Shown: in pieces, positions 1-64,000 of the stretch
Layout of the letters: each line of letters opens with the position of its first letter
How positions within the stretch are numbered: the stretch's first letter is position 1
Source: Fodinicurvata sp. EGI_FJ10296
Lineage (GTDB): Bacteria; Pseudomonadota; Alphaproteobacteria; DSM-16000; Inquilinaceae
Direction of reading: 5' to 3'
DNA: 64,000 bases
NCBI RefSeq assembly: GCF_040712075.1
Contig: NZ_JBFCVL010000005.1
Span: 62,001-126,000, forward strand
Made by a program: the position numbers and the translations under genes
The notes under the pieces: model-generated
Databases searched by the model: none
What the model saw: the letters and a program-made list of their open reading frames with translations, nothing else
What the model was told of the DNA's origin: nothing

Positions 1-611
<611 letters not shown>

Positions 612-630
612 GGAACCTGTAGTCGGAGCA

Positions 631-683
631 CAGACACAGCATCTAGGATCAGCGCCAAGCTTGAACGCTAGATGCTGTGTCTG
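631..683 (+). terminator. Perfect 16-bp inverted repeat behind eno, candidate terminator
   Basis: Bases 631-646 (CAGACACAGCATCTAG) are exactly complementary to 668-683, with a 21-base loop. The hairpin starts 20 bases after the enolase stop codon. No T-run follows, so it is not a classical intrinsic terminator. It may instead stabilise the mRNA 3' end or be a regulatory or repetitive element. The structure is certain; the role is inferred from position. Confidence 0.5.
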
Positions 684-691
684 CTGCCCGC

Positions 692-715
692 AGATTGACT
701 TCGCAATCTAAGTCA
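692..715 (+). repeat. Two overlapping, mutually exclusive inverted repeats before ftsB
   Basis: AGATTG (692-697) pairs with CAATCT (704-709), while TGACTT (696-701) pairs with AAGTCA (710-715). Both are perfect 6-bp arms that share bases, so only one can form at a time. They lie between the eno hairpin and the ftsB start. An operator or a small switch in the ftsB leader is possible, as is chance. Confidence 0.3.
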
Positions 716-769
716 TTGAAATACCACCAAAAAGCAATTGACGGAAGTGCCGGGGCGTGATCGATTGGT

Positions 770-1126
770 GTGATGATGTCCGCCGCCCGCATGAAACGTT
801 GCCTTCACCCCGTAATCTGGCCCGTAATCGGGCTCGGACTGATCGCCTATTTCCTGATTCATAGCGTCGAGGGCAATCACGGCCTCATCGCGCGAGAGAC
901 GCTGATGGATCGCATTATCCGAGCTGAGGCGGCGCTTGGGACATTGAGTTCGGAGCGCCAGGTGCTCGAACGTCGGGCTCGGCGGCTGTCAGCCGCGGCC
1001 CTCGATCCGGATATGCTTGATGAGCGCCTGAGGGTGATGCTCAACTATTCTCATCCAAATGAAGTGATAATCTATCGCCAACGCCATTCGGATCACGACG
1101 GAAACGCGCCTGTTCGCCAGAACTGA
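770..1126 (+). CDS. ftsB: FtsB/DivIC-type septum formation initiator
   Basis: This 118-residue protein has the FtsB layout: a short cytoplasmic N-terminus, one membrane segment (about residues 14-32, WPVIGLGLIAYFLIHSV), then a coiled coil (about 38-80, rich in Leu, Glu and Arg) and a short periplasmic tail. FtsB works with FtsL and FtsQ in the divisome and helps activate septal peptidoglycan synthesis. The location between eno and pdhA is conserved in alphaproteobacteria and supports the call, since sequence conservation in the family is low. The start is uncertain: GTG 770, ATG 773 and ATG 776 are adjacent, ATG 791 is also possible, and none has a good Shine-Dalgarno sequence. Confidence 0.85.
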   Translation: MMMSAARMKRCLHPVIWPVIGLGLIAYFLIHSVEGNHGLIARETLMDRIIRAEAALGTLSSERQVLERRARRLSAAALDPDMLDERLRVMLNYSHPNEVIIYRQRHSDHDGNAPVRQN

Positions 1127-1318
1127 ACAATAAGTGCGAATATTAAATATGCGTGATTGTTGCGGTGCAGCAAACGAATTTCATCCAATATAGCCCTTTA
1201 CCGCTACGCTGATCCTTGCATATTTGGGTTCCTCACGGTATCGCTTGTGTACCCTGCGGATGGCTGAGCATTGACTGCTGCCGCCTCCGCGATACCAATG
1301 AGCAGCCTGGAGGATCCC

Positions 1319-2335
1319 TTGGCCACGACGAAGCGTCGCACATCCGGTCGGTCAAAATCCGGCGATATGAAGGCATCAAAAGAGGACCTTCTTCATTACT
1401 ATTCCGAAATGTTGCGGATCCGGCGATTCGAGGAAAAAGCCGGCCAACTTTACGGCATGGGATTGATCGGCGGATTTTGTCACCTGTACATAGGGCAGGA
1501 AGCGGTCGTCGTCGGCATGCAATCCGCGCAGGAGCCGGCGGACAGCGTCATAACCGGCTATCGCGATCATGGTCATATGCTCGCTTGCGGTATGGACCCC
1601 AAGGGTGTCATGGCCGAGTTGACCGGTCGTCGCGGCGGATATTCGAAAGGCAAGGGCGGTTCGATGCACATGTTCTCGCGGGAGAAGAAATTCTTCGGCG
1701 GGCACGGTATCGTGGGCGCACAGGTCCCGCTCGGAACCGGATTGGCATTCGCCCACAAATACAACGAGGACGGCGGCGTCAACGTCTGCTACTTCGGCGA
1801 CGGCGCGGTGAATCAGGGCCAGGTTTACGAGAGCTTCAACATGGCGGCGCTCTGGCATCTGCCCATCGTCTACGTGATCGAAAACAACCAGTACGGCATG
1901 GGAACCTCAGTGGCGCGGCATTCGGCCCAGGCCGATCTGTCCAAGCGCGGCCAGGCCTATGGAATCCCCGGACGGCAGATCGACGGAATGGACGTTCTGG
2001 CAGTCCACGAAGCCGCCGACGAAGCTCTTGATCATGCGAGATCCGGCAATGGCCCGTATCTGCTTGAGATGCTGACCTATCGGTATCGCGGGCATTCGAT
2101 GTCGGATCCGGCCAAATACCGCTCGCGCGAGGAACTCGATGAATACCGCTCCAAGCGCGATCCGATCGAACAGGCCAAAAGCCGCCTGATCGACGGCGGT
2201 CACGCGACAGAAGACGAGTTGAAGGGGATCGATAAAGAGATCCGGGCCACCATCAACGAAGCGACAGAGTTTGCCCAGCAGAGTCCCGAGCCGGACGAGT
2301 CGGAACTCTGGACCGACGTCCTGATCGAAGCCTGA
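1319..2335 (+). CDS. pdhA: Pyruvate dehydrogenase E1 component, alpha subunit
   Basis: This is the thiamine-diphosphate-dependent alpha subunit of the heterotetrameric E1, which decarboxylates pyruvate and passes the acetyl group to the E2 lipoyl arm. Landmarks include RRFEEKAGQLYGMGLIGGFCH, the RDHGHMLACGM segment, the KGGSMHMFS loop, and the ThDP/Mg motif beginning GDGAVNQGQVYESFN. The RYRGHSMSDP phosphorylation-loop region follows near the end. I chose TTG 1319 because GGAGGA at 1309-1314 sits five bases upstream of it, giving 338 residues. An upstream TTG at 1271 and ATG at 1298 stay in frame but lack a ribosome site. It begins the pdhA-pdhB-pdhC-lpd cluster, with an AT-rich leader (1127-1270) as the likely promoter. 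Confidence 0.96.
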   Translation: MATTKRRTSGRSKSGDMKASKEDLLHYYSEMLRIRRFEEKAGQLYGMGLIGGFCHLYIGQEAVVVGMQSAQEPADSVITGYRDHGHMLACGMDPKGVMAELTGRRGGYSKGKGGSMHMFSREKKFFGGHGIVGAQVPLGTGLAFAHKYNEDGGVNVCYFGDGAVNQGQVYESFNMAALWHLPIVYVIENNQYGMGTSVARHSAQADLSKRGQAYGIPGRQIDGMDVLAVHEAADEALDHARSGNGPYLLEMLTYRYRGHSMSDPAKYRSREELDEYRSKRDPIEQAKSRLIDGGHATEDELKGIDKEIRATINEATEFAQQSPEPDESELWTDVLIEA

Positions 2336-2444
2336 TCGACAGGTGGTCGGCCAGCAGCCGCACCAACCCTCGACGCGACCCGATTCCGAATAAGGTGCTT
2401 ATGGCGCCGGCCTTGAGGCCGCGCCGATTTCCGGAGGAGATCCG

Positions 2445-3869
2445 ATGCCGATCCAAGTCCTGATGCCGGCTTTGTCCCCGACTATGACCGAAGGCACACT
2501 TGCCTCATGGCACAAGAAAGAAGGGGACAAGGTCGACATTGGCGATGTCCTCGCCGAGATCGAGACCGACAAAGCGACAATGGAAGTCGAAGCGGTCGAT
2601 GAAGGCACAGTGGGCAAAATCCTGATCGAAGAAGGAACGGAAGGGGTTGCGGTCAATACGCCCATCGCCCTCTTGCTGGGTGAGGGTGAAAGCCCGGACT
2701 CTCTGGATCAGGCCGCCAAATCGCCGCCGAGCGGAACCGACGCCAGCGGCAAGGGGAAGGATGAAGCTGCTCCGGCCGCTTCCGCCGAGGCCCCGCCTGC
2801 CCAGGCGAAGTCGTCGCCGGCTTCGGATGGCGGGGATGCTGTCGACGATGACGCTGCGGATGAAGCGGAGGCCGCGTTCTACAAGGAAACATCGCGGGTA
2901 ACCCTGCGGGAAGCATTGCGCGATGCCATGGCGGAAGAGTTGCGCCGCGATGGCAAGGTCTTTCTGATGGGCGAGGAGGTCGCAGAGTACGAAGGTGCCT
3001 ACAAGGTAACGCAGGGCCTCCTGAAGGAATTCGGCCCCAAGCGCATCATCGATACCCCGATTACCGAGCATGGCTTCGCCGGCCTTGGGGTCGGAGCGGC
3101 CTTCGGAAAACTGCGTCCGATCGTGGAATTCATGACCTTCAACTTCGCCATGCAGGCGATGGACCAGATCATCAATTCTGCCGCCAAGACGCTGTACATG
3201 TCCGGTGGCCAGATGGGCTGTCCCATCGTATTCCGCGGGCCCAATGGCGCTGCTTCGCGCGTTGCTGCGCAACACAGCCAGGATTACGCCGCCTGGTACA
3301 GCCAGGTGCCTGGCCTGAAGGTGGTGTCGCCGTATTCCGCCGGTGACGCCAAAGGGCTCCTCAAGGCTGCCATTCGCGATCCTAATCCGGTGGTCTTTCT
3401 GGAAAACGAGATGCTCTATGGGCAATCGTTCGATGTGCCCACCGATGCTGATTTCATGGTCCCGATCGGGAAAGCCAAAGTCGTCCGCAAGGGCACCGAC
3501 GTCACGTTGGTCGGATACTCCATCATGGTCGGCCGCGCCCTCGAAGCAGCGGATGCACTGGCGGAAGAGGGCATCGAAGCCGAAGTCATCGACCTTCGCA
3601 CGATTCAGCCGATGGATGTCGATACGATCATCCGGAGCGTGAAAAAGACCAACAGGATCGTTACCTGCGAAGAAGGCTGGTCCTTTGCCGGTATCGGCGC
3701 CGAAATCGGAGCGCAGGTCATGACCCACGCTTTCGACTACCTCGATGCGCCGGTGGCCCGGGTGGCACAGAAGCCGGTTCCGCTGCCATATGCCGCCAAT
3801 CTGGAGAAAATGGCGCTTCCGCAGGTCGCCGGGATCGTCGATGCCGCCAAATCCGTCTGCTACCGATGA
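2445..3869 (+). CDS. pdhB: Pyruvate dehydrogenase E1 component, beta subunit with N-terminal lipoyl domain
   Basis: Residues 1-76 form a lipoyl domain with the modified lysine in [10 protein letters not shown]. An Ala/Pro/Ser-rich linker follows (about 80-145), then the transketolase-like E1 beta domain (about 148-470) with [17 protein letters not shown], the [14 protein letters not shown] segment and the C-terminal PLPYAANLE. Together with PdhA it forms the E1 enzyme. The added lipoyl domain is a known alphaproteobacterial variant and the total length of 474 is normal for it. ATG 2445 has GGAGGA six bases upstream. The lipoyl domain is closely similar to that of the next gene, also at DNA level. 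Confidence 0.97.
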
Positions 3870-3946
3870 GCGTCTTTCGCCCGTCATCACGCTGAACCGA
3901 GAACGACCGGCCGTATTGCCCGCGCCGGGTGCCCAGGGAGAATTCG

Positions 3947-5350
3947 ATGCCGACCAACATCCTCATGCCGGCGCTGTCGCCGACCATGACTGAAGGAACA
4001 TTGGCGACTTGGCACAAGAACGAGGGAGACAAGGTCGAAATCGGCGACGTCATCGCCGAGATCGAGACCGATAAGGCTACCATGGAAGTGGAAGCTGCCG
4101 ACGAGGGCGTGATGGGTAAGATCCTTGTCTCCGCCGGCACCGAAGGCGTCCCTGTCAACGAACCTATTGCCATTCTTCTCGAAGAGGGCGAGGACGCCTC
4201 GGCGCTCGACCAGGCACCCGATCCGTCCGGTGGTGCCAAAGCGCAGTCGCCACAGTCGGAAGGCGGCAACGGCAAGCCGGAAGAGAGCGGGGCCGCGGAC
4301 AGCAATGCCGGTGGCTCGTCGGGCGAAACGCCACCGCCTCGAAACAATGCCGGAGCGGATCCGGGCGGCAAGGCGCCACCGGCGCCGAAGACATCCGAAG
4401 GCAAGAGAGTCCTGTCGAGCCCGCTGGCACGGCGGATCGCTGAGGGTGCCGGGATCGATCTGACAGCCCTGAAGGGATCCGGCCCCGGTGGTCGCATCGT
4501 CCGCGCGGATGTCGAGCAGGCCATCGAACGCGGCACCGCTGCCAAACCCAGGCCAGAAACGGCACCAGCTGAAGCAGAAAAGGCGCCGGCTTCAGCGCAG
4601 GCGGGGCCCAAGGCAGCCGGCACTGGCCCTGATCCCCGGCAGCTCGCCACTGCTTACGGAATCCCGTTTACCGAGCAGAAAGTCAGCCAGATGCGCAAGG
4701 TCATTGCGCGTCGCCTGACGGAGAGCAAACAGACGGTCCCGCATTTCTACCTGACGGTCGATTGCCAACTGGACGCACTGCTGAAGCTGCGCAAGGAGCT
4801 GAATGCGCAGGGTGAGGAGGCGGGCATCAAGCTGTCGGTCAATGACCTCATCATCAAAGCGGTCGCTGCAGGTCTGAAGAAAGTGCCGGCGGCGAATGCC
4901 GCCTGGGCCGAAGATGCCATTCTTCTTTACGACCGTGCCGATATCTCGGTCGCAGTGGCGACGGAATCGGGCCTCATTACGCCGATCATCAAGGACGCCG
5001 GAAGCAAGGGGCTGGGCACGATCTCGTCGGAGATGAAGGACCTGGCGAAGCGCGCACGCGACAACAAGCTGAAGCCCGAAGAATTTCAGGGCGGCACGTT
5101 TTCGATTTCCAATCTGGGTATGTACGGCATCTCCGATTTTGCAGCCATCATCAATCCGCCCCAGGGTTGCATCCTCGCCGTCGGCAAGGGTGAGCAGCGG
5201 CCGGTCGTCAAGGATGGGGCGCTGGCCGTCGCAACAGTTATGACATGCACCCTGTCCGTCGATCATCGGGTTGTCGACGGGGCGATCGGCGCGGAGTTTC
5301 TGCAGGCATTCCAGGCACTGGTCGAGAATCCGCTAGGGTTGATGCTGTAG
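3947..5350 (+). CDS. pdhC: Dihydrolipoyllysine-residue acetyltransferase (PDH E2)
   Basis: E2 is the core of the pyruvate dehydrogenase complex; its lipoyl arm carries the acetyl group to CoA. The order is a lipoyl domain (1-76, lysine in [10 protein letters not shown]), a Gly/Pro/Ala linker, a peripheral subunit-binding domain (about 150-190, LSSPLARRIAEGAGIDL and GPGGRIVRADVE), a second linker, and the catalytic domain (about 235-467) with the active-site DHRVVDG near the end. ATG 3947 has GGGAG at 3936-3940; an in-frame GTG at 3929 is less likely. It is 77 bases downstream of pdhB and 98 upstream of lpd. Confidence 0.97.
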   Translation: MPTNILMPALSPTMTEGTLATWHKNEGDKVEIGDVIAEIETDKATMEVEAADEGVMGKILVSAGTEGVPVNEPIAILLEEGEDASALDQAPDPSGGAKAQSPQSEGGNGKPEESGAADSNAGGSSGETPPPRNNAGADPGGKAPPAPKTSEGKRVLSSPLARRIAEGAGIDLTALKGSGPGGRIVRADVEQAIERGTAAKPRPETAPAEAEKAPASAQAGPKAAGTGPDPRQLATAYGIPFTEQKVSQMRKVIARRLTESKQTVPHFYLTVDCQLDALLKLRKELNAQGEEAGIKLSVNDLIIKAVAAGLKKVPAANAAWAEDAILLYDRADISVAVATESGLITPIIKDAGSKGLGTISSEMKDLAKRARDNKLKPEEFQGGTFSISNLGMYGISDFAAIINPPQGCILAVGKGEQRPVVKDGALAVATVMTCTLSVDHRVVDGAIGAEFLQAFQALVENPLGLML

Positions 5351-5448
5351 ACCGAACCCCGAGGTCCGTCGCGCCTCGAACGAGATAACGATCGACCGGC
5401 GGGCGCATTCGGCGCCGCCGCCGGCTCACGGACGGAGGTTATTGGGAC

Positions 5449-6849
5449 ATGGCTGAGACGAAGTTCGATCTGGTGGTCGTCGGCGGCGGTCCGGGTGGTT
5501 ATGTCGCCGCCATCAGGGCGTCGCAGCTCGGCATGAAAGTCGGTCTGGTTGAGCGCGAACATTTGGGCGGGATTTGCCTGAACTGGGGCTGCATCCCGAC
5601 GAAGGCGCTGTTGCGCAGTTCCGAAATCATGGGAATCCTGAACCATCTCGACGAATTCGGGTTCAGCGCCAAGGATATCAGCTTCGACATCAAGAAGGTG
5701 GTCAAACGGTCGCGGGCGGTGGCCGGCCAGCTTAGCGGCGGCGTGAAGCAACTGCTGAAGAAGAACAAGGTCACTGTCTTCGATGGCCATGGCAAATTGG
5801 CCGGTGGCGGGAAGGTCGCCGTCGAAAAGGATGGAAAAACGACCGAGACGCTTGAGGCAAAGCATATCGTTCTCGCGACAGGGGCAAGAGCAAGATCGCT
5901 GCCCGGCATGGAACCGGACGGCAAGTCCATCTGGACGTACAAAGAGGCCATGGTGCCCGAAACAATGCCGAAATCGGTGCTGGTTGTGGGTTCGGGCGCG
6001 ATCGGTATCGAATTTGCCAGCTTCTACCGCACCATGGGGGCCGAAGTGACGGTCGTCGAAATGGTGGATCGCATTCTCCCGGCCGAGGATATCGAGATCG
6101 CCAATTTTGCCCAGAAGGCGTTCAAGAAGCAGGGCATGAAGATCTATACCGGTGCGAAGACGGAAAAAATCGAGAAGACGAACGACGGCGTGAAGGCGAC
6201 AATCTCGGTTGGCGGCAAGACGGAAAGCATTACGGCTGAAAAGGTTGTCATGGCCGTCGGTATCGTCGGCAACACTGAAGATATCGGCCTCGACAAGACG
6301 AAGGTGAAGGTCGACCGCGGCCACGTCGTCGTTAATGAATGGCTGGAAACAGACGAGCCCGGCGTATACGCCATTGGCGATCTGGCCGGCCCGCCGTGGC
6401 TTGCTCACAAGGCAAGCCACGAGGGTGTAATCTGCGTCGAGAAGATCGCCGGCGTAAAGGATGTCCACCCGCTCGATGTCGACGGAATTCCCGGCTGCAC
6501 ATATTGTCAGCCACAGATTGCCAGCGTCGGCATCACCGAACAGCAGGCAAAAGACCAGGGCTATGAGGTCAAGGTCGGGCATTTCCCCTTCATCGGTAAC
6601 GGCAAGGCGATCGCTCTTGGCGAACCCGAGGGGATGGTGAAGACCGTTTTCGACGCCAAGACCGGCGAATTGCTCGGCGCTCATATGATCGGCGCCGAAG
6701 TCACGGAGCTGATCCAGGGTTATGGTATTGCCAAGACCCTGGAAACGACCGAGACCGATCTGATGCATACGGTCTTCCCGCATCCGACGCTGTCGGAAAT
6801 GATGCATGAAAGTGTGCTGGACGCCTATGGTCGGGCGATCCATTATTAA
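5449..6849 (+). CDS. lpd: Dihydrolipoyl dehydrogenase (PDH E3)
   Basis: This 466-residue flavoprotein reoxidises the dihydrolipoyl groups of E2 with NAD+. The FAD-binding motif is VVGGGPGGYVAAIRASQLG, the redox-active disulfide is in GGICLNWGCIPTKALL, the NAD motif is VVGSGAIGIEFASFY, and the catalytic His-Glu dyad is in HPTLSE near the C-terminus. ATG 5449 is preceded by a strong GGAGGT (5434-5439). It closes the pdh cluster, and lipA follows on the same strand. Confidence 0.97.
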   Translation: MAETKFDLVVVGGGPGGYVAAIRASQLGMKVGLVEREHLGGICLNWGCIPTKALLRSSEIMGILNHLDEFGFSAKDISFDIKKVVKRSRAVAGQLSGGVKQLLKKNKVTVFDGHGKLAGGGKVAVEKDGKTTETLEAKHIVLATGARARSLPGMEPDGKSIWTYKEAMVPETMPKSVLVVGSGAIGIEFASFYRTMGAEVTVVEMVDRILPAEDIEIANFAQKAFKKQGMKIYTGAKTEKIEKTNDGVKATISVGGKTESITAEKVVMAVGIVGNTEDIGLDKTKVKVDRGHVVVNEWLETDEPGVYAIGDLAGPPWLAHKASHEGVICVEKIAGVKDVHPLDVDGIPGCTYCQPQIASVGITEQQAKDQGYEVKVGHFPFIGNGKAIALGEPEGMVKTVFDAKTGELLGAHMIGAEVTELIQGYGIAKTLETTETDLMHTVFPHPTLSEMMHESVLDAYGRAIHY

Positions 6850-6965
6850 GGTACCGAGGGGAGTGATCAGCGGCGAGGCAGGTCCGGCTATGCTGGCGAC
6901 AATTGCTGGCAGACCCGGCCGCGTATCGCCGCTTCTCCGCCGTACCGTTTGAAAAGGCTGATACC

Positions 6966-7955
6966 ATGACTGTCACCGATGTGGTGAAACACCGTCATCC
7001 CGAGAAGCGCAACCGGCCGGACAATCCGATTCAGCGCAAACCTTCGTGGATTCGTGTCAAGGCTCCCACGTCGAAACAATACCAGAGCACCCGCAAACTG
7101 ATGCGGGAGCTGGATCTCGTCACGGTTTGTGAAGAAGCGGCCTGCCCCAATATCGGGGAGTGCTGGTCCAAGGGTCACGCCACCGTGATGATCCTGGGGT
7201 CGGTATGTACGCGGGCTTGCGCGTTCTGCAATGTCGCGACCGGCCGGCCGGATCAGGTCGATCCGCACGAACCCGAGCACATTGCCGAGATGGTCGAACG
7301 TGTCGGCCTTCGGCATATCGTCATCACATCTGTCGACCGTGATGATTTGTCCGATGGCGGGGCGCGGCATTTCGCTGATGTCATCGGCGCCGTCCGCGAC
7401 CGGGCGCCAGATACGACTATCGAAATCCTGACTCCGGATTTCCGCGGCAAACGTGGCGCCCTCGAGATCGTGGTCGAGGCTCGCCCCGACGTTTTCAACC
7501 ACAATCTTGAGACTGTCCCCAGGCTTTATCCCGGCATTCGTCCGGGCTCGCGGTATTTCACCTCGCTGAAGTTGCTGGCCGAGGTAAAAGAGATCGATCC
7601 GGCCATCTTCACCAAGTCCGGCATCATGGTCGGACTGGGCGAAGCGAAGGAGGAGGTCTATCAGGTGATGGACGACCTGCGCGCAGCGGATGTCGATTTC
7701 ATGACGATCGGGCAGTATCTTCAGCCGACGCCCAAGCATGCGCGTGTCGACCGGTTCGTCGAGCCGGACGAATTCTCGGCCTATGAGGGCGTCGCCCGCG
7801 GGAAGGGTTTCTTGCTGATTTCCGCTTCTCCACTGACGCGTTCGTCATACCACGCCGACAGCGACTTCGCACGCCTTCGGGCGGCCAGGGAGGCAAAGCT
7901 CTCGGGCTTGCCCTCCATGAATCTGGTCGACCTGATCGACGGCGCCGCGGAATAG
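6966..7955 (+). CDS. lipA: Lipoyl synthase (radical SAM)
   Basis: LipA inserts two sulfur atoms into octanoyl groups to form lipoate on the lipoyl domains of PDH and other complexes. The auxiliary cluster cysteines are in [12 protein letters not shown], and the radical-SAM CxxxCxxC is in CTRACAFC. The [12 protein letters not shown] and [11 protein letters not shown] segments are also typical. The start is taken at ATG 6966 (329 residues); an in-frame start at 6903 would add 21 unconserved-looking residues. Placement behind lpd links cofactor synthesis with its main consumer, the enzyme encoded just upstream. Confidence 0.96.
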
Positions 7956-7968
7956 CGGAGCGGAGCTT

Positions 7969-8526
7969 TTGCCGCATGAAACGATCGAGCGGGTTCTGCC
8001 CTACGGCTGTGACCTGCTCATCGGCATCGTCATGGATGTCGGTCGATACCCCGACTTTCTCAAATGGGTCCGCTCTGCTCGGGTCCGTCGAAAGGGGAAC
8101 GACCAGATCGACGCCGATTTGCTGATCGGACACAAACTGTTTACGGCGCCCGTATCAGCCAACCTGGTTCGATGCGACAACGGCAGGATCGAGATCCGCT
8201 ACCTTCGTGGACCAGTCAGGGATTTTTCGAGCACGTGGCTCATCCAGCCTGTTCAGGGTCGGGAGACTGATGCCCCATACACTGAACCCCCAGACACTGA
8301 CGTCGAAGGCAGCGGCGGCGTCGCTTCGCGAGTACGCGTCACTGTCGATATCAAGCCAGGTCTGATCCAGGCGCCAATCATCAATGGTCTCTTTGACCGA
8401 GGCATGGTTCGGCTCGTTGAAGCATTTGAGGCGCGTGCCCATGCGCTGCATGGATCAGAGCCCGGCTGGAATGGCGGACCGGAAGGAACGGGTCAGGTCG
8501 ATGCGGCAGTGCGCTCCAGCAACTGA
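7969..8526 (+). CDS. COQ10/RatA-like START-domain protein (ubiquinone-binding family)
   Basis: This 185-residue protein fits the polyketide cyclase/START family that contains mitochondrial COQ10 and bacterial RatA. The conserved beginning is ERVLPYGCDLLIGIVMDVGRYPDFLKW, followed by the KxLF strand and the VTVDIKPGLIQAPIINGLFD end helix. Members are thought to bind ubiquinone and support respiration; the toxin name RatA comes from Escherichia coli and need not apply. It begins with TTG 7969, thirteen bases after lipA, with a GGAG-like site upstream. Its last 34 bases overlap the convergent pncC gene. The loop around residues 100-120 is longer than usual. Confidence 0.85.
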   Translation: MPHETIERVLPYGCDLLIGIVMDVGRYPDFLKWVRSARVRRKGNDQIDADLLIGHKLFTAPVSANLVRCDNGRIEIRYLRGPVRDFSSTWLIQPVQGRETDAPYTEPPDTDVEGSGGVASRVRVTVDIKPGLIQAPIINGLFDRGMVRLVEAFEARAHALHGSEPGWNGGPEGTGQVDAAVRSSN

Positions 8527-9002
8527 AGCGCATAAAGTGTAGCCGCAGAGCGTATGTCCGAACGATCACCCGAAAACACGAAACGCTCGGTTGTGACCGG
8601 AAATCCACTTCGACCGGCGCCGAACCAGACGAGCCCAACCGGCTTTTCAGTCGTGCCACCGCCGGGCCCGGCAACTCCAGTAATGGAAATCGTCAGGCCG
8701 GCGCGCGACCGATCCAGGGCTCCCTCGGCCATAGCGGCCGCGACCTCCTGACTTACGGCGCCATGACTGGCGATCAGTGTGCGGTCGACCCCCAGCATTT
8801 CGGTCTTGGCGTCGTTGGAATAGGTAACGAAGCCGCGATCGACGACGGAAGACGATCCCGCCACTGACGTCAGGCTAGCGGCAACCAGGCCGCCCGTACA
8901 GCTCTCGGCCGTAGCAACCATGGTTCCGGCACGCCGGCAAATCTCCAGAACTCTCGCCGCGGCGGTCAAAGCCTCGTCGTCGATCGTCGTAGCGGCGCAC
9001 AT
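8493..9002 (-). CDS. pncC: CinA-family nicotinamide-nucleotide amidohydrolase
   Basis: This is the stand-alone C-terminal domain of CinA (169 residues), an amidase that returns nicotinamide mononucleotide to nicotinic acid mononucleotide for NAD recycling. Family motifs are TAESCTGGLVAASLTSVAGSS, the FVTYSNDAKTEMLGV segment, GAVSQEVAAAMAEGAL and ITGVAGPGGGTTEKPVGLV. The N-terminal COG1058-type domain of full CinA is absent, which is usual in this group. It is the third gene of the ispDF-pgpA-pncC string, 21 bases after pgpA, and its 3' end overlaps the convergent COQ10-like gene. Confidence 0.92.
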   Translation of the reverse strand: MCAATTIDDEALTAAARVLEICRRAGTMVATAESCTGGLVAASLTSVAGSSSVVDRGFVTYSNDAKTEMLGVDRTLIASHGAVSQEVAAAMAEGALDRSRAGLTISITGVAGPGGGTTEKPVGLVWFGAGRSGFPVTTERFVFSGDRSDIRSAATLYALQLLERTAAST

Positions 9003-9023
9003 TCGCCCACTCCGTTCGCAGCA

Positions 9024-9572
9024 TCACCAGGTCTCGAATATTCCGGGCGCAATCAGATAGATGATACATAGCGCCAGGCCGGCATAGACGCCAGCGATCA
9101 GATCGTCGGTCATGATACCGATGCCGCCGGTCAGCCGACGGTCAGCCCAGTCGCAAGGCCAAGGCTTCAGAATATCGAAAATTCGGAACGCGATGAATGC
9201 GATCACCAGTCCCGTCGGCCCGACCGCCTCTGGAACGCCAGCAAGCGCCACCAACATGGCCAGTGTCAGCCACTGACCTGCAATCTCGTCAATGACGACG
9301 GCGCCGGGGTCTTTGCCGCCACCGTGATATTCGATGTAGTTGCCGGCCATGGCGCCCGCGACGGTGACGACCAGTATCGCGGCCGACAGGGCATAGATCT
9401 GACCGGCACCAACGATGAACCACGCCAGCGGCAGGGCGACCAGTGAAGCAGCTGTCCCGGGCCCCCAGCGCCACAGCCCAACGCCGCCGACAGTGGCGAT
9501 CATCACCCAGATGTTGGATAGCGGCAGGGCGCCGGGCGATGGTCGCAGAAATACGTAGCGTCCCCTGGGCAT
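9024..9572 (-). CDS. pgpA: Phosphatidylglycerophosphatase A
   Basis: PgpA dephosphorylates phosphatidylglycerol phosphate to phosphatidylglycerol in the inner membrane. The 182-residue product has hydrophobic segments and the family signatures WGPGTAASLVALPLAW and KDPGAVVIDEIAGQWL, with the acidic residues needed for activity, followed by FRIFDILKPWP and GGIGIMTDDLIAGVYA. ATG 9572 lies 14 bases after the ispDF stop codon. Longer in-frame versions would run into ispDF and are unlikely. Confidence 0.93.
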   Translation of the reverse strand: MPRGRYVFLRPSPGALPLSNIWVMIATVGGVGLWRWGPGTAASLVALPLAWFIVGAGQIYALSAAILVVTVAGAMAGNYIEYHGGGKDPGAVVIDEIAGQWLTLAMLVALAGVPEAVGPTGLVIAFIAFRIFDILKPWPCDWADRRLTGGIGIMTDDLIAGVYAGLALCIIYLIAPGIFETW

Positions 9573-9586
9573 GCAGATGTCCAATC

Positions 9587-10855
9587 TCAAGTCTGTTTCC
9601 GGCCGAGAACGACCATCGCCATGGCCGCAATGCCTTCTCCCCGTCCGGTAAACCCGAGCCGCTCGGATGTTGTCGCCTTGACCGACACCCATTCGGCATC
9701 CAGCTCGGCGACGGCTGCCAGACGCGCTCGGAGCGCGTCGCGGTGAGGCCCGATGCGGGGCAGTTCGCAAATGATCGTAACGTCGATTTGTTCCGGCCGG
9801 TAGCCGCGAAGGGCGGCGCGTTCAATGGCCGTCTCCAGGAACTGCACGCTGTCAGCGCCGCGCCAATGTGGATCGGTGGGTGGAAAATGGCTTCCGATAT
9901 CCGCATCGGCCATCGCGCCCAGGACTGCATCGGTCACGGCATGGAGCGCGACATCGGCGTCCGAATGGCCGGACAGACCAAAGGGCGCAGGAATGACGAC
10001 GCCACAAAGGGTTACGCTGTTTCCCGGACATGTCCTGTGAACATCGAACCCCTGTCCGAAGCGCCGGATCGGTGCCGCTGTGGCCGTTTCGCCCTGAAAG
10101 TGAGGAATCGTCGGTAACATATTGGGTTCGCGAAGAAAAACCTTGGCAAGTGCCAGATCTTCCTCAACTGTTATCTTTATGTTGTCCATGCGGTCGGGGA
10201 CATGGCCGACCCGAAGTCCTGCGGCTTCGGCTACGGCGGCATCGTCTGTCAATCGGCGGCCTGCCGCTTCACGATGTGCTGTCAGGATCCTGTCGAACCG
10301 AAATCCCTGCGGCGTCTGTGCCCGATAGAGGCCTGCGCGGTCGACCGTCTGCTGAATGATGCCGGAATCGGTGACGGCTTTCAGGGTATCGGTGACCGGC
10401 ATGGCAGCGATCGCGCCGTCCAGCTCGCCCGCAACGGCCCCAATTACGGCTTCGATCGTTGGTCGGCGGACAAGCGGCCTCACACCATCATGGATTAACA
10501 CCATCGTCGGTGGGTCGGACGCGCGGGCCAGGCTTTCCAGCCCCGCCAATACCGACGCCTGGCGGTCGGCGCCGCCATCAACAATGGACAGGACAGCCCC
10601 GGCGGGGTTCAGTCCGTCCAGGGCCATTGCCGTCATGTCCCGGTGAACAGGATCGACGACGACGACAATGCGGCTGATGCCTTCAACCGGCAGAAACGCC
10701 TCGACCGTGCGGCGCAGAACAGGGCGGCCCGCCAGATCGCGGAATTGCTTCGCTATGGCGCCGCCGAACCGTTCTCCCCGGCCGGCTGCCACAATGATGA
10801 CGCTACAGGACGGTCGGGATTTCGATTGGCAGGTTTCTTCCGCGACGTTGCTCAT
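9587..10855 (-). CDS. ispDF: Bifunctional IspD/IspF of the MEP isoprenoid pathway
   Basis: The N-terminal half (to about residue 225) is 2-C-methyl-D-erythritol 4-phosphate cytidylyltransferase with the nucleotide-binding VIIVAAGRGERFGG and the acidic HDGVRPLV segment. The C-terminal half (from about 265) is 2,4-cyclodiphosphate synthase with the zinc-binding GFDVH and GHSDADVALHAVTDA motifs. These are steps 3 and 5 of the pathway, and fusion of the two enzymes is common in alphaproteobacteria. ATG 10855 has GGAAG five bases upstream, so I prefer it to the in-frame TTG at 10879. It is the first gene of a three-gene minus-strand unit. Confidence 0.96.
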   Translation of the reverse strand: MSNVAEETCQSKSRPSCSVIIVAAGRGERFGGAIAKQFRDLAGRPVLRRTVEAFLPVEGISRIVVVVDPVHRDMTAMALDGLNPAGAVLSIVDGGADRQASVLAGLESLARASDPPTMVLIHDGVRPLVRRPTIEAVIGAVAGELDGAIAAMPVTDTLKAVTDSGIIQQTVDRAGLYRAQTPQGFRFDRILTAHREAAGRRLTDDAAVAEAAGLRVGHVPDRMDNIKITVEEDLALAKVFLREPNMLPTIPHFQGETATAAPIRRFGQGFDVHRTCPGNSVTLCGVVIPAPFGLSGHSDADVALHAVTDAVLGAMADADIGSHFPPTDPHWRGADSVQFLETAIERAALRGYRPEQIDVTIICELPRIGPHRDALRARLAAVAELDAEWVSVKATTSERLGFTGRGEGIAAMAMVVLGRKQT

Positions 10856-11057
10856 AAAGGCTTCCAGTCGTTCGGACAATCAAAGCATTGGTATTCGGGG
10901 TCGCAGGCCCCGAGACTCCTGGTTCAAAAATGGGATAGACCGCGATACGGCCGCTGGCAAGGACCGAGACAATTTGACGAGAACGCCGCCGCGGCAGACC
11001 GGCCGTTACGGAAGAATTTCGATTCACGCTTTGATTCAGTAGCAAACCCTGCTAACT

Positions 11058-11095
11058 TTGCCTAATTTTGGGGCACTATATGGAGTTGCCTAATT
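11058..11095 (+). promoter_or_regulatory. Direct repeat TTGCCTAATT at the dusB start
   Basis: The exact ten-mer TTGCCTAATT occurs at 11058-11067 and again at 11086-11095, one base before the dusB ATG. The second copy takes the place where a Shine-Dalgarno sequence would be expected. A nearby AGCA-N5-TGCT repeat is at 11041-11053. A protein-binding site or promoter element in the dusB-ntrBC leader is plausible but unproven. Confidence 0.3.
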
Positions 11096-11096
11096 C

Positions 11097-12182
11097 ATGG
11101 GCATAACGCTCAATCCTGTTCATATAGGCGACATAGGCGTGGATCCGCCTGTGTTTCTGGCACCCATGTCCGGCGTCACGGATCAGCCGTTCCGCGCAAT
11201 TGTCAAGAAGCTGGGTGCGGGGCTCGTCATCTCCGAGATGATTGCCAGCCACGAGATGGTGCGTGCCGCGCGGGCCAGTATGCGCACCAGCACCGATTGC
11301 GGCGACGAATATCCGATGGCGGTTCAGCTGGCCGGCTACGACCCGGCGATCATGGCCGAAGCGGCACGGCTCAACGTCGATCGCGGCGCAGCGATCATCG
11401 ACATCAATTTTGGCTGCCCGGCCCGAAAGGTCGTCACGAAGCAGTGCGGATCGGCACTGATGCGGGAACCCGCCCTGGCTGCCTGCATCGTGGACGCTGT
11501 AGCCAGGGCGGTCGACGTTCCGGTAACGGTCAAGATGCGGCTCGGCTGGGATGACAGCGACCTGAACGCGCCTGATCTGGCCGCCCGTTGCGAGCGGGCC
11601 GGTGCGCGGATGATTACCGTCCACGGCCGCACTCGTTGCCAGTTATATACCGGGACCGCCGACTGGGCAGCAATCCGGCCGACGGTCGATGCGGTGTCGG
11701 TACCCGTGATCGTGAATGGGGATATCGACGGTCCGGCCTCCATAGACCGCGCCCTGCAGGCCAGCGGTGCAGCGGGCGTGATGATCGGCCGAGCCGTCCA
11801 GGGCCGCCCCTGGCGGTTGGCCCAGGCCGGCGCCTATCTTCGGACCGGCGTCTGGCCTGCCGACCCCGACCTTTCCATGCGCCGGGACATCGTGTTGCAG
11901 CATTATGAAGCGATACTCGCTCACTATGGTTCGAGCAAAGGAATAAGAATCGGACGTAAGCATCTGGGATGGTACGTCAACGGACTGCCGAATGCCGCCG
12001 ACGCCCGTCGCTTGTTCAACACACTCGAAGACTCGCAGGCGGTACTGGAGACGGTGTCGGCGGTGTTCGACGCGGCGATCGGAGCTGGACTGGACAATGA
12101 GAGTCTACCCGTTCAGGACGCTTCGACAGTAGGTGAAGATAGCGGCATAAATGCCCGAGCGAACACGAGGAAGGTCGCATGA
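11097..12182 (+). CDS. dusB: tRNA-dihydrouridine synthase, DusB type
   Basis: Dus enzymes reduce uridine to dihydrouridine in tRNA D-loops using FMN and NADPH. The protein shows LAPMSGVTDQPFR at the N-terminus, the catalytic cysteine in INFGCPARKV (Cys107), KMRLGW, VHGRTRCQLY and the FMN phosphate-binding NGDI and MIGRAVQGRPW segments. At 361 residues it is slightly long, with an unconserved C-terminal tail. Its stop overlaps the ntrB start (ATGA), so the two are translationally coupled, as in the well-known dusB(nifR3)-ntrBC arrangement of alphaproteobacteria. Confidence 0.96.
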   Translation: MGITLNPVHIGDIGVDPPVFLAPMSGVTDQPFRAIVKKLGAGLVISEMIASHEMVRAARASMRTSTDCGDEYPMAVQLAGYDPAIMAEAARLNVDRGAAIIDINFGCPARKVVTKQCGSALMREPALAACIVDAVARAVDVPVTVKMRLGWDDSDLNAPDLAARCERAGARMITVHGRTRCQLYTGTADWAAIRPTVDAVSVPVIVNGDIDGPASIDRALQASGAAGVMIGRAVQGRPWRLAQAGAYLRTGVWPADPDLSMRRDIVLQHYEAILAHYGSSKGIRIGRKHLGWYVNGLPNAADARRLFNTLEDSQAVLETVSAVFDAAIGAGLDNESLPVQDASTVGEDSGINARANTRKVA

Positions 12183-13411
12183 CCGACGATACCGGGGCGG
12201 GTGCGGCAGTCCGATCGTCGGGAAAAACGCAGCACTCGGCCATATCGATCCTGAATTCGTTGCCCGAGCCGGTGCTGGTCGTCGATCTCGACTTCAGTGT
12301 TCGGTTCGTAAATTTCGCGGCACAGCATTTTTTCGACGCCAGCGATGCCCAGATGACCGGACACAAGCTGGACCATTGGCTGCCCGGCGATAACCCACTG
12401 TTCAGCCTTATCAGGCAGGCAATCAGCGATGGCGGCAGCGTTTCGGAGTACGGCGTCACCCTGGAGAGTCCGCGGATTGGTCGGCATGACACGACGATCA
12501 CGGTCGGACCGGTCGAGGCGGCCAGCGCCGGCGAGGCGGCGGGAAACACCGCCAATAAAACCGCGGTCGTTCTGATTCACAGCGCCTCGATCGCCCGGAG
12601 GATCGACAACCAGCTGACCCATCGGGGTGCTGCGCGGTCGGTCACCGCCATGGCTGCAATGTTGGCGCATGAAGTCAAGAACCCCTTGTCTGGCATCCGT
12701 GGCGCTGCGCAGCTGCTGGAGGCCACCGCGTCGCCGGAGGACCGGTCGCTCACCCGCCTGATCTGCGACGAGGCCGACCGGATTGTCGCTCTGGTCGACC
12801 GGATGGAAGTTTTCGCCGACGGTCGACCGGTCGAACGGTCGGCCGTTAATATCCATGCGGTGCTGGAGAGAGTCAGAGGGGTTGCGCAGAACGGGTTTGG
12901 ACGGCGCGTGAGGTTCATTGAACGCTATGACCCGTCGTTGCCCGCCGTGCACGGGAACCATGACCAGCTTGTCCAGGTGTTTCTGAACCTTGTGAAGAAC
13001 GCCTGCGAGGCGGCGCCGGTCAAAGGAGGCGAGGTCACATTGACCACCTCGTTCCAGCACGGTGTCAGCATCGTCGTGCCGGGGACGGGAAGCCGGATGC
13101 AGCTGCCACTGGTCGTATCGGTACAGGACAACGGCGCCGACGGTATACCGGACGATATCCGCCCACATCTGTTCGACCCGTTCGTGACGACCCGGACCAA
13201 TGGAACGGGGCTCGGATTGGCGCTCGTGGCCAAGATCGTCGACGATCACGGCGGCGTCATCGAACTGGACGGTACCGCCCGTCAGACGACGTTTCGCGTA
13301 TTCCTGCCCATGTATACCCAGCGGCGCCATCGACATAACGGCGACGATGAGCGGCACCCGGCGGAAACGACCGCGCTTTCCGATGAACCGTCACGCTTCC
13401 CGGAGAACTAG
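12179..13411 (+). CDS. ntrB: Nitrogen regulation sensor histidine kinase NtrB (GlnL)
   Basis: NtrB controls the phosphorylation of NtrC according to nitrogen status and is itself governed by PII. A PAS-like sensor covers about residues 20-130. The phosphoacceptor His164 is in MLAHEVKNPLSGIRGAAQLL, and the ATPase domain has NLVKNACEAAP, VQDNGADGIPDD and TNGTGLGLALVAKI. No membrane segment is seen, as expected for a cytoplasmic kinase. It starts within the dusB stop codon and ends three bases before ntrC. Confidence 0.95.
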   Translation: MTDDTGAGAAVRSSGKTQHSAISILNSLPEPVLVVDLDFSVRFVNFAAQHFFDASDAQMTGHKLDHWLPGDNPLFSLIRQAISDGGSVSEYGVTLESPRIGRHDTTITVGPVEAASAGEAAGNTANKTAVVLIHSASIARRIDNQLTHRGAARSVTAMAAMLAHEVKNPLSGIRGAAQLLEATASPEDRSLTRLICDEADRIVALVDRMEVFADGRPVERSAVNIHAVLERVRGVAQNGFGRRVRFIERYDPSLPAVHGNHDQLVQVFLNLVKNACEAAPVKGGEVTLTTSFQHGVSIVVPGTGSRMQLPLVVSVQDNGADGIPDDIRPHLFDPFVTTRTNGTGLGLALVAKIVDDHGGVIELDGTARQTTFRVFLPMYTQRRHRHNGDDERHPAETTALSDEPSRFPEN

Positions 13412-13414
13412 ACG

Positions 13415-14866
13415 ATGGCGACACCCACGATTCTGGTAGCCGACGACGACAAGGCGATCCGGACGGTGCTGGTACAGGCGTTGAACCGGAACGGGTATGA
13501 CGTACGAACGACAGGCCATGCCGCAACCCTGTGGCGCTGGGTGCAGGATGGGGAAGGCGATCTCGTCATCACCGATGTGGTGATGCCCGACGAAAACGGT
13601 CTCGACCTTATCCCGCGGATGAAACGGATCCGTCCCGACCTGCGTGTCATCGTGATGAGCGCGCAGAATACGCTGCTGACCGCGGTCAAGGCGACCGAGC
13701 GCGGCGCCTTTGAGTATCTGCCGAAGCCATTCGACCTGGGCGAGCTGGTGAATGTGGTCAAACGCGCGCTCAAGACGCCTGCCGCCCCTGCTGCGGCCGG
13801 CGGTGGAGGCGAAGGCGAAGATGACGAGCAGCTTCCGCTGATCGGGCGTTCGCCGGCCATGCAGGAAATCTACCGCGTCATGGCCCGGCTCATGGGGACC
13901 GATCTGACGGTGATGATCACCGGAGAGAGCGGAACCGGCAAGGAGCTGGTTGCCCGCGCATTGCACGACTACGGCAAGCGCCGCAACGGCCCCTTCGTTG
14001 CGATCAACATGGCCGCCATTCCCCGCGACCTGATCGAGTCCGAACTGTTCGGCCACGAAAAAGGCGCCTTCACCGGGGCCACGGTGCGATCCACCGGCCG
14101 TTTCGAGCAGGCCCAGGGGGGGACGCTTTTCCTGGACGAGATCGGCGATATGCCGATGGAAGCGCAGACGAGGCTTCTGCGCGTCCTGCAGGAGGGAGAA
14201 TATACCACCGTTGGCGGCCGCGTGCCGATCCGTGCCGATGTCCGCATCGTGGCCGCGACACATCGCGACCTCCGCCATGCGATTCAGCAAGGCGATTTCC
14301 GCGAGGATCTATTCTATCGCCTCAATGTCGTACCGATCCGGTTGCCGCCGCTGCGGGAGCGTGTTGAAGACATTCCCGCACTGGTCCGGCATTTCCTGAA
14401 CAGCGCCAACAACGAAGGCCTTCCGACCAAGAGCATCGATCCGCCGGCCATGGAGCGCCTGAAAATGTACAGGTGGCCGGGCAATGTCCGGGAACTGGAG
14501 AATGTGATCCGCCGGTTGTCGGCCCTGTATAATCAGGAGAGCATCGGCGCCGATATCATCGATATGGAACTTGCGGAAGCACCGCCTCCAGCCGAAGACG
14601 GCACAGCGCCGCCGGCAAGCGAGGGATTGTCCGGTGCCGTCGACCGTCACCTGCGTGACTATTTCGCTGCTCATGAGGGCGAGCTGCCCGCAGACGGCCT
14701 TTACGACCGGGTGCTGCAGGAGATCGAGCGGCCGTTGATCACACTGTGCTTGTCCGCCACGAAGGGCAATCAGATCAGGGCGGCGCAGTTGCTCGGCCTC
14801 AATCGCAACACATTGCGCAAGAAAATTCGCGAGATGAATATCGAGGTCGTCCGCGGGCTCAAATAG
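13415..14866 (+). CDS. ntrC: Nitrogen regulation response regulator NtrC
   Basis: NtrC is a sigma-54-dependent activator of nitrogen assimilation genes. The receiver domain has phosphoacceptor Asp54 in DVVMPDE. The AAA+ domain has Walker A GESGTGKE (170-177), the sigma-54-contacting GAFTGA loop (217-222) and [13 protein letters not shown]. The C-terminus carries a Fis-type helix-turn-helix ([22 protein letters not shown]). The length of 483 is typical. GGAGA precedes ATG 13415, and only three bases separate it from ntrB. The 199 bases after it probably contain a separate promoter for ntrY. Confidence 0.96.
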
Positions 14867-15065
14867 CGTTGCGCGCGACGCAGACGGCAGGTATCCACTG
14901 ACAGGCAGGTGAGGGCGCGAGCGGGGATCGTGCCTGTGGCGATGCGCTGTGCTACCGATAAGGTTTCCGCCCCGGCAGTAGTGTCCGGTAACCTGCCCCA
15001 TCCGGTCGGTTTGACCGGGACCGAACCACCGCCGGCCCTTTGGAATTATTGGAAGTCTGTTGTCC

Positions 15066-17390
15066 ATGGCGAGTGGCGCCGATACCGACAAGCGTATTCC
15101 GCAGGGTCATTCCCTGCGTCTGGCGTGGCGCGACCTGGTCCGCTGGTCGTCGCGGCTTGGGCTGGGCAACAAATTCGCGCTTGCCCTGATGGTCGCGGCC
15201 GTTCTGGCCGGATTGGCCACCTATGCCGCGCTGACCGAGGGTACGTCACTCAACCGCGATACGGACACGATCAACTTCCTCCTCAACCTCGATCTGTTCA
15301 TACTGCTATTGCTTGGGGCGGTGATCGCGCGGCGCGTGGCCATCCTGTGGGGACAGCGGCGGCAGGGGCTGGCGGGTTCGCGCCTGCATGTGCGGGTTGT
15401 GGCGCTGTTCAGCGTTGTGGCCGTTGCGCCGGCGATCCTGATGGCGACCTTCTCGCTGCTATTCTTCCATGCCGGCCTGCAATCCTGGTTCTCTGACCGG
15501 GTCTCCACCGCCGTCAATGAAAGCCTCTCGGTGGCCCAGGCCTATCTGGAGGAACATCAGCAAACACTGCGGGCCGATGCGCTTTCGATGGCCAACGATA
15601 TCAATCGCGAGGCGGAACGCCTTGCGGTCGATTCAGCGTTTTTCAATCAGTTCGTTACCACACAGGCCATTCTCCGGAACCTCACCGAGGCTCTGGTCTT
15701 CGATTCGTCCGGCGAAACCCTGGCCCGTTCAAACCTGACCTTTGCGCTCCAGTTCGAACCCATTCCCGAAGACATTCTGTCCGACGCCCGCAATGGCGAC
15801 GTCCGGCTGATGCCGACGGACAGCGATGACCGGGTCCGCGCGCTGATCCGGCTCGACCGGTTCGACGACGCATTTCTGCTGGTGGGCCGCCTGGTCGAAG
15901 CCAGCGTCATCGGCCATATGGAACGCGCGGAAACTGCTGTTGCCGAGTATCGGGAGCTGGAGGGGCGGCGGTCGACCCTTCAGATCACCTTCACGCTGAT
16001 TTACGCTGTCGTTTCGCTGCTTCTGCTCATGGTCGCCGTCTGGCTGGCGCTGGTCTTTGCCGACCGGCTGGTCGCGCCCGTCAGCGCATTGATCGTCGCG
16101 GCGGAGCGCGTACGCAGCGGCGATCTTGCTGCCAGGGTGACGCCGACGGCCAGCGGTGACGAACTCTCCGATCTCGGCCGGGCTTTCAACCGCATGACCA
16201 GCCAGCTGGAAAGCCAGCGGTCCGAACTGATCGAAGCCAACCGCCAGCTCGATCACCGCCGGCGCTTTACCGAGACCGTTCTTTCAGGTGTGTCCGCAGG
16301 GGTGCTTGGCGTCGACGAAGGCGGTGTGGTCAATCTGCCCAACCGATCGGCAACGGAGCTGCTGGGCCTCGACCTGGAGAATATCCTCGGCGCACGATTG
16401 ACCGATATTGTCCCGGAAATCGACGACCTGCTGGCGACCGCGCGGCGCCAGAACCGTCTGGCCGAAGGCAATATCAGGATCTACAGGAACGGGGAATTGC
16501 GCACGCTGCTGGTCCGGATCGCGGCCGAAAGACTGGACGGCCGGGTGCGCGGATACGTCGTCACCTTCGACGATATCACAGAGCTTCTGGCCGCGCAGCG
16601 AAAAGCGGCTTGGGCCGATGTGGCCCGACGCATCGCGCACGAGATCAAGAATCCGCTGACGCCGATCCAGCTGTCGGCGGAAAGACTGAAGCGGCGCTAT
16701 CTGAGACAAATTGATAACGATCCCGAAACGTTTTCGCGGTGTATCGAGACTATCGTCCGCCATGTTGGGGATATCGGCCGCATGGTCGATGAGTTTTCGT
16801 CGTTTGCACGGATGCCGGCGCCAGTTATCGAGCCGATCGATATCGTCGATCTGACGGGGCAGGCGGCGTTTCTGCAGAAGACCGCCCGCCCGGATATTAA
16901 TTTCGAAACCGAAACGGAAGAAGATGCTGTTATCGTGGCTTGCGACGGCCGCCAGATATCCCAGGCCATGACCAATCTGCTGCAGAATGCGATCGATGCG
17001 ATCGATGCACGCCTTGAACAGCAGTCGGAAGGAGAGGCAATCGTTCCCCGGATCCGGATCAGGGTCGACGACGCGGGCGACGCCATAACAGTGTCGTTCA
17101 TCGACAACGGACGGGGATTGCCGACGGATGAAAGGGATCGGTTGACGGAACCCTACGTTACAACGCGGGACAAGGGCACAGGCCTTGGCCTTGCGATTGT
17201 GAAGAAAATAATGGAAGACCATGGTGGCCGGCTTGTTCTCGAAGACAATTCGGAGGAAAAGGGCGCTATCGTGCGAATGGTCTTCCCCAAGATCGAGACC
17301 CCGGCACCGGCACGTGAAATTGACCCGCAGGGCCCGGAAGGTGAGAATGACGGTCCGACCAGAACCGGCCCGGATTCCGATGATGACTGA
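15066..17390 (+). CDS. ntrY: Membrane sensor histidine kinase NtrY
   Basis: NtrY is the membrane-bound partner of NtrX and is linked to nitrogen, redox or envelope signalling in alphaproteobacteria. The protein of about 774 residues has membrane segments near residues 35-60, 75-95, 110-140 and 300-325, then a HAMP region (DRLVAPVSALIVAAERVRSGDL), a PAS domain, the His box RRIAHEIKNPLTPIQLSAER, and the ATPase boxes NLLQNAIDAID, FIDNGRGLP and GTGLGLAIVKKIMEDHGG. ATG 15066 is chosen. TTG 15060 two codons earlier is equally possible, with GGAAG at 15051-15055. Confidence 0.95.
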   Translation: MASGADTDKRIPQGHSLRLAWRDLVRWSSRLGLGNKFALALMVAAVLAGLATYAALTEGTSLNRDTDTINFLLNLDLFILLLLGAVIARRVAILWGQRRQGLAGSRLHVRVVALFSVVAVAPAILMATFSLLFFHAGLQSWFSDRVSTAVNESLSVAQAYLEEHQQTLRADALSMANDINREAERLAVDSAFFNQFVTTQAILRNLTEALVFDSSGETLARSNLTFALQFEPIPEDILSDARNGDVRLMPTDSDDRVRALIRLDRFDDAFLLVGRLVEASVIGHMERAETAVAEYRELEGRRSTLQITFTLIYAVVSLLLLMVAVWLALVFADRLVAPVSALIVAAERVRSGDLAARVTPTASGDELSDLGRAFNRMTSQLESQRSELIEANRQLDHRRRFTETVLSGVSAGVLGVDEGGVVNLPNRSATELLGLDLENILGARLTDIVPEIDDLLATARRQNRLAEGNIRIYRNGELRTLLVRIAAERLDGRVRGYVVTFDDITELLAAQRKAAWADVARRIAHEIKNPLTPIQLSAERLKRRYLRQIDNDPETFSRCIETIVRHVGDIGRMVDEFSSFARMPAPVIEPIDIVDLTGQAAFLQKTARPDINFETETEEDAVIVACDGRQISQAMTNLLQNAIDAIDARLEQQSEGEAIVPRIRIRVDDAGDAITVSFIDNGRGLPTDERDRLTEPYVTTRDKGTGLGLAIVKKIMEDHGGRLVLEDNSEEKGAIVRMVFPKIETPAPAREIDPQGPEGENDGPTRTGPDSDDD

Positions 17391-17476
17391 CCACACGCAG
17401 AATTGCGCCGGCCTTGGCGCCTCGGGCGAGATCGGCACGAATAATGACCCCTTCAGGGGCGAACAACGGATGTCTC

Positions 17477-18910
17477 ATGGCGCATGATATTCTGGTCGTC
17501 GACGACGAAGCGGATATCCGCATGCTCATCTCGGGCATTCTCGAGGATGAAGGATATGCCGCGCGGGAAGCCGGAACGTCGGAACAGGCACTCAATCAAC
17601 TTGCCGCCCGTCAGCCGACCCTCGTGATCCTCGACGTCTGGCTTCAGGGCAGCGAGATGGACGGTCTGGGAATTCTGGATCGTGTCCGTTCCGACTATCC
17701 GCAGGTCCCGGTCGTCATGATCAGCGGCCACGGCAATATCGAGATGGCCGTCGACGCAATCAAGCGCGGCGCTTACGATTTCATCGAGAAGCCGTTCAAG
17801 ACCGATCGCCTGTTGCTGATGGTCGATCGGGCCATCGAAGCGGCCCGCCTCCGCCGCGAGAACGCGGAGCTGCGGCTTCGCTCCGGCAAGGACGGAGAGC
17901 TGGTCGGTGAGTCGGCGGCCATGATGCAGCTGAAGCAACAGATCAACCGCGTTGCACCGACCGGAAGCCGCGTTCTCATCACAGGGCCGGCCGGAACGGG
18001 CAAAGAGGTCGTAGCCAGAATGCTGCACGGACTTTCCAAGCGCCGGGATGGTCCGTTCGTCGTTCTGAACTGCGCCGCGCTCCATCCGGACCGCCTCGAA
18101 GAAGAACTCTTCGGCAGCGAACACGATGACCGCAGACGCGCCGGGACTCTGGAATCCGCTCACGGCGGCACGCTCCTGCTGGATGAGGTGGCGGATATGC
18201 CGCTGGTGACGCAGGGCAAGATCGTCAGAATGCTGCAGGAGCGGAGTTTCACGCGGGTAGGCGGCATTCAGACTGTCGAGGTCGATGTCCGTGTAATCGC
18301 GTCCTCGAACAGGGACCTTGTCGAAGCGATCAAGGACGGCACATTCCGCGAGGATCTGTACTATCGGCTAAACGTCGTGCCCATTCATGTCCCGCCGCTT
18401 GTCGACCGCAAGGAAGACATCCCGTCGCTTGCCCGGCATTTCATGGCGCGCAACGCCGAGATGCAGGGACTGCCGCCACGCGACATCGGCGAAGACGCAA
18501 TGGCCGCGCTCAGGTCCTACGACTGGCCCGGCAATGTCCGCCAGTTGCGCAATGTCATGGATTGGCTGCTGATCATGGCGGGGCCGGAGGGGTCCGGGGC
18601 GATCAGGGCCGACATGCTGCCGCCGGAAATCGGCGCAATCGCACCCGACGTCCTGAAATGGGAGAAGGGAGGCGAAATCATGGGGTTGGCGCTGCGCGAA
18701 GCCCGGGAAGTGTTCGAGCGCGAATACCTTCTGGCCCAGATAACGCGCTTCAATGGCAATGTCAGCCGGACGGCTGAATTCGTCGGAATGGAGCGTTCCG
18801 CCCTGCATCGCAAACTGAAAAGTCTTGGCGTCAACCCGGCAACGGTGTCGACCGCGGCGCCCGGCACCATTCCGCCGGCTCTGTCGGATCAGTCCGACGA
18901 ACGGGTCTGA
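17477..18910 (+). CDS. ntrX: Response regulator NtrX
   Basis: NtrX is the response regulator of the NtrY kinase. It has a receiver domain (Asp53 in LDVWLQGSEMDGLG), an AAA+ domain with Walker A GPAGTGKE and GGTLLLDEVADMP, and a C-terminal Fis-like helix-turn-helix (FNGNVSRTAEFVGMERSALHRKL). The sigma-54-binding GAFTGA loop is missing; the equivalent place reads SEHDDRRRAGTLES. This is usual for NtrX and suggests it does not act as a classical sigma-54 activator. ATG 17477 fits the conserved MAHDILVVDDE start (477 residues). It lies 86 bases behind ntrY. Confidence 0.95.
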   Translation: MAHDILVVDDEADIRMLISGILEDEGYAAREAGTSEQALNQLAARQPTLVILDVWLQGSEMDGLGILDRVRSDYPQVPVVMISGHGNIEMAVDAIKRGAYDFIEKPFKTDRLLLMVDRAIEAARLRRENAELRLRSGKDGELVGESAAMMQLKQQINRVAPTGSRVLITGPAGTGKEVVARMLHGLSKRRDGPFVVLNCAALHPDRLEEELFGSEHDDRRRAGTLESAHGGTLLLDEVADMPLVTQGKIVRMLQERSFTRVGGIQTVEVDVRVIASSNRDLVEAIKDGTFREDLYYRLNVVPIHVPPLVDRKEDIPSLARHFMARNAEMQGLPPRDIGEDAMAALRSYDWPGNVRQLRNVMDWLLIMAGPEGSGAIRADMLPPEIGAIAPDVLKWEKGGEIMGLALREAREVFEREYLLAQITRFNGNVSRTAEFVGMERSALHRKLKSLGVNPATVSTAAPGTIPPALSDQSDERV

Positions 18911-18962
18911 CAGCGCTCGTGACCGATGTGCCGACCAGAAACACACCCAAAGGTATTGACCC

Positions 18963-20342
18963 ATGAAGGTCGTCATCTGCGGCGCCGGGCAGGTCGGCGC
19001 CAATATCGCCCGGTATCTTGCCACCGAGAACAACGACGTCACGGTCATCGACCGTGAGTCGCGGCTGACCAAGAAAATCTCGGACACGCTGGACGTACAG
19101 GCACTCGTTGGTCATGCCTCAAGCCCCACCATTCTGGAACAGGCAGGTGCGGCCGACGCGGATCTGCTCGTCGCGGTAACACAGAGCGACGAGGTCAATA
19201 TGGTCGCCTGTCAGGTGGCGCATTCGCTGTTCAGCGTGCCAACCAAGATCGCGCGGATTCGCAATCAGTCTTATCTGCGGCCGATCTGGGCCGATCTTTT
19301 CAGCCGCGAGAATATTCCGATCGATCATGTGATCTCGCCGGAGATCGAGGTCGCCCGCGCGATCGCGAGACGCCTTCAGGTACCCGGAGCCTTCGAGATG
19401 ATCCCCCTGGCCGACGGTATGGTACGGGTTCTCGGCGTCCTTTGTGCCGACGATTGTCCCATCATCAACACGCCGCTTCGCCAGTTGACCAGCCTGTTTC
19501 CGGATCTGAACATAGAGGTCGTGGCGATCGTTCGTGGGAATCGCCCCATCATACCCGATGCCAATGACCAGATGTTTCCGGGTGATGAAGTCTATTTCGT
19601 CGCCGACTCCCGTCATGTTGGCAGAGCGATGGCCGCTTTCGGGCACGAGGAGTCGGAAGCCCGGCGGATCGTGATCATCGGGGGCGGCAATGTCGGCTTG
19701 TTCCTGGCGCAAGAGATCGAGGCGAATTACCCCGGGGTCACGGCGCGTATCGTCGAGGAGAACGAGGATCGTGCGGCCTACATTGCCCAAACGCTGTCCC
19801 GAACGCTCGTCCTGACCGGCGACGGTCTCGACACGGAACTGCTTGAGGAAGCGAATATCGGTGTCACCGAGACCGTGGTGGCGGTTACCAACGACGACGA
19901 AGTCAATATTCTCGCCTCACTGCTTGCAAAGAAGCACGGTAGCCAGCGCGCGGTCACACTCGTGAACAATACCGACGTTTACGGGTCGCTGATCACCGGA
20001 CTGGGGGTGGACGCCGTTGTCAGTCCCCGGGCGATAACGGCATCGGGCATTCTGCAGCACGTAAGGCGGGGCCGGATCAAAGCTGTTCACTCGCTGCGCG
20101 ACGGTTTCGCCGAGATCATAGAGGCTGAAGCCCTGGACACATCCAGCCTGGTGAACATGCCGATCAAGGACATCAGGCTGCCGGTGGGCGTTATCATCGG
20201 CGCTGTGGTTCGCGGCGACGACGTGATCATCGCCAGGCCGAAGACCGTCATCAGGCCCCATGACCGCGTGATCCTGCTTTCCGCCAGCGCCTCGGTGAAA
20301 AAAATCGAGAAGATGTTCGCTGTACGACTGGAATTCTTCTGA
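18963..20342 (+). CDS. trkA: Trk potassium uptake protein TrkA
   Basis: TrkA is the cytoplasmic NAD-binding gate subunit of the Trk potassium transporter. It contains two RCK units: MKVVICGAGQVGANIARYLA starts the first Rossmann fold, and IIGGGNVGLFLAQEIE the second (about residue 235). Each is followed by a TrkA-C domain. The length of 459 is canonical. It stands 52 bases after ntrX, an arrangement widespread in this class, and may share its transcript. No trkH/ktrB membrane subunit is in the window. Confidence 0.96.
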   Translation: MKVVICGAGQVGANIARYLATENNDVTVIDRESRLTKKISDTLDVQALVGHASSPTILEQAGAADADLLVAVTQSDEVNMVACQVAHSLFSVPTKIARIRNQSYLRPIWADLFSRENIPIDHVISPEIEVARAIARRLQVPGAFEMIPLADGMVRVLGVLCADDCPIINTPLRQLTSLFPDLNIEVVAIVRGNRPIIPDANDQMFPGDEVYFVADSRHVGRAMAAFGHEESEARRIVIIGGGNVGLFLAQEIEANYPGVTARIVEENEDRAAYIAQTLSRTLVLTGDGLDTELLEEANIGVTETVVAVTNDDEVNILASLLAKKHGSQRAVTLVNNTDVYGSLITGLGVDAVVSPRAITASGILQHVRRGRIKAVHSLRDGFAEIIEAEALDTSSLVNMPIKDIRLPVGVIIGAVVRGDDVIIARPKTVIRPHDRVILLSASASVKKIEKMFAVRLEFF

Positions 20343-20431
20343 TAACTCCGGCTACACAGTGCGCTCAAGACTGCGCCTTTCGACACGGCTTGCGCCGTGA
20401 ACCGTCCCGCCAAAGGGGAGCTTCGACGAAG

Positions 20432-21313
20432 ATGCCACGTTTCGCTTACGTCAATGGCCGCTATGTTCCGCACGGCGACGCCGCCGTCCACATCGAGGAC
20501 CGGGGTTTTCAGTTCGCCGACGGCGTCTACGAGGTGGTGAGCATTCATCGGGGCCGTCTTGTCGACGAAGCAGGACACCTGGATCGGCTGGAGCGGTCGT
20601 TGAATGAACTGCGCCTCCAGGCGCCGATGACACGCCGGGCGCTCGCGCTGGTCATGCGTGAACTGATCCGCCGCAATCGTCTGCACAACGGGCTGATATA
20701 TCTGCAGATTACCCGCGGAGTCGCACCAAGGGACTTCAAATTCCCCAAGGGGGTCGCCCCGACGCTCGTCATGACGACGAAACGCAACGCGCGGGCGCCT
20801 GCCGCCACTCTGCGCGACGACGAAGGCGTCAGCGTCGTCTCGATTCCCGACATTCGCTGGAAACGCCGCGACATCAAGACGGTCGCGTTGCTGCCTCAGG
20901 CACTGGGCAAGCAACAGGCCGCCGACGCCGGGGCCTTCGAGGCCTGGCAGGTCGATGACGACGGGAATGTCACCGAAGGGTGTTCTTCCAACGCCTGGAT
21001 CGTCACCAAGGACGGTGTTCTGGTGACCAGACCGGCCACCAATGACATCCTCAACGGCATCACTCGGCGTTCGGTCCTGGCGATCGCGGCCCGAGAGGGA
21101 TACGAATTCCAGGAGCGCCCCTTTTCCGTGGCCGAGGCTCAGGAAGCACGGGAGGCATTCCTTACCAGTGCAACGACCTATGTCACCCCGATCACGCGCA
21201 TTGACGGGCAACCCGTTGCCAACGGCCATCCAGGTTCGCTGTCGTCCGCCCTGCGCGGACACTATGTCGCATTCGCGGAATCCGACCGCGCGGAGCTTTA
21301 TATTGCCGGGTAG
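20432..21313 (+). CDS. dat: Class IV aminotransferase, D-amino-acid transaminase type
   Basis: This is a PLP-dependent fold-type IV transaminase. Family features are the RGFQFADGVYEVVSIHRGR start, LIYLQITRGVAPRDFKFP, the PLP lysine in RRDIKTVALLP, and the EGCSSNAWIV and NGITRRSVL segments. The wording of these motifs fits D-alanine aminotransferase better than branched-chain transaminase or ADC lyase, but substrate cannot be settled by eye. ATG 20432 has an upstream AAAGGGGAG. It sits between trkA and hfq, a position where a dat gene is often found in Rhodospirillales. Confidence 0.88.
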   Translation: MPRFAYVNGRYVPHGDAAVHIEDRGFQFADGVYEVVSIHRGRLVDEAGHLDRLERSLNELRLQAPMTRRALALVMRELIRRNRLHNGLIYLQITRGVAPRDFKFPKGVAPTLVMTTKRNARAPAATLRDDEGVSVVSIPDIRWKRRDIKTVALLPQALGKQQAADAGAFEAWQVDDDGNVTEGCSSNAWIVTKDGVLVTRPATNDILNGITRRSVLAIAAREGYEFQERPFSVAEAQEAREAFLTSATTYVTPITRIDGQPVANGHPGSLSSALRGHYVAFAESDRAELYIAG

Positions 21314-21384
21314 GGCAAATTGAAGCGGACCGACGCCGGATAGGCCCAGAGCCTGACGCTGTCCTTCTTCGGCGGCTGACGTTA

Positions 21385-21422
21385 ACGCCGGGGCTTTAGC
21401 CCCTTGGCGTCGGGTTCGCCCG
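21385..21422 (+). other. Two adjacent hairpins in the dat-hfq gap (hfq leader or dat terminator)
   Basis: ACGCC-GGGGC (21385-21394) pairs with GCCCC-(TT)-GGCGT (21399-21410) around a TTTA loop. It is immediately followed by CGGG-TTCG-CCCG (21411-21422), which would form a very stable UUCG tetraloop. No T-run follows. The elements may end dat transcripts or structure the hfq 5' leader. Confidence 0.4.
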
Positions 21423-21536
21423 TCACCATATCGCTTTGGAAATGGGTCGTTTCACCTGAATCGGTTCGCCAGACCGGCTAACAACCTCCGGGTGACAGAT
21501 CGGCAGTCATCCACTACAAACCATCGGGGTCAACTG

Positions 21537-21785
21537 ATGTCTGAAAAAAATCAGAACGTACAAGACGTATTTCTTAACTATTGTCGAAAGCAAAAGACAC
21601 CGGTGACCATTTTTCTTGTAAATGGGGTTAAATTGCAAGGAATTATAACCTGGTTCGATAATTTTTCGGTCCTGCTCAGGCGCGATGCCCACTCACAGCT
21701 TGTATACAAGCACGCCATCTCGACTGTAATGCCGGCACACCCCATTCAACTGTTCGAAACCGCCAAGGAAGAGGAAGAGGCCTGA
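21537..21785 (+). CDS. hfq: RNA chaperone Hfq
   Basis: Hfq forms a hexameric Sm-like ring that pairs small RNAs with mRNAs. The 82-residue protein shows the Sm1 part ([20 protein letters not shown], then [16 protein letters not shown]) and the Sm2 motif VYKHAISTV, with a short acidic tail (KEEEEA). ATG 21537 is the family start. Longer in-frame starts are not conserved. The gene is more AT-rich than its neighbours. It is followed after eight bases by hflX, the classical hfq-hflX pair. Confidence 0.97.
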
Positions 21786-21793
21786 ACCGCATC

Positions 21794-23197
21794 ATGACGC
21801 CCTCCGATAGCCATCCTTCCAACGATGGGCCGCACCCCGATGCGGCCCATGATGACGATGAACGACTGCCTGCCATCCCCGGCACGGCTTTCGTTCTCCA
21901 CCCGGAGGTTCGGGGAGAGGCAAAGGGCAGCGCTCGGGGGCTTCGCACCCCCGAAGCTCACCTTGAGGAAGCTGTCGGGCTTGCCGCGGCGATCGATCTG
22001 ACTGTCGTGGTTGCACGAAGTGTGCGCGTCAACAAGGCTGTCCCGGGCACCTTGCTTGGTGGCGGTGCTGTGGCGGAACTCACCGGGGAAATCCACGAAA
22101 AGCGGCCCGAAATCGTTGTGATCGATCACGATCTTTCACCGATCCAGCAACGCAACCTGGAACGGGCCTGGGACGTAAAGGTCATCGATCGAACTGGTCT
22201 GATACTCGAAATCTTCGGCGAACGCGCCCGGACGAAGGAGGGTATGCTTCAGGTCGATCTGGCGCACTTGTCGTATCAGCGTTCCCGCCTCGTCCGATCC
22301 TGGACCCACCTTGAACGGCAGCGCGGCGGTGCCGGATTCATGGGCGGACCCGGAGAACGGCAGATAGAACTCGATCGTCGGCAGATTGATGACCGGATCG
22401 TCCGACTGAAACGGGATCTTGAGGACGTACGACGCACGCGTGGCCTCCATCGGAAATCGCGAGAGCGCGTTCCCTATCCGGTCGTTGCCTTTGTCGGTTA
22501 CACGAATGCCGGAAAATCCACGCTCTTCAACAGGCTGACTCAATCGGATGTGTTCGCCAAGGACCTGCTGTTTGCGACCCTGGATCCGACCATGCGGCAG
22601 ATTGAACTCGGCGGCGGTCACAAGGCCATCGTATCGGATACGGTCGGCTTCGTTTCGGACCTGCCAACGCAACTGATCGCCGCGTTCCGGGCCACACTCG
22701 AAGAAGTGGACGCCGCAGATATCATCGTACATGTACGCGACGCCGCACATCCTGACGCCGAAGCCCAGCGTCAGGATGTGAATGCCGTCCTGGGATCGAT
22801 GGGCATCGATACTGAATCCGACCCACGGCTCATCGAAGTGCTGAACAAAGCCGATCTTCTGGAACCCGAAGCCGACGGTTCGCCGAATGCGGTGCTTCGC
22901 GCAGGTTCGGGTGCCAATTCGCGCCGAACCCAGCCCCTGGCCATGTCCGCCCTGACCGGCGAGGGCGTCGACACATTGCTTGCCGCTATCAGGGAGCGGC
23001 TGGATCAGGCACGCACGTCGTTGACGCTCACCGTTGCCTCTAGCGAAGGGCAGGTTATCGCCTGGCTCTATCAGAACGGAGACGTCGTCGAGCGCCACGA
23101 CGACGGGGAGCGGATATCGCTGACGGTTCGTCTGTCGCTGCAGGATCGGGCGCGCTTCGAAAAATCTTTTGGCGATCAGGTCGAAATTCCGGGTTGA
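21794..23197 (+). CDS. hflX: Ribosome-associated GTPase HflX
   Basis: HflX is a GTPase that binds 50S subunits and can split stalled or hibernating ribosomes under stress. An N-terminal HflX domain (about residues 50-210, ending GPGERQIELDRRQIDDRI) precedes the G domain with G1 GYTNAGKSTLFNRL, G3 DTVGFVSDLP and G4 NKAD. The first 45 residues are a poorly conserved acidic extension. It follows hfq by eight bases, and the two are probably cotranscribed. Confidence 0.95.
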   Translation: MTPSDSHPSNDGPHPDAAHDDDERLPAIPGTAFVLHPEVRGEAKGSARGLRTPEAHLEEAVGLAAAIDLTVVVARSVRVNKAVPGTLLGGGAVAELTGEIHEKRPEIVVIDHDLSPIQQRNLERAWDVKVIDRTGLILEIFGERARTKEGMLQVDLAHLSYQRSRLVRSWTHLERQRGGAGFMGGPGERQIELDRRQIDDRIVRLKRDLEDVRRTRGLHRKSRERVPYPVVAFVGYTNAGKSTLFNRLTQSDVFAKDLLFATLDPTMRQIELGGGHKAIVSDTVGFVSDLPTQLIAAFRATLEEVDAADIIVHVRDAAHPDAEAQRQDVNAVLGSMGIDTESDPRLIEVLNKADLLEPEADGSPNAVLRAGSGANSRRTQPLAMSALTGEGVDTLLAAIRERLDQARTSLTLTVASSEGQVIAWLYQNGDVVERHDDGERISLTVRLSLQDRARFEKSFGDQVEIPG

Positions 23198-23223
23198 ACT
23201 GGTTCGACCGTTTGATTATGTCC

Positions 23224-23250
23224 GTGGCACTCACAGAGCGTGAGTGCTAA
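23224..23250 (+). promoter_or_regulatory. CIRCE operator (HrcA binding site) of groESL
   Basis: GTGGCACTC-N9-GAGTGCTAA matches the CIRCE consensus TTAGCACTC-N9-GAGTGCTAA in 16 of 18 arm positions; the right arm is perfect. It is 47 bases upstream of the groES start. CIRCE is the operator of the heat-shock repressor HrcA, which is not encoded in this window. Confidence 0.92.
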
Positions 23251-23297
23251 CAGGCAACCGCAATGTGCCCACAATCCAACCAAAGGAGCGACACCGC

Positions 23298-23585
23298 ATG
23301 GCTTTCAGGCCTCTCCACGATCGCGTAATGGTCAAGCCGACCGAACAGGACGAAGTTACCAAGGGCGGCATCATCATTCCCGATACCGCCAAGGAAAAGC
23401 CCATGCAGGGTGAAGTGGTCGCCGTCGGCCCCGGCGCTCGCGACGACAACGGCAAGGTCAATCCGCTCGACGTCAAAGCCGGCGACCGGGTCATGTACGG
23501 CAAATGGTCCGGCACCGAAGTCAAGATGGACGGCGCTGACTACCTGATTATGCGCGAATCCGATCTGATGGGCATTCTGGAATAA
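23298..23585 (+). CDS. groES: Co-chaperonin GroES
   Basis: GroES is the 10-kDa lid of the GroEL folding chamber. The 95-residue protein shows [12 protein letters not shown], the mobile loop region [26 protein letters not shown] and the C-terminal [14 protein letters not shown] 23298 has the strong site AAAGGAG at 23282-23288. It is the first gene of the CIRCE-controlled groESL operon. Confidence 0.98.
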
Positions 23586-23633
23586 ATTGTCGCCGACCCA
23601 TCATTCTTCCAAGATTCTGCGGCACAAGACTGA

Positions 23634-25316
<1,683 letters not shown>

Positions 25317-25374
25317 TCGCCCGTCACTCGACGCCTGGCCGTACCGCAAGGTACGCCATACTCCAGAAGAAGCG

Positions 25375-25403
25375 GGGGCACCAAATGGTGCCCCTGTTTT
25401 TTT
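25375..25403 (+). terminator. Rho-independent terminator of groESL
   Basis: GGGGCACC (25375-25382), loop AAAT and GGTGCCCC (25387-25394) are followed by TG and a run of seven T. A smaller perfect hairpin with a GCAA tetraloop, GTACC-GCAA-GGTAC, lies just upstream at 25341-25354. It separates groEL from the convergent mazG gene. Confidence 0.92.
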
Positions 25404-25421
25404 GTCTCGTCTTTGCCTGGG

Positions 25422-26267
25422 CTAGCTTGCCTCGCCAGCCTTGTCGATGCTGCGTGCCTGATTCCAATAGCCGTCCAGCGTCTCAAGATCGACCTCGGCC
25501 GGTGTCAGTCCGATCTGGTCGAGACAATCTTCGATATGGGCAAACCGCCGCTCGAATTTCGCATTGGATCCCCGTAGCGCCGCCTCGGGATCAATTCCCA
25601 GGTGCCGCCCGAGATTGGCCACGGTAAACAACAGATCGCCGATTTCCTCGGCCGTCGCAGCAGATGAACCCGATTCCAGAGCAGCGCACAATTCTTCCAA
25701 CTCTTCGCGAAGTTTCGCCAGGATCGGCGGTGCCGTATCCCAGTCGAAGCCGACGCGGGCCGCGCGTCGTTGCAGTTTGACGGCGCGCGTCAGGGCCGGA
25801 AGACCCTTGGTTACGCCGTCCAGAGTGCGGGCAGGGCCGTTGCCAGCCTTTGCGCGTCGCTCGTCCTCTTTGATTTTCTCCCACAGCCCGGTCATGGCCT
25901 CGGCCGACGCGATGGTTTGGTTGCCGAATATGTGCGGATGCCGGGCAATCATCTTGTCGCCGATCGTGCGGGCCACGTCGGCAAAACCGAACGCGCCGGC
26001 CTCGCGCGCCATTCGGCTGTGAAAGACGACCTGAAACAGCAGATCACCCAATTCATCGCGCAGATCATCCATGGAACCGCGCTCGATCGCGTCGGCGACT
26101 TCATATGCCTCTTCGATCGTATGCGGGGCGATGGACGCGAAGGTCTGTTCCAGATCCCAGGGACATCCCGTCGCGGAATCGCGCAACCGGTCCATGATCG
26201 CCAGCAACCGGCCAAGCGGGTCGCCGATCCGGTTCGGGTCGGCGGGAGATTGGTCTTCTTCGGACAT
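25422..26267 (-). CDS. mazG: Nucleoside triphosphate pyrophosphohydrolase MazG
   Basis: MazG hydrolyses NTPs to NMP and pyrophosphate, which cleans the nucleotide pool and can lower ppGpp. Two tandem MazG domains are visible: the first has CPWDLEQTFASIAPHTIEEAYE and DELGDLLFQVVFH with the Mg-binding acidic residues, and the second has FDWDTAPPILAKLREELEEL and EEIGDLLFTVANLGRHL. The length of 281 is normal. It is convergent to groEL and divergent from the following oxidoreductase gene, with a 117-base region between the starts. Confidence 0.95.
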   Translation of the reverse strand: MSEEDQSPADPNRIGDPLGRLLAIMDRLRDSATGCPWDLEQTFASIAPHTIEEAYEVADAIERGSMDDLRDELGDLLFQVVFHSRMAREAGAFGFADVARTIGDKMIARHPHIFGNQTIASAEAMTGLWEKIKEDERRAKAGNGPARTLDGVTKGLPALTRAVKLQRRAARVGFDWDTAPPILAKLREELEELCAALESGSSAATAEEIGDLLFTVANLGRHLGIDPEAALRGSNAKFERRFAHIEDCLDQIGLTPAEVDLETLDGYWNQARSIDKAGEAS

Positions 26268-26384
26268 GGAGATAGATCCCGATCGTTTACCGGAGACATT
26301 CGGCGAATGGCAGAGGCTCTTTTATCATGGTAGAGCCTGATTTGGCAGACGCCACCGATACAGGCATATAACGCGGAGAAAACC

Positions 26385-27509
26385 ATGGCGACGGCGGATT
26401 TTATCGTGATCGGTGCCGGCATCGCGGGGGCATCCATCGCCGCCGCGCTGGCTGGCGAGGCCCGTGTGGCGCTGATCGAGCAGGAGGCCCATCCTGGCTA
26501 TCACAGCACTGGCCGTTCGGCGGCGATGTACATCACCAACTATGGCCCGTCGGATGTTCGGTGCCTGACCCATGCCAGCGGCGCGTTTTTTCGTGAACCT
26601 CCGGATGACTTTGCGGGGACCGCGCTGGTCCGAAAGCGCGGCGTCCTTGTGATTGCGGGCCCCGGTGACGAGAGCATACTGGACAGAATGTCCAGAGAAG
26701 CATCGGTTCCTGTCGAGCGGCTGACCGCGCAGCAAGCAAGGGACCTTGTACCGATCATCAAGCCCGAACGCGTAGCCGCGGCGAACTATGAACCGGACGC
26801 ACAGGACATCGATGTCGCGGCCCTGCATCAGGGTTTTCTGCGCCGGGCGCGCCGGGCAGGGGCTTTGGTCCATCTGAATGCCCGGGTCCAGGCCACGATC
26901 CGCCGCCGGGACGGACTCTGGACAGTGCCAACGGCCGATGGCCAGGAGGTGTCGGCCCCTGTCATCGTCAACGCCGCTGGTGCCTGGGCGGACGAAGTCG
27001 CCGGCGCCTTTGGCGCTGCACCAATCGGGCTCGTGCCCAAGCGGCGGACCGCAGTAATCATTGATGGCCCTACCGGCTATCAGATCGCCGACTGGCCAAT
27101 GATGAACGATGCCCGGGACACTTGGTATGCCAGGCCGGAAGCCGGGACAAAGCTGATGGTTTCACCGATCGACGCAACACCGACCCCACCCTGTGATGCC
27201 GCGCCCGAAGAATGGGACATAGCTGTCGCCATCGATCGGATCCAGACGGACCTCGACCTGACCGTCCGCCGGGTCGAGCATAGCTGGGCTGGACTCCGGA
27301 CCTTCTCGCCTGACGGAAGTCTGGTCATTGGACCCGATCCGGAGGTGGACGGGTTTTTCTGGCTGGCCGGGCAGGGCGGCTACGGCATCCAGACGTCACC
27401 CGCCGCCGCGGATCTGGCGCGGGCGCTTTTATACGGCCGTGATATTCCCGAGCCGTTGCGCCGCGCCGGCGTCGACCCCGACGCTGTCGCCCCGGCCCGT
27501 TTTCGGTAG
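26385..27509 (+). CDS. FAD-dependent oxidoreductase, D-amino-acid oxidase/dehydrogenase (DAO) family
   Basis: The 374-residue protein is a soluble flavoenzyme of the DAO superfamily. The FAD-binding motif FIVIGAGIAGASIAAAL is at residues 6-22, the VIVNAAGAWADEVAGAFG segment is in the middle, and a C-terminal FAD/substrate motif includes SWAGLRTFSPDGSLVIGPDP and GQGGYGIQTSPAAA. The family covers D-amino acid, glycine and sarcosine-type oxidation, and the substrate is not evident. It ends 13 bases from the convergent dehydrogenase-acetyltransferase gene. GGAG lies before ATG 26385. Confidence 0.85.
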   Translation: MATADFIVIGAGIAGASIAAALAGEARVALIEQEAHPGYHSTGRSAAMYITNYGPSDVRCLTHASGAFFREPPDDFAGTALVRKRGVLVIAGPGDESILDRMSREASVPVERLTAQQARDLVPIIKPERVAAANYEPDAQDIDVAALHQGFLRRARRAGALVHLNARVQATIRRRDGLWTVPTADGQEVSAPVIVNAAGAWADEVAGAFGAAPIGLVPKRRTAVIIDGPTGYQIADWPMMNDARDTWYARPEAGTKLMVSPIDATPTPPCDAAPEEWDIAVAIDRIQTDLDLTVRRVEHSWAGLRTFSPDGSLVIGPDPEVDGFFWLAGQGGYGIQTSPAAADLARALLYGRDIPEPLRRAGVDPDAVAPARFR

Positions 27510-27522
27510 GACGACCTGAGCT

Positions 27523-29031
27523 TCAGTCCGCTGCCAGCTTGTCGAGATCCGCATCCTGTATCCGGAGTATCTCTTCGGCCGTCGCATGGAACCCAAGTCG
27601 CGTATATGTGGTCCGGGCCGATCCGTTGTCGGCCCGAACCGTAAGTTCCATGCGCCGGATTCCGAGGCCGAGCGCGGTCCGTGCCGCGGCCTTCATCAGA
27701 AGGCGGCCGAAGCCGCGGCCGCGGTGGCTTTCCGGGACGAACAGGTTCTCGACCATCAGTGTCGCACCGCCCTTGAACGGGGAAAAACCCCGGAACCAGG
27801 CCAGATATCCGACGGGCGTGCCGTTCTCCCGGGCGACGAGAACCGCAAGTGTCGCCTTCGTTCCGAAAAGCCATTCGCGGACCGTTTCGGGCGAAGGCGC
27901 CTGATCAAGCGCCTTTCCCTCGAATTCCGCGAGATCGGCGATCATGGCGGCAATTGCCCGGGATTCGTCCGGCCGGGCCGGACCGGCGTCGATCGCGGGA
28001 ACGTCACCTGCGAGGTCCGGGATCTCGTTGCCGGTTCCGGCGCTGTCCTTTGGCGCATGACCAAGCATCTCAAGGAAGCGCTCGTCCCGCTCCGCTTGCA
28101 GCTCGGCCACAGAGCGTCCGCGCACCGCCCGATTCATGCCGGCGACGAGTTTGGCGCGGGTATCTGAATCCAGGGTCGGCGTCCCGAGAGTCTGCCAACG
28201 GGCCTCCTGGCTGTCACCGAGGTGATCGAGATAGGCCTGCAGCCCCCCATCACCGCCACCCAGATGGTACGTCAGGAATGGCCCCATCACGCGCCAGCGA
28301 AAGCCGGGCCCGTGGCGCAGCAGATTGTCGACATCCTCGACATCGGCGACGCCCTCGGCCACCAGATGGACAGCCTCCCGCCACAGCGCCGTCGCCAGTC
28401 GGTTGGCGCCATGCGCCGGCAGCGACCGCTTCAGGCGTACCGGCTCTCGGCCGAGTGAGCGGTAGAAGTGGTCAAGAAAGGACGCGACACCGTCCGAGGG
28501 CGAGTAGATTTCGACCAGAGGGACGAGATGCGGCGGATTGAACGGATGGCCGATTGCAATGCGCTTGGCATCGGCAACTGTCATCGACGCGGTCAGGGCC
28601 GCATGGGGCAGTGCGGAGGTGGACGACACCACCGGACAGCCACCGAAGTCCGGTTCGGCGTGTGGCGCGAAATCTGGCCCTGAATTCGGCGACGTCCGGG
28701 TCGCCGACAATATCTCCGCCAGAAGCGCGCATTTGCGATCAACGGCTTCTGGTCCGCATTCCTGGACGAGATCAGCCCCGGCGACGGCCTCTGCCAAAGA
28801 GGCGGTAAAGGTGACCGAACCATCGCCGATCGGGCCGAGACGGGCCAGGTCGCCCCGCGCCTGAGCCAGTCGTTCGAAGAACCGGTCGCGAACGTCATCT
28901 GCCGGGTCATAGACGTTAACTGTGTGCCCGTGGGATGAGAAGAGCGCCGCCCAGCTGGCGCCGATGAGACCGGCGCCAGCGATGCCGATGACCATCGGTT
29001 CGTCGTGCCGAACCGTCATTCGGTCATTCAT
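27523..29031 (-). CDS. 3-hydroxyacyl-CoA/carnitine dehydrogenase-like protein fused to a GNAT acetyltransferase
   Basis: Residues 13-320 match the 3-hydroxyacyl-CoA dehydrogenase superfamily of the L-carnitine dehydrogenase and lambda-crystallin kind: NAD motif IGIAGAGLIGASWAALF, QECGPEAVDRK, catalytic His in IGHPFNPPHLVPLVEI, and a C-terminal helical domain. Residues about 350-495 form a GNAT acetyltransferase with the acetyl-CoA loop RGRGFGRLL (437-445) and VRADNGSARTTYTRLGF. A stretch of about 20 extra residues (111-134, Pro/Ser-rich) precedes the SSTSALP strand. I know carnitine dehydrogenases fused to thioesterases but not this pairing. ATG 29031 has AAAGGAAGG upstream. The dehydrogenase and GNAT calls are firm; the substrate is unknown. 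Confidence 0.82.
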   Translation of the reverse strand: MNDRMTVRHDEPMVIGIAGAGLIGASWAALFSSHGHTVNVYDPADDVRDRFFERLAQARGDLARLGPIGDGSVTFTASLAEAVAGADLVQECGPEAVDRKCALLAEILSATRTSPNSGPDFAPHAEPDFGGCPVVSSTSALPHAALTASMTVADAKRIAIGHPFNPPHLVPLVEIYSPSDGVASFLDHFYRSLGREPVRLKRSLPAHGANRLATALWREAVHLVAEGVADVEDVDNLLRHGPGFRWRVMGPFLTYHLGGGDGGLQAYLDHLGDSQEARWQTLGTPTLDSDTRAKLVAGMNRAVRGRSVAELQAERDERFLEMLGHAPKDSAGTGNEIPDLAGDVPAIDAGPARPDESRAIAAMIADLAEFEGKALDQAPSPETVREWLFGTKATLAVLVARENGTPVGYLAWFRGFSPFKGGATLMVENLFVPESHRGRGFGRLLMKAAARTALGLGIRRMELTVRADNGSARTTYTRLGFHATAEEILRIQDADLDKLAAD

Positions 29032-29164
29032 TTTCCCTACCTTCCTTTGTTGCCAACATTCTACCCGCAGAGTGCTCAGCAGCAGCCGCCGGAAGAGGGA
29101 ACAGCAGGGGGAGGGTCATTGGCAACCCGTCTATTGACGAGACTCCGTCATCCGTCGTCTGACC

Positions 29165-29737
29165 CTATTCTTCAGCGCGCGTTGCCTCGAACTCAATGCG
29201 GATAAGGACATCCGCTCCGATCGCCGGTGCGCCGAAATCCATCCCGTAATCCGTTCGATCAATTGTTCCTGTGGCGGAAAAGCCGGCACTATCGGGACCG
29301 CCGAACGGGTTCGCGCCCAGCTTGTTAAGGGTGACGTCGAGCGTGACATCGTTCGTCTGTCCCAGCATCGTCAACGTACCGTGCATCAGGGCAGTATCAT
29401 CGCCTGTGACTTCCACCGATTCGGATTCGAACGTCATGGTCGGATATGCTTCCACATTGAAGAAGTCGCTCCGCCGCAGGTGTTCGTCTCGTGGCTCGTG
29501 GCCCGACGACACGCTGGCCGTACCGATTACGGCTGTGACAGAGGTCCCCTCGGGCGCTGATTCATCAAAGTCGAACGTGACGTCAACGTCGGAAAACGTG
29601 CCGATGGTCGTGGAGAAGCCGAGGTGGTCGACTTCGAACATTACGGTCGTATGCGCCAGATCGGTGTCCCAATTGGCAAAGGCGGAACCGGCGAGCAAGA
29701 CAGTCGTCGCTGTCGCGAGGGACGCAAGGCGGATCAT
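29165..29737 (-). CDS. YceI-family periplasmic lipid-binding protein
   Basis: The product has a signal peptide (residues 1-21, ending GSAFA) and a YceI lipocalin-like beta barrel: WDTDLAHTTVMFEVDHLGFSTT, then FDVEAYPTMTFES-type strands, the MLGQTNDVTLDV segment and FSATGTIDRTDYGM. YceI proteins are secreted to the periplasm and bind isoprenoid chains such as polyprenols or quinones. It follows the PAS kinase gene on the same strand after about 140 bases that contain two small palindromes, so it may have its own promoter. Confidence 0.92.
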   Translation of the reverse strand: MIRLASLATATTVLLAGSAFANWDTDLAHTTVMFEVDHLGFSTTIGTFSDVDVTFDFDESAPEGTSVTAVIGTASVSSGHEPRDEHLRRSDFFNVEAYPTMTFESESVEVTGDDTALMHGTLTMLGQTNDVTLDVTLNKLGANPFGGPDSAGFSATGTIDRTDYGMDFGAPAIGADVLIRIEFEATRAEE

Positions 29738-29782
29738 GGCAATATCTCCTGATATCGTGGATCGGTCGTGGACGGCTGGAAT

Positions 29783-29813
29783 TCGGGCAGAAACAGCCCG
29801 ACCTGAGTCAGGT
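29783..29813 (-). promoter_or_regulatory. Two small palindromes upstream of yceI
   Basis: TCGGGC-N7-GCCCGA (29783-29801) and ACCTGA-G-TCAGGT (29801-29813) are perfect inverted repeats that adjoin each other between the kinase stop and the yceI start. The first could end the kinase transcript, though without a T-run. The second has the shape of an operator 64 bases before the yceI ATG. The function is not known. Confidence 0.35.
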
Positions 29814-29876
29814 TACCGAGGATGAGGCATTTCTGCCGGGCGACAAAGACGTCTCGGGGAAATGCAGTGTTGCCTG

Positions 29877-31079
29877 TCACGAGACAGGATGCCCCTGTGC
29901 CTGAATCGGCAGGGCGATCGAGGCTACGGTTCCAAGGCCCTTTTTACTCTCGATCGAGAGCCGACCGCCCAGCATTTCCGCCATCGACGCTGCCAGCGGC
30001 AGACCGAGACCGGTTCCGGAATACTCTCTGGCGAGCGTACAGTCCAATTGGCCGAAATGGGCCATGGCTTTCGGAATTTCGATGTCCTCCATTCCAATGC
30101 CGCTGTCACGTACGGCAATCCGGATCGTGTCCGGCGCGTCGAACAGGGAATTCGGACCGGACAGGATCGTAACGGATAACTCGACCATCCCGCCGCTATC
30201 GGTAAATTTGACGGCATTGGACAGCAGATTGAGAATGATCTGCTTGAGAACGCGCGGATCGGAGTAGAGGGTAGGGCAGTTATCGGCAATCGATGTCCGG
30301 AGCGACAGCCCCGCCGCTTCGGCCCGCGGCGCCACCAGCCGCGCGCATGCACTGGTAATCTCCGGGATGCTGATCGGGGCCAGGGCGAGGTCATAGCGAC
30401 CGGCCTCGATCTTTGCCAGATCGAGAATGTCGTTGATCAGTTCGAGCAAGTGACGGCCCGAGGCCTCGATATCGCCGATATACTCCCGATACCGTTCATT
30501 GCCGAGTGGTCCGTAGACTTCCGCTGACAGCAACTCGGAAAACCCGATGATCGCATTGAGCGGGGTTCTCAGCTCATGGCTCATATTGGCGAGAAACTCC
30601 GACTTGGCGCGGTTGGCCGCCTCGGCTTCTTCCTTCGCTGCCAGAACCGCACGTTCGGCACGCACCAGGTCGGTGACATCCTCCACGAGACCTTCATAGC
30701 CGAGAATCCGGCCTTTTTCGTCCCGAACGGGCCACGAAGTCTCGGACATCAGCAGCAGGCTGCCGTCCTTGCGGACGGCCGTAACGCGATAATCGCGGAC
30801 TTCGCCGTCGCGTTGAATCATGGCGACGAGACGCTCGCGATCATCACGGTCGGCATAGATCCTCGTCGAGTACGGGAACGCTGCGAGGAAATCATCCACA
30901 GAGTCGCACCCGTGGATACGGGCGAGGGCCGGATTGACCTCGACATATCGCCCGTCAAGTTCCGTCAGGAATATGCCTTCGACGGCATTTGCGAAGATGC
31001 TTTCATAGCGTTGATGCCGCGACCAGCGGCTGCGGCCGAGCTCTGAGGTACTGTCGTCTGTTTGTGGATCTGTCGTCAT
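29877..31079 (-). CDS. Soluble PAS-domain sensor histidine kinase
   Basis: A PAS domain (about residues 22-140, with YESIFANAVEGIFLTELDGRY and the GYEGLVEDVTD end) precedes the His box in EFLANMSHELRTPLNAIIGF and the ATPase domain with NLLSNAVKFTDSGG, VRDSGIGM and GTGLGLPLAASMAEMLGG. No membrane segment is present, so the signal is probably cytoplasmic. No response regulator gene is adjacent, so it is an orphan. ATG 31079 is chosen over an in-frame TTG at 31097. TATAAT on the minus strand, within 31102-31120, is a possible -10 element. Confidence 0.9.
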   Translation of the reverse strand: MTTDPQTDDSTSELGRSRWSRHQRYESIFANAVEGIFLTELDGRYVEVNPALARIHGCDSVDDFLAAFPYSTRIYADRDDRERLVAMIQRDGEVRDYRVTAVRKDGSLLLMSETSWPVRDEKGRILGYEGLVEDVTDLVRAERAVLAAKEEAEAANRAKSEFLANMSHELRTPLNAIIGFSELLSAEVYGPLGNERYREYIGDIEASGRHLLELINDILDLAKIEAGRYDLALAPISIPEITSACARLVAPRAEAAGLSLRTSIADNCPTLYSDPRVLKQIILNLLSNAVKFTDSGGMVELSVTILSGPNSLFDAPDTIRIAVRDSGIGMEDIEIPKAMAHFGQLDCTLAREYSGTGLGLPLAASMAEMLGGRLSIESKKGLGTVASIALPIQAQGHPVS

Positions 31080-31310
31080 GGGCCAATCCGGCGTCAAAAT
31101 AAGCTAATTATATTATAGCTCCTGGGCCGGATTAATGCAGCAAGGCCGTTGGATATATATCGAATGTTCGCCCGGCGTGGATATGTTTTAAGTCGGATAA
31201 TGTATATTATGGAAAATAATGCCGCTTATTGGAAGAGGGTAGCTTGACCCGGCTCGATTGTGGGATACGGTTCTGTGCGACCGCAAGCCTGATCAGGAGA
31301 TATTCCGCTT

Positions 31311-31853
31311 ATGCGCATCGAAACCTTCATGGCCGTTCAAGGCGATCCACTGGCCAATCCGCATAAACAGCGTCTGGGCTGGCGCAGCGCCGGTCTGGTT
31401 CTCGTGTTGTTGGCATCTACAGGAATGACGGCCGGCTGTGCCGGTCTGCTTGGCGACGCCGGCGAAGAATCCCGACAGACTGCCTCACTCGATGCCGATC
31501 GCCAAGCTGCCGACGGCGCGCTGCTGGACCAATCCAGGCAGCTGGAATCCGGTGACATTCTGGCCATCGTCGCGAATAACACATTGAATCACGGACCGTT
31601 TCAGGAGTTCTACGCGGCAGACGGAACCGTTACCGGCCGAATATCCGGCGGCGACATCTATACCGGCCGATGGGCGCTCGACAGCGACAGCCGGGTGTGT
31701 ACCGAACTTCCGGACTTCGGTGCCGAAGGCTGCGCCGAAGTCTATGCGACACCGGACAACGATCTGCTGTTCGTCACAGCTGACGATCGGATCACGCGTC
31801 TGAGCGTCGAAAGCGGCGATCGTGTTACAGACCCCCGGCCCGCCTCGTCCTAA
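31311..31853 (+). CDS. Putative lipoprotein of unknown function
   Basis: The 180-residue product has a hydrophobic segment (about 27-40, GLVLVLLASTGMTAG) followed by Cys43, a plausible lipoprotein cleavage site. A hydrophilic linker comes next, then a small domain (about 85-165) with FYAADGTVTGRISGGDIYTGRW and two cysteines in CTELPDFGAEGCAEVY. That pattern resembles small envelope proteins common in alphaproteobacteria, but I cannot assign a family. The start is ATG 31311 with AGGAG upstream; ATG 31329 is an alternative. The AT-rich 213-base gap before it probably holds divergent promoters for this gene and the kinase. Confidence 0.75.
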   Translation: MRIETFMAVQGDPLANPHKQRLGWRSAGLVLVLLASTGMTAGCAGLLGDAGEESRQTASLDADRQAADGALLDQSRQLESGDILAIVANNTLNHGPFQEFYAADGTVTGRISGGDIYTGRWALDSDSRVCTELPDFGAEGCAEVYATPDNDLLFVTADDRITRLSVESGDRVTDPRPASS

Positions 31854-31866
31854 GAACGCCTGGGAC

Positions 31867-32631
31867 TCAGATATCCAGTACAAGCCCGTCATAGGCCGGC
31901 TCGACGCCCGTCGGCAATCGGGCCATCAGCCTGTCGTAGTCCATGGTATGATTCATGTGGGTCAGATAGGCGCGCCGCGGCTCCACACGCTCGATCCATT
32001 CCAGCGTCCGCTCCAGGTGAGCGTGGCTGGGATGCGGCTTTTCCCGGCACGCGTCGACGATCCAGGTATCAACACCATGAAGAACGTCGAACGCGGCTTC
32101 GGGCAGAATTGCGGCGTCCGTGCAATAGGCAAAGTTGCCGCATCGAAATCCGATCGTTTCGACCGGACCGTGGTTCTGATGGAACGCGTCGAACATCATG
32201 TCGCCAATGATAAATGACCGGCCGATATCGTTGAGAGACAGGATCGGCCGATAAAGCCCCCGGTCCATCGTCACCGTGTCGACGGCGTAAGCGAACCGCT
32301 CTTCGAGCTGGCGACGCGTGTCGTCGTCGGCAAATGCCGGAATCGGCCCCTGATGCGCGAAATAGAATGGGCGAAGGTCGTCGATACCATGAATGTGATC
32401 GGCATGGGCATGCGTGAAAAGAACCGCATCGATCCGCCGGATCCCGGCGGCTACGGCTTGTTCCCGCAAATCCGGTCCGGCATCGACCAGGAGCCGGGTT
32501 TGCTCGGACTCCAGATAGATCGATGGCCGGGAACGACGATTGCGTGGGTTTGCCGGGTCGCAGGTTCCCCAGTCACCGTTGCTCAGGGGTACGCCCAGCG
32601 AGCCGCCGCAGCCCAGTACAGTGACCCGCAT
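31867..32631 (-). CDS. MBL-fold metal-dependent hydrolase (PhnP-like)
   Basis: This metallo-beta-lactamase-fold hydrolase has the zinc motif FTHAHADHIHGIDD and later zinc ligands in YCTDAA and LTHMNH. The start VTVLGCGGSLGVP and the cysteine in GTCDPANPRNRR match the PhnP-like branch, which cleaves cyclic phosphodiesters; the actual substrate is not clear. ATG 32631 has GGGGAG upstream and lies 16 bases after tatD. It is the last gene of a long minus-strand series from mltB through rlpA, dacA, tmk, holB, metG and tatD. Confidence 0.88.
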   Translation of the reverse strand: MRVTVLGCGGSLGVPLSNGDWGTCDPANPRNRRSRPSIYLESEQTRLLVDAGPDLREQAVAAGIRRIDAVLFTHAHADHIHGIDDLRPFYFAHQGPIPAFADDDTRRQLEERFAYAVDTVTMDRGLYRPILSLNDIGRSFIIGDMMFDAFHQNHGPVETIGFRCGNFAYCTDAAILPEAAFDVLHGVDTWIVDACREKPHPSHAHLERTLEWIERVEPRRAYLTHMNHTMDYDRLMARLPTGVEPAYDGLVLDI

Positions 32632-32647
32632 TAACTTGGCTCCCCGG

Positions 32648-33499
32648 TTAGATCTTCGCCAACAATCGAAAGAAGTTAGCCGTCGTTGCGGCGGCCAGGT
32701 CATCGAAGTCCACGGCCTTTACCTCGGCAAGAATTCGCGCTGTGTGGACGACATAGGACGGTTCATTGCGTTTTCCACGTTTCGGCATCGGGGCGAGATA
32801 CGGTGCGTCGGTTTCGACCAACAGGTTTTCCATCGGAACGGATTGCGCAATTGCCCGGATTTCTTCGCTGCGCCTGAAAGTCAGGATGCCTGAGAACGAG
32901 ATCATGAATCCCAGATCAACGGCCGCCTCGGCCAGACCCGGACCACCGCTGAAGCAGTGGATAACGCCGGTCAGCGGGGGCAGGTCCGCTCCGCCCTCCT
33001 CTGTTCGGGCCTCGTCCGTCAGGATACGGATCGTATCGTCGTCGGCATCGCGGGTATGAACAATGATCGGAAGACCAAGCCGGCGTGCCACACGGCAGTG
33101 CCGGCGGAATCCCTCTTCCTGTACAGCCTTAGGCGCATGGTCATAATAGAAGTCGAGCCCCGTTTCGCCGATCCCGACAATTTTGGGATGCGCCGCCAGG
33201 GCGGCAATGTCGTCATCGGTCATGGCCATGGCCGAGGGTGTGGCGGCTTCATGCGGATGGACGCCGGCCGCCCCATAGACGGACGCAAACCGCTCGATGA
33301 TTGCGTGGGTCGCCGCTATCCGTTCCGGGTGGGTGCAGATGGTCAGCATGTGACCGACGCCAGCCTCGTGCGCACGGTTGACGAAGACGTCCAGAGTTTC
33401 CGCGTCTTTGGTCCCGCCTTGCTCCCCCTTTTCGGCCCTGGCCTGGGGGTTGAAATCAGGGAAATCCAGGTGGCAGTGACTATCGACAAGTAGCGTCAT
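32648..33499 (-). CDS. tatD: TatD-family metal-dependent hydrolase (DNase)
   Basis: TatD-family enzymes are cytoplasmic TIM-barrel metal-dependent nucleases. Signatures are the N-terminal VDSHCHLDFPDF, GETGLDFYYD with the metal-binding Glu, IVHTRDADDD, HCFSGGPGLAEAAV and the C-terminal ETDAPYLAPMPKRGKRNEPSYV. The protein is 283 residues, slightly longer than the usual 260 because of a charged insert at residues 19-32. It stands 62 bases after metG. Confidence 0.94.
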   Translation of the reverse strand: MTLLVDSHCHLDFPDFNPQARAEKGEQGGTKDAETLDVFVNRAHEAGVGHMLTICTHPERIAATHAIIERFASVYGAAGVHPHEAATPSAMAMTDDDIAALAAHPKIVGIGETGLDFYYDHAPKAVQEEGFRRHCRVARRLGLPIIVHTRDADDDTIRILTDEARTEEGGADLPPLTGVIHCFSGGPGLAEAAVDLGFMISFSGILTFRRSEEIRAIAQSVPMENLLVETDAPYLAPMPKRGKRNEPSYVVHTARILAEVKAVDFDDLAAATTANFFRLLAKI

Positions 33500-33561
33500 A
33501 CGCCGTTCCTCGCATTCTTTGCCTCCACCTTATCCGCCATACCGAAGCATGAGAGTCCAGG

Positions 33562-35142
33562 TCATGCATCCGTGCCGGGGTCGACATAGCGAGGAAAGAC
33601 ACCCGTGGGTTTGGGGAGCGCTGATCCCGTGGCGAGCATCGACGCCTCATCATCGATATCGGCGAAAGTCCGTCGGTCGTCCGGAACGGCGAGCTGATCG
33701 AGCATGGTCTTCATGGCGTCGGGCATGATCGGCTGAATAAGGATCGCAAGCCGCCGCACCACTTCCGCCAAGGTAAAAAGGACCGTCGCCATTCGTGCCG
33801 GGTCTTCCTTGCGCAGCTTCCAGGGCGCCTGATCGTCTACGTACCGGTTAGCCTCGCCGACAACCGCCCAGATGGACTCAAGGGCGCGATGAAAGGCCAT
33901 GGCGTCAATCTCGCCACGAACCTTTTCCAGCAACCCTGCGCCCGCGGCATCCAGCATCGCCGTGTCAGCCACCTCGAAACGGCCAACAGCCGGCACCGTG
34001 CCATCGCAATTCTTGGCGATCATCGACAGTACGCGCTGAGCCAGGTTGCCGATGTCATTCGCAAGATCGCCATTGATCCGGTTGACGATCGTTTCGTGGC
34101 TGAACGCGCCGTCGCTGCCGAAGGGCACCTCTCGCAGGAAAAAATATCGTATGGCGTCAAGACCGTATTTCCCGGCGATATCCGCCGGCGCAATGACATT
34201 GCCGAGGGACTTGGACATCTTCTCGCCCTGATTCAGCAAATGCCCATGAGCAAATATCCTTTTCGGAACCGGCAGCCCGGCAGCCATGAGGAACGCCGGC
34301 CAGTAGACAGCATGGAAGCGCAGGATGTCCTTTCCGACGACATGAACGTCGGCCGGCCAGAATTGACGGTAGAGATCGCCATCCGTGTCCGGGTATCCGA
34401 GTGCGGTGATATAGTTCGCCAGCGCATCCAGCCACACATAGATTATGTGCGATTCGTCGCCAGGCACGGGGATACCCCAATCAAAGGTGGTCCGGCTGAT
34501 CGAGAGGTCGCGCAGCCCCCCTTCAACGAAACGCACGACTTCGTTCCTGCGGCCGGGGGGCTGAATGAACTCCGGATTCTTGGCATAGAAATCCAGAAGC
34601 GGCTGGGTCCATTGCGAAAGCCTGAAAAAGTAGCTCGGCTCTTCGACCCATTCGACTTCGGATCCGCTCGGCGCGAGCCGGCGACCCTGTTCGTCGGTTC
34701 TCAGTTCATCTTCGGCAAAGAACGCCTCATCGCGCACCGAATACCAGCCGGCATATTTGTCCAGATAGATATTGTCGCCATTCGATGCGATGGCCTGCCA
34801 AAGCGCCTGCGCGCCCTTGACGTGTCGGTCTTCAGTCGTCCGGATGAAATCGTCCGGTGTGGCGTTCATATCGGCAATCATGGTCCGGAACGTCTGCGAA
34901 ACCCGATCGCAGAAGACCTGCGGATCGACACCGGCGACAGCCGCCGATTTCTGGACTTTCTGGCCATGCTCGTCGGTTCCGGTCAAAAGCCGCACATCGA
35001 AGCCGTCGAGCCTTTTGAATCGCGCCATCACATCGCAGGCGAGCGTTGTATAGGCATGCCCGATATGGGGTTGGGCATTGACGTAGTAGATCGGTGTTGT
35101 GACGTAGAAAGCCTTGCGGTCGCGCGCGGAACGATCCGCCAT
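33562..35142 (-). CDS. metG: Methionyl-tRNA synthetase
   Basis: MetRS charges tRNA-Met. The class I motifs are present: the HIGH sequence in YYVNAQPHIGHAYTT and KMSKS in NQGEKMSKSLGNV. The anticodon-binding helical domain follows. The zinc-knuckle region is of the short type without cysteines, and the C-terminal tRNA-binding domain is missing, giving 526 residues, a form common in alphaproteobacteria. ATG 35142 has GGAGG about ten bases upstream; an upstream in-frame start at 35253 is not conserved. The gene lies 111 bases after holB. Confidence 0.96.
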   Translation of the reverse strand: MADRSARDRKAFYVTTPIYYVNAQPHIGHAYTTLACDVMARFKRLDGFDVRLLTGTDEHGQKVQKSAAVAGVDPQVFCDRVSQTFRTMIADMNATPDDFIRTTEDRHVKGAQALWQAIASNGDNIYLDKYAGWYSVRDEAFFAEDELRTDEQGRRLAPSGSEVEWVEEPSYFFRLSQWTQPLLDFYAKNPEFIQPPGRRNEVVRFVEGGLRDLSISRTTFDWGIPVPGDESHIIYVWLDALANYITALGYPDTDGDLYRQFWPADVHVVGKDILRFHAVYWPAFLMAAGLPVPKRIFAHGHLLNQGEKMSKSLGNVIAPADIAGKYGLDAIRYFFLREVPFGSDGAFSHETIVNRINGDLANDIGNLAQRVLSMIAKNCDGTVPAVGRFEVADTAMLDAAGAGLLEKVRGEIDAMAFHRALESIWAVVGEANRYVDDQAPWKLRKEDPARMATVLFTLAEVVRRLAILIQPIMPDAMKTMLDQLAVPDDRRTFADIDDEASMLATGSALPKPTGVFPRYVDPGTDA

Positions 35143-35253
35143 GATAGGAAACCTCCAGAGAGGGGAAATGGTGACCCCGTGTCGATGCTGCTTGCTGTGA
35201 CCGCCATCGAGGAGCGCTACCGGAGGCAAGAGCCATCGGGATCGCACCCTCAA

Positions 35254-36369
35254 TTATCGGCGAAGCGCCTCATCCAGCATCATCATGACGTTCAGGGCGA
35301 TTTGCCGACGGTCGAGATGGACGCGGTCCGCCGACGCAAACAAGCGGCCCATCTTTTCCCACACCTGTAGCCAGGGATCAAGGCCGCCACGGGCGCCGGC
35401 GGCAACGATATCCTCCTCGCTCTCCAGCATGCCGGCCCCACCTAGTCCCGTCGCCGCGGATCGCAAAATTCTCGAAACAAGGTGGGCCGTTACAGTCTCG
35501 AAAGCGCGGTAGTCCGCTTCGGCAGCCGGCCTTGATACGCGATCCGCGATACGGCTTGCCGCCTGAATGTCCAGCCGCGCGCCCTGCCCCAGTGTCTCGG
35601 TCAAAGACCGAAACAGACCGACAGAATCGCCTTCGTGAAGTTCAATGGCCTTTCCGGGGCTGCCGTCCGCCAACTGGCCCAGGACCATCGCCTGTTGGCG
35701 GTCCCGAACCGTATCTGACCCGGTGAGCAGGTCGGCAACATCTGCGGTGCCGGGCGCCGAAAGCAACAAGCGGCGGCACCGAGAGCGGATCGTCGGCAGC
35801 ATGGCGCCGGGGCGGTTGCATACCAGGAAAATCAAAGCCTGCCGAGGCGGTTCTTCGATGACCTTGAGAATCGCATTGGCAGCGTTGCGATTGAGGCTAT
35901 CCGCTTCGTCGACTATGACGATCCGCCACCCGCCCTCTGCCGGAGTTCGATGAAGGAACGGTGGAATTCGCCGGGCAATGTCTACAGGGATTTCCGGCGC
36001 CTTCCGCCGCTCTTCATCGACGGATTTGCCCTCGTCCGCCTTTACCGGAGGGCGCTCGATCGTTAGCAGATCCGGATGGGCATGGGCGCCGATCTTTCGT
36101 GCTGCCGGTGCCTCAGGCGCGACATCAAAACGCCCGGGATCCGCCCGGTGACCGGACGACCCACCATGCGCAAGAATGTATCTTGCAACCCGGAATGCGA
36201 GGGTCGCTTTGCCGATGCCGGTCGGGCCGCAGATCATCCATGCATGAGGCATACGTCCCGACATGAACGCCCGGCCGAGCAACGCCAACGCCGCGTCATG
36301 ACCGACAAGGTGATGCGACCGGTGCGGGGGCTGCAGCCCCATTGTGTCAGTGGAGTCCGACGCCATCAT
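35254..36369 (-). CDS. holB: DNA polymerase III delta' subunit
   Basis: The delta' subunit belongs to the clamp loader. It has the AAA+ layout: HHLVGHDAALALLGRAF, Walker A GPTGIGKATLAFRVA, VIVDEADSLNRNAANAILK with Walker B, and the SRC motif in IRSRCRRLLLSAP. The C-terminal collar domain is weakly conserved. The start ATG overlaps the tmk stop in ATGA, so the two genes are coupled, a widespread tmk-holB arrangement. Confidence 0.94.
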   Translation of the reverse strand: MMASDSTDTMGLQPPHRSHHLVGHDAALALLGRAFMSGRMPHAWMICGPTGIGKATLAFRVARYILAHGGSSGHRADPGRFDVAPEAPAARKIGAHAHPDLLTIERPPVKADEGKSVDEERRKAPEIPVDIARRIPPFLHRTPAEGGWRIVIVDEADSLNRNAANAILKVIEEPPRQALIFLVCNRPGAMLPTIRSRCRRLLLSAPGTADVADLLTGSDTVRDRQQAMVLGQLADGSPGKAIELHEGDSVGLFRSLTETLGQGARLDIQAASRIADRVSRPAAEADYRAFETVTAHLVSRILRSAATGLGGAGMLESEEDIVAAGARGGLDPWLQVWEKMGRLFASADRVHLDRRQIALNVMMMLDEALRR

Positions 36370-37022
36370 GGCTGATAACGAAACCGGATGATGCTGCGGA
36401 TGGATTCTTCGGCCTCATCTACGCAGCGGCCGGCATCGATTCGCTGGACGCGATTCGGCTCCGCCTCTGCGATTGCATTGAAGCCGACGCCAATTCGCTG
36501 ATGAAATTCAAGTTCTTCCGCTTCGTACCGATCGATCGCCGGGCCGCTTGTTGACGTGCGGTGCCGCGCCCTGGCCAGACCGTCCTCAGGCGATAGTTCC
36601 AGAAGGAATGTCGTCGACGGGCGGATGCACCGCGGCACGGCGAGATCGTGCAACCGCGTTAGGGTTTCGAGCGGCACACCAAGACCGAAGCCCTGATAGG
36701 CGATGGTGCTGTCGCTGAAGCGGTCGGAGATAACGAATGCGCCGCGATCGAGCGCCGGCATAACCACCTTCAGGCAATGGTCGCGCCGGGCCGCGGCGTG
36801 CAGCAGGGCTTCTGTCAGGCCATCAAACCGTTGTTCCGGCTGGGGATCCGCTGTCAGGATAAGCGTGCGAATACGCTCGGCCCCCGGGGATCCGCCCGGC
36901 TCGCGCGTAAGCACAACCTCGTGCCCTGCGCCGCGCAGCCAGTCCGCAAGAAGGCGTGCCTGGGTGCTTTTCCCGGCCCCTTCTCCGCCCTCGAAGGTGA
37001 TGAACTTCAGCAGGTCGGTCAT
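36366..37022 (-). CDS. tmk: Thymidylate kinase
   Basis: Tmk phosphorylates dTMP to dTDP. The P-loop is FEGGEGAGKSTQARLLA, followed by LTREPGGSPGAERIR and the DRF motif in VISDRFSDSTIAYQG. The C-terminal LID region has RARHRTS. ATG 37022 gives 218 residues and begins MTDLLKFITFEGG, in line with the family; the in-frame ATG at 37043 lacks a ribosome site. It overlaps holB by four bases. Confidence 0.95.
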   Translation of the reverse strand: MTDLLKFITFEGGEGAGKSTQARLLADWLRGAGHEVVLTREPGGSPGAERIRTLILTADPQPEQRFDGLTEALLHAAARRDHCLKVVMPALDRGAFVISDRFSDSTIAYQGFGLGVPLETLTRLHDLAVPRCIRPSTTFLLELSPEDGLARARHRTSTSGPAIDRYEAEELEFHQRIGVGFNAIAEAEPNRVQRIDAGRCVDEAEESIRSIIRFRYQP

Positions 37023-37133
37023 GATATCCGGAACCGTTTCCATAAGGTACGGTATTTCAGAGACGGTATGCGCGCGATTTCGCCGGCCTATGACGCCAGC
37101 AGCAGTGCCCAGTGCCCGAAGCTTATCGAACCG

Positions 37134-38279
37134 CTACTGAACGAGGCTCATGACGAAATAGCTGGTCGAACTCGCGATCCGGCCGAAAAACCCTCGTTGC
37201 CCAACCTCGGCTCCGGTGACCAAAGGGACGATCCGATCGGGAACGCCTGACATCGAAATGACGAGATCGGCGACATGCGCCCCGGCCGTCAACGGCGCCG
37301 GCACAGGTTCTTCAATGCGGACCGACATTGCCATCTCGCTTTCGGCACCTCTCCGCCGCGTCAGGTAGAGATCCTCGCCGACAACCAGCGGAACGCTCGC
37401 CGGGTCGCCCTGCCAGACCCACGCCTCATCAACGGGTTCATTGGCGTCGAACAACAACTCGGTCTCGAATTCCCGGAATCCCCATTCGATCAGGCGCTCC
37501 CCCTCTTCCGCCCGAGCGGATGCCGATTCGAGACCGTTAATGACCAGGATCAGGCGACGGCCATTTCTTTCAGCAGATGCCATAAGACCATATCCGGCAT
37601 CGGAGGTGTGTCCGGTCTTCAGGCCATCCGCCCCCAGATTTCGGTAGAGCAACGGATTCCGATTAGACTGACGAATATCTGCGTATGTAAATTCGGTTTC
37701 TGCGTAGTAATCATAGAACTCTGGGTAATCGTCGATCAATGCTTCAGCCAACCGCGCCAGATCCCGCGCGGTCGAATAGTGATCGGGGTCAGGCCAGCCG
37801 GTCGCATTCACCAGATTTGTGCTCTCCAGTCCAAGCTCGCGTGCCCGTTCGGTCATGCGCCGGCCGAATTCTTCTTCCGATCCAGCCAACGCTTCCGCAA
37901 CCACGATTGAGGCATCATTGCCGGACTGAACAATGATGCCGCGGATCAGGTCTTCGACGCGAACCTGCTCGCCCACTTCGACGAACATCTTCGACCCGCC
38001 TTTGCGCCATGCCCTCTCGCTGACCGTTAACCGATCTTCCAGCGCCAGACGTCCGTCACCCAGGGCCTCGAAGAGCATATACATCGTCATGACCTTGCTC
38101 ATCGACGATGTCGGCATGCGTTCGTCAGCATTCTTTTCAAACAGGACTGTGCCGGTTGTCTTGTCGATCAGAATTGCCTGGCGGGCCTGAGTCTCGATTA
38201 CCTGAGCCGACGCCGGTCCGGCAACTGCCAGAACGACAATCAAGATCCCGAAAACGCTGCTTAAGGCGCGCATCATCAT
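37134..38279 (-). CDS. dacA: D-alanyl-D-alanine carboxypeptidase (PBP5/6 family)
   Basis: This low-molecular-weight penicillin-binding protein trims D-Ala from peptidoglycan pentapeptides in the periplasm. A signal peptide ends near GPASAQ, and the peptidase S11 motifs follow: SxxK in TSSMSKVMTMY, SGN in IVQSGNDASIVVAE and KTG in GLKTGHTSDAGYG. A C-terminal PBP5-type beta domain ends in a short amphipathic stretch that may anchor it to the membrane. Three ATG codons are adjacent (38279, 38276 and 38273). It follows rlpA, so two peptidoglycan genes are together. Confidence 0.95.
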   Translation of the reverse strand: MMMRALSSVFGILIVVLAVAGPASAQVIETQARQAILIDKTTGTVLFEKNADERMPTSSMSKVMTMYMLFEALGDGRLALEDRLTVSERAWRKGGSKMFVEVGEQVRVEDLIRGIIVQSGNDASIVVAEALAGSEEEFGRRMTERARELGLESTNLVNATGWPDPDHYSTARDLARLAEALIDDYPEFYDYYAETEFTYADIRQSNRNPLLYRNLGADGLKTGHTSDAGYGLMASAERNGRRLILVINGLESASARAEEGERLIEWGFREFETELLFDANEPVDEAWVWQGDPASVPLVVGEDLYLTRRRGAESEMAMSVRIEEPVPAPLTAGAHVADLVISMSGVPDRIVPLVTGAEVGQRGFFGRIASSTSYFVMSLVQ

Positions 38280-38332
38280 TCCGCCACCATCATTGTCGCC
38301 GTGGTCCGTCCTCTGAGTTAGCCGTACACCGA

Positions 38333-39259
38333 TCAATTCCGGACAATAACGGCGTCAGTGTGGCCTTCTTCGCGAAGCTGGCTTACCGACGCGTCCGCTT
38401 CATTGACCGTTGAGTGGGGTCCAAGCTGAATCCTGTAGAGCCATGTGCCTTCGACGAGCCGTGACGTGATCCGGGGCGACGCCGCGGTCGGGATCTCCAG
38501 CAACGCGCGTTCCGCGTTCTCGCGGATGAGCCAGGTTCCGGCTTCGACGTAGAAGGATGTTGGTACATAAGCAGGTTGGCGCATTCCTGATCGAACGGCG
38601 TCCATGGCCTCGACATCGTCTGCCAGTGCCGCTGCCTGCAAAAGGCCGTCACTTTCATCGCGGACGAGCGCATCCGTTGCACGCCCGCTGTTTCCGCGGC
38701 GCATGGCCGAGGCGACACCCGCAAGCAAGGTCTCTCCACCCTCGTCATCGATGCGGGCGGCGAGATTGGTTTCTTCGGGCAGCACTTCGACCCGCACTTC
38801 GGCAACGCCGTCGGCGACGAACCCAAGCCGCCGCGCAGCTTGCTCCGAAACGTCGATGATTCGGTCACCGGCATAGGGTCCGCGATCATTGATCCGCACG
38901 ATGACAGATCGATCATTATTCAGGTTGGTGACGCGCGCGATACTCGGAAGGTCAAGCGATGGGTGAGCTGCCGTTAGTGCAAACCGATCGTAAATCTCAC
39001 CGTTCGCTGTGCGATTGCCATGGAAATCGGCTCCATACCATGACGCCTCGCCGACCTCTGTGTGGCTGTACTCGCCGTCCCCGTAATAGCGGACGCCGTC
39101 CAATGAGTAGTATTCGCCGACACTCATGCCCATGCCGATTTCCGGGGCGGCGGCCGTGATCGACGGTGTGTTGGAAAGTGTGCAGCCTGTCAGGGCGAGG
39201 AGTACAGCACAGGAGGAGAGTGAAAGGGCGCTCACGCCCCCCTTTTGACTGACCGGCAT
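38333..39259 (-). CDS. rlpA: RlpA-like septal lytic transglycosylase with SPOR domain
   Basis: RlpA is an outer-membrane lipoprotein that cleaves peptidoglycan at the septum. The lipobox is LTGC (Cys26). The double-psi beta-barrel domain has GEASWYGADFHGNRTANGE and VRINDRGPYAGDRIIDVS with the catalytic aspartate. A Ser/Ala/Glu-rich linker leads to a C-terminal SPOR domain (about 230-308), which binds denuded glycan strands. It lies between mltB and dacA on the same strand. Confidence 0.94.
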   Translation of the reverse strand: MPVSQKGGVSALSLSSCAVLLALTGCTLSNTPSITAAAPEIGMGMSVGEYYSLDGVRYYGDGEYSHTEVGEASWYGADFHGNRTANGEIYDRFALTAAHPSLDLPSIARVTNLNNDRSVIVRINDRGPYAGDRIIDVSEQAARRLGFVADGVAEVRVEVLPEETNLAARIDDEGGETLLAGVASAMRRGNSGRATDALVRDESDGLLQAAALADDVEAMDAVRSGMRQPAYVPTSFYVEAGTWLIRENAERALLEIPTAASPRITSRLVEGTWLYRIQLGPHSTVNEADASVSQLREEGHTDAVIVRN

Positions 39260-39292
39260 TGATTTTCAACCATCCGCTGTTTCAAATCGGGT

Positions 39293-40327
39293 TTAAAGAA
39301 CGCAGCGAAGACCGACATCGTGGTCCTCGCATTGGCCGATGCGGTCGGAGAGCAGACCGACCGACGTGGCAAAATAGGTCGAACGGTTCCATCGAAGGAT
39401 AACGCGAAAGTTTTCATACACCAGAAAGGCCGGCCCTGATACCCCTTCTGGCAGCAACAGGGAGGCTTCGACCGACGCATCCGGCAGCGGCGTGCCGTCA
39501 GCGCGTCTGACCCCCACAGAGTTCCAGTGGTTCAGAGGGTGCTTTACGTCGAGATCCGCCTGGCTTTGATCGATCGTCGCAGGCACGCTGACGCGGCGGC
39601 CCCAGGTTATGCTGTCATCCCACCCCGACTGGGCGAGATAATTTGCGGCGGACGCAAAGACATCGGCTTCGGTCGTCCAGATGTCCCGACGGCCGTCGCC
39701 GTCGAAGTCCACGGCGAACCGGTGGAAGCTGGACGGCATGAACTGGCTCTGCCCCATCGCACCTGCCCAGGACCCTTGCATATTTCCAGTGTCTACATGG
39801 CCCTCGTCGAGAATCCTGAGCGCGGCGAGGAGTTCACTTCGGAAAAATTCGCCTCGCCGGCCTTCCCAGGCCAGGGTCGCCAGAGCGGAAATCACCGAGA
39901 ACCCGCCGGTGTTGCCGCCGTAGCTGCTCTCTATGCCCCAAAGTGCCAGAATGAATCGCGGCTGAACTCCGTATTGGGCTGACACGTCCTCGATCAGCGA
40001 ACGGTATCGTTCGCCTAGTCGCCGGCCCTCGGCTACTCTTGCGTCCGAGATCGTTCGAGCCAGATAATCCGAAAAAGTAATCCGCGATTCCGGTTGTCTG
40101 CGATCCAGATCGATCACCCGCTGCACCGGACTCAGGCCATCCAGCGCCCGGTCAAGCGTCGAGCTGCTGATCCCGGACGCAGCCGCCTCGCGGCGAAACG
40201 CAGCCAACCACGTGTCGAACGAGGCATCGGCGCGCGCCTCACGACTGCCAGCCAAACCGGCCGTACCGGCGATGGCGATCAGCGCAGCGGCCGATGCTGA
40301 CGCCCGTACCAGATCCCGTCTCTTCAT
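39293..40327 (-). CDS. Lytic murein transglycosylase, MltB/SLT_2 family
   Basis: This enzyme cleaves the glycan strand with formation of 1,6-anhydro-muramic acid. The signal region MKRRDLVRASASAAALIAIAG has paired arginines that could be a Tat signal. The catalytic glutamate is in ALWGIESSYGGNTG, and AGAMGQSQFMPSSF and VDFDGDGRRDIW are typical of the MltB fold. No lipobox is present, so it is probably soluble in the periplasm. ATG 40327 has GAGGGG just upstream; an apparent extension through 40753 only reads the antisense of tRNA-Ser. Confidence 0.93.
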   Translation of the reverse strand: MKRRDLVRASASAAALIAIAGTAGLAGSREARADASFDTWLAAFRREAAASGISSSTLDRALDGLSPVQRVIDLDRRQPESRITFSDYLARTISDARVAEGRRLGERYRSLIEDVSAQYGVQPRFILALWGIESSYGGNTGGFSVISALATLAWEGRRGEFFRSELLAALRILDEGHVDTGNMQGSWAGAMGQSQFMPSSFHRFAVDFDGDGRRDIWTTEADVFASAANYLAQSGWDDSITWGRRVSVPATIDQSQADLDVKHPLNHWNSVGVRRADGTPLPDASVEASLLLPEGVSGPAFLVYENFRVILRWNRSTYFATSVGLLSDRIGQCEDHDVGLRCVL

Positions 40328-40490
40328 TGACCCCTCGCGCAACCGAACAACGAAAATATTCCCGTCTGTTGCCACAGGTGGCGGCCGATCACAAATGCTA
40401 GTTGGAGGACTGGACGCCGGGGGCACGACTGGGCTAGAAACTGGGCGCGCGTTCGCTGCGGCAGTACGTCCGGGATTAGCGATACGCAGT

Positions 40491-40581
40491 GGATGGGTGG
40501 CCGAGCGGTTTATGGCACCGGTCTTGAAAACCGGCGTGGGTTCATAGCCCACCGTGGGTTCGAATCCCACCCCATCCGCCA
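40491..40581 (+). tRNA. tRNA-Ser (anticodon TGA)
   Basis: The acceptor arms GGATGGG (40491-40497) and CCCATCC (40571-40577) pair fully. The anticodon stem CCGGT/ACCGG encloses CTTGAAA with anticodon TGA. A long variable arm (GTGGGTTCATAGCCCAC) marks the type II serine tRNA, and the T arm has GGTTCGAATCC. The discriminator is G, and CCA is encoded. It is next to the accessory two-gene unit; tRNA-Ser genes are frequent integration sites, but no integrase or duplicated 3' end was found. Confidence 0.98.
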
Positions 40582-40749
40582 CTTTCCGTTTTTGCGTCAA
40601 ATCGCGGGGTGACAATGTCCTGCCAATCGGGTTGTCGATTGCCTGAAGGCATTTTTGTCCGCGCCACGGGGGCGGGGCTGCCCGAGGGTCACTCCCCGGT
40701 CCATAGTGAAGGTCGGCTGAGACGCCCGCGACCACCTGAACCGGGCTCG

Positions 40750-41805
40750 TCATTTGGCCCGTACCTGTCGCAGCCCTCGCAGCATTATCTGCTGAATAGC
40801 AGGAAGATCGGCGGCAATAGCTTCGTCTTCAACCATTTCGACCATTCCGGAGCGTTTGATCTTGAAGGAACTGCGAAAGAAAGCGTTGGAGTAAAGCACC
40901 GGCACCTCAGTCAGCCAGGCGGTTTCGTCGGACTCGTCCTCGACTCGGGTCAGTCCCTCAAACTGGAACGCGTCGGGCGAGATATCGTATCTGGAGCCCT
41001 CCTGCATGTGAGCGTTGAATGTAGTGATGTCTTCGACAATGCGAAATGGACCCTCATCGCCGTGGACGGAGCTGCAGAAAAAGCGGAGATACTCCATCGC
41101 ACGTCGCTCGTCGGAAATATCGAGGTGTGGCCGCCCATCCTCGGCCTGCATTGCATTGAGCTGGTGAAGACCATTGGAGACTCCGGTGACCCAGAAAGCG
41201 ACTTGAGGACCAAGGAGTGCGACTTGCGAAATCGGTGCACGATCACCAAAACGGAATAGCACTTCGACAGCGTCGAAGCCCCGATAACAGGACATCACCA
41301 TACGCCGAACGGCGCGGACACCCTCAATGACACCTTCGCCCCAGGGGCGTGGGAAAGCCGCACGTACGCGATTAACTGCGGCGCTTGCTGCGGTAGCGTC
41401 AAGGTCAGCCCAGTCGCCGGCAAAGGGAGGCGGAAGATGCCAATCCGGTTTGGGGTCGAGCGCCAGTTCAACCTCAATTGACGGAACTTCGGTGTAGGCT
41501 TGGGGCGGGACCATGAACTGTCGCGCGGCAGCGTCGGAAGACTGCTGTGAGGTTAGGGCGCGAGCCTGTTCAAGTGCCAGCGTTCCCTCCTCGACCAGGC
41601 CAACCCGTTTCGGATCGTCATCGTCCAGGAGTCGGACGAGACGGGCAATCGCGAGAGGCAGGGCCTCGGACGGCGTGCGTGCATGGATGGCGCGGAGCGT
41701 CGCGAGATCGGCTCGGGCGTCGTCGAACGATGTGGACTCGACGATCCGCTCGGAGAGCGCCTTGGCAACGGCGCGCTCGACCCTCATTGCAGACGATGCT
41801 TTCAT
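40750..41805 (-). CDS. Protein of unknown function coupled to the STAND-like NTPase
   Basis: I do not recognise a family for this 351-residue protein. It is soluble, with no signal or membrane segment. The first 90 residues look helical (AVAKALSERIVES, then repeated Leu/Ala/Arg). A more conserved-looking part covers about 150-320, with FPRPWGEGVIEGVRAVRRMV, a Trp in VAFWVTGVSNG, and EYLRFFCSSVHGDEGPFRIV (239-258) followed by LTEVPVLYSNAFFRSSF. No nuclease, protease or other catalytic motif is evident. Its ATG overlaps the stop of the large NTPase gene in ATGA, so the two are translationally coupled and probably act together. Confidence 0.72.
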   Translation of the reverse strand: MKASSAMRVERAVAKALSERIVESTSFDDARADLATLRAIHARTPSEALPLAIARLVRLLDDDDPKRVGLVEEGTLALEQARALTSQQSSDAAARQFMVPPQAYTEVPSIEVELALDPKPDWHLPPPFAGDWADLDATAASAAVNRVRAAFPRPWGEGVIEGVRAVRRMVMSCYRGFDAVEVLFRFGDRAPISQVALLGPQVAFWVTGVSNGLHQLNAMQAEDGRPHLDISDERRAMEYLRFFCSSVHGDEGPFRIVEDITTFNAHMQEGSRYDISPDAFQFEGLTRVEDESDETAWLTEVPVLYSNAFFRSSFKIKRSGMVEMVEDEAIAADLPAIQQIMLRGLRQVRAK

Positions 41806-44800
41806 GACAGATCTCCCTGCATCCAGTTGGCAGGATCGCCGCCATTGAGCACGTGGAGGCGCGCCGCCGCCATGCAGGCGTCGATGAGTGCCTCATTATG
41901 TTCGTGACTGGAATGTTCGTGAATGGACCGTTCCGTCTCGCCTTCATCCAGGCCACCATCGGCACTCAAACCGACATCAGCGGAGCGGGAGAGGTCCGGT
42001 TCCCCGGAAACGAGTTCGATCTCGCGAAGCCGCCCCGACCAGCTATCCGTGAAGGCATCGGGCGTCCGCGTCGCGTCGATCATCAGCGCTGCACCCCAGA
42101 CCGCGAGGGTACGGCCGCGTGCGGCACCGGGCTCCCCCGTGGCGCGCCAAAGTGCGTCGATCTCGGATTTCGCACGCTCGCAATCACCTCTGAGAAGGTC
42201 GTGAGCCCAGACCGCCATGGTGGCGGCGGAAACGTGATCGCGCCCGTCAAAGCCATGGATCACCTTGACGTGGGCGAGGTACCGGCGGGCGAGGTCGATG
42301 GGGACGCGGGCGCGAGCCTCGCCGTCGGCCTCAACCGTACTGGCGATTGCCTTCAGTGCCGCGCGAGTTGCCTTGGCGCCCACCTCCCGATCGAGTGCGA
42401 CAAGAAGGTCGAAAGCAAGGTTCTCCGGAAGGCGCAGACGCTCCAGGGGAACACCGAATGCGAGTTGGCAAAGCTGATCGACCGGTTCGCTCGAATTCGG
42501 GGAGCGAAAGTTGTGGCCGTCGATGGCTCCGTTGACCAGACGCGTTCGTATTGCGTCGTGAAGCTCTGCAAGGATTTCGGCATCGGTGTCTTCAGGCAGG
42601 TTCGTCAGCACGGAAAGAAAATGCAAAGGCAGCGGTGTGTCTTCCGGCGTGTTGCAAAGCAGCCGAGCAAACCGCTCGGCTACTTCGGGCGCGCGCGGAT
42701 CAGAAGTTTTTTGGGCCTGAATGAGAAACTTGAAAGTCGTTGTTGTAAAAGAACTGATCATTCGGCGCATTTGCTGGGCTGCCACCGTTTCGCTGAAATC
42801 CACCAGCACAATCAGTTTCATGAAAAGATCAAGCCCATCTGAAATGTGCGCCCGCTCTTCATCAGTAAGCTGTTCTGCATCCGGCGAATGGACAACAGAA
42901 TTACCAAGCATAGCGGCCATCCGAGCCGCGAAAATCGGGTGCACGGACTTTGTTTCATCGAGTGCCCGACGGGTGGCCGCATAGATGCGCCGATAATCCC
43001 TGGCAGTGCTCTCAAACTCAGCATAGGAAATGCTGCTCATAAGTCCGGCCATGACGGCTACGTCATCGACACTGCCGTCGGCAAGCGTTTCGGCATGCTC
43101 GCGCCATTTGGAAACAACATCTTCGGAATCCTTGTCACGAGGAGACGGCCAACGGCCGCCAAAACGACGGTTGTCGCGGTGACGGAAATGGACGGATCCA
43201 AGGATTTCAGCCACCACGGCCTCGAAAGGCCGACGTTCGAGATAAGGGCCGGGACTCAGGACAAAATGACGCGCACGGTCGAGGAGCGGTGGCAGGCGTT
43301 CGCGGATAATTTCGGCAAGATCCTCCGGCAAGGGCGGCGGGCCGTCGTCAGCGTCGAGCCGCGCCGAGGCGTCAGTGATGCTGCCGCTGTGGGAAAACGT
43401 CGCGGCGAGGCCCGGCCGCGCCACAGACGTGCCCTCTTCATCTTCGACATCAGGGGCCAGCCCGCTGTGAGAGAAGGTTTCGGTAAGGCCCCGGGCCGCC
43501 GGAGCCGCGCCCGCTTCATCTTCGACAACGGTGATGGGATCTTCGACAGCGGCGATCGGATCGATGTAAGGGATCGCTGCGTTCCCGAGACGTGCTGCGA
43601 TGTTCGTGACCTGGCGCAAAATTTGACCGTAATCCTCGCGCATTTCGTGGTCAGACTTGGCGAGTTCGACCAATGCGGCGCCAAACTCGTCCACGATATC
43701 GAAGAGGCGCCCGAGATCCCTGGCCGTCGGCATCGCTGGGCCATAGCGGGTGGCGATGTCGGCGCAGAGGTTGCGAAGCATGCGGGCTCGCGCTTTGAGA
43801 ACGTGCTCGTCTGTTTCAGACGAAGCCGGTGGTAGCCAACGCATTTCGTGCATCCTTAGCGGATAGTCCTGGGCCGCCATCCTCAGGAATGCCGCGGTCG
43901 CGTCAGGCGCACACCTCCAGGCCAAATGTGAGAGCCGTTTTGGGGTTTGCCAGGCGTTCGGCGCATTCCGGAGTTCGTCCGACATCATAAGGAAGAACCG
44001 CTCTCCGAGAAGGTCCGGTTCCAGCGTCGGCACGACAGATGAGGCTTCGAACCAGTCGTCTTCGGTGTCGTCGGCGTCCACGCGCACGCGTTCGCCTGTC
44101 ATCGTCCAGATGAGCTGATTGCGGATCGCGCCAGACTGCTCGGCGACGGAAAGCTGCGGGAAGTGAAAGGATTCGACAGGAGCCGCTGCGGGAACACGGC
44201 AGCTGATATCGTTGACCGGGAGTCCCCCGCAGCACGTCGCAAGCCTTACAAGGTTCGCATGGCGCACCACCACGCCGCTTGGCGTCGTCTCGGAAAGCGC
44301 CGTTGCCCGTGGAAGCCAAAACTTGTCATATTGCCGTTGGAGATAATGGCCAAAGAGCAACAGGCGGTTCACTTCTTCGCTGCTCTCTGCCTCAGGCAGC
44401 GCGCCGCGCTGAAGTTCCGCGGCGACCATGGCTGCGAAGAGCGGGCGGCGGCGGGGATCAAAACTTCCGAGCTTGCTCAATAGCTGCTCGTCCGAAAGAT
44501 CGACCGGCTCGATCCGCATCTCGTTCGCCGTAATCCTGATGCGGGCGCGCATCAAACGAAGCGTTGCGTCGTCCGTGAGCGGCCCAAGCACCATCGGAGA
44601 CGCCGGGATCTCGGCGGCAGACACGAGCGACATGTCGGCAAGAGGATTGATCCCTATGCCGCGGATCTCGTTAAGGATTATGTCGTTCGATTTGCGAGTG
44701 ATAACAATGATGCACACCGGATGCGCCCGCTCAGTGTCTGCATAGTCTGCCCAGGCCCTCATGTACCCCGGCAAGTCGGCGTCAGCCCTCGCATTGACCG

Positions 44801-46040
44801 TGTAGTCCACTACGATCAATGTTGGACCCTCCAGGACTTGCCCGACCTCGAAAACCTTCTCCGGATTCTGGATTACATCGATCCCGGCGAAACCCGCATG
44901 TTTCCAGGCGTCGGAGTTCCGACCGAGAACCGCCATGGCGAGGCGGCTCTTCCCGCTGCCGCCTTCGCCGCACAGTGCCATCCACCGAAACCGGGGCAGT
45001 CTATCGCAAACAAGCGTTGCATCCAGAAGATCCGCTTCAATCTCGCGTACTTTGTCGATGCGCCCAACGAATGGATCCACAGCCTGGGCGTAGTGAAATG
45101 CGGACATGGCTTCGCTGTCTCCAGCACTGCCGCTGGACGGACTCCGGAACAATTTTTTCTTTCTGATATGCAGGCGGGTATTCTCCTGCTTTTCGAGCAG
45201 TTCGACGCTGCGCTCTATCCCGTCCTGCAAACCAAGAATTTCTGCCGCCACCCGGTCGGCGAGATCAGTCATGAAAATGGCAGTGGATTCCAGGCTCGCG
45301 AGAGTATCGCCAACCATTCCCATGAGCGACTGTTGATCCTGCGCCACCCGGCGCAGACTCTCGGCGATCTCCGCTTGGCCGTCAGCCAGGTCGACGTTCC
45401 CACGACGAAGACCCTCCAGCATCGTGGCGTTAAGGATGCTTGCGAATCGTGGATTCGACTTGACCTGCTCACACAGGAAGGCACGATAGTTAACGATCCA
45501 GGGCAAACAGTCCCCCTCACCCTGGTAGAGCAGATTGCCAAAGCGTGGAGGGAGAACTTCGCGCCCGCCAGCGCGGCAAAACTCGGCCACGACAAAGTCG
45601 AGCGTCACAGCATCGGATTTCGTGTCTCCGCGTTCGCCGCGGGCACCAAGATCCAGGTCGAGGGAAATCGACTCGCGTACATGGGCGCAGAACGCCGGGG
45701 CGAGTTGAACGGTCGCTCGTTTGCGGAAGACACGGTTGATATGTCGGTTGGTTTCTTTGATAAAACCTTTTGGGTTGTGCTCGGGGTCCACCGGCGTATC
45801 GATCTTCTCGAGTGCACTGACCAAATTCTCGTAAGCATTGAGACTAACGATCATGGCTTGAAGCTGGGCGACGCGGACCGCCCGCTCAATGTCGTGATTC
45901 CCCGGCACACCAGTAAATCCGGCCAGTCGAGAGATCGCTTCCTGTTTTACACCAACGAATGCTTTGCCGCCCGGCTCGCCAATAAATCCCGCAATTGTCG
46001 GATCGATGAGGACTTCGAATACACTTCCAAAAAAAGACAC
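41802..46040 (-). CDS. Large STAND-like P-loop NTPase, candidate defence or conflict protein
   Basis: Counting from TTG 46046 (1,414 residues), an N-terminal mainly helical region (1-320) contains GVPGNHDIERAVRVAQLQA and coiled stretches near 225-295. The NTPase begins with FVGRIDKVREIE (326-337), Walker A GEGGSGKS (360-367), Walker B-like LIVVDY (410-415) and a strand ending in VITR (448-451). An acidic linker (about 835-915) with a 26-residue tandem repeat and a long helical C-terminal region follow. This order (N-terminal domain, NTPase, long helical repeat region) is that of STAND signalling NTPases, many of which act in antiphage defence. No effector domain is recognisable. GTG 46040 is preferred because AGGAGG is nine bases upstream. 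NTPase is well supported; defence is inference. Confidence 0.8.
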   Translation of the reverse strand: MSFFGSVFEVLIDPTIAGFIGEPGGKAFVGVKQEAISRLAGFTGVPGNHDIERAVRVAQLQAMIVSLNAYENLVSALEKIDTPVDPEHNPKGFIKETNRHINRVFRKRATVQLAPAFCAHVRESISLDLDLGARGERGDTKSDAVTLDFVVAEFCRAGGREVLPPRFGNLLYQGEGDCLPWIVNYRAFLCEQVKSNPRFASILNATMLEGLRRGNVDLADGQAEIAESLRRVAQDQQSLMGMVGDTLASLESTAIFMTDLADRVAAEILGLQDGIERSVELLEKQENTRLHIRKKKLFRSPSSGSAGDSEAMSAFHYAQAVDPFVGRIDKVREIEADLLDATLVCDRLPRFRWMALCGEGGSGKSRLAMAVLGRNSDAWKHAGFAGIDVIQNPEKVFEVGQVLEGPTLIVVDYTVNARADADLPGYMRAWADYADTERAHPVCIIVITRKSNDIILNEIRGIGINPLADMSLVSAAEIPASPMVLGPLTDDATLRLMRARIRITANEMRIEPVDLSDEQLLSKLGSFDPRRRPLFAAMVAAELQRGALPEAESSEEVNRLLLFGHYLQRQYDKFWLPRATALSETTPSGVVVRHANLVRLATCCGGLPVNDISCRVPAAAPVESFHFPQLSVAEQSGAIRNQLIWTMTGERVRVDADDTEDDWFEASSVVPTLEPDLLGERFFLMMSDELRNAPNAWQTPKRLSHLAWRCAPDATAAFLRMAAQDYPLRMHEMRWLPPASSETDEHVLKARARMLRNLCADIATRYGPAMPTARDLGRLFDIVDEFGAALVELAKSDHEMREDYGQILRQVTNIAARLGNAAIPYIDPIAAVEDPITVVEDEAGAAPAARGLTETFSHSGLAPDVEDEEGTSVARPGLAATFSHSGSITDASARLDADDGPPPLPEDLAEIIRERLPPLLDRARHFVLSPGPYLERRPFEAVVAEILGSVHFRHRDNRRFGGRWPSPRDKDSEDVVSKWREHAETLADGSVDDVAVMAGLMSSISYAEFESTARDYRRIYAATRRALDETKSVHPIFAARMAAMLGNSVVHSPDAEQLTDEERAHISDGLDLFMKLIVLVDFSETVAAQQMRRMISSFTTTTFKFLIQAQKTSDPRAPEVAERFARLLCNTPEDTPLPLHFLSVLTNLPEDTDAEILAELHDAIRTRLVNGAIDGHNFRSPNSSEPVDQLCQLAFGVPLERLRLPENLAFDLLVALDREVGAKATRAALKAIASTVEADGEARARVPIDLARRYLAHVKVIHGFDGRDHVSAATMAVWAHDLLRGDCERAKSEIDALWRATGEPGAARGRTLAVWGAALMIDATRTPDAFTDSWSGRLREIELVSGEPDLSRSADVGLSADGGLDEGETERSIHEHSSHEHNEALIDACMAAARLHVLNGGDPANWMQGDLS
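43384..43526 (-). repeat. Imperfect 78-bp (26-residue) tandem repeat inside the NTPase gene
   Basis: Bases 43462-43526 and 43384-43448 are related 65-base units with a period of 78. They encode VEDEAGAAPAARGLTETFSH and VEDEEGTSVARPGLAATFSH, each followed by SG. The repeat lies in the acidic linker, at about residues 841-893, and keeps the reading frame. Confidence 0.8.
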
Positions 46041-46113
46041 GCTCAAATCCCTCCTACAGTCCTCGCTGCTGAAAGAACATAATGCCGCCTGGTCTTATTG
46101 GAGAAGCGTCGTT

Positions 46114-46134
46114 AAAAAAAGCCTGCGATGAGGC
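46114..46134 (-). terminator. Intrinsic terminator of mscL
   Basis: On the minus strand GCCT-CATCGC-AGGC is followed directly by seven T (plus-strand A-run 46114-46120). It is 74 bases behind the mscL stop and upstream of the NTPase gene, so it would separate the two transcripts. The stem is only four base pairs, but the T-run is strong. Confidence 0.6.
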
Positions 46135-46207
46135 GAAACCTGACGAATGTTCGACGCCGACTCCATTCTTTCCGCCATCATTCAGATAAAAAACGTCAAT
46201 GACGCGG

Positions 46208-46669
46208 TTATTCCCCGGGTTTGCCCAAAGACGTATCTGTAGGAGTATCTCCGGGCTTCCTGGCCAGCAGGTCACGAATTTGTTCCAGAAGTTCTTCCTG
46301 CCGTGTTGGTGGCGGCGGTGGCGCGGTGGACTCCTTCTCGCGAGTCCGCAGCCGATTGATCTGCTTGATGACGACGAACAGCGCCGCACCAACGATCAGA
46401 AACTGAACGACGGCATTGATGAATAGCCCGATATTCATCGTCGCGGCGCCGGCCTCCTGGGCTTGTACGAGCGTCTCGAAGGAGCCGCCGGAGAGCGTAA
46501 TGAAGATGTTGGAAAAATCCATTCCGCCCATTAGCAAACCGATCGGCGGCATCAGGATGTCATTGACCAAAGAATTTACGATCGTTGTAAAAGCCGCCCC
46601 CAAAACCAGCCCGACCGCCAGATCGATTACATTCCCTCTCGCTATGAACGCCTTGAATTCGTTCAACAT
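46208..46669 (-). CDS. mscL: Large-conductance mechanosensitive channel MscL
   Basis: MscL releases solutes during hypo-osmotic shock. The first membrane helix is in NVIDLAVGLVLGAAFTTIVNSLVNDILMPPIG and the second in FINAVVQFLIVGAALFVVIKQINRL. The cytoplasmic helix EELLEQIRDLLARK comes after a proline-rich linker. The length of 153 is slightly above average because of the linker and tail. A plausible promoter on the minus strand has TTGCAC and AATAAT separated by 18 bases in the 115-base gap upstream. Confidence 0.96.
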   Translation of the reverse strand: MLNEFKAFIARGNVIDLAVGLVLGAAFTTIVNSLVNDILMPPIGLLMGGMDFSNIFITLSGGSFETLVQAQEAGAATMNIGLFINAVVQFLIVGAALFVVIKQINRLRTREKESTAPPPPPTRQEELLEQIRDLLARKPGDTPTDTSLGKPGE

Positions 46670-46784
46670 TCTCGATCTCCGGAGTCAATGAACAATTATT
46701 GCTTTTCCGGATTATTCCATTGACAACTGAAACAGTGCAAATGAATTTTCGGACAAATGGCTGGCGTGTCGAAGGTATTTTGGG

Positions 46785-47795
46785 TTAGATCAATTCGGAA
46801 CTTCCATCACGCCGTTCGAGTAGTCGGCGCACTTCGGCCGCGACCGCTGGTGTATCGTTGACCGGGTCGTATGCCCAGGGCGCATCGAGGCGGCCTGAAA
46901 ACGGCCGCGTCGCCCCCTCTTCGCGCATATCCTGGTGAAATCGCCGAAAGCGTTTGGTGCCGCCTGGCAGATCTGCGACATAGACCGGACGGCCGGTAGC
47001 GCAGGCTTCCGTCACCATCGAAACACTGTCGGACGTCACGACGATGTAGTCGGCAGCGCTGAGGATGGCAAAATAGGGATTGTCGCCCTGCCCTTTGCTC
47101 TTTGATCCGTCCCACAGCCGGTATCGAGACCCGACCAGACTTTCTTTCAGTGCATTCAGAGCTGCCTCCGGTGTCCGGCGGGATGACGTTATCCAGGCGC
47201 TTCCGCCAGATTGCCGCAGCATATCGGCAAGAGTCTTGCCGATTTTGGCAAACGTCTCTGGATCTCCGCGATGGCTGTTGCTGGCCCCACCGAGCAGCAC
47301 GCCGATCAAAGGGCGGGAAGACTCGGCAATCGTATCGGAAAACGCTGTCCGAGCCGCGGCCAACCGTTCCGATGTCACCAGATGGACAGCGCCACGGGTG
47401 GACAAAACGTTCTGCCCGGAAAGCCTGTCATGTTTGGGGGGGACGACCAGATCGAAATACCGCGGTGATATCCGCGGGTCCTGGACATGTACTGTCAGCG
47501 TCCGACCGCGGCTCGCCCGCTTGATTGCCACCGAGAGTATGGCGGGCCTTCCGCCGCAGGTTATGAGCAGATCCGGCCACGGCGGTGCCGGGCGTACGCC
47601 GTCAAGGCGGGCACGGCTAAGGACGCCAAGGGTCGCATAGCCCGGAAGCCACTTCCAGGGTGCGGGTATCATCGCCAACTTGTGTTCGTAATCGATACCT
47701 ATTGCCGAAGCCAGTCCAAGCGCCTGACTCTTCATGCCGGCCTCGCCCGTGGTAATCACCCAGCAGCGCGAACGACCATCATCGACAATGGACAT
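46785..47795 (-). CDS. ELM1/GtrOC1-like putative glycosyltransferase (DUF1022)
   Basis: The protein of about 336 residues belongs to the family named after plant mitochondrial fission factor ELM1. Conserved parts are CWVITTGEAGMKSQALGLA, PDLLITCGGRPAILSVAIK, VHVQDPRI, the GVLLGGASNSHR segment, and VTSDSVSMVTEACATGRPVYV. This last part is like the donor-binding end of GT-B glycosyltransferases. Bacterial members are thought to work on cell-surface glycans, but there is little direct proof. ATG 47795 is 16 bases after the oxygenase gene; GTG 47819 would overlap that gene. Confidence 0.88.
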   Translation of the reverse strand: MSIVDDGRSRCWVITTGEAGMKSQALGLASAIGIDYEHKLAMIPAPWKWLPGYATLGVLSRARLDGVRPAPPWPDLLITCGGRPAILSVAIKRASRGRTLTVHVQDPRISPRYFDLVVPPKHDRLSGQNVLSTRGAVHLVTSERLAAARTAFSDTIAESSRPLIGVLLGGASNSHRGDPETFAKIGKTLADMLRQSGGSAWITSSRRTPEAALNALKESLVGSRYRLWDGSKSKGQGDNPYFAILSAADYIVVTSDSVSMVTEACATGRPVYVADLPGGTKRFRRFHQDMREEGATRPFSGRLDAPWAYDPVNDTPAVAAEVRRLLERRDGSSELI

Positions 47796-47811
47796 CGGAG
47801 AAGCGCCTCGG

Positions 47812-48471
47812 TCAGGCACCGTTGGCGGTTACGGTCTGATCCGGATAGGCCAGTTCGTGTGTGTTACGCCATTCAGTCGTCACGTAGTTGATAATCAGAC
47901 TGCGACGAATTCCATTTATCTGGCGGCGATGGAAACCGTGCCACGAATGATCGGACGGCACAAAAATCATGCCGGCATTGTAAGGAGAAGAAACGGTCTT
48001 GACGATCTCATGCTCTCTGTCCAGGACATCAGTGCCCCAGGTCTCAGACCCCGGTCCATCGGAAAGATAGATCATCATGGTGAATTTCTTCGGGCCTACA
48101 TCGGTATGAGGACCAAGCCAGAATCCGCCGGTATCCTGTGTATACTCAATCCGGAGAAAAGTGTCTTCCAGTTGAGCGCCGCAGGTCCGTTCGAGCGCAG
48201 CAATGCAGTGCGGTGATTGGAGTGCCGCCGACAAATCCTCCAGCACGGGAAATTCGCGCCGTTCGTTCGGGCTGATGAACTGCCGCGACTCGTTATGGGA
48301 ATCCCGCTTGCCCTCGGTGTCTTCGATCGCTGGCGGAGGAAACGGCAGACTTCTGATGGCTTCGCAGGTCTCAACCGGCAGGCAGCCGGCGAGAATCCAG
48401 TGATCGTAAGGGTACCCATCGTGACGACTGGATGCCAGAGACGCCAGAAACGTATCGAGTACTTTGCCCAT
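47812..48471 (-). CDS. 2-oxoglutarate/Fe(II)-dependent oxygenase family protein
   Basis: The protein of 219 residues has a double-stranded beta-helix oxygenase signature. The iron ligands HxD are in FWLGPHTDVGPKKFTMMIYL, and the distal His is in FVPSDHSWHGF. The 2-oxoglutarate-binding Arg is in RRSLIINYV. The motif wording resembles proline 4-hydroxylase-like proteins of glycan or secondary-metabolism clusters. It is followed by the ELM1-like gene, so a shared role in surface glycans is possible but not shown. ATG 48471 has AGGA upstream. Confidence 0.85.
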   Translation of the reverse strand: MGKVLDTFLASLASSRHDGYPYDHWILAGCLPVETCEAIRSLPFPPPAIEDTEGKRDSHNESRQFISPNERREFPVLEDLSAALQSPHCIAALERTCGAQLEDTFLRIEYTQDTGGFWLGPHTDVGPKKFTMMIYLSDGPGSETWGTDVLDREHEIVKTVSSPYNAGMIFVPSDHSWHGFHRRQINGIRRSLIINYVTTEWRNTHELAYPDQTVTANGA

Positions 48472-48552
48472 GACTGCGATCCTAGAGATAAGGCACTCAG
48501 TGCATCCAGTGCGCCAAGCCAATGTCAGATGGTCGTCCGTGTATTGGGGGTA

Positions 48553-48629
48553 TGGTCGGAGCGGCGGGATTCGAACCCACGACCCCCAGTCCCCCAGACT
48601 GGTGCGCTACCAGACTGCGCTACGCTCCG
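48553..48629 (-). tRNA. tRNA-Pro (anticodon GGG)
   Basis: On the minus strand CGGAGCG (48629-48623) pairs with CGCTCCG (48563-48557). The anticodon stem CCAGT/ACTGG encloses CTGGGGG with anticodon GGG. The T arm has GTGGGTTCGAATCCCGC. The discriminator is A, and CCA is encoded. The gene is 77 bases long and lies behind merR, as often in alphaproteobacteria. Confidence 0.98.
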
Positions 48630-48651
48630 CCCGTCTCGCGGACACTGATTG

Positions 48652-48672
48652 GTCCGGCACGAGTGGCCGGAC
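48652..48672 (-). other. 7-bp hairpin between merR and tRNA-Pro
   Basis: GTCCGGC (48652-48658) and GCCGGAC (48666-48672) are perfectly complementary around a seven-base loop. On the minus strand it follows the merR stop and overlaps a possible tRNA promoter (-10-like TATAGT at 48676-48671). It could end merR transcription or be part of the tRNA leader. Confidence 0.35.
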
Positions 48673-48711
48673 TATAATCAGGGAACGACAGCCAACGCAA
48701 CGGTAAACGTC

Positions 48712-49599
48712 TCAATTTCCGTCGTGCCCGCCCCCGTCGATCATTCTTTCTTCGGATTCTGTGATCGGCTTGTCGGAGGTCAATCGTTCCCGCAGATCCT
48801 GCATGACAGCCAGCACGGCCTCCAACTCCCTTCGAACGGGCCCAGGCAGATCTTCGCTGGTTTGATCCCCATGGACCGCCGCATCGGCATCTTCCTCGCC
48901 TTCGATGCCCGTATCTTTGCCTGGATCTTCAGAGGAGTCGGCGTCGGCCGTGGCTCCGAAGCCCTCACCTGGAGCCTCAGCAGTGACATCTGCTGACTCA
49001 CCGGCATCAGGCCCCTGATGCCCCGGTTTGTCTTTGGCCGGGCCTTCAGGCGGTCCGACTGGTGACTCTTCGGCATCACCGGAAACCTGAGCTGCGCCAA
49101 CGTCGTGCCCGGTGGCACTGCCGTGCACGCTGTCACCGTCACCCTTCTCTGATTCGGATAGTGAACTTCCCGGCGTCCGAACTTCCTCGGGCGTCGGATC
49201 CTGAATACGCTCTTCCGGAATTGATGACGACCCGGCTTCATCGGTCATGACGGCACGAGCCCGTTCAGCCGCCCGTCCTTCACGAAGAAGCTTCTGGACG
49301 CCCTTGATCGTATAGCCTTCTTTGTAAAGGAGGACCTGAATGCGGCGAAGCAGCGTGATGTCTTCCGGCCGATAATAGCGCCGGCCACCCCCGCGTTTCA
49401 GGGGCTTGACCTGGGAAAACTTCGTCTCCCAGAATCGCAACACATGTTGAGGAATTTCAAGCTCATCCGAGACTTCGCTGATCGTCCGATACGCGGTCGG
49501 CGATTTTCGTGCAGACCGGCCGGCGTCTGCCCGCCCTGTTGCGGCGCCATCGGCTGACACTACAGCATTCTCCTGTCGTCCTGCTCCGACTTCTACCAT
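48712..49599 (-). CDS. MerR-family transcriptional regulator with acidic C-terminal tail
   Basis: Residues about 37-110 form a MerR helix-turn-helix and wing: [20 protein letters not shown], then [20 protein letters not shown] and [20 protein letters not shown]. The remaining 180 residues are strongly acidic and Gly/Pro/Ser-rich, probably disordered, with a final helix ([16 protein letters not shown]). Such long-tailed MerR proteins next to ihfA are conserved in alphaproteobacteria; their target is unknown to me. ATG 49599 is chosen because a longer version from 49674 would overlap ihfA. Confidence 0.9.
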
Positions 49600-49642
49600 C
49601 TGACGGCCACCGAGTTCTGCGCCTGCGTGCCTCCGACGGCCC

Positions 49643-49981
49643 TCACTCTCGCGACTCCGCGGAAGAGGAACCATTCAAGCGAGCGGCCAAGCGACCGGAA
49701 TTGATCCGGTCTTTCAAGACATGGCTTGCGCGGAATACCAGCACTCGCCGCGGCAGAATCGGTACTTCTTCCCCGGTTTTGGGGTTGCGGCCGACGCGCT
49801 CACCTTTCTGGCGGACAGAAAAACTTCCGAAGGACGAAATTTTTACAACGTCGTCGCGCTCCAACGCCTGGCAAATTTCTTCAAGTACCGTCTCAACGAG
49901 GTCCGCGGACTCGTTGCGGGAAAGTCCAACTTCCTCGTAAACGGCTTCGCTGAGCTGCGCGCGCGTCAAAGTTTCAGACAT
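49643..49981 (-). CDS. ihfA: Integration host factor, alpha subunit
   Basis: IHF alpha pairs with IHF beta to bend DNA sharply. The 112-residue protein has [40 protein letters not shown] with the DNA-contacting arm, and the [11 protein letters not shown] motif containing the intercalating proline. It is between fabH and merR, a conserved location for ihfA in this class. Confidence 0.96.
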
Positions 49982-50095
49982 GACCTTCCCCTCTATTACG
50001 GAGAAAGAATATCGTGGCTGAAATATGGCGTCAATTACAAAGAGTTGGCGGGAGGCTTTAAAGTGTTGTCTCGGTACTGAGAGCCGGCTTCAATC

Positions 50096-51073
50096 TCACC
50101 AGCGGATCAAGGCCGACGCCCAGGTAAATCCGCCACCCATCGCTTCGAGGAGAACCAGGTCGCCTTTGCGAATGCGCCCGTCGCCGACACCCTCTGCCAG
50201 AGCAAGCGGAATGGAGGCTGCGGAGGTATTCGCATGGCGATCGACCGAGATGACGACGCGACTCATCGGTATGCCCAGCTTTTTGGCGGTAGCTTCGATT
50301 ATCCGGCGATTTGCCTGGTGGGGAACAACCCAATTGATTTCTTCAGGGGAAAATCCGGTCGTCGCCAGAGCTTCGTCGATTACCTCGGACATCTTGGAGA
50401 CGGCGTGCTTGAAGACCTCGCGGCCTTGCATCCGGAGTTTTCCGGCCGTACCGGTCGATGACGGGCCGCCATCGACGTAAAGCATGTCATGGTAACGTCC
50501 GTCGGAATGAAGATGCGTGGTCAGAATTCCGAAGTCGTCGTAGGTGCCGAATCCGGTTTCGGCGGCCAGAACAACGGCGCCGGCGCCGTCTCCGAACAGA
50601 ACGCAGGTGGAGCGGTCGTCCCAGTCGAGGATGCGTGAGAAAGTTTCTGCTCCGATGACGAGCGCGCGACGCGACTGTCCCAATCGGATGTGATTGTCGG
50701 CAAGAGTCAAGGCATAAACGAAGCCCGAGCACACAGCCTGAACGTCATAGGCCATTCCCCGGGTCATTCCCAAGCCTGACTGAACACGAACTGCCGTCGC
50801 CGGAAAGGTTTGATCGGGCGTCGCCGTCGCCAAGACGATGAGGTCGAGTTCGCTACCGGAGATTCCCGCGGCGTCCAGCGCGTTTCGCGCGGCCGACAAG
50901 GCCAGATCGGACGTCATTTCTGAATCTGCAGCGATATGCCGCTGCCGGATTCCGGTTCTCTGAAAGATCCAGTCATCCGATGTGTCGACGATATCCGCCA
51001 TGTCGGCATTCGTCAGTATTTTCTCTGGCAGGTAACTTCCTACGCCGATGATCCGAGAGCGCGTTGCTGTCAT
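50096..51073 (-). CDS. fabH: Beta-ketoacyl-ACP synthase III
   Basis: FabH starts fatty acid synthesis by condensing acetyl-CoA with malonyl-ACP. The catalytic triad is present: Cys115 in [12 protein letters not shown], His in [12 protein letters not shown] and Asn in [16 protein letters not shown]. The length of 325 is canonical. It begins five bases after the plsX stop, so plsX-fabH is an operon. Confidence 0.97.
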
Positions 51074-51078
51074 ACCTG

Positions 51079-52212
51079 TTATCCCGCTGCCACATCGGCA
51101 GACCCGACGGACGCTACACCCTCTTTTGCGGCTCCATTGGAATCGATCAAAGAACCAAAATCACCACGCTGAAACTCTTCGATGACTTTCGCATTGAAGC
51201 TGTTCTGCGCCAAATCCGCCGCGACTCCTATTGCGTTTGCGAAGCCGGTAGCGTCGGTTCCGCCATGGCTCTTGACGCATATGCCCCGAAGTCCAAGAAA
51301 CATCGCACCATTATATCGCCGCGGGTCCGCGCGGACACGAAGTTTTCTGAACGCACTACGGGCGAACAGATAGCCAATCCTGGCCATCAGCGACGATTGC
51401 AACGTCTGTTTCATCCACTCGGCATAGAGCTTTGCCGTCCCCTCTGCCGTCTTCAGGGCAACATTGCCGGTAAAACCATCCGTCACCACGACGTCCACGA
51501 CACCGGCGGTAATATCGTTGCCTTCAACGAATCCGTCGAATCGACCGGGAAGCGGGCACTCCTGGAGAATCGCGGCGGCCTCCCGGACGACCTCTGATCC
51601 CTTCAGGGCTTCGGCCCCAACATTGAGAAGGCCGATCGTCGGCGTGCGGGTTCCAAGGACGGCCTTTGAAAACAAGGCGCCCATGACAGCGAATTGGGCA
51701 AGATGGCCCGATTTGCATTCGACGTTCGCGCCAAGGTCGAGAAGGACGCTCTCGCCCTTTTGCGTTGGTATGATTGCCGCGATGGCCGGACGGTCGATGC
51801 CGGGCAATGTCTTTAGCACATACTTTGCCATCGCCATCAACGCACCGGTATTACCGGCGGAAACGACGCACGATGCCTCGCCCGCGCTGACCGCATCGAT
51901 CGCAAGCCGCATGCTCGACTGGCGACCGCTACGCAACGCGACTGACGGTTTCGCGTCATTGGTGACAAATTCGTCGGTGTGCCGAATCTGCGACACCGCG
52001 GCTAAAGCCTGTCGGCTGTCTATAAGCGGCCTCAGCCGCTTTTCGTCGCCGAATATCAAGAACGAAATATCCGGGTAGCGGCTCAGTGCGATCTCTGCAC
52101 CGGAAATTACGCATTCGGGTGCATTGTCCCCACCCATTGCATCCAGTGCAACGGTCAGCGACGTATCCGCACCCGAATATGTATCATTGTTGTTTTCGAT
52201 TCCTGCCGACAT
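51079..52212 (-). CDS. plsX: Phosphate acyltransferase PlsX
   Basis: PlsX makes acyl-phosphate from acyl-ACP for membrane phospholipid synthesis. Motifs are [89 protein letters not shown] and [18 protein letters not shown]. The N-terminus has about 17 extra hydrophilic residues before the conserved core. It lies between rpmF and fabH, as in many bacteria. Confidence 0.97.
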
Positions 52213-52255
52213 GTCCCCGACCGCTTAGCCGTCCATACGGGTCGCCGCCGAGGAA

Positions 52256-52441
52256 TCAAGCCTCAGCGGCTGCGCTAACGACCTCACGGCCGTCATAGTA
52301 GCCGCAGGAACCGCACACATGGTGCGGAAGTTTGGTCTCTCCGCAATTCGGGCATTCGCCGACGGCCACGGATTTCAATCCAAGATGGGACCGGCGCATG
52401 TCCCGGCGGGATTTGGAGGTCTTCTTCTTTGGAACAGCCAT
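52256..52441 (-). CDS. rpmF: 50S ribosomal protein L32
   Basis: The 61-residue protein begins [20 protein letters not shown], the usual L32 start. It has a zinc ribbon with Cys30, Cys33, Cys43 and Cys46 (CPNC and CGSC), so it is the zinc-containing form. It lies between yceD and plsX in the standard order. A 5-bp hairpin (CCCGC-N8-GCGGG, 52494-52511) is in the 141-base gap upstream. Confidence 0.98.
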
Positions 52442-52582
52442 GATCTGATACTCTTTCGCGAAAATAGGCGCTCATTGCAAGGACAGCCGGAACCCCGCTG
52501 CCTGCTGCGGGCCGTTTCTTAGAGGAATTTGGCGGCATGGGCAAGGGCGACGCGTGACAAAGCACAATTACGGGCGCGCAGG

Positions 52583-53143
52583 TCAGTGCTGCCGATCTTT
52601 CAAGCGGGCGAGCGCCGCGAACGGATTTGGCTTCTCGTCGTCATCCTCGGCATTCCGATCAACCATGCTTGTCGTCTCGGGAGGCTCTACCCCTGGCTTT
52701 CTGGGATGAGGGTCCAGCGCCAGTGACAGATGCTGGGCAACGATTTCTCCGATATCCAGAATGTTTCCGTCCAGTGGCTCCGGATCTTCGTCTGACAGCG
52801 GGTCGATGTCCACAATATCGACATGGATGTCAGCGGGAACGGCCGCAAGCGACAGATCGATATCTTCAGATACGCTGCTTTCGAACGACTCAAGGCTTAC
52901 GACGCAGTATTGGCTTACGCGCGCCTCGAACCGGCCGCGAACCCGGACGATCCCCGTCGCCAGCGATAACTTTACCGTCAGATCGGCCGACAGAGCATGG
53001 ATCGCCTCCAGGCCCAGCCGCCTGGCCAGCGATTGGCATTCCCCATCCTTTGCAGAGATCGATCGCTCGACAGCATCTGTCGGCAGACGGTCGACGCGAA
53101 GTGGACGGCTGAATTCCGGCATACCGGCATTTGGCTCGGTCAT
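52583..53143 (-). CDS. yceD: YceD/DUF177 protein (23S rRNA accumulation protein family)
   Basis: The 186-residue product has the DUF177 core: FSRPLRVDRLP, an RVRGRFEARVSQYCVVSLESFES segment in the middle, and a conserved acidic end (LDGNILDIGEIVAQHLSLALDPHPRKPG). Family members are linked to 23S rRNA accumulation, and the gene is normally beside rpmF, as here. In place of the two-cysteine pattern of some members there is only one cysteine (YCVV). The annotation rests on domain and context. Confidence 0.9.
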   Translation of the reverse strand: MTEPNAGMPEFSRPLRVDRLPTDAVERSISAKDGECQSLARRLGLEAIHALSADLTVKLSLATGIVRVRGRFEARVSQYCVVSLESFESSVSEDIDLSLAAVPADIHVDIVDIDPLSDEDPEPLDGNILDIGEIVAQHLSLALDPHPRKPGVEPPETTSMVDRNAEDDDEKPNPFAALARLKDRQH

Positions 53144-53191
53144 CGGCTCCTCCCGGTTACAACGGGCCAGTTACAACGGGCGCGCTCTTGC

Positions 53192-53809
53192 TCATGAAGA
53201 GGCCTCGCCAGGCGGTGCGGGAAAGCGGATGACGGCCGCTCTGATGTCGGCGGCCTCCTGCCGGCGCAGAAGTACACGGGCCTCAACAACGTAGTCTGCC
53301 ATCATCCTGATGGCCTCCGTCGTCGGTTCTGCCACGGTCCCGAAAAGGTTTCTGCGCAGTGCCTCGTCCAAGGACTCCGCATCGCCCCCATCCAGCGCCG
53401 CTTGATAACTCAATGCACGTCCGTAGAAAGCCTCGCCCATCTTGCGGACGCGCTTGCCAACGCTCATATCGCCCACGCCCATTTCACGAAGATTGTGGTC
53501 CATATCGGCGAACATGTAATCAAACAGGGCTTGCGCGAAGTCGGCATCACGGCTGTCAGCGCCACTGTTCCGGGGCCCGCGCACATCTTCGGCTTTCTGT
53601 TCAGGTTCTGCCCGCCACTGCAACCGGTCGAGAAGCAGAAACACGTGCAGCACCACCAATTCGAACCGCCCGTCGATCGTATCCGGCACACCGGCCGTAT
53701 CGTAAAAGCCGGGCTGCCTGGCGGCGTCGACGAGAGAGACGTATGCCTCCGCGGCCGGCCGTTTATCCATCGCCCGTGATGGCTGTCCGAGCAGCCGCTC
53801 AAGAATCAC
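53192..53809 (-). CDS. Ubiquinol-cytochrome c chaperone (CBP3/UPF0174) family
   Basis: The family includes mitochondrial CBP3, needed for cytochrome bc1 complex assembly. Conserved features are AARQPGFYDTAGVPDTIDGRF, ELVVLHVFLLLDRL, FAQALFDYMFADMDHNLREM and GDMSVGKRVRKMGEAFYGR. GTG 53809 is chosen because the conserved reading begins at VILERLLG and GGGGA is eight bases upstream (205 residues). Longer frames through 54001 run into the divergent bamE promoter. It precedes yceD by 48 bases. Confidence 0.9.
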   Translation of the reverse strand: MILERLLGQPSRAMDKRPAAEAYVSLVDAARQPGFYDTAGVPDTIDGRFELVVLHVFLLLDRLQWRAEPEQKAEDVRGPRNSGADSRDADFAQALFDYMFADMDHNLREMGVGDMSVGKRVRKMGEAFYGRALSYQAALDGGDAESLDEALRRNLFGTVAEPTTEAIRMMADYVVEARVLLRRQEAADIRAAVIRFPAPPGEASS

Positions 53810-54022
53810 CGATCTGTCCCCTTCGTCGCAAAAGACACCGAGCGGCGAGCCCGCTTGGACGTCGCTCCATCTCGACCCTCTACAAATGGCCGTACATGGT
53901 GTAAACGTCAATCCGTGCCACCGCGCTCGTGCCCGCGCGCCCGCTGCATCGGTGCTGTCCATCATGTAGGGCGTCACGGCGGAGGGGCACGACGGAATCA
54001 TTGCAGTCCAGGGATTTGCTCG

Positions 54023-54475
54023 ATGGCGCTCAGAAGTTTTGTTAAGTTCCCTGCCGTGGCAGCCACGGCGCTCGTATTGCTCTCCTGCAGCCCGATCGTC
54101 GAAACGCGCGGTAACATGATCGACGACCGCCGCCTCAACCAGATCAATGTGGGGCAGACGACGCGCGACGATGCTGCATTCATCCTCGGCACGCCATCGG
54201 CCACAGCCCCATTTCAGGAGGATGAGGCCTGGTTCTATATCGGTCAGGTAGCGGAAACGCGGGCCTTCTTCGAGCCGCAGATCGTTGAACGGCAGGTGGT
54301 AGCGCTCACTTTCGACCAGCAGGGATTCGTTTCAGCGGTCGAGCGGCTCAACCTTGAGGATGGTGAGAACGTCGATCTCGTCAATCGGGAGACTCCGACG
54401 CGTGGTCGGGAAATGTCGATAATGGAACAGCTCTTGGGCAATCTGGGACAGCGCCTCGGCCAGAGTATGGACTAG
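54023..54475 (+). CDS. bamE: Outer membrane assembly lipoprotein BamE (SmpA/OmlA)
   Basis: BamE is a small lipoprotein of the BAM complex that inserts outer membrane proteins. The signal peptide ends in a lipobox LLSC, and the mature part has INVGQTTRDDAAFILGTPS and DEAWFYIGQV, typical of the SmpA/OmlA fold. The 150-residue length is normal. ATG 54023 is chosen; an upstream in-frame extension from 53855 is antisense to the chaperone gene. It is divergent from the chaperone gene and convergent with the FliL-like gene. Confidence 0.92.
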   Translation: MALRSFVKFPAVAATALVLLSCSPIVETRGNMIDDRRLNQINVGQTTRDDAAFILGTPSATAPFQEDEAWFYIGQVAETRAFFEPQIVERQVVALTFDQQGFVSAVERLNLEDGENVDLVNRETPTRGREMSIMEQLLGNLGQRLGQSMD

Positions 54476-54541
54476 GGATTTGCGGGGCAGCCCCGGCAGA
54501 CCCGATTGGCAGAAACGCACCCAGGCAATAACCAACACCCG

Positions 54542-54587
54542 CGAACGGACAAGACCCGGAGCCGTGGCCCCGGGTCTTGTCCGTTCG
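54542..54587. terminator. Perfect 18-bp inverted repeat, probable bidirectional terminator
   Basis: CGAACGGACAAGACCCGG (54542-54559) is exactly complementary to 54570-54587, with a ten-base loop. It lies between the 3' ends of the convergent bamE and FliL-like genes, 66 and 18 bases from their stops. No long T-run is present on either strand. Confidence 0.7.
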
Positions 54588-54605
54588 AACTATATGCCGG
54601 ATGCG

Positions 54606-55064
54606 TCAGACGTTTCTGAGCGGCCGCTCGGCGATCATTTGAACAAGAACGTCGCGGACGGCGTTCTCACCCATCACGGAAGCACTTACGGCCATGAGGC
54701 GCCGCTTCACATGATCGAGGTTGACGACACCGTTGCGCACGCCCCTTCCTTCGTGGAGGTCCCCATACATGTCGGCAAGGAACGCATCGTTCAATCGCGG
54801 CGCCTGATCTATCAGACTGTCGCCCACTTCGTTGCTGTCAACCTGAAGCATAATCTGCAACGTCACCAACCGCGTTACCTGACCGTTGGCGATGACAGGT
54901 ATTCTTATCGGCTCAAATTCGACGAATATCGGATCCGGAGCGGCAGCCTCTGTCTCCGGCAGCATCGCTGCCAGTGCATCGCCGTGCTTCATGAATGCCC
55001 ATCCGCCGACACCGACGGCGCCGACAAGGGCCAGCACCAGAACGGCTGCCATCAGCTTCTTCAT
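54606..55064 (-). CDS. FliL-like single-pass membrane protein
   Basis: The 152-residue protein has one N-terminal membrane segment (about 4-24, LMAAVLVLALVGAVGVGGWAF). A periplasmic domain follows with FVEFEPIRIPVIANGQVTRL, VTLQIMLQVDS and a long helix ending VRDVLVQMIAERPLRNV. This pattern is that of FliL-family proteins, which support flagellar stators. No flagellar gene is near; it follows thiL. ATG 55064 has AAGGGA upstream. A specific function is not certain. Confidence 0.75.
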   Translation of the reverse strand: MKKLMAAVLVLALVGAVGVGGWAFMKHGDALAAMLPETEAAAPDPIFVEFEPIRIPVIANGQVTRLVTLQIMLQVDSNEVGDSLIDQAPRLNDAFLADMYGDLHEGRGVRNGVVNLDHVKRRLMAVSASVMGENAVRDVLVQMIAERPLRNV

Positions 55065-55212
55065 TTACATCCCTTCCTGGAACGAATCATCGGTATTTCT
55101 TGCTTCACTCTAGCAAGTCAGCGATCAACAAATCCTTAAACCATGGATTTTACGGGCTTTTTTACTGACTTTCATGCTCTCGTCCGCTGCATCAACGTCG
55201 GAACGATCAAGT

Positions 55213-56226
55213 CTAGAAATGGGTCCAGCTGCCCTGGCTTTCGATTTCGCGGCCGCTTGCGTCAAGAAGACGAACGGCGTTACCGGAAACGACGGTTCCA
55301 ATCTTCGTGATCGGGGTAGCCGCATTTCCGAGCAGGCGGTCGACCGCCACCTCATCGCGCGCCGTAAACAGGAGTTCGTAATCATCGCCGCCCGATGCCA
55401 GTTCCGCCATCGCGACACCGCCCATTTCAATGGCCTTTGCCGCATGCGAGGAAATGGGGATCGAAGAAAGAAAAATATCGATACCGACACCCGAACTGCG
55501 GGCGATATGGGCGGCGTCACCCACCAGACCATCGGAAACGTCGAGGCAAGCGCCGGGCGGAGTGACTTCAACCAAGCGCTTTCCAATGTCTAGACGCGGA
55601 GTCGGAAGTTCGAATCGGGCAGACAACTGAGCCCGGACATCATCCGGACATTTGTCCATCTCACCCTTCATGACTCTGAGGCCAAGATATGCATCGCCGA
55701 GCGTGCCGGTGACAAAGACGCTATCGCCGACCGTAGCACTGGAGCGCCGGAGCCCGTCAGCATCGGCCGGCAGCAAGCCGAAAGCCGTGATCGTCACCAC
55801 GGCCGGCCCCGACGTCGAAACCGAGTCGCCGCCAGCCAGACCGATTCCGAAGTGATCCTGGTCGACCGACAGGCCCTGGGCAAACTGTTCGAGCCACCCG
55901 CTACCGGTTTCGGATCCGAGAGCGGTGTTGAGCGTATAGACCCAGGGTTCCGCCCCCATTGCGGCGAGATCCGAAAGATTGACCCGCAGCAGCTTGCGGG
56001 CGACGGTGGACGGCGATTGCACGGGCAGCCAATGCACCCCTTCGACCATTGTATCGGTCGTTACGACCAGCTTCTTTCCCGGTGGCGGAGACAGTACGGC
56101 CGCATCATCGTCTAACCCCAGGGCCCCTTCGACCCTGGCGGCCAACGGCTTCAAGAAACGATCTATGCGCGCGAATTCACCGACGGGCGCGCTGGCCTCG
56201 CCGCCTTCCGGATCATGAATGGACAT
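55213..56226 (-). CDS. thiL: Thiamine-monophosphate kinase
   Basis: ThiL phosphorylates thiamine monophosphate to the active diphosphate, the cofactor of the PDH E1 encoded elsewhere in this window. Motifs are GLDDDAAVL, TTDTMVEGVHW, RVNLSDLAAMGAEPW, GLAGGDSVST, VTGTLGDAYLGL, LDVSDGLVGDAAHIA and SGGDDYELLFTA. The length of 337 is typical. It follows nusB by 62 bases in the conserved ribH-nusB-thiL order. Confidence 0.96.
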   Translation of the reverse strand: MSIHDPEGGEASAPVGEFARIDRFLKPLAARVEGALGLDDDAAVLSPPPGKKLVVTTDTMVEGVHWLPVQSPSTVARKLLRVNLSDLAAMGAEPWVYTLNTALGSETGSGWLEQFAQGLSVDQDHFGIGLAGGDSVSTSGPAVVTITAFGLLPADADGLRRSSATVGDSVFVTGTLGDAYLGLRVMKGEMDKCPDDVRAQLSARFELPTPRLDIGKRLVEVTPPGACLDVSDGLVGDAAHIARSSGVGIDIFLSSIPISSHAAKAIEMGGVAMAELASGGDDYELLFTARDEVAVDRLLGNAATPITKIGTVVSGNAVRLLDASGREIESQGSWTHF

Positions 56227-56288
56227 GGATTAACCGCCTGGACATTGCGCTATCCGCCGCAAGAGTCCCGTCGGGACCGAAGTTGCGC

Positions 56289-56948
56289 CTAGATCGCTCG
56301 GTCGTTGAAGCTGTCGGGCGCATCGGATGAGGTTTCCTCCTGCTCGCCAGACGGGGCCTCGCCGACATCAGAACTGCCGGCCGGATTGGCGTGGGACTGT
56401 TGATTGTCGGGCGAAAATTCGGTTGCGAGATCAGCGCTGTTATCAAGCGGCGGTGGCAAGTCCGCCGCTGCATCGGCTTTTGCGCCCTCACCCGGCCGAA
56501 TGGATCGGGACAAACGGTCGAGCACGGCATTGACCATTGCCGGCTCCTTCCCGCCGAAGAACGCCTGCGCCACATGTACATATTCAGTGATGATGATGCC
56601 GGGCGAAACCAGCGGGTTTTCAAGCAGTTCCCAGGTGCCGCTCTTGAGGATGACCTTGAGCAGAAGTTCAACGCGGTCCAGCGACCATGAATTGCTCATG
56701 GCATCGGCAACCATCGGCTCCAACTCACCCGATCGCTGGGCCGTTCCGCGAACGATGTCGGCGAAGAGCTGCGGGTCCGGCGATACGTATTCATCGCCAT
56801 CGATCTGGGCGCCAAAGCGAAAGTGAACGAATTCTCCGATCACACGCTCAACATCCGAGTTGATCAGCATGACTTGGTAGAGTGCCTGGACCGCCGACAA
56901 TCTGGCGGCCGAACGCCGGGCTTTGGCTGATGGCCGATGTTTAGACAT
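56289..56948 (-). CDS. nusB: Transcription antitermination factor NusB with C-terminal extension
   Basis: NusB binds boxA RNA with S10 and supports rRNA antitermination. The core (about residues 1-160) has ARRSAARLSAVQALYQVMLI, FADIVRGTAQR, WSLDRVELLLKVILKSGTWEL and IITEYVHVAQAFFGGKEPAM. About 55 further residues form a Ser/Ala/Pro/Asp-rich tail that is probably disordered and absent from ordinary NusB. ATG 56948 starts the conserved MSKHRPSAKARRSAARL; longer readings overlap ribH. Confidence 0.93.
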   Translation of the reverse strand: MSKHRPSAKARRSAARLSAVQALYQVMLINSDVERVIGEFVHFRFGAQIDGDEYVSPDPQLFADIVRGTAQRSGELEPMVADAMSNSWSLDRVELLLKVILKSGTWELLENPLVSPGIIITEYVHVAQAFFGGKEPAMVNAVLDRLSRSIRPGEGAKADAAADLPPPLDNSADLATEFSPDNQQSHANPAGSSDVGEAPSGEQEETSSDAPDSFNDRAI

Positions 56949-57015
56949 GAATATTCGCTTGTCCAAAAAAGTTGCCGTCCAGAGACCGGCAATTGCGGGG
57001 TGTTCTACGGCCGGG

Positions 57016-57474
57016 TCATAAACCGAAATGCCGACGCAACGCAATCATATCAAGGCAAGCCCGAGCCACGGCTCCACCCTTGTTCTTTTGATCGACCGAG
57101 GCTCGTGTCCAGGCCTGCGCATGGTCTTCGCAGGTGAGTATGCCATTTGCGACAGCCAGTTTTTCCCGGACCGCGAGATCCTGAAGTCCGCGTGCGCTCT
57201 CGCCGCAGACATAATCATAGTGCGTGGTTTCACCGCGAATGACGCACCCAAGGGCGACAAACCCATCGAAGCCGGGCAGCAAGCGGCCCTGCCTGGCAGC
57301 ATCGTGAGCGAAAGCGATTGCCGCCGGTATTTCCAGTGCGCCTGGAACGGCTATACGTTCATATGTGGCGCCGGAATGGTCGAGAACGGTTGTTGCACCG
57401 GCCATCAGGGCGTCGGCAATGTCCGTGTAGAATCGGCCCTCCACGATCAGGATCGTGGTGCTGGTAGCGGTCAT
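57016..57474 (-). CDS. ribH: 6,7-dimethyl-8-ribityllumazine synthase
   Basis: RibH condenses 5-amino-6-ribitylaminouracil with dihydroxybutanone phosphate. It has the fold and substrate motifs ILIVEGRFYTDIADALMAGA, VPGALEIPAAIAFA, FVALGCVIRGETTHYDYVCGE and LAVANGILTCEDHAQAWTRA. The length of 152 is normal. It sits between ribBX and nusB with small gaps on both sides. Confidence 0.96.
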   Translation of the reverse strand: MTATSTTILIVEGRFYTDIADALMAGATTVLDHSGATYERIAVPGALEIPAAIAFAHDAARQGRLLPGFDGFVALGCVIRGETTHYDYVCGESARGLQDLAVREKLAVANGILTCEDHAQAWTRASVDQKNKGGAVARACLDMIALRRHFGL

Positions 57475-57553
57475 GGCAATTCATCCCTGTCGCGATCCGG
57501 AAATCCGGTTGATCGGCACCGGCATTGGTGGCCCGGCGCTCGGTCTGCCGCCG

Positions 57554-58699
57554 TCATGATGGTCTCGGGATTGGCCGTCGCTCGACGATCTCGAGCCCGT
57601 ATCCTTCAAGCCCGATGACGTTGCGCTGGGAATTGGATAACAACGCCATTGTCCGAACGCCAAGATCCAGGAGTATCTGTGCGCCCACGCCATAGTCACG
57701 CAGCTCGCGCCGGGTGTCGGTGCCGGTTTGACCGTCGAGGCGCGCCTTCAGGCGCTCTGTCAAACTGTCAGGACGCGGTTCGCGGATCAGTACGACGACT
57801 CCCCGGCCCTCCCGGCCGATAGCCGTCATCGCACGATGCAGGTCTCCCGCGCCGCTTCCGCCCTCGTCACCCAGGACATCATCCAGCACGTTCAGCTGAT
57901 GCATCCTGACCGGCACCGGATCGGCATTGCCGGCAATGTCGCCTTTGACCAGGGCGATATGCTCGGCATAGGAAACTGTGTTGACGTAGATCACCATGTG
58001 CCAGTCGCCGCCGAACCGGCTTTGCAATTCCGTCTCCAGCTTGCGTTCAACCATGCGTTCATGGCGTCGGCGATAGGCGATCAGATCGGCGATCGTCCCG
58101 ATACGCAGGCCGTGATACTGGGCAAACCGGACGAGATCAGGCAGACGGGCCATGGACCCGTCGTCATTCATGATCTCGCAGATGACGCCGGCCGGCGCCC
58201 ATCCGCCAATGCGCGCCAGATCGACGGCCGCCTCCGTGTGGCCCGCACGCACCAAAGTTCCGCCATCCCGTGCCATGAGCGGAAATACGTGACCCGGCGT
58301 CGTCAGGTCGCCGCGCCCTTTTGTCGGGTCGACGGCAACGGCGACGCTGCGCGCGCGATCCGCAGCCGAAATCCCGGTGGTCACGCCTTCGCGGGCCTCG
58401 ATGGAGACGGTAAAGGCCGTCGAATGACGCGAGACATTCGATTGCTCCATCAGCGGCAAGCCGAGTTGCTCGATCCGTTCGCGGGTCATCGCCAGGCAGA
58501 TCAGGCCGCGCCCGTATTTGGCCATGAAGTTGACGGCATCGGCGTCCGCCTTTTCGGCCGGGATGACGAGATCGCCCTCGTTTTCGCGATCCTCATCGTC
58601 GACCAGGATGAACATGCGCCCCCGGCTCGCCTCTTCGATGATATCCTCGATCGGAGAGATGAACTCCCGATCGGCGGCACTCAGCGGTGAATCGCTCAC
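57554..58699 (-). CDS. ribB: 3,4-dihydroxy-2-butanone-4-phosphate synthase fused to a degenerate GTP cyclohydrolase II domain (RibBX)
   Basis: The N-terminal half is a normal Rib[21 protein letters not shown] and [18 protein letters not shown] carry the acidic and His catalytic residues. The C-terminal half (about 215-381) follows the RibA fold ([32 protein letters not shown]) but reads [17 protein letters not shown] where RibA has its three zinc cysteines. It is therefore very probably inactive as a cyclohydrolase. This fits the RibBX variant known from Proteobacteria. GTG 58699 overlaps the ribE stop (GTGA), so they are coupled. Confidence 0.92.
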
Positions 58700-59304
58700 G
58701 TCGCCCCCGTTTCAGTCAGCCGCGCCACATAGCGGGCAAGCATGTCGGCCTCGAAATTGACGCGGTGTCCGGGCGACAGATCCCCGAAGGTCGTCACCGC
58801 GAAGGTGTGCGGGATGATATTGACGCCGAACCGCGTCATCTCGCCGGTATCGTCGACCTCGTTGACTGTCAGGGACACCCCGTCCAGCGCCACCGACCCC
58901 TTTGACGCAACGAATCGCCCGAATCGGCCGGGTATATCGAAAGCCAGTCGCCAGCTGTCGCCATCGGCATACTTGTCCGATACCAATGCAACGCAATCGA
59001 CATGCCCGTAAACCAGATGGCCGCCCAATTCGTCGCCGAGTTTGAGCGATCTTTCCAGGTTCAGCCGCGTATCTTCCTGCCAGTCACCGAGGGTTGTCCG
59101 CGCCATGGTTTCCGCCGAAACGTCGACGGCGTACCACCCGCTGCCCTTTTCGACGACGGTAAGGCAGCAACCGTTGTGGGCGATCGAAGCGCCCAGATCG
59201 ATCGATGCCACGTCGAAGCTCGTCGCAACGTAAAAGCGCTTGCCCCCACGTTCGGCATCAACAGCCCCGATCCGCCCGACATCCGTAATTATTCCTGTGA
59301 ACAT
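58696..59304 (-). CDS. ribE: Riboflavin synthase, alpha subunit
   Basis: This enzyme makes riboflavin by dismutation of two lumazine molecules. It has the characteristic start MFTGIITDVGRI and two repeated lumazine-binding domains (about 1-95 and 96-195), the first with IAHNGCCLTVVE and the second with VALDGVSLTVNEV. The length of 202 is normal. ATG 59304 is preferred to the in-frame TTG at 59310. The stop overlaps the ribBX start, and ribD ends ten bases before it. Confidence 0.95.
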   Translation of the reverse strand: MFTGIITDVGRIGAVDAERGGKRFYVATSFDVASIDLGASIAHNGCCLTVVEKGSGWYAVDVSAETMARTTLGDWQEDTRLNLERSLKLGDELGGHLVYGHVDCVALVSDKYADGDSWRLAFDIPGRFGRFVASKGSVALDGVSLTVNEVDDTGEMTRFGVNIIPHTFAVTTFGDLSPGHRVNFEADMLARYVARLTETGAT

Positions 59305-59313
59305 CCCCAAATC

Positions 59314-60414
59314 CTAGTGTCGTATCTCGAATCGGTCCAGGCTATCCGGGTCCAGCACGCGGTGCTCGATCGGCGTCAGTCCAACCGCATCACTCGCATC
59401 CGAGAGAGCAAGCGCCCCGATAGCCGGCACGGCATCGCCACCCAGCAGGGACGGCGCCCGGTACCAATCGACGTGATCCACCAAGTGGCGTCTGATCAGC
59501 GCGGCGGCAAGCCGGCCACCGCTTTCGACCAGCAACCGCGTGATGCCACGCGCCGCCAGCATTCGCAGTATTCGGTCGAGATCACCATCCCCGCCATCGA
59601 GGCCGACCATAGTCAGGACATCGCGCGCTCGTTCTCCACCATCAGCCGACGCCGCCACGGACCGGATGATCAGCGTGGGGGCCGCATTGTCGACGCGCAG
59701 CCGCGCAGTGGCGGGGATTCGCCCGCGACGATCGATCGCAATCCTCAGCGGCGACCGCGCGGCCAACCCCGGCAAACGGCAAGTCAGGGCCGGATCGTCG
59801 GCAATAACGGTATCGGCGCCGACCATGATGGCGTCGTGCCGCGCGCGCTCGGCGTGAGCATGCGCCCGCGCCACCGGCCCGGTGATCCAGCGGCTATGAC
59901 CGTTTGCCGTGGCGGAACGCCCATCGGCGGTCGTCGCCAGTTTCAGAGTCACGAGCGGGCGGCCGTGTTCGATCCGCGACAGAAAGCCGGCAGCGACCGT
60001 GCGCGCCTGTTCCTCCAGCACGCCGACCGACAGGTCAATACCGGCACGCTGGATGGTGTTCAGCCCGCCACCGGCCACGCGGGGATCGGGATCGCCGCAT
60101 CCCACGACCACCCGGCCGACACCGGCCGCGACCAGCGCCTCGGCACAGGGGGGCGTTTTGCCGTGGTGACTGCATGGTTCCAGGGAAACGTAACAGGTTG
60201 CGCCGCGGGCAAGGGCGCCGGCCTGCGCAAGCGCGACGGCTTCGGCGTGGGGCCGGCCACCGGGCATGGTCCAGCCGCGCCCAACCACCAGCCCGTCACG
60301 GACGATGATGGCACCCACAGCGGGATTGGGTGACGTGACACCCAGCGTCCGGACCGCCAGCGCCAGGGCCGCCGCCATATAGCGTTCGTCAATAATTGCC
60401 TGAGCTGCTGCCAT
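59314..60414 (-). CDS. ribD: Bifunctional RibD deaminase/reductase
   Basis: RibD deaminates the pyrimidine intermediate and then reduces its ribosyl side chain. The N-terminal deaminase has the zinc motif in GGRPHAEAVAL and EPCSHHGKTPPCAEAL. The C-terminal reductase (about 145-366) has VTLKLATTADGRSA, RHDAIMVGADTVIADDP and LVESGGRLAAALI. It is the first rib gene after nrdR, 45 bases downstream. No FMN riboswitch was recognised in front of it. Confidence 0.95.
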   Translation of the reverse strand: MAAAQAIIDERYMAAALALAVRTLGVTSPNPAVGAIIVRDGLVVGRGWTMPGGRPHAEAVALAQAGALARGATCYVSLEPCSHHGKTPPCAEALVAAGVGRVVVGCGDPDPRVAGGGLNTIQRAGIDLSVGVLEEQARTVAAGFLSRIEHGRPLVTLKLATTADGRSATANGHSRWITGPVARAHAHAERARHDAIMVGADTVIADDPALTCRLPGLAARSPLRIAIDRRGRIPATARLRVDNAAPTLIIRSVAASADGGERARDVLTMVGLDGGDGDLDRILRMLAARGITRLLVESGGRLAAALIRRHLVDHVDWYRAPSLLGGDAVPAIGALALSDASDAVGLTPIEHRVLDPDSLDRFEIRH

Positions 60415-60459
60415 CCATTCCCACCCCTGGGTTCCGCCCGCCGAATGGTTGCCGAAAGG

Positions 60460-60933
60460 CTACGAATCGGTATCGGTCGGCGGCGTCGGCGACAGCGTAC
60501 CGACGAACTCGTTGAATTCCTCCGGCGCCCGGAAGTCCTTGTAGACCGACGCGTAACGGACATAAGCAACCCCGTCCAGCGTCTTCAGGGCATTCATGAC
60601 CATTTCGCCGATGGTCTTGGAGGGAATTTCGCTTTCGCCCGAGCTCTCCAGTTGCCGAACCATCGAGTTCACGACCCGCTCAACGGCGGATTCGTCGACG
60701 TCACGTTTCCGCAGCGAGATCTGGAGCGATCGAGCCAGCTTGTCGCGGTCGAAGGGCTCCTTCTTGCCATGCGTTTTGACAACTGTCAGATCGCGCAACT
60801 GAATTCGTTCGAACGTGGTGAACCGTGCACCGCAGGCCGGGCAAAAGCGGCGTCGCCGGATGGCGGATCCGTCGTCCGTCGGGCGGGAATCCTTTACCTG
60901 GGTGTCATCATGTCCACAGAACGGGCAGCGCAT
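60460..60933 (-). CDS. nrdR: Transcriptional repressor NrdR
   Basis: NrdR represses ribonucleotide reductase genes in response to ATP/dATP. It has the N-terminal zinc ribbon with Cys3, Cys6, Cys31 and Cys34 (CPFC and CPAC) and an ATP-cone domain (about 49-139, [16 protein letters not shown] and [11 protein letters not shown]). ATG 60933 gives 157 residues and the conserved MRCPFCG start. It is 105 bases after glyA. No NrdR box was searched for reliably here, and no nrd gene is in the window. Confidence 0.96.
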
Positions 60934-61038
60934 GGATCGGATTCCCGGTACAAAGGCGTCGACACCAGCCGAGCCGGCCAATGAAGGCCGACACAGCCGG
61001 TGCCGATACAAGCGTCGATCAACCCGGTCAATAGTCCA

Positions 61039-62337
61039 TCAGTAAATCGGGAACCGCTTGCACAGGCTGACGACACGATCACGTACGGCCGATTCGACCG
61101 ATTTGTTATCGTCAGCATTCTTTGCCACGCCGTCCAGCACTTCCAGGATCATCGATCCGACTTCGCGGAATTCTTCCTGTCCGAAGCCTCTGGTTGTTGC
61201 CGCCGGGCTGCCCAATCTTACGCCCGAAGTGACCATGGGCTTTTCCGGGTCGAACGGAATGCCGTTCTTGTTGCAGGTGATGCCGGCATTCTCCAGCGTC
61301 GCTTCCGCAACACGGCCCGTGACGCCCTTTGGACGCAGGTCGACAAGCACGACATGGCTGTCGGTGCCGCCGGAGACGATGTCCAGCCCGCCTTCAACAA
61401 GTGTCGATGCCAGTGTTCTGGCATTCTCGACGACGTTGCGCGCATAGACCTTGAATTCGGGTGTCAGCGCCTCGCCGAATGCGACCGCCTTTGCGGCAAT
61501 CACATGCATGAGCGGCCCGCCCTGCAGGCCCGGGAACACCGCGGAGTTGATCTTCTTCCCAAGATCGAGGTCATCGGAAAGAACCATACCGCCACGCGGG
61601 CCGCGCAACGTCTTGTGCGTCGTCGTTGTCACCACATGGGCATGCTTGATCGGCGACGGGTAAACACCCGCGGCAACCAGCCCCGCAAAATGGGCCATAT
61701 CGACCAGGAACCAGGCGCCGACCTTGTCGGCAATTGCCCGGAATCGCGCGAAATCGATTTCCCGCGGATAGGCCGACCCGCCGGCAATGATCAGCTTCGG
61801 CTTTTCCTTGACGGCGAGAGCCTCGACTTCGTCATAGTCGATACGCGCGTCTTCTTTGCGAACCCCGTACTGAACGGCGTTGAACCACTTTCCGGATTGG
61901 TTCGGCGGCGCGCCGTGTGTCAGATGCCCGCCAGCGGCAAGCGAAAGACCCAGAATGGTCTCGCCGGGTTTCAGCAATGCCATGAACACGGCCTGATTCG
62001 CCTGAGCGCCGGAATGTGGCTGCACATTGGCGAATGCACAGTCGAAAAGCTTGCAGGCCCGGTCGATGGCCAGACTTTCGGCGATATCGACGTACTCGCA
62101 GCCGCCATAGTACCGGCGGTTCGGGTAGCCTTCGGCATATTTGTTTGTCAGGACCGTGCCCTGAGCCTCAAGGACTGCGCGCGACACGATGTTCTCGCTG
62201 GCGATCAGTTCGATCTGTTCTTGCTGGCGTTTCAGCTCTTTCTGGACCGATCCGAAAATCTCCGGATCCGCTTCGGAGAGGTGGCGGCTGAAGAAACCGT
62301 TATCCGCACGGGTATCAATGGCAGGTGAAGTGGTCAT
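61039..62337 (-). CDS. glyA: Serine hydroxymethyltransferase
   Basis: GlyA interconverts serine and glycine and loads one-carbon units on tetrahydrofolate. Motifs are [58 protein letters not shown] and the PLP lysine in [14 protein letters not shown]. The length of 432 is normal. It follows rpiB by 87 bases; the rpiB-glyA-nrdR-rib order is typical of alphaproteobacteria. No glycine riboswitch was recognised in that gap. Confidence 0.97.
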
Positions 62338-62424
62338 GGGGCATCCCCATTCGTTTTGTTCAAATGAAAATCGCGACGGCGCTCCGCTGGCCGACCAAAG
62401 CCGGATCGGGCACGCCGACCGGGA

Positions 62425-62862
62425 TCAGAGTTTGTCGAGTCTGCGCTGGTGGCGTCCGCCTTCGAACCCGGTATCCAGGAACGCCTCAAGGCATTCACGG
62501 GCGACAGCGGGCCCGATCACCCGAGCACCCAGCGCCAAGACATTGGCGTCATTGTGCTGACGGGACAGGCGGGCCGTTGTCACATCGTGGCAAAGAGCCG
62601 CACGGCAACCGGACAACCGATTGGCTGCAATGGATATCCCGATGCCCGTGCCGCACACGGCAACGCCGAAAGCGGCATCGCCTGAGGTGACCGCCTGCGC
62701 TACGGCCCGGCCGAAATCCGGGTAGTCGACGCTGTCGGCGTCGTTACCGGTGCCGAGATCAATGACAGTGTGCCCTTGCTCGGTCAGGAGCGTCACCAAT
62801 TCGGATTTGAGACCGAATCCGGCATGGTCGGACGCGATTGCAACCTTATGTTGCGTCGGCAT
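62425..62862 (-). CDS. rpiB: Ribose-5-phosphate isomerase B
   Basis: RpiB interconverts ribose 5-phosphate and ribulose 5-phosphate. Motifs are VAIASDHAGFGLKSEL, VIDLGT and DSVDYPDFG near the start, and the catalytic cysteine segment AVCGTGIGISIAANR with the later HNDANVLALGARV. The length of 145 is canonical. ATG 62862 is preceded by a 244-base gap that shows no other gene and probably includes the promoter of the rpiB-glyA series. Confidence 0.95.
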   Translation of the reverse strand: MPTQHKVAIASDHAGFGLKSELVTLLTEQGHTVIDLGTGNDADSVDYPDFGRAVAQAVTSGDAAFGVAVCGTGIGISIAANRLSGCRAALCHDVTTARLSRQHNDANVLALGARVIGPAVARECLEAFLDTGFEGGRHQRRLDKL

Positions 62863-63106
62863 ATGGCTTTGGCTCTTTCCAGCTTTATTGGCGGACGGCA
62901 GGACCGTCCGATCGTGAGCATGAAACTACGCGCTTGGTAGCGGCATGACAAGTGCGCCCCGCCAAGCGGCCCCAGTACCGTATCAGGCGCAGGGTCACGA
63001 CCGGGATCTTCGAAGCTGTTCAGGGACTTGTAGCCTGATGTAAAACCGACGCTACGATAGCCGCCCCATTGAGCTGATGATTTCATACCTCATGAATCTA
63101 CTCCCC

Positions 63107-63313
63107 CTAGAGGCCGTCCCACGCCGACCGGCGTGTCGGGCGGCCCCGTTTCATGACGAACGCCAACCTGGCAGTCGCAGCCGCTTCGAGCTGGGCCTGC
63201 GTGCAGGTCGCCGGACATTGAACGATGACCTCGGTCAGAGAGTCCGGATCGACCGCGGCCACCCGAATGATTGATCCGATGCGGGTAAACTCGAACAATA
63301 TTTCTCTTGCCAC
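63107..63313 (-). CDS. Small DUF6898-like protein
   Basis: This 68-residue protein begins MAREILFEFTRIGSIIRVAA, then DPDSLTEVIVQCPATCTQAQ and a short helix with LEAAATARLAFVM. The beginning and layout resemble a small alphaproteobacterial family known as DUF6898, usually found close to rpiB/glyA, but I recall this from memory and cannot check. The start is GTG 63313, with AAAGGA about nine bases upstream. It is divergent from lrgA and upstream of rpiB on the same strand. Confidence 0.65.
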   Translation of the reverse strand: MAREILFEFTRIGSIIRVAAVDPDSLTEVIVQCPATCTQAQLEAAATARLAFVMKRGRPTRRSAWDGL

Positions 63314-63529
63314 CTCGTGAAATCCTTTCCGGCATCAGGTCGCCAATTGTAGCGGCGCAGAACCTGCAGATAGTGCCAAACTCTCAGACAATTGCTCTGC
63401 AAAAGCAGCCGCACTGCGTGCGTGTTTGCGCATCCATCCATAACAGGCGACGATGCTTTCCTACCCATACTGGCGTTAACGGACCCTTTCCGACATTCCA
63501 CGACAGTCACGGCATTCACGAGGCAGCCC

Positions 63530-63937
63530 ATGATCGGAATCATCACCCTGTTGCTGAGTTTTCAACTGATCGGCGAAGTGGTCGTCGTTGCCCTCGGTCT
63601 GGCATTGCCGGGCCCGGTCATGGGCATGGCGCTGCTATTCCTCGGCCTCTGCCTCTGGGGGGCGGCGGATCGCGTGCTGCCGCATTCGCTCGACGAAACG
63701 GTCGGCGTTCTGCTGGGAAACCTGTCCCTGCTCTTCGTGCCAGCGGGTGTCGGCGTCGTTCTCCACCTGTCTCTGGTTCGCGAGGAATGGCTGCCTATCG
63801 TTGCGGCGCTGCTGGGCTCCACGATCCTGACGGTGGGGCTGAGCGCGCTGGCGATGTCATGGTTGCTGCAGCTCAGCGGCAACGGGACAGAATCCGGCGA
63901 AGGATCTGGCGATGCAGAATCAGGAGGTGGCGCATGA
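63530..63937 (+). CDS. lrgA: CidA/LrgA-family holin-like membrane protein
   Basis: The 135-residue protein has four probable membrane segments (ITLLLSFQLIGEVVVVALGL, GMALLFLGLCLWG, LSLLFVPAGVGVVLHLSL and AALLGSTILTVGLSALAMSW) with the LrgA-type LPGPVMGM motif. The family works with LrgB and affects murein hydrolase activity or export of small molecules such as pyruvate. It ends in a Gly/Ser/Glu-rich tail. The stop overlaps the start of lrgB (ATGA). Confidence 0.9.
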   Translation: MIGIITLLLSFQLIGEVVVVALGLALPGPVMGMALLFLGLCLWGAADRVLPHSLDETVGVLLGNLSLLFVPAGVGVVLHLSLVREEWLPIVAALLGSTILTVGLSALAMSWLLQLSGNGTESGEGSGDAESGGGA

Positions 63938-64000
63938 CCGCCGAGCAGCCCGACGATCTGTTCGCGCTGTGGATTTACCTTTCAGCGTCGCCGCTGCTGG
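63934..64000 (+). CDS. lrgB: LrgB-family protein, N-terminal fragment (cut by window edge)
   Basis: Only 22 codons are visible (MTAEQPDDLFALWIYLSASP, then LL). The start overlaps the lrgA stop in ATGA, and the beginning of a hydrophobic segment with WIYLSASPLL fits the first helix of LrgB. The call rests on the lrgA-lrgB pairing more than on sequence. Confidence 0.7.
   Translation, partial: MTAEQPDDLFALWIYLSASPLL

What the first reader, a model, noticed from the sequence alone, without database searches (positions are those of the whole stretch)
27523..29031. Dehydrogenase fused to a GNAT acetyltransferase
A carnitine dehydrogenase-like hydroxyacyl-CoA dehydrogenase (residues 13-320) is joined to a GNAT domain (350-495). 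The dehydrogenase also has an unusual Pro/Ser-rich insert at 111-134 just before the SSTS strand. The pairing suggests oxidation of a hydroxylated amine or acid followed or preceded by N-acetylation, possibly linked to the convergent FAD oxidoreductase.
Basis: partly seen in the sequence, partly recalled or inferred. Interest (0 to 1): 0.5.

Follow-up and report, generated by a model that had tools for sequence, protein, structure and literature searches.

The report
Dehydrogenase–acetyltransferase fusion seen in one genome
A bacterial gene joins two familiar enzymes, an NAD-dependent hydroxy-acid dehydrogenase and an acetyltransferase, into one protein; the join looks real and did not turn up in the other genomes searched, but each half is an ordinary enzyme type and the substrate is unknown.

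Summary
One uninterrupted 502-codon frame (27523-29031, minus strand) encodes a 3-hydroxyacyl-CoA dehydrogenase-type domain (about residues 13-322), a linker of about 24 residues and a GNAT domain (about 347-496). The 17-residue insert (115-131) is real too: none of 83 distinct fetched homologues has more than 5 residues there. A lost stop is unlikely: no in-frame ATG, GTG or TTG lies between residues 322 and 363, and codon preference favours the observed frame through the linker. Seven searches with the full protein (61, 17, 385, 18, 398, 61, 369 genomes, overlapping; capped lists) showed no second dehydrogenase-GNAT fusion. Six of the 83 instead run on for about 190 residues at the same place, one a confirmed carnitine dehydrogenase-thioesterase, a fusion already in print. 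The dehydrogenase half is carnitine-dehydrogenase-like but outside that clade (AU p 0.0003). The GNAT half resembles separate GNATs (39-48% identity), none beside such a dehydrogenase in the stretches read. Both halves keep expected active-site residues, but the dehydrogenase lost an acidic residue kept in 83 of 83. The proposed tie to the convergent FAD gene (a D-arginine dehydrogenase relative) is not supported. Best reading: a young bifunctional enzyme, substrate unknown.

The parts
27523..29031 (-). whole fused gene, 502 codons plus stop
   Evidence: ORF list and translation
28066..28995 (-). dehydrogenase domain, residues about 13-322 (NAD-binding motif GAGLIG, SSTS at 136-139, H162, E174, N210)
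   Evidence: Pfam 3HCDH_N and 3HCDH; H162, E174, N210 invariant in alignment A1 of 5 rows; motif positions
28639..28689 (-). 17-residue insert, residues 115-131
   Evidence: gaps in 53 of 53 aligned homologues; none of 83 distinct genes has more than 5 residues there; low-confidence loop in the model
27994..28065 (-). linker, residues about 323-346, without an in-frame ATG, GTG or TTG
   Evidence: codon listing and frame test
27544..27993 (-). GNAT acetyltransferase domain, residues about 347-496 (E428, RGRGFG at 437-442, Y476)
   Evidence: Pfam Acetyltransf_1; PDB 12jc and 2fe7 matches; alignments

Best explanation
The gene is a genuine, evolutionarily young fusion. A single-domain NAD-dependent dehydrogenase of the carnitine dehydrogenase / lambda-crystallin-like family, from a subgroup that is not carnitine dehydrogenase, was joined at its C-terminus by a short linker to a GNAT of a kind otherwise seen as a separate protein. 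It most likely works as a bifunctional enzyme. The first half would oxidise a beta-hydroxyl of a small hydroxy acid or amino-alcohol with NAD+, through the usual His-Glu pair. The second half would transfer acetyl from acetyl-CoA to a primary amine. The most economical role for the join is that both act in one short pathway on a hydroxylated amino compound. Shown: continuity of the frame, domain identities, retention of the expected active-site residues, absence of the architecture from the lists returned. Inferred: that both halves are active and share a pathway. The substrate is not known.
For: Unbroken frame and domains. Codon preference favours frame 0 in each 20-codon step across residues 301-380 (+4.2 to +13.8 bits; the other forward frames all below zero), and no in-frame start lies between residues 322 and 363. 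Dehydrogenase half: 61 of 64 columns conserved in at least 85% of 53 homologues are kept; H162, E174 and N210 are present. GNAT half: the Tyr is shared with 7 of 7 relatives aligned and the RGxGxG loop with 6 of 7. Six of 83 fetched homologous genes run on for about 190 residues at the same point; L023 scores 706 against a cut-off of 592 for the dehydrogenase-thioesterase form (PMC516016 passages), so this C-terminus tolerates an added catalytic domain. Homologues of the dehydrogenase sit beside or near genes acting on amines, amides, nitriles or hydroxylation: class III aminotransferase, amidase, nitrile hydratase, TauD dioxygenase.
Against: Only one genome has it, and no genome of the same genus was among those held, so conservation cannot be tested. 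The dehydrogenase half has the longest end branch of 54 rows (1.19), has Ser203 where 83 of 83 have Glu or Asp, and has weak codon preference around the insert; it may be losing its activity. No relative of the GNAT half lies beside such a dehydrogenase in the stretches read, so no known operon supports a shared pathway.
Confidence: 0.5

Rival explanations
1. Accidental fusion: the GNAT became joined to a dehydrogenase that is drifting or decaying. Only the GNAT half (or no joint function) matters, and the dehydrogenase serves as an N-terminal scaffold.
For: Longest branch of 54; an acidic residue kept in 83 of 83 is lost and a 17-residue insert is present that none of 83 has; codon preference weak at residues 91-140 but strong through the linker and the start of the GNAT.
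Against: No stop or frameshift; His, Glu and Asn of the active site and the NAD motif kept; 61 of 64 conserved columns kept.
Confidence: 0.3
2. The two activities are both real but work on different substrates or in unrelated pathways; the join only co-regulates them.
For: In the stretches read, neither half's relatives are genomic neighbours of the other: 0 of 83 dehydrogenase genes had a GNAT match in the fetched locus, and the GNAT relatives sit beside other genes.
Against: Fusions of unrelated steps are less common than fusions of linked ones (general knowledge, not tested).
Confidence: 0.12
3. Sequencing or assembly error joining two neighbouring genes.
For: A single assembly; codons 328, 332 and 336 of the linker are one change from a stop. 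An indel error near residue 325 could in principle bring in an ATG from another frame.
Against: A substituted stop would leave the GNAT without a start until residue 363, inside the domain; codon preference shows one forward frame throughout; the genome is 99.44% complete in 32 contigs and the gene lies well inside a 517 kb contig.
Confidence: 0.04
4. It is this organism's L-carnitine dehydrogenase, with a GNAT in place of the thioesterase domain.
For: NCBIfam hits include L-carnitine dehydrogenase; a dehydrogenase-thioesterase fusion at the same point is known.
Against: Scores 181 against a cut-off of 414 and 176 against 592; grouping with 8 carnitine-type rows rejected, AU p 0.0003; lacks their NPVY and (A/S)DRL motifs; no beta-keto acid cleavage gene nearby (own copies on contigs C11 and C4).
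Confidence: 0.04

Closest known systems
Carnitine 3-dehydrogenase with C-terminal hot-dog thioesterase domain (NCBIfam PRK07531; 3HCDH_N-3HCDH-HotDog in PMC516016)
   Same: same dehydrogenase family, extra catalytic domain joined at the same point of the C-terminus
   Different: added domain is hot-dog, not GNAT; carnitine-type rows read NPVY and (A/S)DRL (8 of 8) where the window reads NPPH and ANRL
Lambda-crystallin / L-gulonate 3-dehydrogenase (PDB 3ado, 3f3s; the gulonate name is recalled)
   Same: closest solved structures for the dehydrogenase half (1.7e-26)
   Different: single-domain, without the insert; acidic residue where the window has Ser203 (alignments)
SSAT-like GNATs: thialysine acetyltransferase (12jc), diamine acetyltransferase 2 (2bei), NATA1 ornithine acetyltransferase (8xj5)
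   Same: among the closest solved structures for the GNAT half (4e-14 for 12jc)
   Different: window reads VEN and VRADN; 12jc and most of the more distant rows read (L/V)ED and VLDWN
ArgH(A), argininosuccinase with C-terminal GNAT (PMC1382215)
   Same: metabolic enzyme with a GNAT added at the C-terminus; that GNAT complements an E. coli argA mutant according to the abstract
   Different: unrelated first domain and a different GNAT

Membership tests
3-hydroxyacyl-CoA dehydrogenase superfamily (Pfam 3HCDH_N + 3HCDH) | both domain models above curated cut-off | tested here: met
   80.2 against 22 bits and 47.4 against 22.1 bits
3-hydroxyacyl-CoA dehydrogenase superfamily (Pfam 3HCDH_N + 3HCDH) | Rossmann glycine motif and His-Glu-Asn active-site residues (assignment recalled) | tested here: met
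   GAGLIG; H162, E174, N210
L-carnitine dehydrogenase (PRK07066 / PRK07531) | score above the equivalog cut-off | tested here: not met
   180.8 against 414; 176 against 592. L018 (488.8 against 414) and L023 (706 against 592) pass theirs
L-carnitine dehydrogenase (PRK07066 / PRK07531) | falls in the carnitine enzyme clade | tested here: not met
   AU test p 0.000329 with 8 carnitine-type rows; the window row is a long branch
L-carnitine dehydrogenase (PRK07066 / PRK07531) | oxidises L-carnitine | not testable with these tools
   needs an enzyme assay
GNAT acetyltransferase (PF00583) | domain model above cut-off and acetyl-CoA loop R/Q-x-x-G-x-G/A (motif recalled) | tested here: met
   61.3 against 20.7 bits; RGRGFG at 437-442
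SSAT / thialysine acetyltransferase | motifs (L/V)ED and VLDWN, taken here from 12jc and most of the distant rows | tested here: not met
   window reads VEN and VRADN; so do most of its seven nearest relatives: (V/I)EN in 6 of 7, VRxDN in 5 of 7
Dehydrogenase-thioesterase fusion | C-terminal hot-dog domain | tested here: not met
   the C-terminal domain is GNAT

The most novel reading that the evidence does not exclude
A previously undescribed bifunctional enzyme that oxidises a beta-hydroxyl and N-acetylates the same amino compound, so that acetylation protects a reactive amino-ketone from cyclising or condensing; the changed residue 203 and the 17-residue loop would be adaptations of the dehydrogenase to that substrate.
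Probability: 0.12. Interest if true: 0.5.

Novelty: new variant of a known kind. Interest (0 to 1): 0.3.

Why it matters
Fusions can point to consecutive steps in a pathway. Here the join links a dehydrogenase subgroup of unknown substrate with a GNAT subgroup of unknown substrate, so assays on one protein could inform both. It also adds a second kind of C-terminal partner (after the hot-dog thioesterase) to this dehydrogenase family. If the dehydrogenase half is in fact decaying, it is a modest example of an accidental fusion.

Tried and rejected
Lost stop or frameshift at the join: tested by codon listing and frame preference and judged unlikely. Insert as a local duplication: blastn of residues 106-140 against the window gave only the gene itself and 12-13 base chance matches; the rest of the genome was not searched for it. 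Link with the FAD gene: rejected on 11 loci of 9 other genomes. Beta-keto acid cleavage partner: present in the genome but not near the gene. Viral contigs with the GNAT half: 9 pattern matches, none a relative. Plasmid records: 483 with a match, 0 covering 80% of the query. Genome-contig scan with the full protein: 5 loci, dehydrogenase part only. Structure prediction from five sequences: mean pLDDT 55.6, every 10-residue block of the GNAT half below 60, so domain packing could not be judged and no fold search was run. Promoter scan of 26300-29900: 0 found; terminator-like sites 6 against 2.0 expected, none in the 13-base gap between the two convergent genes. Paper searches: (carnitine dehydrogenase, fusion, thioesterase) found 0 papers; of 187 papers I saw the 20 listed, and of 14 all 14, as titles and abstract openings only, and none describes this architecture; (7 and 2 papers) served background and were seen as listings. 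The library lacks most subscription journals.

Limits: the large genome searches scored only 3-4 candidates per genome; E-value limits were 1e-40, 1e-50, 1e-55 and 1e-25, and the list was cut, so a diverged second fusion could be missed. The sets overlap and distinct genomes were not counted. Many matches were listed but not fetched: the 83 genes are those fetched as loci with at least 80 bits. ORFs in fetched loci were called by a simple script of mine, which miscalled some starts (for instance L051 and L157). The tree is a quick search; the window row is the longest branch, so its exact place is unsure (support 93, not starred). From the 54-row alignment and tree I dropped 12 named rows and all rows outside 280-340 aa except L016 and L023, which were cut to 330 (script); L051 fell out through a miscalled start. 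The 83-gene check holds all fetched genes of at least 80 bits.

Full report
The observation. The frame 27523-29031 on the minus strand is open for 502 codons. Pfam finds 3HCDH_N (80.2 bits, cut-off 22), 3HCDH (47.4, cut-off 22.1) and Acetyltransf_1 (61.3, cut-off 20.7), all above threshold. The closest solved structures are lambda-crystallin (3ado, 1.7e-26) for residues 17-300 and thialysine acetyltransferase (12jc, 2.2e-13 with the whole protein, 4e-14 with the GNAT half alone) for 347-482. NCBIfam gives 186 bits for PRK06129 (cut-off 347), 181 for L-carnitine dehydrogenase (cut-off 414) and 176 for carnitine 3-dehydrogenase (cut-off 592): kinship, no membership.

Is the join real? Between residues 309 and 369 the in-frame ATG, GTG or TTG codons are ATG322 and ATG363, the latter inside the GNAT domain. 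A substituted stop at 328, 332 or 336 (the linker codons one change from a stop) would therefore leave the GNAT without a start. A codon table from 13 neighbouring genes (4667 codons) favours the observed frame in every 20-codon step from 301 to 380 (4.2 to 13.8 bits), while the other two forward frames score between -14.7 and -0.1. Some reverse-strand frames score up to 9.2 in the same steps, so the test discriminates only among forward frames. An indel error is not formally excluded, as an ATG lies in another frame at residue 325, but there is no sign of one.

The insert. Residues 115-131 have no counterpart in 53 of 53 aligned homologues, and none of 83 distinct fetched homologous genes has more than 5 residues there. 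It is 51 bp, keeps the frame, and is predicted as a low-confidence loop between a helix (97-111) and the strand of SSTS. Codon preference is weak around it: frame 0 scores -2.0, 0.4 and 0.1 for 101-120, 111-130 and 121-140, and frame 2 scores 5.1 for the first. It is no copy of other window DNA.

Is the fusion shared? Full-length searches covered 61 genomes of relatives, the 17 held genomes of the family, 385 of the class, 18 of the order of G217, 398 of the phylum, 61 of the order of G173 and 369 of another class of the phylum; the sets overlap and include the window's own genome in several. No listed row except the window's own spans both halves; the lists were capped and the thresholds strict (see limits). 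One row (G774) spans 292-500 with three stops; read directly, it is a separate 174-aa GNAT whose match starts at residue 351. Of 107 fetched loci with a dehydrogenase match of at least 80 bits, which are 83 distinct genes, none has a GNAT match in the same stretch, the window's own loci left aside. Six of these genes (L016, L023, L024, L181, L185, L186) run on for 186-195 residues. L023 scores 706 against 592 bits for the full-length carnitine 3-dehydrogenase model; the other five tails look like the same hot-dog domain by eye. That architecture is in print: PMC516016 (passages read) describes 3HCDH_N-3HCDH-HotDog in Agrobacterium and suggests that substrate may pass between the domains. No genome of the window's own genus appeared among those held, so a genus-wide fusion would be invisible here.

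The dehydrogenase half. In a 54-row tree the window protein has the longest end branch (1.19) and falls with the f93, f37 and f174 sequences (support 93, not starred). Holding it with eight carnitine-type rows is rejected (lnL 54.9 lower, AU p 0.00033). All 8 carnitine-type rows read NPVY and (A/S)DRL where the window reads NPPH and ANRL. It keeps 61 of 64 highly conserved columns; the exceptions are S203 (Glu in 53 of 53), A206 (Gly in 52 of 53) and L237 (Ala in 52 of 53). In the wider set column 203 is Glu in 80 and Asp in 3 of 83. The roles of the active-site residues are recalled, not computed. So the half looks competent but under changed constraint.

Context of its relatives. In G217, G402, G404 and G405 the dehydrogenase follows a gene starting like the TauD dioxygenase of G217 and precedes one like its PEP mutase-family gene (Pfam run only for G217). 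In G352 it precedes nitrile hydratase alpha and beta (Pfam); G276, G052 and G179 show alike gene order by sequence similarity. In G583 it follows a class III aminotransferase and in G717 it lies near an amidase. In G240, G137, G005, G012, G008 and G003 it lies beside a beta-keto acid cleavage gene and in G017 within 2 kb of one, that is in 7 of the 25 genomes other than the window's own that were searched for this (with positions). These contexts vary, so they show a flexible family that often handles hydroxylated or nitrogenous acids, not the window's substrate.

The GNAT half. The best relative in 385 genomes of the class is a separate 168-aa protein of G173 (48%). Others at 39-47% occur in G826, G774, G771, G825, G776 and G196. 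Five of the seven were called as genes of 161-195 aa; G825 and G196 were aligned from the match alone, and the G825 match lies in a 622-codon stop-to-stop frame, so it is not proven to be separate. Of the seven, 7 have the Tyr, 6 the RGxGxG loop (L175 does not), 6 (V/I)EN (L151 has NN), and 5 VRxDN (L151 reads VVDWN, as SSAT-like proteins do). In G173 and G774 the GNAT precedes, on the same strand, a gene that I read from memory as glutamate-cysteine ligase; in G771 and G776 two GNAT genes stand in tandem. None is beside a dehydrogenase of this family in the stretches read.

The FAD neighbour. 26385-27509 is a close relative of D-arginine dehydrogenase DauA (3nyc, 1.5e-91). Its stop and that of the fused gene, on the other strand, are 13 bases apart. 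Homologues at 46-51% identity occur in 9 other genomes of the family, 11 loci (E at most 1e-40); none of the other 16 window genes tested matches in those 11 stretches at 1e-10. The proposed link is not supported.

Mechanism. Shown: continuous frame, two complete domains, retained motifs, no second case in the lists returned. Inferred: NAD-dependent oxidation of a beta-hydroxyl by the first half and N-acetylation by the second, probably in one short pathway. C-terminal GNATs on metabolic enzymes have precedent in ArgH(A), whose GNAT part complements an E. coli argA mutant (PMC1382215, abstract and passages). The main rival is an accidental fusion to a dehydrogenase that is drifting. I give 0.5 to the first and 0.3 to the second.

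Verdict. A real domain combination of two well-known enzyme families, apparently unique in what was searched: a new variant of a known kind, of moderate interest.

Noticed in passing
window 26385-27509 (+): FAD gene is a close relative of catabolic D-arginine dehydrogenase DauA (PDB 3nyc, E 1.5e-91); 46-51% homologues in 9 other genomes of the family.
   Followed up: partly
L070 4322-7251; also L156, L157, L158: Conserved order TauD-like dioxygenase, dehydrogenase, PEP mutase-family gene in four genomes, with the first two overlapping or one base apart in three of them: suggests hydroxylation followed by oxidation of an unknown acid.
   Followed up: partly
L072 5828-8100; also L073, L074, L075: Dehydrogenase of this family directly before nitrile hydratase alpha and beta genes (Pfam for L072 only).
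   Followed up: partly
L162 3768-6135: Class III aminotransferase gene one base before a dehydrogenase of this family.
   Followed up: no
L150 4039-6024 and L173 4765-6747: Relatives of the GNAT half lie directly before a gene that looks like glutamate-cysteine ligase (read from memory), same strand, in two genomes.
   Followed up: no
L175 4187-5154 and L177 3993-5086: Two different GNAT genes in tandem in two genomes, one nearer to the window's GNAT half and one more distant.
   Followed up: no
window 27523-29031, as its genome place G000:C5:89526-91031; the other place is G000:C9:112174-112599: A second GNAT of the same genome, 38% identical to the window's GNAT half, lies in a 1282-codon stop-to-stop frame; not examined for fusion.
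   Followed up: no
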